From positions 1-11,566 of the forward strand of contig DAOVMD010000053.1 in the NCBI GenBank assembly GCA_030630935.1: a stretch of 11,566 nucleotides of DNA, written 5' to 3'. Shown here one piece after another: positions 1 through 11,566 of the stretch. This DNA is from Candidatus Mcinerneyibacteriota bacterium. GTDB taxonomy: Bacteria > AUK180 > JAQVHJ01. The position numbers were made by a program, and so were the translations under genes. How positions within the stretch are numbered: the stretch's first letter is position 1; every line of letters begins with the position of its first letter. The notes under the pieces are model-generated. The model was not told the origin of the DNA. It worked only from the letters and a program-made list of their open reading frames with translations, and did not search any database.

Positions 1-480
1 ATAGTTCATGTAAGTGATCCTGTTGAGATAGTTGGAATTAAGGATACCCGCAAGACAGTTTGTACCGGAGTTGAGATGTTCCGTAAGTTACTTGATGAAG
101 GTCAAGCAGGAGATAATATAGGCGTATTGTTAAGAGGCGTAGATAAGAAGGATGTTCAGCGTGGCCAAGTAGTTGCAGCCGTTGGTTCAATTACTCCGCA
201 TACGAAGTTTGAATCGGAAGTTTACGTATTGACCGAGAAAGAAGGAGGAAGACACAAGGCATTCTATTCAGGTTATCGTCCGCAGTTTTATTTTAGAACG
301 ACTGACGTAACCGGAACAGTTACCTTACCGACTGACATTAAGATGGTCATGCCTGGTGACAGGGTCTCCATAGTAGGAGAATTAATTACTCCTATCGCAA
401 TGGAAGAAGGCCTCAGGTTTGCTATCCGTGAAGGTGGTAGAACAATCGGTGCAGGTGTTGTTTCTAAAATTATTGAATAA
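1..480 (+). CDS. tuf: Elongation factor Tu, C-terminal part (5' end cut by window)
   Basis: EF-Tu carries aminoacyl-tRNA to the ribosomal A site as a GTP complex in the cytoplasm. The frame is open from base 1 and ends in TAA at 478-480, giving 159 residues that correspond to roughly residues 236 to 394 of the E. coli protein. This covers the end of beta-barrel domain 2 and all of domain 3; the GTPase domain lies outside the window. Diagnostic strings are [52 protein letters not shown] and [15 protein letters not shown]. The family match is unambiguous and no lesion is visible. An internal ATG at 76 is only a Met codon in the conserved EMFRKLL segment, not the start. The next gene begins 12 bases after the stop, so the two are probably co-transcribed. 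Confidence 0.97.
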
Positions 481-492
481 AGGATAATAATA

Positions 493-645
493 ATGGCAGG
501 TGAAGTAGTAATCCTAGCTTGTGAAATTTGTAAGTTACGAAATTACAGTACCACAAGAAATAAAAAAACGAATAAAGAAAAGATTTCTTTAAAGAAGTAT
601 TGTAAAAAGTGCAGGAAGCACACTTTACATAAAGAAACCAAGTAA
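493..645 (+). CDS. rpmG: 50S ribosomal protein L33, four-cysteine zinc form
   Basis: A 50-residue basic protein of the large ribosomal subunit. It has the L33 pattern: a short N-terminal strand (VVILACEIC), a middle segment with NYSTTRNKK, and a C-terminal [16 protein letters not shown]. Two CxxC pairs, Cys10/Cys13 and Cys37/Cys40, form a zinc ribbon, so this is the zinc-binding (C+) version rather than the cysteine-free paralogue. Length matches the family (about 49 to 55 residues). The start is ATG at 493, preceded by AGGA at 481-484, directly after the tuf stop. It sits between tuf and tRNA-Trp, the usual place for L33 in this gene cluster. Confidence 0.93.
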
Positions 646-659
646 CAGTAATAGTGTGA

Positions 660-735
660 AGGCCAGTTGCTCAATTGGCAGAGCATCCCGCTCCAAACGG
701 GAAGGTTGGGGGTTCGAGTCCCTCCTGGCCTGCCA
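660..735 (+). tRNA. trnW: tRNA-Trp (anticodon CCA)
   Basis: A complete 76-base cloverleaf. The acceptor arm pairs AGGCCAG (660-666) with CTGGCCT (725-731), followed by discriminator G732 and an encoded CCA at 733-735. The D stem is GCTC/GAGC (669-672 with 681-684). The anticodon stem is TCCCG/CGGGA around loop CTCCAAA, with anticodon CCA at 693-695. The T arm has TTCGAGT in the loop. It decodes UGG as tryptophan. It lies inside the operon between rpmG and secE, 14 bases after the L33 stop and 24 bases before the secE start, so it must be cut out of the polycistronic transcript by tRNA-processing enzymes. Confidence 0.97.
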
Positions 736-759
736 CTTAAAACGATAGGTTAATCGGTT

Positions 760-963
760 ATGAAGAAGATTATACAGTGGTTTAAAAATCTCCCGGCAAA
801 TATCAGATTGATTATAGTAGAAGCGAAGAGAGTTTCATGGCCAGGAAAGAAGGAAGTTTGGGGTTCAACTTTAGTCGTAATTGTGTTAATAATTATATTT
901 GCAATTATTATCGGAATTTTTGATCTTGGAATTACAAAAGGATTTAATCTTATCCTAAAATAA
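760..963 (+). CDS. secE: Preprotein translocase subunit SecE
   Basis: A 67-residue inner-membrane protein that clamps and stabilises SecY in the SecYEG protein export channel. It has the short single-span layout common outside enterobacteria. An amphipathic N-terminal helix (residues 1-20) leads to the signature EAKRVSWPGKKEV (about 21-33), equivalent to the conserved E..KV.WP.R.E segment. One hydrophobic transmembrane helix follows (about 36-59, rich in Ile and Val), then a short tail. The ATG at 760 is preceded only by a weak AGG at 747-749. Position after tRNA-Trp and directly before nusG is the classic secE-nusG pairing; the gap to nusG is 10 bases. Confidence 0.95.
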   Translation: MKKIIQWFKNLPANIRLIIVEAKRVSWPGKKEVWGSTLVVIVLIIIFAIIIGIFDLGITKGFNLILK

Positions 964-973
964 AAGGTTTGAT

Positions 974-2068
974 ATGGAAAACGAAGAAAAGAAAGAAATA
1001 GAAATTAATGAGAAAAACCCGGACCAAGTTCCGGAAACAGAAGTTGTAGAGGAAAAGGCAGTAGATGCTGGTGAGAACTTAGTGACTGACGGTGAATCAG
1101 AATCAATAAAAGCTGAAGAACCGACTGTTTCAAGTGACGAGCCTAAGGAAGATGACTCAACCGAATCCGGAGAAGAGGTTGAAGCCGAGCCGGAATCAGA
1201 ATCAATAAAAGCTGAAGAACCGACTGTTTCAAAAAACGAGCCTAAGGAAGATGACTCAACCGAATCCGGAGAAGCAATTGAAGCCGAGCCGGAATCAGAA
1301 CCAGTAAAAGTTGAAGAACCGACTGATTCAAGTGACGAGCCTAAGGAAGATGCCACAGCAGCACCCGGCGAAGCAATTGAACCAGCCCCGGAATCAGAAC
1401 CAGTAAAAACTGAAGAGCCGACTGTTTCAGGTGACGAGCCTAAGGAAGATGCAACCGCAGCACCAGGTGAAGAAATTGAACCCGAACCGGAATCACATAT
1501 ATTGATCGGACCCAATGGTGAGATTTTCGATATTGACAGTGAGTTCCAATGGTATTTTGTTCAAGTTCTTTCAGGTCAGGAAGATAAAATTGCTAAGATT
1601 TTATTAGAGATAATAAAGGTAAGACATTTTCAAGAAGAGATTACAGATGTTTTAGTTCTAAAAGCAGAAAAAGCTCAACGAAATCGAAAAGGCGAGAAGA
1701 AGCTAGTATTAAAGAAACTTTATCCCGGTTATATTTTGATTAGAATGAGAATGAAGGATGAGAACTGGAGTCTTATTCGAAATTCAAATAATGTAATAGA
1801 TTTTGTTGGAGGTAAATATAATCCTAATTCAATTTCTCAACAGGAATGGGAAGAGATCTTTTTAGGTAAGAAGAAGGCGAAGCGTGACGAGGTTAGGATT
1901 AAGTTTAGTGTAAATGAAAAAGTTAAGATAGTTGGCGGTGCATTCGCTAATTTTTACGGCGACATTGCTGAAATCAATGAAGACAAAGAGCATTTAAAAA
2001 TATTACTCTCAATTTTCGGCAGGTTAACACCGGTTGAATTGGGATTTGATGAAGTAGAGAAAATTTAA
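974..2068 (+). CDS. nusG: Transcription factor NusG with a long acidic repeat extension at the N-terminus
   Basis: NusG binds the beta' clamp helices of elongating RNA polymerase and, through its KOW domain, Rho or ribosomal protein S10. This protein has 364 residues against about 180 usually. Residues 1-172 are acidic, low-complexity sequence rich in Glu, Asp, Pro, Ser and Thr, including four 33-residue repeats. A short bridge (HILIGPNGEIFDIDSEF) follows. The NusG core runs from about residue 191: QWYFVQVLSGQE, LYPGYILIRM and a GG turn mark the NGN domain (to about 300). The KOW domain (about 311-364) keeps Phe348 and Arg350 in SIFGRLTPVEL, equivalent to the E. coli residues contacting Rho or S10. 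ATG at 974 follows AAAGG at 963-967. No in-frame start closer to the core has a convincing ribosome binding site. Core identity is certain; the function of the extension is unknown. Confidence 0.93.
   Translation: MENEEKKEIEINEKNPDQVPETEVVEEKAVDAGENLVTDGESESIKAEEPTVSSDEPKEDDSTESGEEVEAEPESESIKAEEPTVSKNEPKEDDSTESGEAIEAEPESEPVKVEEPTDSSDEPKEDATAAPGEAIEPAPESEPVKTEEPTVSGDEPKEDATAAPGEEIEPEPESHILIGPNGEIFDIDSEFQWYFVQVLSGQEDKIAKILLEIIKVRHFQEEITDVLVLKAEKAQRNRKGEKKLVLKKLYPGYILIRMRMKDENWSLIRNSNNVIDFVGGKYNPNSISQQEWEEIFLGKKKAKRDEVRIKFSVNEKVKIVGGAFANFYGDIAEINEDKEHLKILLSIFGRLTPVELGFDEVEKI
1094..1489 (+). repeat. Four tandem 99-bp coding repeats in nusG
   Basis: Four consecutive in-frame units occupy 1094-1192, 1193-1291, 1292-1390 and 1391-1489, each encoding 33 residues. 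The shared pattern starts ESE, then has EEPT, a Ser-rich step, EPKED, and ends in a Glu/Pro-rich stretch. Units 1 and 2 differ at only 6 of 99 bases by eye. Units 3 and 4 resemble each other more than units 1 and 2, sharing EDATAAPGE where 1 and 2 have EDDSTESGE. This suggests two rounds of duplication. Each unit carries about 14 acidic and 2 basic residues in unit 1, with no Cys, Arg or aromatic residue. Confidence 0.95.
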
Positions 2069-2089
2069 TAAAAATTAAAGAGGCGAATC

Positions 2090-2515
2090 ATGGCAGAAGC
2101 GATACGAGCGATTGTAAAATTGCATATTCAGGCGGGTAAAGCTACCCCATCCCCGCCGGTAGGTCCAGCATTAGGTCAGCATGGAGTTAACATTATGGAC
2201 TTTTGTAATAAGTTCAATCATGCCACCAAGGACCAGCCAGGTATGATTATACCGGTTGTTATTAGTATTTTTCAGGACAGGAGTTTCTCCTATATAATGA
2301 AGACTCCCCCTGCATCGATATTATTAAAGAAGGCGGCAGGTATAGTTAAGGCATCTGGAGAACCTAACAAGATCAAGATAGGCATAGTCAAGAAGTCCCA
2401 AGTTCTGGAGATTGCGAACCGGAAGATGGTTGATCTCAATGCAAATGATATTGACGGGGCTTATAAGATTATTGCAGGTACTGCCAGAAGTATGGGTATT
2501 GAAATTGAAGAATAA
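2090..2515 (+). CDS. rplK: 50S ribosomal protein L11
   Basis: L11 binds 23S rRNA at the GTPase-associated centre with L10 and L7/L12, and takes part in factor-dependent steps and in sensing uncharged tRNA. The protein has 141 residues, the normal length. The N-terminal domain has the invariant [20 protein letters not shown] proline-rich segment (about residues 21-40). The C-terminal rRNA-binding domain (about 72-141) includes [13 protein letters not shown] and a [22 protein letters not shown] helix-turn, which is typical. ATG at 2090 follows AAAGAGG at 2077-2083, 21 bases after nusG. No obvious L1-type regulatory leader fits in the short gap upstream. Confidence 0.97.
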
Positions 2516-2537
2516 TATTAATTAGGTGGAGAAACTT

Positions 2538-3251
2538 ATGACACCCCAAACAAAAAGAGTTAAGGAAAACTTAGCGAAGTTTGAAAAGGATAAAGCTTAT
2601 TCAATTGAAGAGGCAATCTCTTTATTGAAGCAGATGGTCGCTCCGAAATTTAATGAAACTGTAGAGCTTCATGTTAGGTTAGGAGTTGATCCCAGGCATG
2701 CTGATCAAATTGTTCGTGGGACAATAATCCTTCCACATGGTACAGGTAAGGATGTTAGAGTAATCGTATTTGCAAAAGGCGAAGAAGAGGAGAAGGCGAG
2801 ATTAGCCGGAGCAAATGAGGTTGGGTCAGCAGATTTAATTGAAAAAATCCAAGGCGGCTGGTTAGATTTTGATGTTGCGATAGCTCAACCTGAGATGATG
2901 CGTGATGTTGGGAAGATAGCCAGGATATTAGGTCCCCGAGGTTTAATGCCAAACCCGAAATCAGGAACAGTTGCAAAGGATATAGAGAAGGCAGTCAAGG
3001 AATTTAAGAGTGGTAAGTTAGAGTATAGAGTTGATAAAACATCCATTATTCATGTCCCGGTTGGTAAGGTTGCTTTTGATGAAGCGCAATTGTTAGATAA
3101 TTTAAAGGCAATATTTTATGCTATTGTTAGAGCGAAACCCGCTTCCGCAAAAGGTCAATATATCAAGAGTGTATTTATTACCTCTACTATGGGACCTAGT
3201 ATAAAAGTTGATGGACCCGGGTTTATTAATTTTGTAAAACAGCAGGGGTAG
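2538..3251 (+). CDS. rplA: 50S ribosomal protein L1
   Basis: L1 forms the mobile stalk at the E site of the large subunit, binding 23S rRNA and helping release deacylated tRNA. In many bacteria it also represses its own rplK-rplA mRNA. The protein has 237 residues, close to the usual 230 or so. Visible family motifs are [20 protein letters not shown] (about residues 35-54), [14 protein letters not shown], the conserved [16 protein letters not shown] loop (about 131-146), EYRVDK, and a C-terminal [15 protein letters not shown]. The ATG at 2538 is chosen over an in-frame GTG at 2526 because AGGTGGAG (2524-2531) is the ribosome binding site and contains that GTG. The stop at 3249-3251 lies 3 bases before rplJ. 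Confidence 0.96.
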
Positions 3252-3254
3252 AAA

Positions 3255-3779
3255 ATGGTTGCACCAAATAAAAAAGTTAAAGTACAGGTATTCCAAGACA
3301 AGATTGCAGACCAAAATGCCTACTTTTTTGCTGATTTCCAAGGCCTTTCGGTTAATGATCTCCGAAAATTGCGAGTTGAACTAATGCAGATTAACTCTTC
3401 ATTTGAGGTTGTAAAGAATCGGTTATTCAAAATTGCAATTAAGGAATCGGTAGAGGAATATCCACCAGAATTATTTACTGGAAATACAGCGATAATTATA
3501 TCGGATGAAAATATTACAACAACTGCCAAAGTCCTAAAGGACTACGGACGTGTTTTTAAGAAATTCCGTTTAAAAGGTGGTTTTTTAAATTCAAAATTCT
3601 TATCAAAGGAACAGCTAGCAGACTTGGCAACTCTTCCGCCAAAACCTGATATGGTTGCACAGTTCCTTGGTATGCTGCAATCACCTTTAAGAAGGCTTGC
3701 ATTTGCATTAAACAGTGGTCTTCAGAATTTCACTGTTGTACTTTCAGCGATTGCAAAGCAAAAAGACGCGAAAAATTAA
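3255..3779 (+). CDS. rplJ: 50S ribosomal protein L10
   Basis: L10 anchors L7/L12 dimers to the base of the ribosomal stalk next to L11. The protein has 174 residues, within the family range. The N-terminal RNA-binding region shows [22 protein letters not shown] and [13 protein letters not shown] (about residues 22-59). The middle has [13 protein letters not shown] and the [12 protein letters not shown] strand. The C-terminal helix (about 130-174), which docks L7/L12 dimers, carries [22 protein letters not shown] at 3255 is served by AGGGG at 3244-3248, inside the end of rplA, so translation is probably coupled. With only 3 bases before the start, there is no room for the long leader through which L10-L7/L12 represses this gene in E. 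coli. Confidence 0.95.
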
Positions 3780-3801
3780 AAAAGATTTGGAGGAACAAAT
3801 C

Positions 3802-4182
3802 ATGGCAAAACTAACCAAAGAAAACATAATTAAAGCCATCGAAGAGATGACAGTTCTTGAGCTCAACGAGCTTGTTAAAGATCTCGAAGATAAGTTTGGT
3901 GTTTCTGCAGCCGCAATGGCTCCAGTTGCAGCAGCAGCTCCTGTTGTTGAGGAAGCAGAAGAGGCTGAGCAGACAGAATTTGATGTAATCCTTGCCAACC
4001 CAGGTGAGAAAAAGATTCATGTCATCAAGGCAGTACGAGCAATTACCGGTCTTGACCTTAAAGCAGCTAAGGAATTAGTTGAAGCCGCCCCAAAAGCAGT
4101 CAAAGAGAAACTTAAAAAAGACGAAGCCGAAGATATCAAGGCTAAGCTCGAAGAAGTTGGTGCAATTGTTGAGATCAAGTAA
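3802..4182 (+). CDS. rplL: 50S ribosomal protein L7/L12
   Basis: The multi-copy stalk protein that recruits elongation factors and stimulates their GTPase activity. The protein has 126 residues, normal for the family. The N-terminal dimerisation domain (about 1-33) reads [20 protein letters not shown] flexible Ala/Pro/Glu hinge follows (about 37-57). The C-terminal factor-binding domain (about 58-126) has [36 protein letters not shown] and a closing GAIVEIK. ATG at 3802 follows a strong GGAGG at 3789-3793. A longer in-frame version from 3715 would overlap rplJ and add sequence foreign to the family, so it is not used. The gene is the last before a 158-base leader containing a hairpin. Confidence 0.97.
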
Positions 4183-4211
4183 CAATTGTTACTTATACAT
4201 TTTTGTTTATT

Positions 4212-4257
4212 ATTTCAGACATTCCATCTAATGGTGAAGGAATGTCTGAAATTTCTT
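4212..4257 (+). terminator. Attenuator-like hairpin between rplL and rpoBC
   Basis: A perfect 14-bp inverted repeat, ATTTCAGACATTCC at 4212-4225 and GGAATGTCTGAAAT at 4239-4252, encloses a 13-base loop. It is followed by a short T-rich tail (TTTCTT at 4252-4257). The tail is weaker than in a full intrinsic terminator and the stem is AT-rich. Partial termination or an RNase III processing site is therefore more likely than a complete stop. Its position matches the known E. coli attenuator and RNase III site in the rplL-rpoB gap, which sets polymerase output below ribosomal protein output. Confidence 0.6.
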
Positions 4258-4283
4258 ATAACCTATTAAAAATAAGAGGAACT

Positions 4284-4316
4284 TTGGGAGAAACAAACTT
4301 ATTTTTTTATTATAAT
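4284..4316 (+). promoter_or_regulatory. Candidate sigma-70-type promoter for rpoBC
   Basis: TTGGGA at 4284-4289 matches TTGACA at 4 of 6 bases. It lies 18 bases before TATTAT at 4308-4313 (5 of 6 to TATAAT). A perfect TATAAT overlaps at 4311-4316 but would need a 21-base spacer to the same -35. Either reading predicts a transcript start near 4320. The region is AT-rich, so chance matches are easy. It would allow separate transcription of the polymerase gene downstream of the hairpin. Confidence 0.35.
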
Positions 4317-4317
4317 A

Positions 4318-4334
4318 CCTAAAATTTTAGGAAG
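4318..4334 (+). promoter_or_regulatory. Palindrome overlapping the rpoBC ribosome binding site
   Basis: CCTAAAATTTTAGG at 4318-4331 is a perfect 14-base palindrome. Its right end overlaps the Shine-Dalgarno AGGAAG (4329-4334), 6 bases before the ATG at 4341. It also lies where the candidate promoter would start transcription. It could be an operator-like site, or in mRNA the CCU could pair with the AGG of the binding site. The symmetric core may equally be chance in AT-rich DNA. Confidence 0.4.
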
Positions 4335-4340
4335 AAATCT

Positions 4341-7300
4341 ATGCCAAACTCTCAAAAAAAATATATAGAAAGAAAATCCTTTGCAGGTATCCATACAAAC
4401 ACAGAAGTTCCGAATCTTTTATTAACTCAGTTTCAATCGTACGAGAATTTCCTACAAAAGAATCTTCTCCCGGAAGAGAGGAAGAATATTGGGTTACAAT
4501 CTGCATTTAAAGATACATTTCCAATTTTTAATGATAGTGGAACACTTTCACTTGAATTTGTAAGTTTTAACCTTGGCAAACTAATCTATGGTGAGCGCGA
4601 ATGCAAGGAAAAGGGATTAACATACTCTGTTCCATTAAGATTAAAGGTTATGTTTGTAATCAGGGATATTGATGAAGTTACTGGTGAGAAGCGAATTAAA
4701 GAAATCAAGGAGGAAGATATTTATCTTGGTGATGTTCCTTTAATGACAGCCAGGGGGACCTTTATTACAAACGGTGCTGAGAGAGTTATTGTTTCTCAGC
4801 TTCATAGATCTCCAGGAGTTACTTTCCTTGAAGAAGAAGGGAAACTTGATGCTTCAGGCCAGAAATTATTTACTGCTAAGCTGATTCCATATTTTGGAAC
4901 ATGGTTAGAATTTTCTTATGATACGAATAATATTTTATACATTCTCATTGATCGAAAGAAGAAATTTCCTGTCACGACATACTTGAAAGCCTTAGGTTAT
5001 TCAGTCGAAGAAATTATTAAAATATTCTATGACACAATCGTGGTAAATATCTCGAAATCTTCAACTGAATATCATGGTTGGATAATTGCACAAGATGTCA
5101 TCAATGAAACGACAGGTGAGATAGTAGCGGAAGCAGGTATGGAGATTGATTCATTTTATATGAAGAGATTTTCACTTTTAAAAATCCATAAGGTTGAGTT
5201 AGTTGATGAGACTAAGGTTGTAAAATATACAATCTTAAATACCCTGCAGAAAGATACTGCAGAAGGTACTGATTCTGCCCTTGAGCAGATATATAAAAAG
5301 TTACGTCCTGGTTACCCGGTTAGTCCCAAGCTGGCAAAGGATTTATTTGAAAACCTTTTCTTTAATCCAAAGCGGTATTCTTTGGGTAAAGTCGGGCGTT
5401 ATAAATTAAATAAGAAATTCGGGATTGATATCAGCGAAGATACAATGATTTTAACTCGTGAAGATATTATCTCAACAATTGCAAAATTAACCAGTATTGA
5501 TACGGAGTCAGAAGAGAGTGACGACATTGATCATTTAAGTAATCGTCGAGTTCGTTCAGTTGGTGAGCTTGCAGAGAATGCAATCAGAAGTGGTCTTTTA
5601 AAGATGGCCAAATCAATCTCTGATAAACTGAATTTTCCTGATGTTGAAGAACTTCAGCCATACGATATTATTGTAACCAAGCACTTTACTTCTGCAATCA
5701 ACGATTTCTTTGGCCGTGGTCAATTATCACAGTTTATGGACCAGATCAATCCTCTTGCAGAGATTACACACAAGAGACGATTATCTGCTCTCGGACCAGG
5801 TGGTCTCCACAGGAAGCGTGCAGGTTTTAAAGTCAGAGATATTCATCCTACACATTACGGCAGGATTTGTCCGATTGAAACACCTGAAGGCCCTAACATT
5901 GGTTTAATTACCTCACTTGCCACGTATGCAAAGGTTAACGAATACGGTTTAATCGAGACTCCATTTAAGAAAGTCACAAACGGCAAATTAACAACTGAAA
6001 TATTTTACATGACTGCAGATGAGAGTGATAAATATATTATCACCCAGGCTACTACAAAAGTAGATAAGAACGGTAAAATAGTTGATAAATTCATATACGG
6101 TTCAAAGAAGGGTGAGACATTATATGTAACCCCGAAAGATGTTCAATTTATTGATATCAGTCCTACTCAATTAGTTTCAATTTCATCAGCCTTGATTCCA
6201 TTTCTTGAGCATGATGATGCGAACAGGGCACTTATGGGTTCTAATATGCAGCGCCAGTCAGTACCTTTATTATTTCCCCGGCCTCCAATCGTTGGAACCG
6301 GAATGGAGAAAATTGTTGCACGCGACTCCGGAATGGTTCATCTTGCGAAGCGTTCAGGTAAAGTTAAGTATATTGATGCAACTAAAATCATTATTGAACC
6401 TGATAAAAAAGAAGATGAATTTGATAATAAAGATATATACTACCTTTCAAAATTTTTCCGTTCTAATCAAGATACTTGTATTAATCAAACCCCTATCGTT
6501 GAGCTGGGGCAGAAGGTAAAGAAGGGAGCAGTTCTTTCAAATGGAATGAGTATTGATAGCGGGGAACTTGCATTAGGGAATAATGTCCTGGTAGCATTTA
6601 TGCCCTGGGAAGGTTATAACTTTGAAGATGCAATTCTGATTAGTGAGAGATTATTGAAGGACGAGGTGTACACTTCTATTCATATCCAGGTAAATAAAAC
6701 TGAAGCTCGAATGACAAAGCTTGGTCCCGAAGAGATCACGCGGGATGTTCCTAATGTAAACGAGAAGCAGTTATCAAAACTTGATGAAGGCGGAATAATT
6801 CAAGTTGGTGCATATATTCAGCCTGGTGATATTCTTGTTGGGAAAGTTACTCCACGAGGTGAGACAGAATTAACCGGTGAAGAGAAGCTCTTGAAAATTA
6901 TATTTGGAAAGAAAGCCGGTGATGTTAGGAACACTTCATTAGTTGCTGACCAGAGTACAAAAGGTACAGTAATTGATGTTAAGGTTTTTTCCAGGAATGA
7001 GAGTGAGCTTGATGAAGGTTCACGAAACCAAATTAAGAGGAAAATTCAAAACATTAAGGATCAGGTTGAAGTTGATAAGCAGCGGCTTGAAAAGCAGTAT
7101 ATTGCAAATATTCAAATTGGAATAAAGAAAATTCCTATTTCTAAGTCCATTAAAGATGCCGAGAAAAAGATCCTTGTTAAGAAGGGTGCATTTTTAAGTA
7201 TTACCGATATCACCACTTGTTTAACCATGAAGATTGACATTGGAAATTATTTCACTGATCTTGAAGCTGTTGAGAAAATTGCAGTTTTACAGGATAAATA

Positions 7301-10300
7301 TAAAGATAATCTTTCTAAAATTAATCATCAATTGAAGAAAGACATGGATATTATTAAGAGAAGTGAGAACTTACCCGCTGGAGTCATCAAGAGTGTCAGT
7401 ATTTATACAGCACAAAAGAGGAAGATCACGATAGGTGATAAAATGGCAGGTCGGCACGGAAACAAAGGTGTTGTTGCAAAGGTTCTTCCTATTGAAGAGA
7501 TGCCTTATTCAAAAGATGGTACACCTGTCGATATCGTATTGAATCCGCTTGGTGTTCCTTCACGTATGAATATCGGGCAGATCTATGAAACATTATTAAG
7601 TTATGCTGGGTTCATTCTCAATGAGGATTATGAATCCCCTGTCTTTGATGGTGCGTCAGAGAAGGATTTACTGGATTTATTTAAGAAAGCCGGGATCCAG
7701 AAAACTGGTAAAACCACGTTATACGATGGAAGAACCGGAGACGTTTTTGATCAGGATGTTACGGTTGGTGTTATGTATATGATGAAGTTGAACCACCTCG
7801 CAGAGGATAAGGTTCATGCCAGGTCAACTGGTCCATACTCTCTCGTAACACAGCAGCCATTGGGTGGTAAAGCACAGATGGGTGGTCAGCGCTTAGGAGA
7901 GATGGAGGTTTGGGCATTAGAAGCTTATGGCGCAGCATTTACTTTACAAGAAATGCTGACAATTAAGTCTGATGATATTGATGGCCGGTTAAAGGTATTT
8001 GAATCAATTATTAAAGGAGAAAATCCTTCATCGCCCGGTATTCCTGAATCATTCCACGTTCTTGTTAAGGAATTACAAGGGTTATGTTTTGATATTGATT
8101 TAATAAAAGATAAGTCAGACAACCGAAAGTTCAGTGGAATCAAGATTCGCTTAGCTTCACCTGAGAAGATCAGGTCATGGTCTTTTGGAGAAGTTAAGAA
8201 AGCAGAAACAATAAATTATCGTACTTTTAAAGCTGAAAGAGACGGTTTGTTCTGTGAGAGAATTTTTGGACCTACAAAGAACTGGAGATGTCAATGCGGG
8301 AAGTTTAAAGGTAAGAAATTTAAAGGAACCCGTTGTGACCGTTGTGGAGTTGAATTAACAGAAAAGAGTGAGCGTCGTCGAAGAATGGGTCATATTGAGC
8401 TTGCAGAGCCAGTTGCAAATGTCTTATTTTTCCATGGCAGCCTTTCAAATTATATTGGATATCTTCTTGACATGAAAGTTAAGGATATTGAACGATGTAT
8501 ATATTATGAGAATTATATCGTAACAGATCCAGGTAAGACCCCGCTCAAGTATAAGCAGGTTTTCCCTGAAAGATTATACCGGCAGTTCAAAGCAGATTAT
8601 GGTGAGAATTCTTTCCAAGCTTCAATTGGAGCCAGGGGCATCAGGAAATTATTGAGTAAACTTGATATCCCGAAAATGTATAAGGAATTAAGATTACAGA
8701 TCAAGGAATATGAAGAGAAGGAACAGAAGACATTAAAGGATAAGCGAATCATTAAAAAGATGAAGATTGTCAGATCGTTGTATAATTCTGATAATAAACC
8801 CGAGTGGATGATCCTTGATGTTTTACCGGTTATTCCGCCTGACCTAAGACCATTAGTTCCATTAGAAGGTTCCCGGTTTGCAGCTTCAGATTTGAATGAT
8901 TTATATAGAAGAGTAATTAACAGGAATAATAGGTTAAAGAAATTTAAAGAAGCTGAAGTTCCTGATATTATCATTAAGAACGAAAAGAGAATGCTTCAGG
9001 AATCAGTTGATACTTTATTTGATAATGGTCGTCGCGGCAGGGAAGTTTTAGGTTCAAATAAGCGTCCTCTAAAATCACTCTGTGAAATGCTGCGTAGTAA
9101 ACGCGGTCGATTCAGGCAGAACCTATTAGGAAAAAGAGTTGATTATTCCGGTCGAGCAGTTATTGTTGTTAATCCAAAACTAAAGATTTCTGAATGCGGT
9201 TTACCAAAGGAGATTGGTCTTGAGTTATTTGAACCATTTATCAAACATAGAATGAAGGTTTATGACGATAAAAAGATCACCCAGGGTTTAAGGATTATTA
9301 AATATCTTGATGAACAACCTCAGATGTTAACCTTCCTTCAGAAAGAGTTTGAGAGACGCCTTGTTCTATTAAACAGAGCCCCAACTCTTCATAGGTTAGG
9401 GATCCAGGCATTTCAACCAAAACTTGTTCCGGGGAAAGCAATTCACATGCACCCATTAGTATGTGCCGCCTTCAATGCAGACTTTGACGGTGACCAGGTT
9501 GCGGTGCATCTGCCTTTATCGGTGGAAGCTCAACTTGAATCCAGGTTGTTGATGTGGTCAAAAACAAATATCTTATCCTCTTCAAATGGTGAGCCGATTG
9601 TTGTTCCGTCTCAGGATATGATTCTTGGAATTTATTATTTAACCAAGGACGTTGAAGGTGGAGTAAGTAATCCTGTTCCGTATTGTACAATTGAAGAGAT
9701 TGAGCTTGCATATTATCATAAGAACATTACTCTTCACGAGCCTATCAAGTTTGCTTTAAAAAATGGTGACATAATTAAAACCACACCGGGTAGAGTTATT
9801 TTTAATTCAATTTTACCTGAGGAGTTAGGTTTTATAAACAGGACAGTTACAAAAACTTACCTGAAGAAAGTTATCTATAAAGCTTACAAGCTTACTGCTC
9901 GTGAGAAAGTAATCGAAATGCTTGATGAGATTAAGCGTTTAGGATTTAAGTACTCAACAATTGGTGGTATTACTTTTGGATTATTCGATATTGTTATTCC
10001 GCCAGAAAAATATAAGATTTTAAAAGAGACCGAAGTAGTTATTAAGGAAATCAATGACAGTTATCAAAAAGGATTAATCACAGATGTTGAAAGATATAAA
10101 ACTGTTATTGATAAATGGGCCAAGACAAATTATCAAATCCAGGCAAAAATGCTCCAGACCCTGAAGAGAGGTAATCTTGAGGATAAGAGAACCTTATTTA
10201 ATCCTATCTATATTATGTATGATTCAAAAGCAAGAGGTTCAGAGCAGCAGATTAGACAGTTAGCCGGAATGCGTGGTTTGATGGAGAAACCGTCAGGTGA

Positions 10301-11566
10301 GATTATTGAGATTCCTATACAATCCAATTTCCGTGAGGGCTTGAATGTTCTTGAGTACTTTATATCAGCGCATGGTGCTCGAAAAGGACTTGCTGATACT
10401 GCCTTGAAAACTTCTGAATCCGGTTATTTAACCAGACGTCTTGTAGATGTCGCACAGGATTTAATTATTATTGAAGATGATTGCGGAGCGAATACCGGTA
10501 TTGAAGTCACGGAACTTAAACGTGGAGACAAGGTCTATGATGATATATCTTCCAGAATTATTGGGAGATTTCTCTCTGCTGATGTTAAGGATCCAATTTC
10601 AAATAAGAAAATCGCCAAGAAAAATGCTTATGTTGATGAAGATTTGGCAATGAAGATTCAGAAAGCCGGGGTTCGAACAGTTAATGTAAGATCAGTTTTA
10701 ACTTGCCAGACAAATCGCGGAATTTGTCAGAAATGTTATGGTCGGGATCTTGGTACGGGTGACTTGATTGAAATGGGCGAAGCAGTGGGTATTATTGCAG
10801 CCCAGAGTATTGGTGAGCCTGGAACACAGCTGACGATGAGAACATTCCATATCGGTGGTATTACTTCTAAGCGAGTTGAGAAAGATAAAATCGTTGCGAA
10901 TATGCTTACGATTATGAATGGTGGAGTTTATAGGATTGCTGATATCGAAGGGAAATTAGTTCTTGACGGATTTAAGCGCACCGAAAAATTAACCAAGAAG
11001 AAAACTTATAATATTTCTAACGGTGTTTTTTCGATATTCTCAGAGAATTATCCCAAACCAATTATAATTGACTTTAATCCCAATAATGGTTTAATTTCCA
11101 GGATTCACTCTGGAAACAAGAAGGATTATGATAAGGTTGCATTATTAAAGGGAACTGTAAAATACAGACTTCAATATAATAAAAAACCCAATTCAAATAA
11201 TGAAATCCGTAACCTGTCGCGAGATGCGGAGATTATAATCCTTTCTGATCGAGTTAGGGAAAAAGAAATTATTGTTGACCCAAAGACCTCAGAGATTTCT
11301 GTAACCTTTTCCACTTCAGGTGAGAACATTATTCATCCAAAGACAAAAGAGAAGATTTGTCCCAAGGGTCATATAATTGATGCAAGTCGTGCAAATGAAA
11401 TAGTTAAGGCCGGTTTTACTTCTGTCAAGGTTTTTGTAGAATTAGAAAGATATAAAATTCCTTATGGAGCAAAATTAGTGATCAAGAATGGTGCAAAGAT
11501 TTCTAAAAAGACCACAATTGCAGTAAAAACCATGTATTTTGAACCCATTCTTTCAGAAGCAAATGG
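4341..11566 (+). CDS. rpoBC: Fused RNA polymerase beta-beta' subunit (3' end beyond window)
   Basis: One frame with no stop encodes both catalytic subunits of RNA polymerase; 2408 codons are visible. Beta occupies residues 1 to about 1254. It has IVSQLHRSPGV near 157, the rifampicin pocket from Gln461 (QLSQFMDQINPL, HKRRLSALGPGG; Asp467, His477 and Ser482 equal E. coli D516, H526 and S531), a coiled-coil SI2-like insertion before LPAGVIK, GDKMAGRHGNKG with Lys1034 and Lys1042, and KVHARSTGPYSLVTQQPLGG. After a linker of about 13 residues beta' begins at KIRLASPEKIRSWSFGEV. Zinc site 1 is Cys1317, 1319, 1332 and 1335. The Mg-binding NADFDGD is at 1712-1718. Zinc site 2 is Cys2048, 2122, 2129 and 2132, with E. 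coli spacing. The trigger helix has Met2166 and His2170. An enlarged trigger-loop insertion is still running at the window edge. The start at 4341 follows AGGAAG and aligns with other beta N-termini. All catalytic residues seen are intact. Confidence 0.96.
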   Translation, partial: MPNSQKKYIERKSFAGIHTNTEVPNLLLTQFQSYENFLQKNLLPEERKNIGLQSAFKDTFPIFNDSGTLSLEFVSFNLGKLIYGERECKEKGLTYSVPLRLKVMFVIRDIDEVTGEKRIKEIKEEDIYLGDVPLMTARGTFITNGAERVIVSQLHRSPGVTFLEEEGKLDASGQKLFTAKLIPYFGTWLEFSYDTNNILYILIDRKKKFPVTTYLKALGYSVEEIIKIFYDTIVVNISKSSTEYHGWIIAQDVINETTGEIVAEAGMEIDSFYMKRFSLLKIHKVELVDETKVVKYTILNTLQKDTAEGTDSALEQIYKKLRPGYPVSPKLAKDLFENLFFNPKRYSLGKVGRYKLNKKFGIDISEDTMILTREDIISTIAKLTSIDTESEESDDIDHLSNRRVRSVGELAENAIRSGLLKMAKSISDKLNFPDVEELQPYDIIVTKHFTSAINDFFGRGQLSQFMDQINPLAEITHKRRLSALGPGGLHRKRAGFKVRDIHPTHYGRICPIETPEGPNIGLITSLATYAKVNEYGLIETPFKKVTNGKLTTEIFYMTADESDKYIITQATTKVDKNGKIVDKFIYGSKKGETLYVTPKDVQFIDISPTQLVSISSALIPFLEHDDANRALMGSNMQRQSVPLLFPRPPIVGTGMEKIVARDSGMVHLAKRSGKVKYIDATKIIIEPDKKEDEFDNKDIYYLSKFFRSNQDTCINQTPIVELGQKVKKGAVLSNGMSIDSGELALGNNVLVAFMPWEGYNFEDAILISERLLKDEVYTSIHIQVNKTEARMTKLGPEEITRDVPNVNEKQLSKLDEGGIIQVGAYIQPGDILVGKVTPRGETELTGEEKLLKIIFGKKAGDVRNTSLVADQSTKGTVIDVKVFSRNESELDEGSRNQIKRKIQNIKDQVEVDKQRLEKQYIANIQIGIKKIPISKSIKDAEKKILVKKGAFLSITDITTCLTMKIDIGNYFTDLEAVEKIAVLQDKYKDNLSKINHQLKKDMDIIKRSENLPAGVIKSVSIYTAQKRKITIGDKMAGRHGNKGVVAKVLPIEEMPYSKDGTPVDIVLNPLGVPSRMNIGQIYETLLSYAGFILNEDYESPVFDGASEKDLLDLFKKAGIQKTGKTTLYDGRTGDVFDQDVTVGVMYMMKLNHLAEDKVHARSTGPYSLVTQQPLGGKAQMGGQRLGEMEVWALEAYGAAFTLQEMLTIKSDDIDGRLKVFESIIKGENPSSPGIPESFHVLVKELQGLCFDIDLIKDKSDNRKFSGIKIRLASPEKIRSWSFGEVKKAETINYRTFKAERDGLFCERIFGPTKNWRCQCGKFKGKKFKGTRCDRCGVELTEKSERRRRMGHIELAEPVANVLFFHGSLSNYIGYLLDMKVKDIERCIYYENYIVTDPGKTPLKYKQVFPERLYRQFKADYGENSFQASIGARGIRKLLSKLDIPKMYKELRLQIKEYEEKEQKTLKDKRIIKKMKIVRSLYNSDNKPEWMILDVLPVIPPDLRPLVPLEGSRFAASDLNDLYRRVINRNNRLKKFKEAEVPDIIIKNEKRMLQESVDTLFDNGRRGREVLGSNKRPLKSLCEMLRSKRGRFRQNLLGKRVDYSGRAVIVVNPKLKISECGLPKEIGLELFEPFIKHRMKVYDDKKITQGLRIIKYLDEQPQMLTFLQKEFERRLVLLNRAPTLHRLGIQAFQPKLVPGKAIHMHPLVCAAFNADFDGDQVAVHLPLSVEAQLESRLLMWSKTNILSSSNGEPIVVPSQDMILGIYYLTKDVEGGVSNPVPYCTIEEIELAYYHKNITLHEPIKFALKNGDIIKTTPGRVIFNSILPEELGFINRTVTKTYLKKVIYKAYKLTAREKVIEMLDEIKRLGFKYSTIGGITFGLFDIVIPPEKYKILKETEVVIKEINDSYQKGLITDVERYKTVIDKWAKTNYQIQAKMLQTLKRGNLEDKRTLFNPIYIMYDSKARGSEQQIRQLAGMRGLMEKPSGEIIEIPIQSNFREGLNVLEYFISAHGARKGLADTALKTSESGYLTRRLVDVAQDLIIIEDDCGANTGIEVTELKRGDKVYDDISSRIIGRFLSADVKDPISNKKIAKKNAYVDEDLAMKIQKAGVRTVNVRSVLTCQTNRGICQKCYGRDLGTGDLIEMGEAVGIIAAQSIGEPGTQLTMRTFHIGGITSKRVEKDKIVANMLTIMNGGVYRIADIEGKLVLDGFKRTEKLTKKKTYNISNGVFSIFSENYPKPIIIDFNPNNGLISRIHSGNKKDYDKVALLKGTVKYRLQYNKKPNSNNEIRNLSRDAEIIILSDRVREKEIIVDPKTSEISVTFSTSGENIIHPKTKEKICPKGHIIDASRANEIVKAGFTSVKVFVELERYKIPYGAKLVIKNGAKISKKTTIAVKTMYFEPILSEAN
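8103..8141 (+). other. Beta-beta' fusion linker within rpoBC
   Basis: Beta-type sequence ends with IPESFHVLVKELQGL and FDIDL (last codon 8100-8102). That is where E. coli beta ends a few residues later. Beta'-type sequence begins at KIRLASP (8142 on), equivalent to roughly residue 21 of E. coli beta'. Only 13 residues, IKDKSDNRKFSGI, lie between. The normal acidic beta tail and the first 15 to 20 residues of beta' are missing or remodelled. There is no in-frame ATG, and no ribosome binding site paired with a start, near the junction. Beta' therefore cannot be made separately from here. Confidence 0.92.
10860..11566 (+). other. Large insertion in the beta' trigger loop (SI3-like, continues past window)
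   Basis: After the first trigger helix (TMRTFHIGG, ending 10859) the chain does not return to the second helix, recognisable by a GLPRV..LFEAR motif, within the remaining 235 residues. E. coli has an insertion here, SI3, made of sandwich-barrel hybrid motifs. The segment YKIPYGAKL at 11451-11477 resembles E. coli YKVPYGAVL inside SI3, but lies about 202 residues after the trigger His here against about 61 in E. coli. Roughly 140 extra residues therefore seem to be present before that point. The sequence is Lys/Ile/Asn-rich with strand-like segments and no catalytic motif. Confidence 0.7.

Follow-up and report, generated by a model that had tools for sequence, protein, structure and literature searches.

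Does a reading frame that runs from rpoB into rpoC without interruption represent a genuine gene fusion, how widely is such a fusion shared, and did it arise independently of the fusions already known? These questions are raised by a contig of 11,566 nucleotides (DAOVMD010000053.1) from the genome of a Candidatus Mcinerneyibacteriota bacterium (471 contigs, 3.16 Mb, 80% complete). We analysed this contig over its complete length and call it the window. To our knowledge, Helicobacteraceae and Wolbachia are the only groups usually cited for a fused RNA polymerase. Both groups have been named as carriers of a fused rpoBC (PMC7483510), and Helicobacter pylori lives with a fused β-β' RNA polymerase (PMC9696931).

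The β and β' subunits in a single frame

The open frame at 4341-11564 of the forward strand encodes 2408 residues without a stop, carries β and then β', and reaches the end of the contig. In a search with the NCBIfam profiles, this one protein was matched by the rpoB profile TIGR02013 (residues 9-1253) and by the rpoC profile TIGR02386 (residues 1267-2393), with the scores given in Table 1. The Pfam search retrieved the core domains of β and β' in their usual order. The β half is complete, and the window lacks the C-terminus of β' simply because the contig stops there. The sequence-only reading of this contig had proposed a natural fusion of the two subunits in one frame. This is confirmed, and the arrangement is of a kind already known.

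The junction is short. The match of PF04560 ends at residue 1255, that of PF04997 starts at 1262 and that of TIGR02386 at 1267, leaving a linker of 6 to 11 residues at about 8106-8138, in agreement with the 13 residues at 8103-8141 given by the first reading. That reading had also noted the loss of the normal β' N-terminus and of a start codon at the junction. We found likewise that the leader is absent in the window and that no in-frame ATG, GTG or TTG occurs between 60 codons upstream and 35 codons downstream of the conserved β' start, which rules out a hidden internal start for this subunit. A promoter scan of the window gave no promoter-like site at the junction. In a structure model of 750 residues, of low confidence (mean pLDDT 66.5), the linker is flanked by predicted strands at 331-336 and 347-352, as a hairpin across it would be.

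Table 1. Features of the window, with positions counted from its first nucleotide.
Feature	Position	Strand	Description
tuf (EF-Tu), 3' part	1..480	+	ORF translation
rpmG (ribosomal protein L33)	493..645	+	50-aa ORF, read from sequence
tRNA-Trp	660..735	+	ARAGORN and Rfam
secE-like small membrane protein gene	760..963	+	67-aa ORF
nusG with 192-aa acidic repetitive N-terminal extension	974..2068	+	TIGR00922 match at residues 193-364
rplK, rplA, rplJ, rplL (rplL from ~3802)	2090..4182	+	ORF translations
β (RpoB) half	4341..8105	+	residues 1-1255; TIGR02013 1675 bits; Pfam Rpb2 domains ordered
Linker between halves	8106..8138	+	at most ~11 residues; no stop; no nearby in-frame start codon
β' (RpoC) half	8139..11564	+	TIGR02386 1298 bits; N-terminal leader absent; C-terminus cut at contig end

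Conservation within the phylum

Our sample of the phylum comprises seven genomes from two families and six genera. The fusion is present in all five genomes with a readable junction, i.e., the window genome, G002, G003, G004 and G005. It was seen neither in G001, where the sequence ends inside β, nor in G006, which gave no match for rpoBC. The four complete fusions (G002-G005) are uninterrupted frames of 2794-2804 residues and extend past the point where the window is cut. Between fixed landmarks, the linker has 15-17 residues in the five readable genomes (15 in the window), and its sequence is poorly conserved.

The fusions of G002 and G003 differ with a dN of 0.0018 and a dS of 0.086 (dN/dS of about 0.02) over 2804 codons, and no replacement lies within 50 codons of the junction. 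The low dN relative to dS indicates strong purifying selection along the entire fusion. The fusion is thus both kept in the relatives and constrained and, within what could be read of these genomes, fixed throughout the phylum. We are highly confident that it is genuine and functional and that it was inherited from the ancestor of the phylum, and probably of a sister phylum as well.

The two families differ close to the junction. In the family that does not include the window (L118-L121), six residues are inserted right after the start of β' (WATRKNGYVGEVK versus WSFGEVK); the window lacks this insertion. Further on past the start of β', both families have one extra residue that is absent from the other fused lineages.

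Distribution in other lineages

We searched the junction in 386 genomes from many phyla and then read the candidate loci base by base; the rest of the sample was only partly read one by one at this level. The survey under-counts fusions because long linkers yield two matches. For example, G044, G189, G256 and G392 gave two survey matches each, yet they were fused when read at the base level. The reading of G256 ruled out an apparent contrast within one genus, in which G119 seemed fused and G256 unfused. An open frame of 2,600-2,950 residues was dropped as a sign of fusion, since this column of the survey reads through stops, and the cases used here were re-read by base.

We found the fusion in 30 out of 30 genomes with a readable junction in the G130 phylum (11 of them read directly), in seven out of seven in the G119 phylum, in all seven readable genomes of the G071 phylum (G389 by its open match alone), and in both readable genomes of the G044 phylum. 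The Helicobacter-type genome G047 is also fused. Among 80 named loci, the fused ones were three Helicobacter, L066 and L051, and the remaining 75 had separate genes. L051 ('bacterium CSMAG_1505', contig DAOVNU010000030.1) groups with the G130 phylum. The fusion is thus found across the phylum of the window and several other uncultured phyla, with a distribution wider than the textbook cases. The uniqueness implied by the first reading does not hold: the fusion is common to this phylum, probably to its sister phylum, and to several further uncultured phyla.

The linkers vary in length between these lineages. Measured between the same landmarks, they have 12-20 residues in the phylum of the window and the G130 phylum, 19-40 in the remaining uncultured phyla with a fusion, and 28-32 in Helicobacter. 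The FD motif that precedes the linker is mostly alike in the phylum of the window and the G130 phylum. The fusion of L066 (JAPPMC010000163.1, Bryobacterales, Acidobacteriota) is a separate one with a linker of 63 residues, and its neighbour L065 (Terriglobia) is unfused.

Number of origins

We built trees from β plus β' (1909 columns), including Helicobacter and no Wolbachia sequence. The phylum of the window and the G130 phylum, which are separate phyla, were grouped with a FastTree support of 0.99, and with an SH-aLRT of 95 under LG+C20 in two sets (two of the four trees). With half the columns this support drops to 53, and one tree of 84 rows, also with half the columns, placed the G130 phylum elsewhere. 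The G130 phylum is therefore probably the sister of the phylum of the window, in a placement that is not stable. The grouping and the similar linkers of the two phyla point to one fusion in their common ancestor, which is our best guess from the sequences.

A still older event might account for more of the distribution if one ancient fusion had been inherited by all five uncultured phyla and undone by a new split in many of the intervening lineages. Several of these phyla do sit near one another, where the tree is loosely resolved. Yet unfused groups fall between the five, their linkers differ, and forcing them into one clade cost 41 log-likelihood units, with an AU p of 0.025 (p 0.048 when four of the five were forced together). 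A single origin for the five phyla is weakly rejected by these tests, and we regard the ancient fusion as improbable. These analyses rather point to a minimum of four or five origins in the lineages sampled, to which that of Wolbachia would be added.

Predicted assembly of the fused enzyme

In the assembled RNA polymerase the C-terminus of β adjoins the N-terminus of β', so a linker of about ten residues can join the two halves with the fold unchanged. A single polypeptide of about 2,800 residues would supply both catalytic subunits. Translation would give β and β' tethered in a 1:1 ratio, β' would join β in cis, and the fused chain would presumably assemble normally with α2 and σ, uncleaved and with a fixed stoichiometry. 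Separate control of the two subunits would then be absent. In vitro, a functional polymerase can be assembled from a fused Escherichia coli β-β' (PMC1750930). No solved structure with both halves in one chain occurs among the best 60 PDB matches.

The chain could instead be made as one and then cut post-translationally into β and β', in which case the working enzyme would be the usual one. We know of no example of such cleavage among fused polymerases. The linker of the phylum, short and poorly conserved, does not suggest a processing site either, and this makes cleavage very unlikely.

Comparison with known polymerases

The fused rpoBC of Helicobacter and Wolinella (NF007172, PRK09603) resembles that of the window in carrying β and then β' in one frame with a shortened β' leader, and the Wolbachia gene (NF011417, PRK14844) is likewise a natural rpoB-rpoC fusion. 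The window protein, which is cut at the contig end, scores 2352 bits with NF007172 and 2199 bits with NF011417, against cut-offs of 5372 and 4632 bits; the complete fusion of G004 scores 2249.5 and 2039.5 bits, also below both. This agrees with the first reading, which judged the sequence not close to either group and from this proposed an independent fusion. In unconstrained trees, the phylum of the window lies far from Helicobacter, which sits beside unfused neighbours. Forcing the two together made the trees 22-39 log-likelihood units worse, with AU p values of 0.116 and 0.075. A shared origin with the Helicobacter fusion is therefore disfavoured and not rejected: independence from Helicobacter is likely given the separation in the trees, whereas the AU test falls short of formal proof.

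A horizontal transfer of the fusion from a relative of Helicobacter or Wolbachia would be compatible with these same p values, which concern the grouping with Helicobacter. Transfer is nonetheless scarcely credible, given the distance from Helicobacter in the free trees, a linker unlike that of Helicobacter in length (15 residues in the window) and in sequence, and scores below half of the cut-offs for both fusion models.

The separate rpoB and rpoC of E. coli and Bacillus have the same core domains in the same order, and the window differs from them by the lack of a stop, a spacer, a ribosome binding site and the N-terminal leader of β'. The two genes are adjacent in most bacteria and the source is a metagenome-assembled genome of 471 contigs and 80% completeness, but the loss of a real stop and start by an assembly or base-calling error is excluded for practical purposes, because a similar short-linker fusion recurs in four other assemblies of the phylum (G002-G005) and in the 30 readable genomes of the likely sister phylum, and because the loss of a stop would not have removed the spacer, the ribosome binding site and the leader, all three of which are gone.

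The ω subunit

The gene of the ω subunit, rpoZ, normally sits between gmk and coaBC. In the phylum of the window, coaBC comes immediately after gmk, without an intervening gene, in all six genomes showing both (L320-L325; G000, G002-G006), and none of the seven genomes gave a match to the ω profiles PF01192 or TIGR00690. The gmk-rpoZ synteny has been described in 18,302 of 23,517 genomes, and ω aids the folding of β' and its joining of the enzyme (PMC9973325). The phylum thus seems to be without an ω subunit. The two profiles miss some ω-like ORFs after gmk, so its ω may instead have diverged and moved. Such short ORFs lie just after gmk in the unfused G121, G244, G012 and G015.

The profile search showed that ω is kept in the G071, G119 and G044 phyla and in the Helicobacter-type genome, and it is detectable in part of the G130 phylum. 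Fusion alone is therefore not the cause of the loss of ω, and we ruled out this loss as a general result of fusion. In the phylum of the window, where ω would also have been lost, tethering could make it dispensable. We advance only tentatively, and with more doubt than confidence, the combined view that rpoBC fusions have a minimum of five or six origins and became fixed in whole uncultured phyla, and that the enzyme of this phylum works without ω, tethering having replaced the part of ω in assembly.

What these data add to the known fusions is that they extend through entire uncultured phyla and that ω may have been lost. With its fixation in five or more such phyla, the fusion provides replicate natural experiments on why nearly all bacteria separate the two subunits, and makes testable the idea that a tethered β-β' no longer needs ω. 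It also serves as a rare molecular marker of how poorly placed phyla are related. Marker sets that expect separate rpoB and rpoC may mishandle the fused lineages.

Upstream operon genes

The genes of the window follow the usual operon order, i.e., tuf, rpmG, tRNA-Trp, secE, nusG, rplK, rplA, rplJ, rplL, rpoB and rpoC. The acidic extension of NusG (974-1549) precedes a normal NusG domain and contains about four repeats of 33 residues. In the DNA these correspond to units of 99 bases at 1094-1495, with 87-88% matches.
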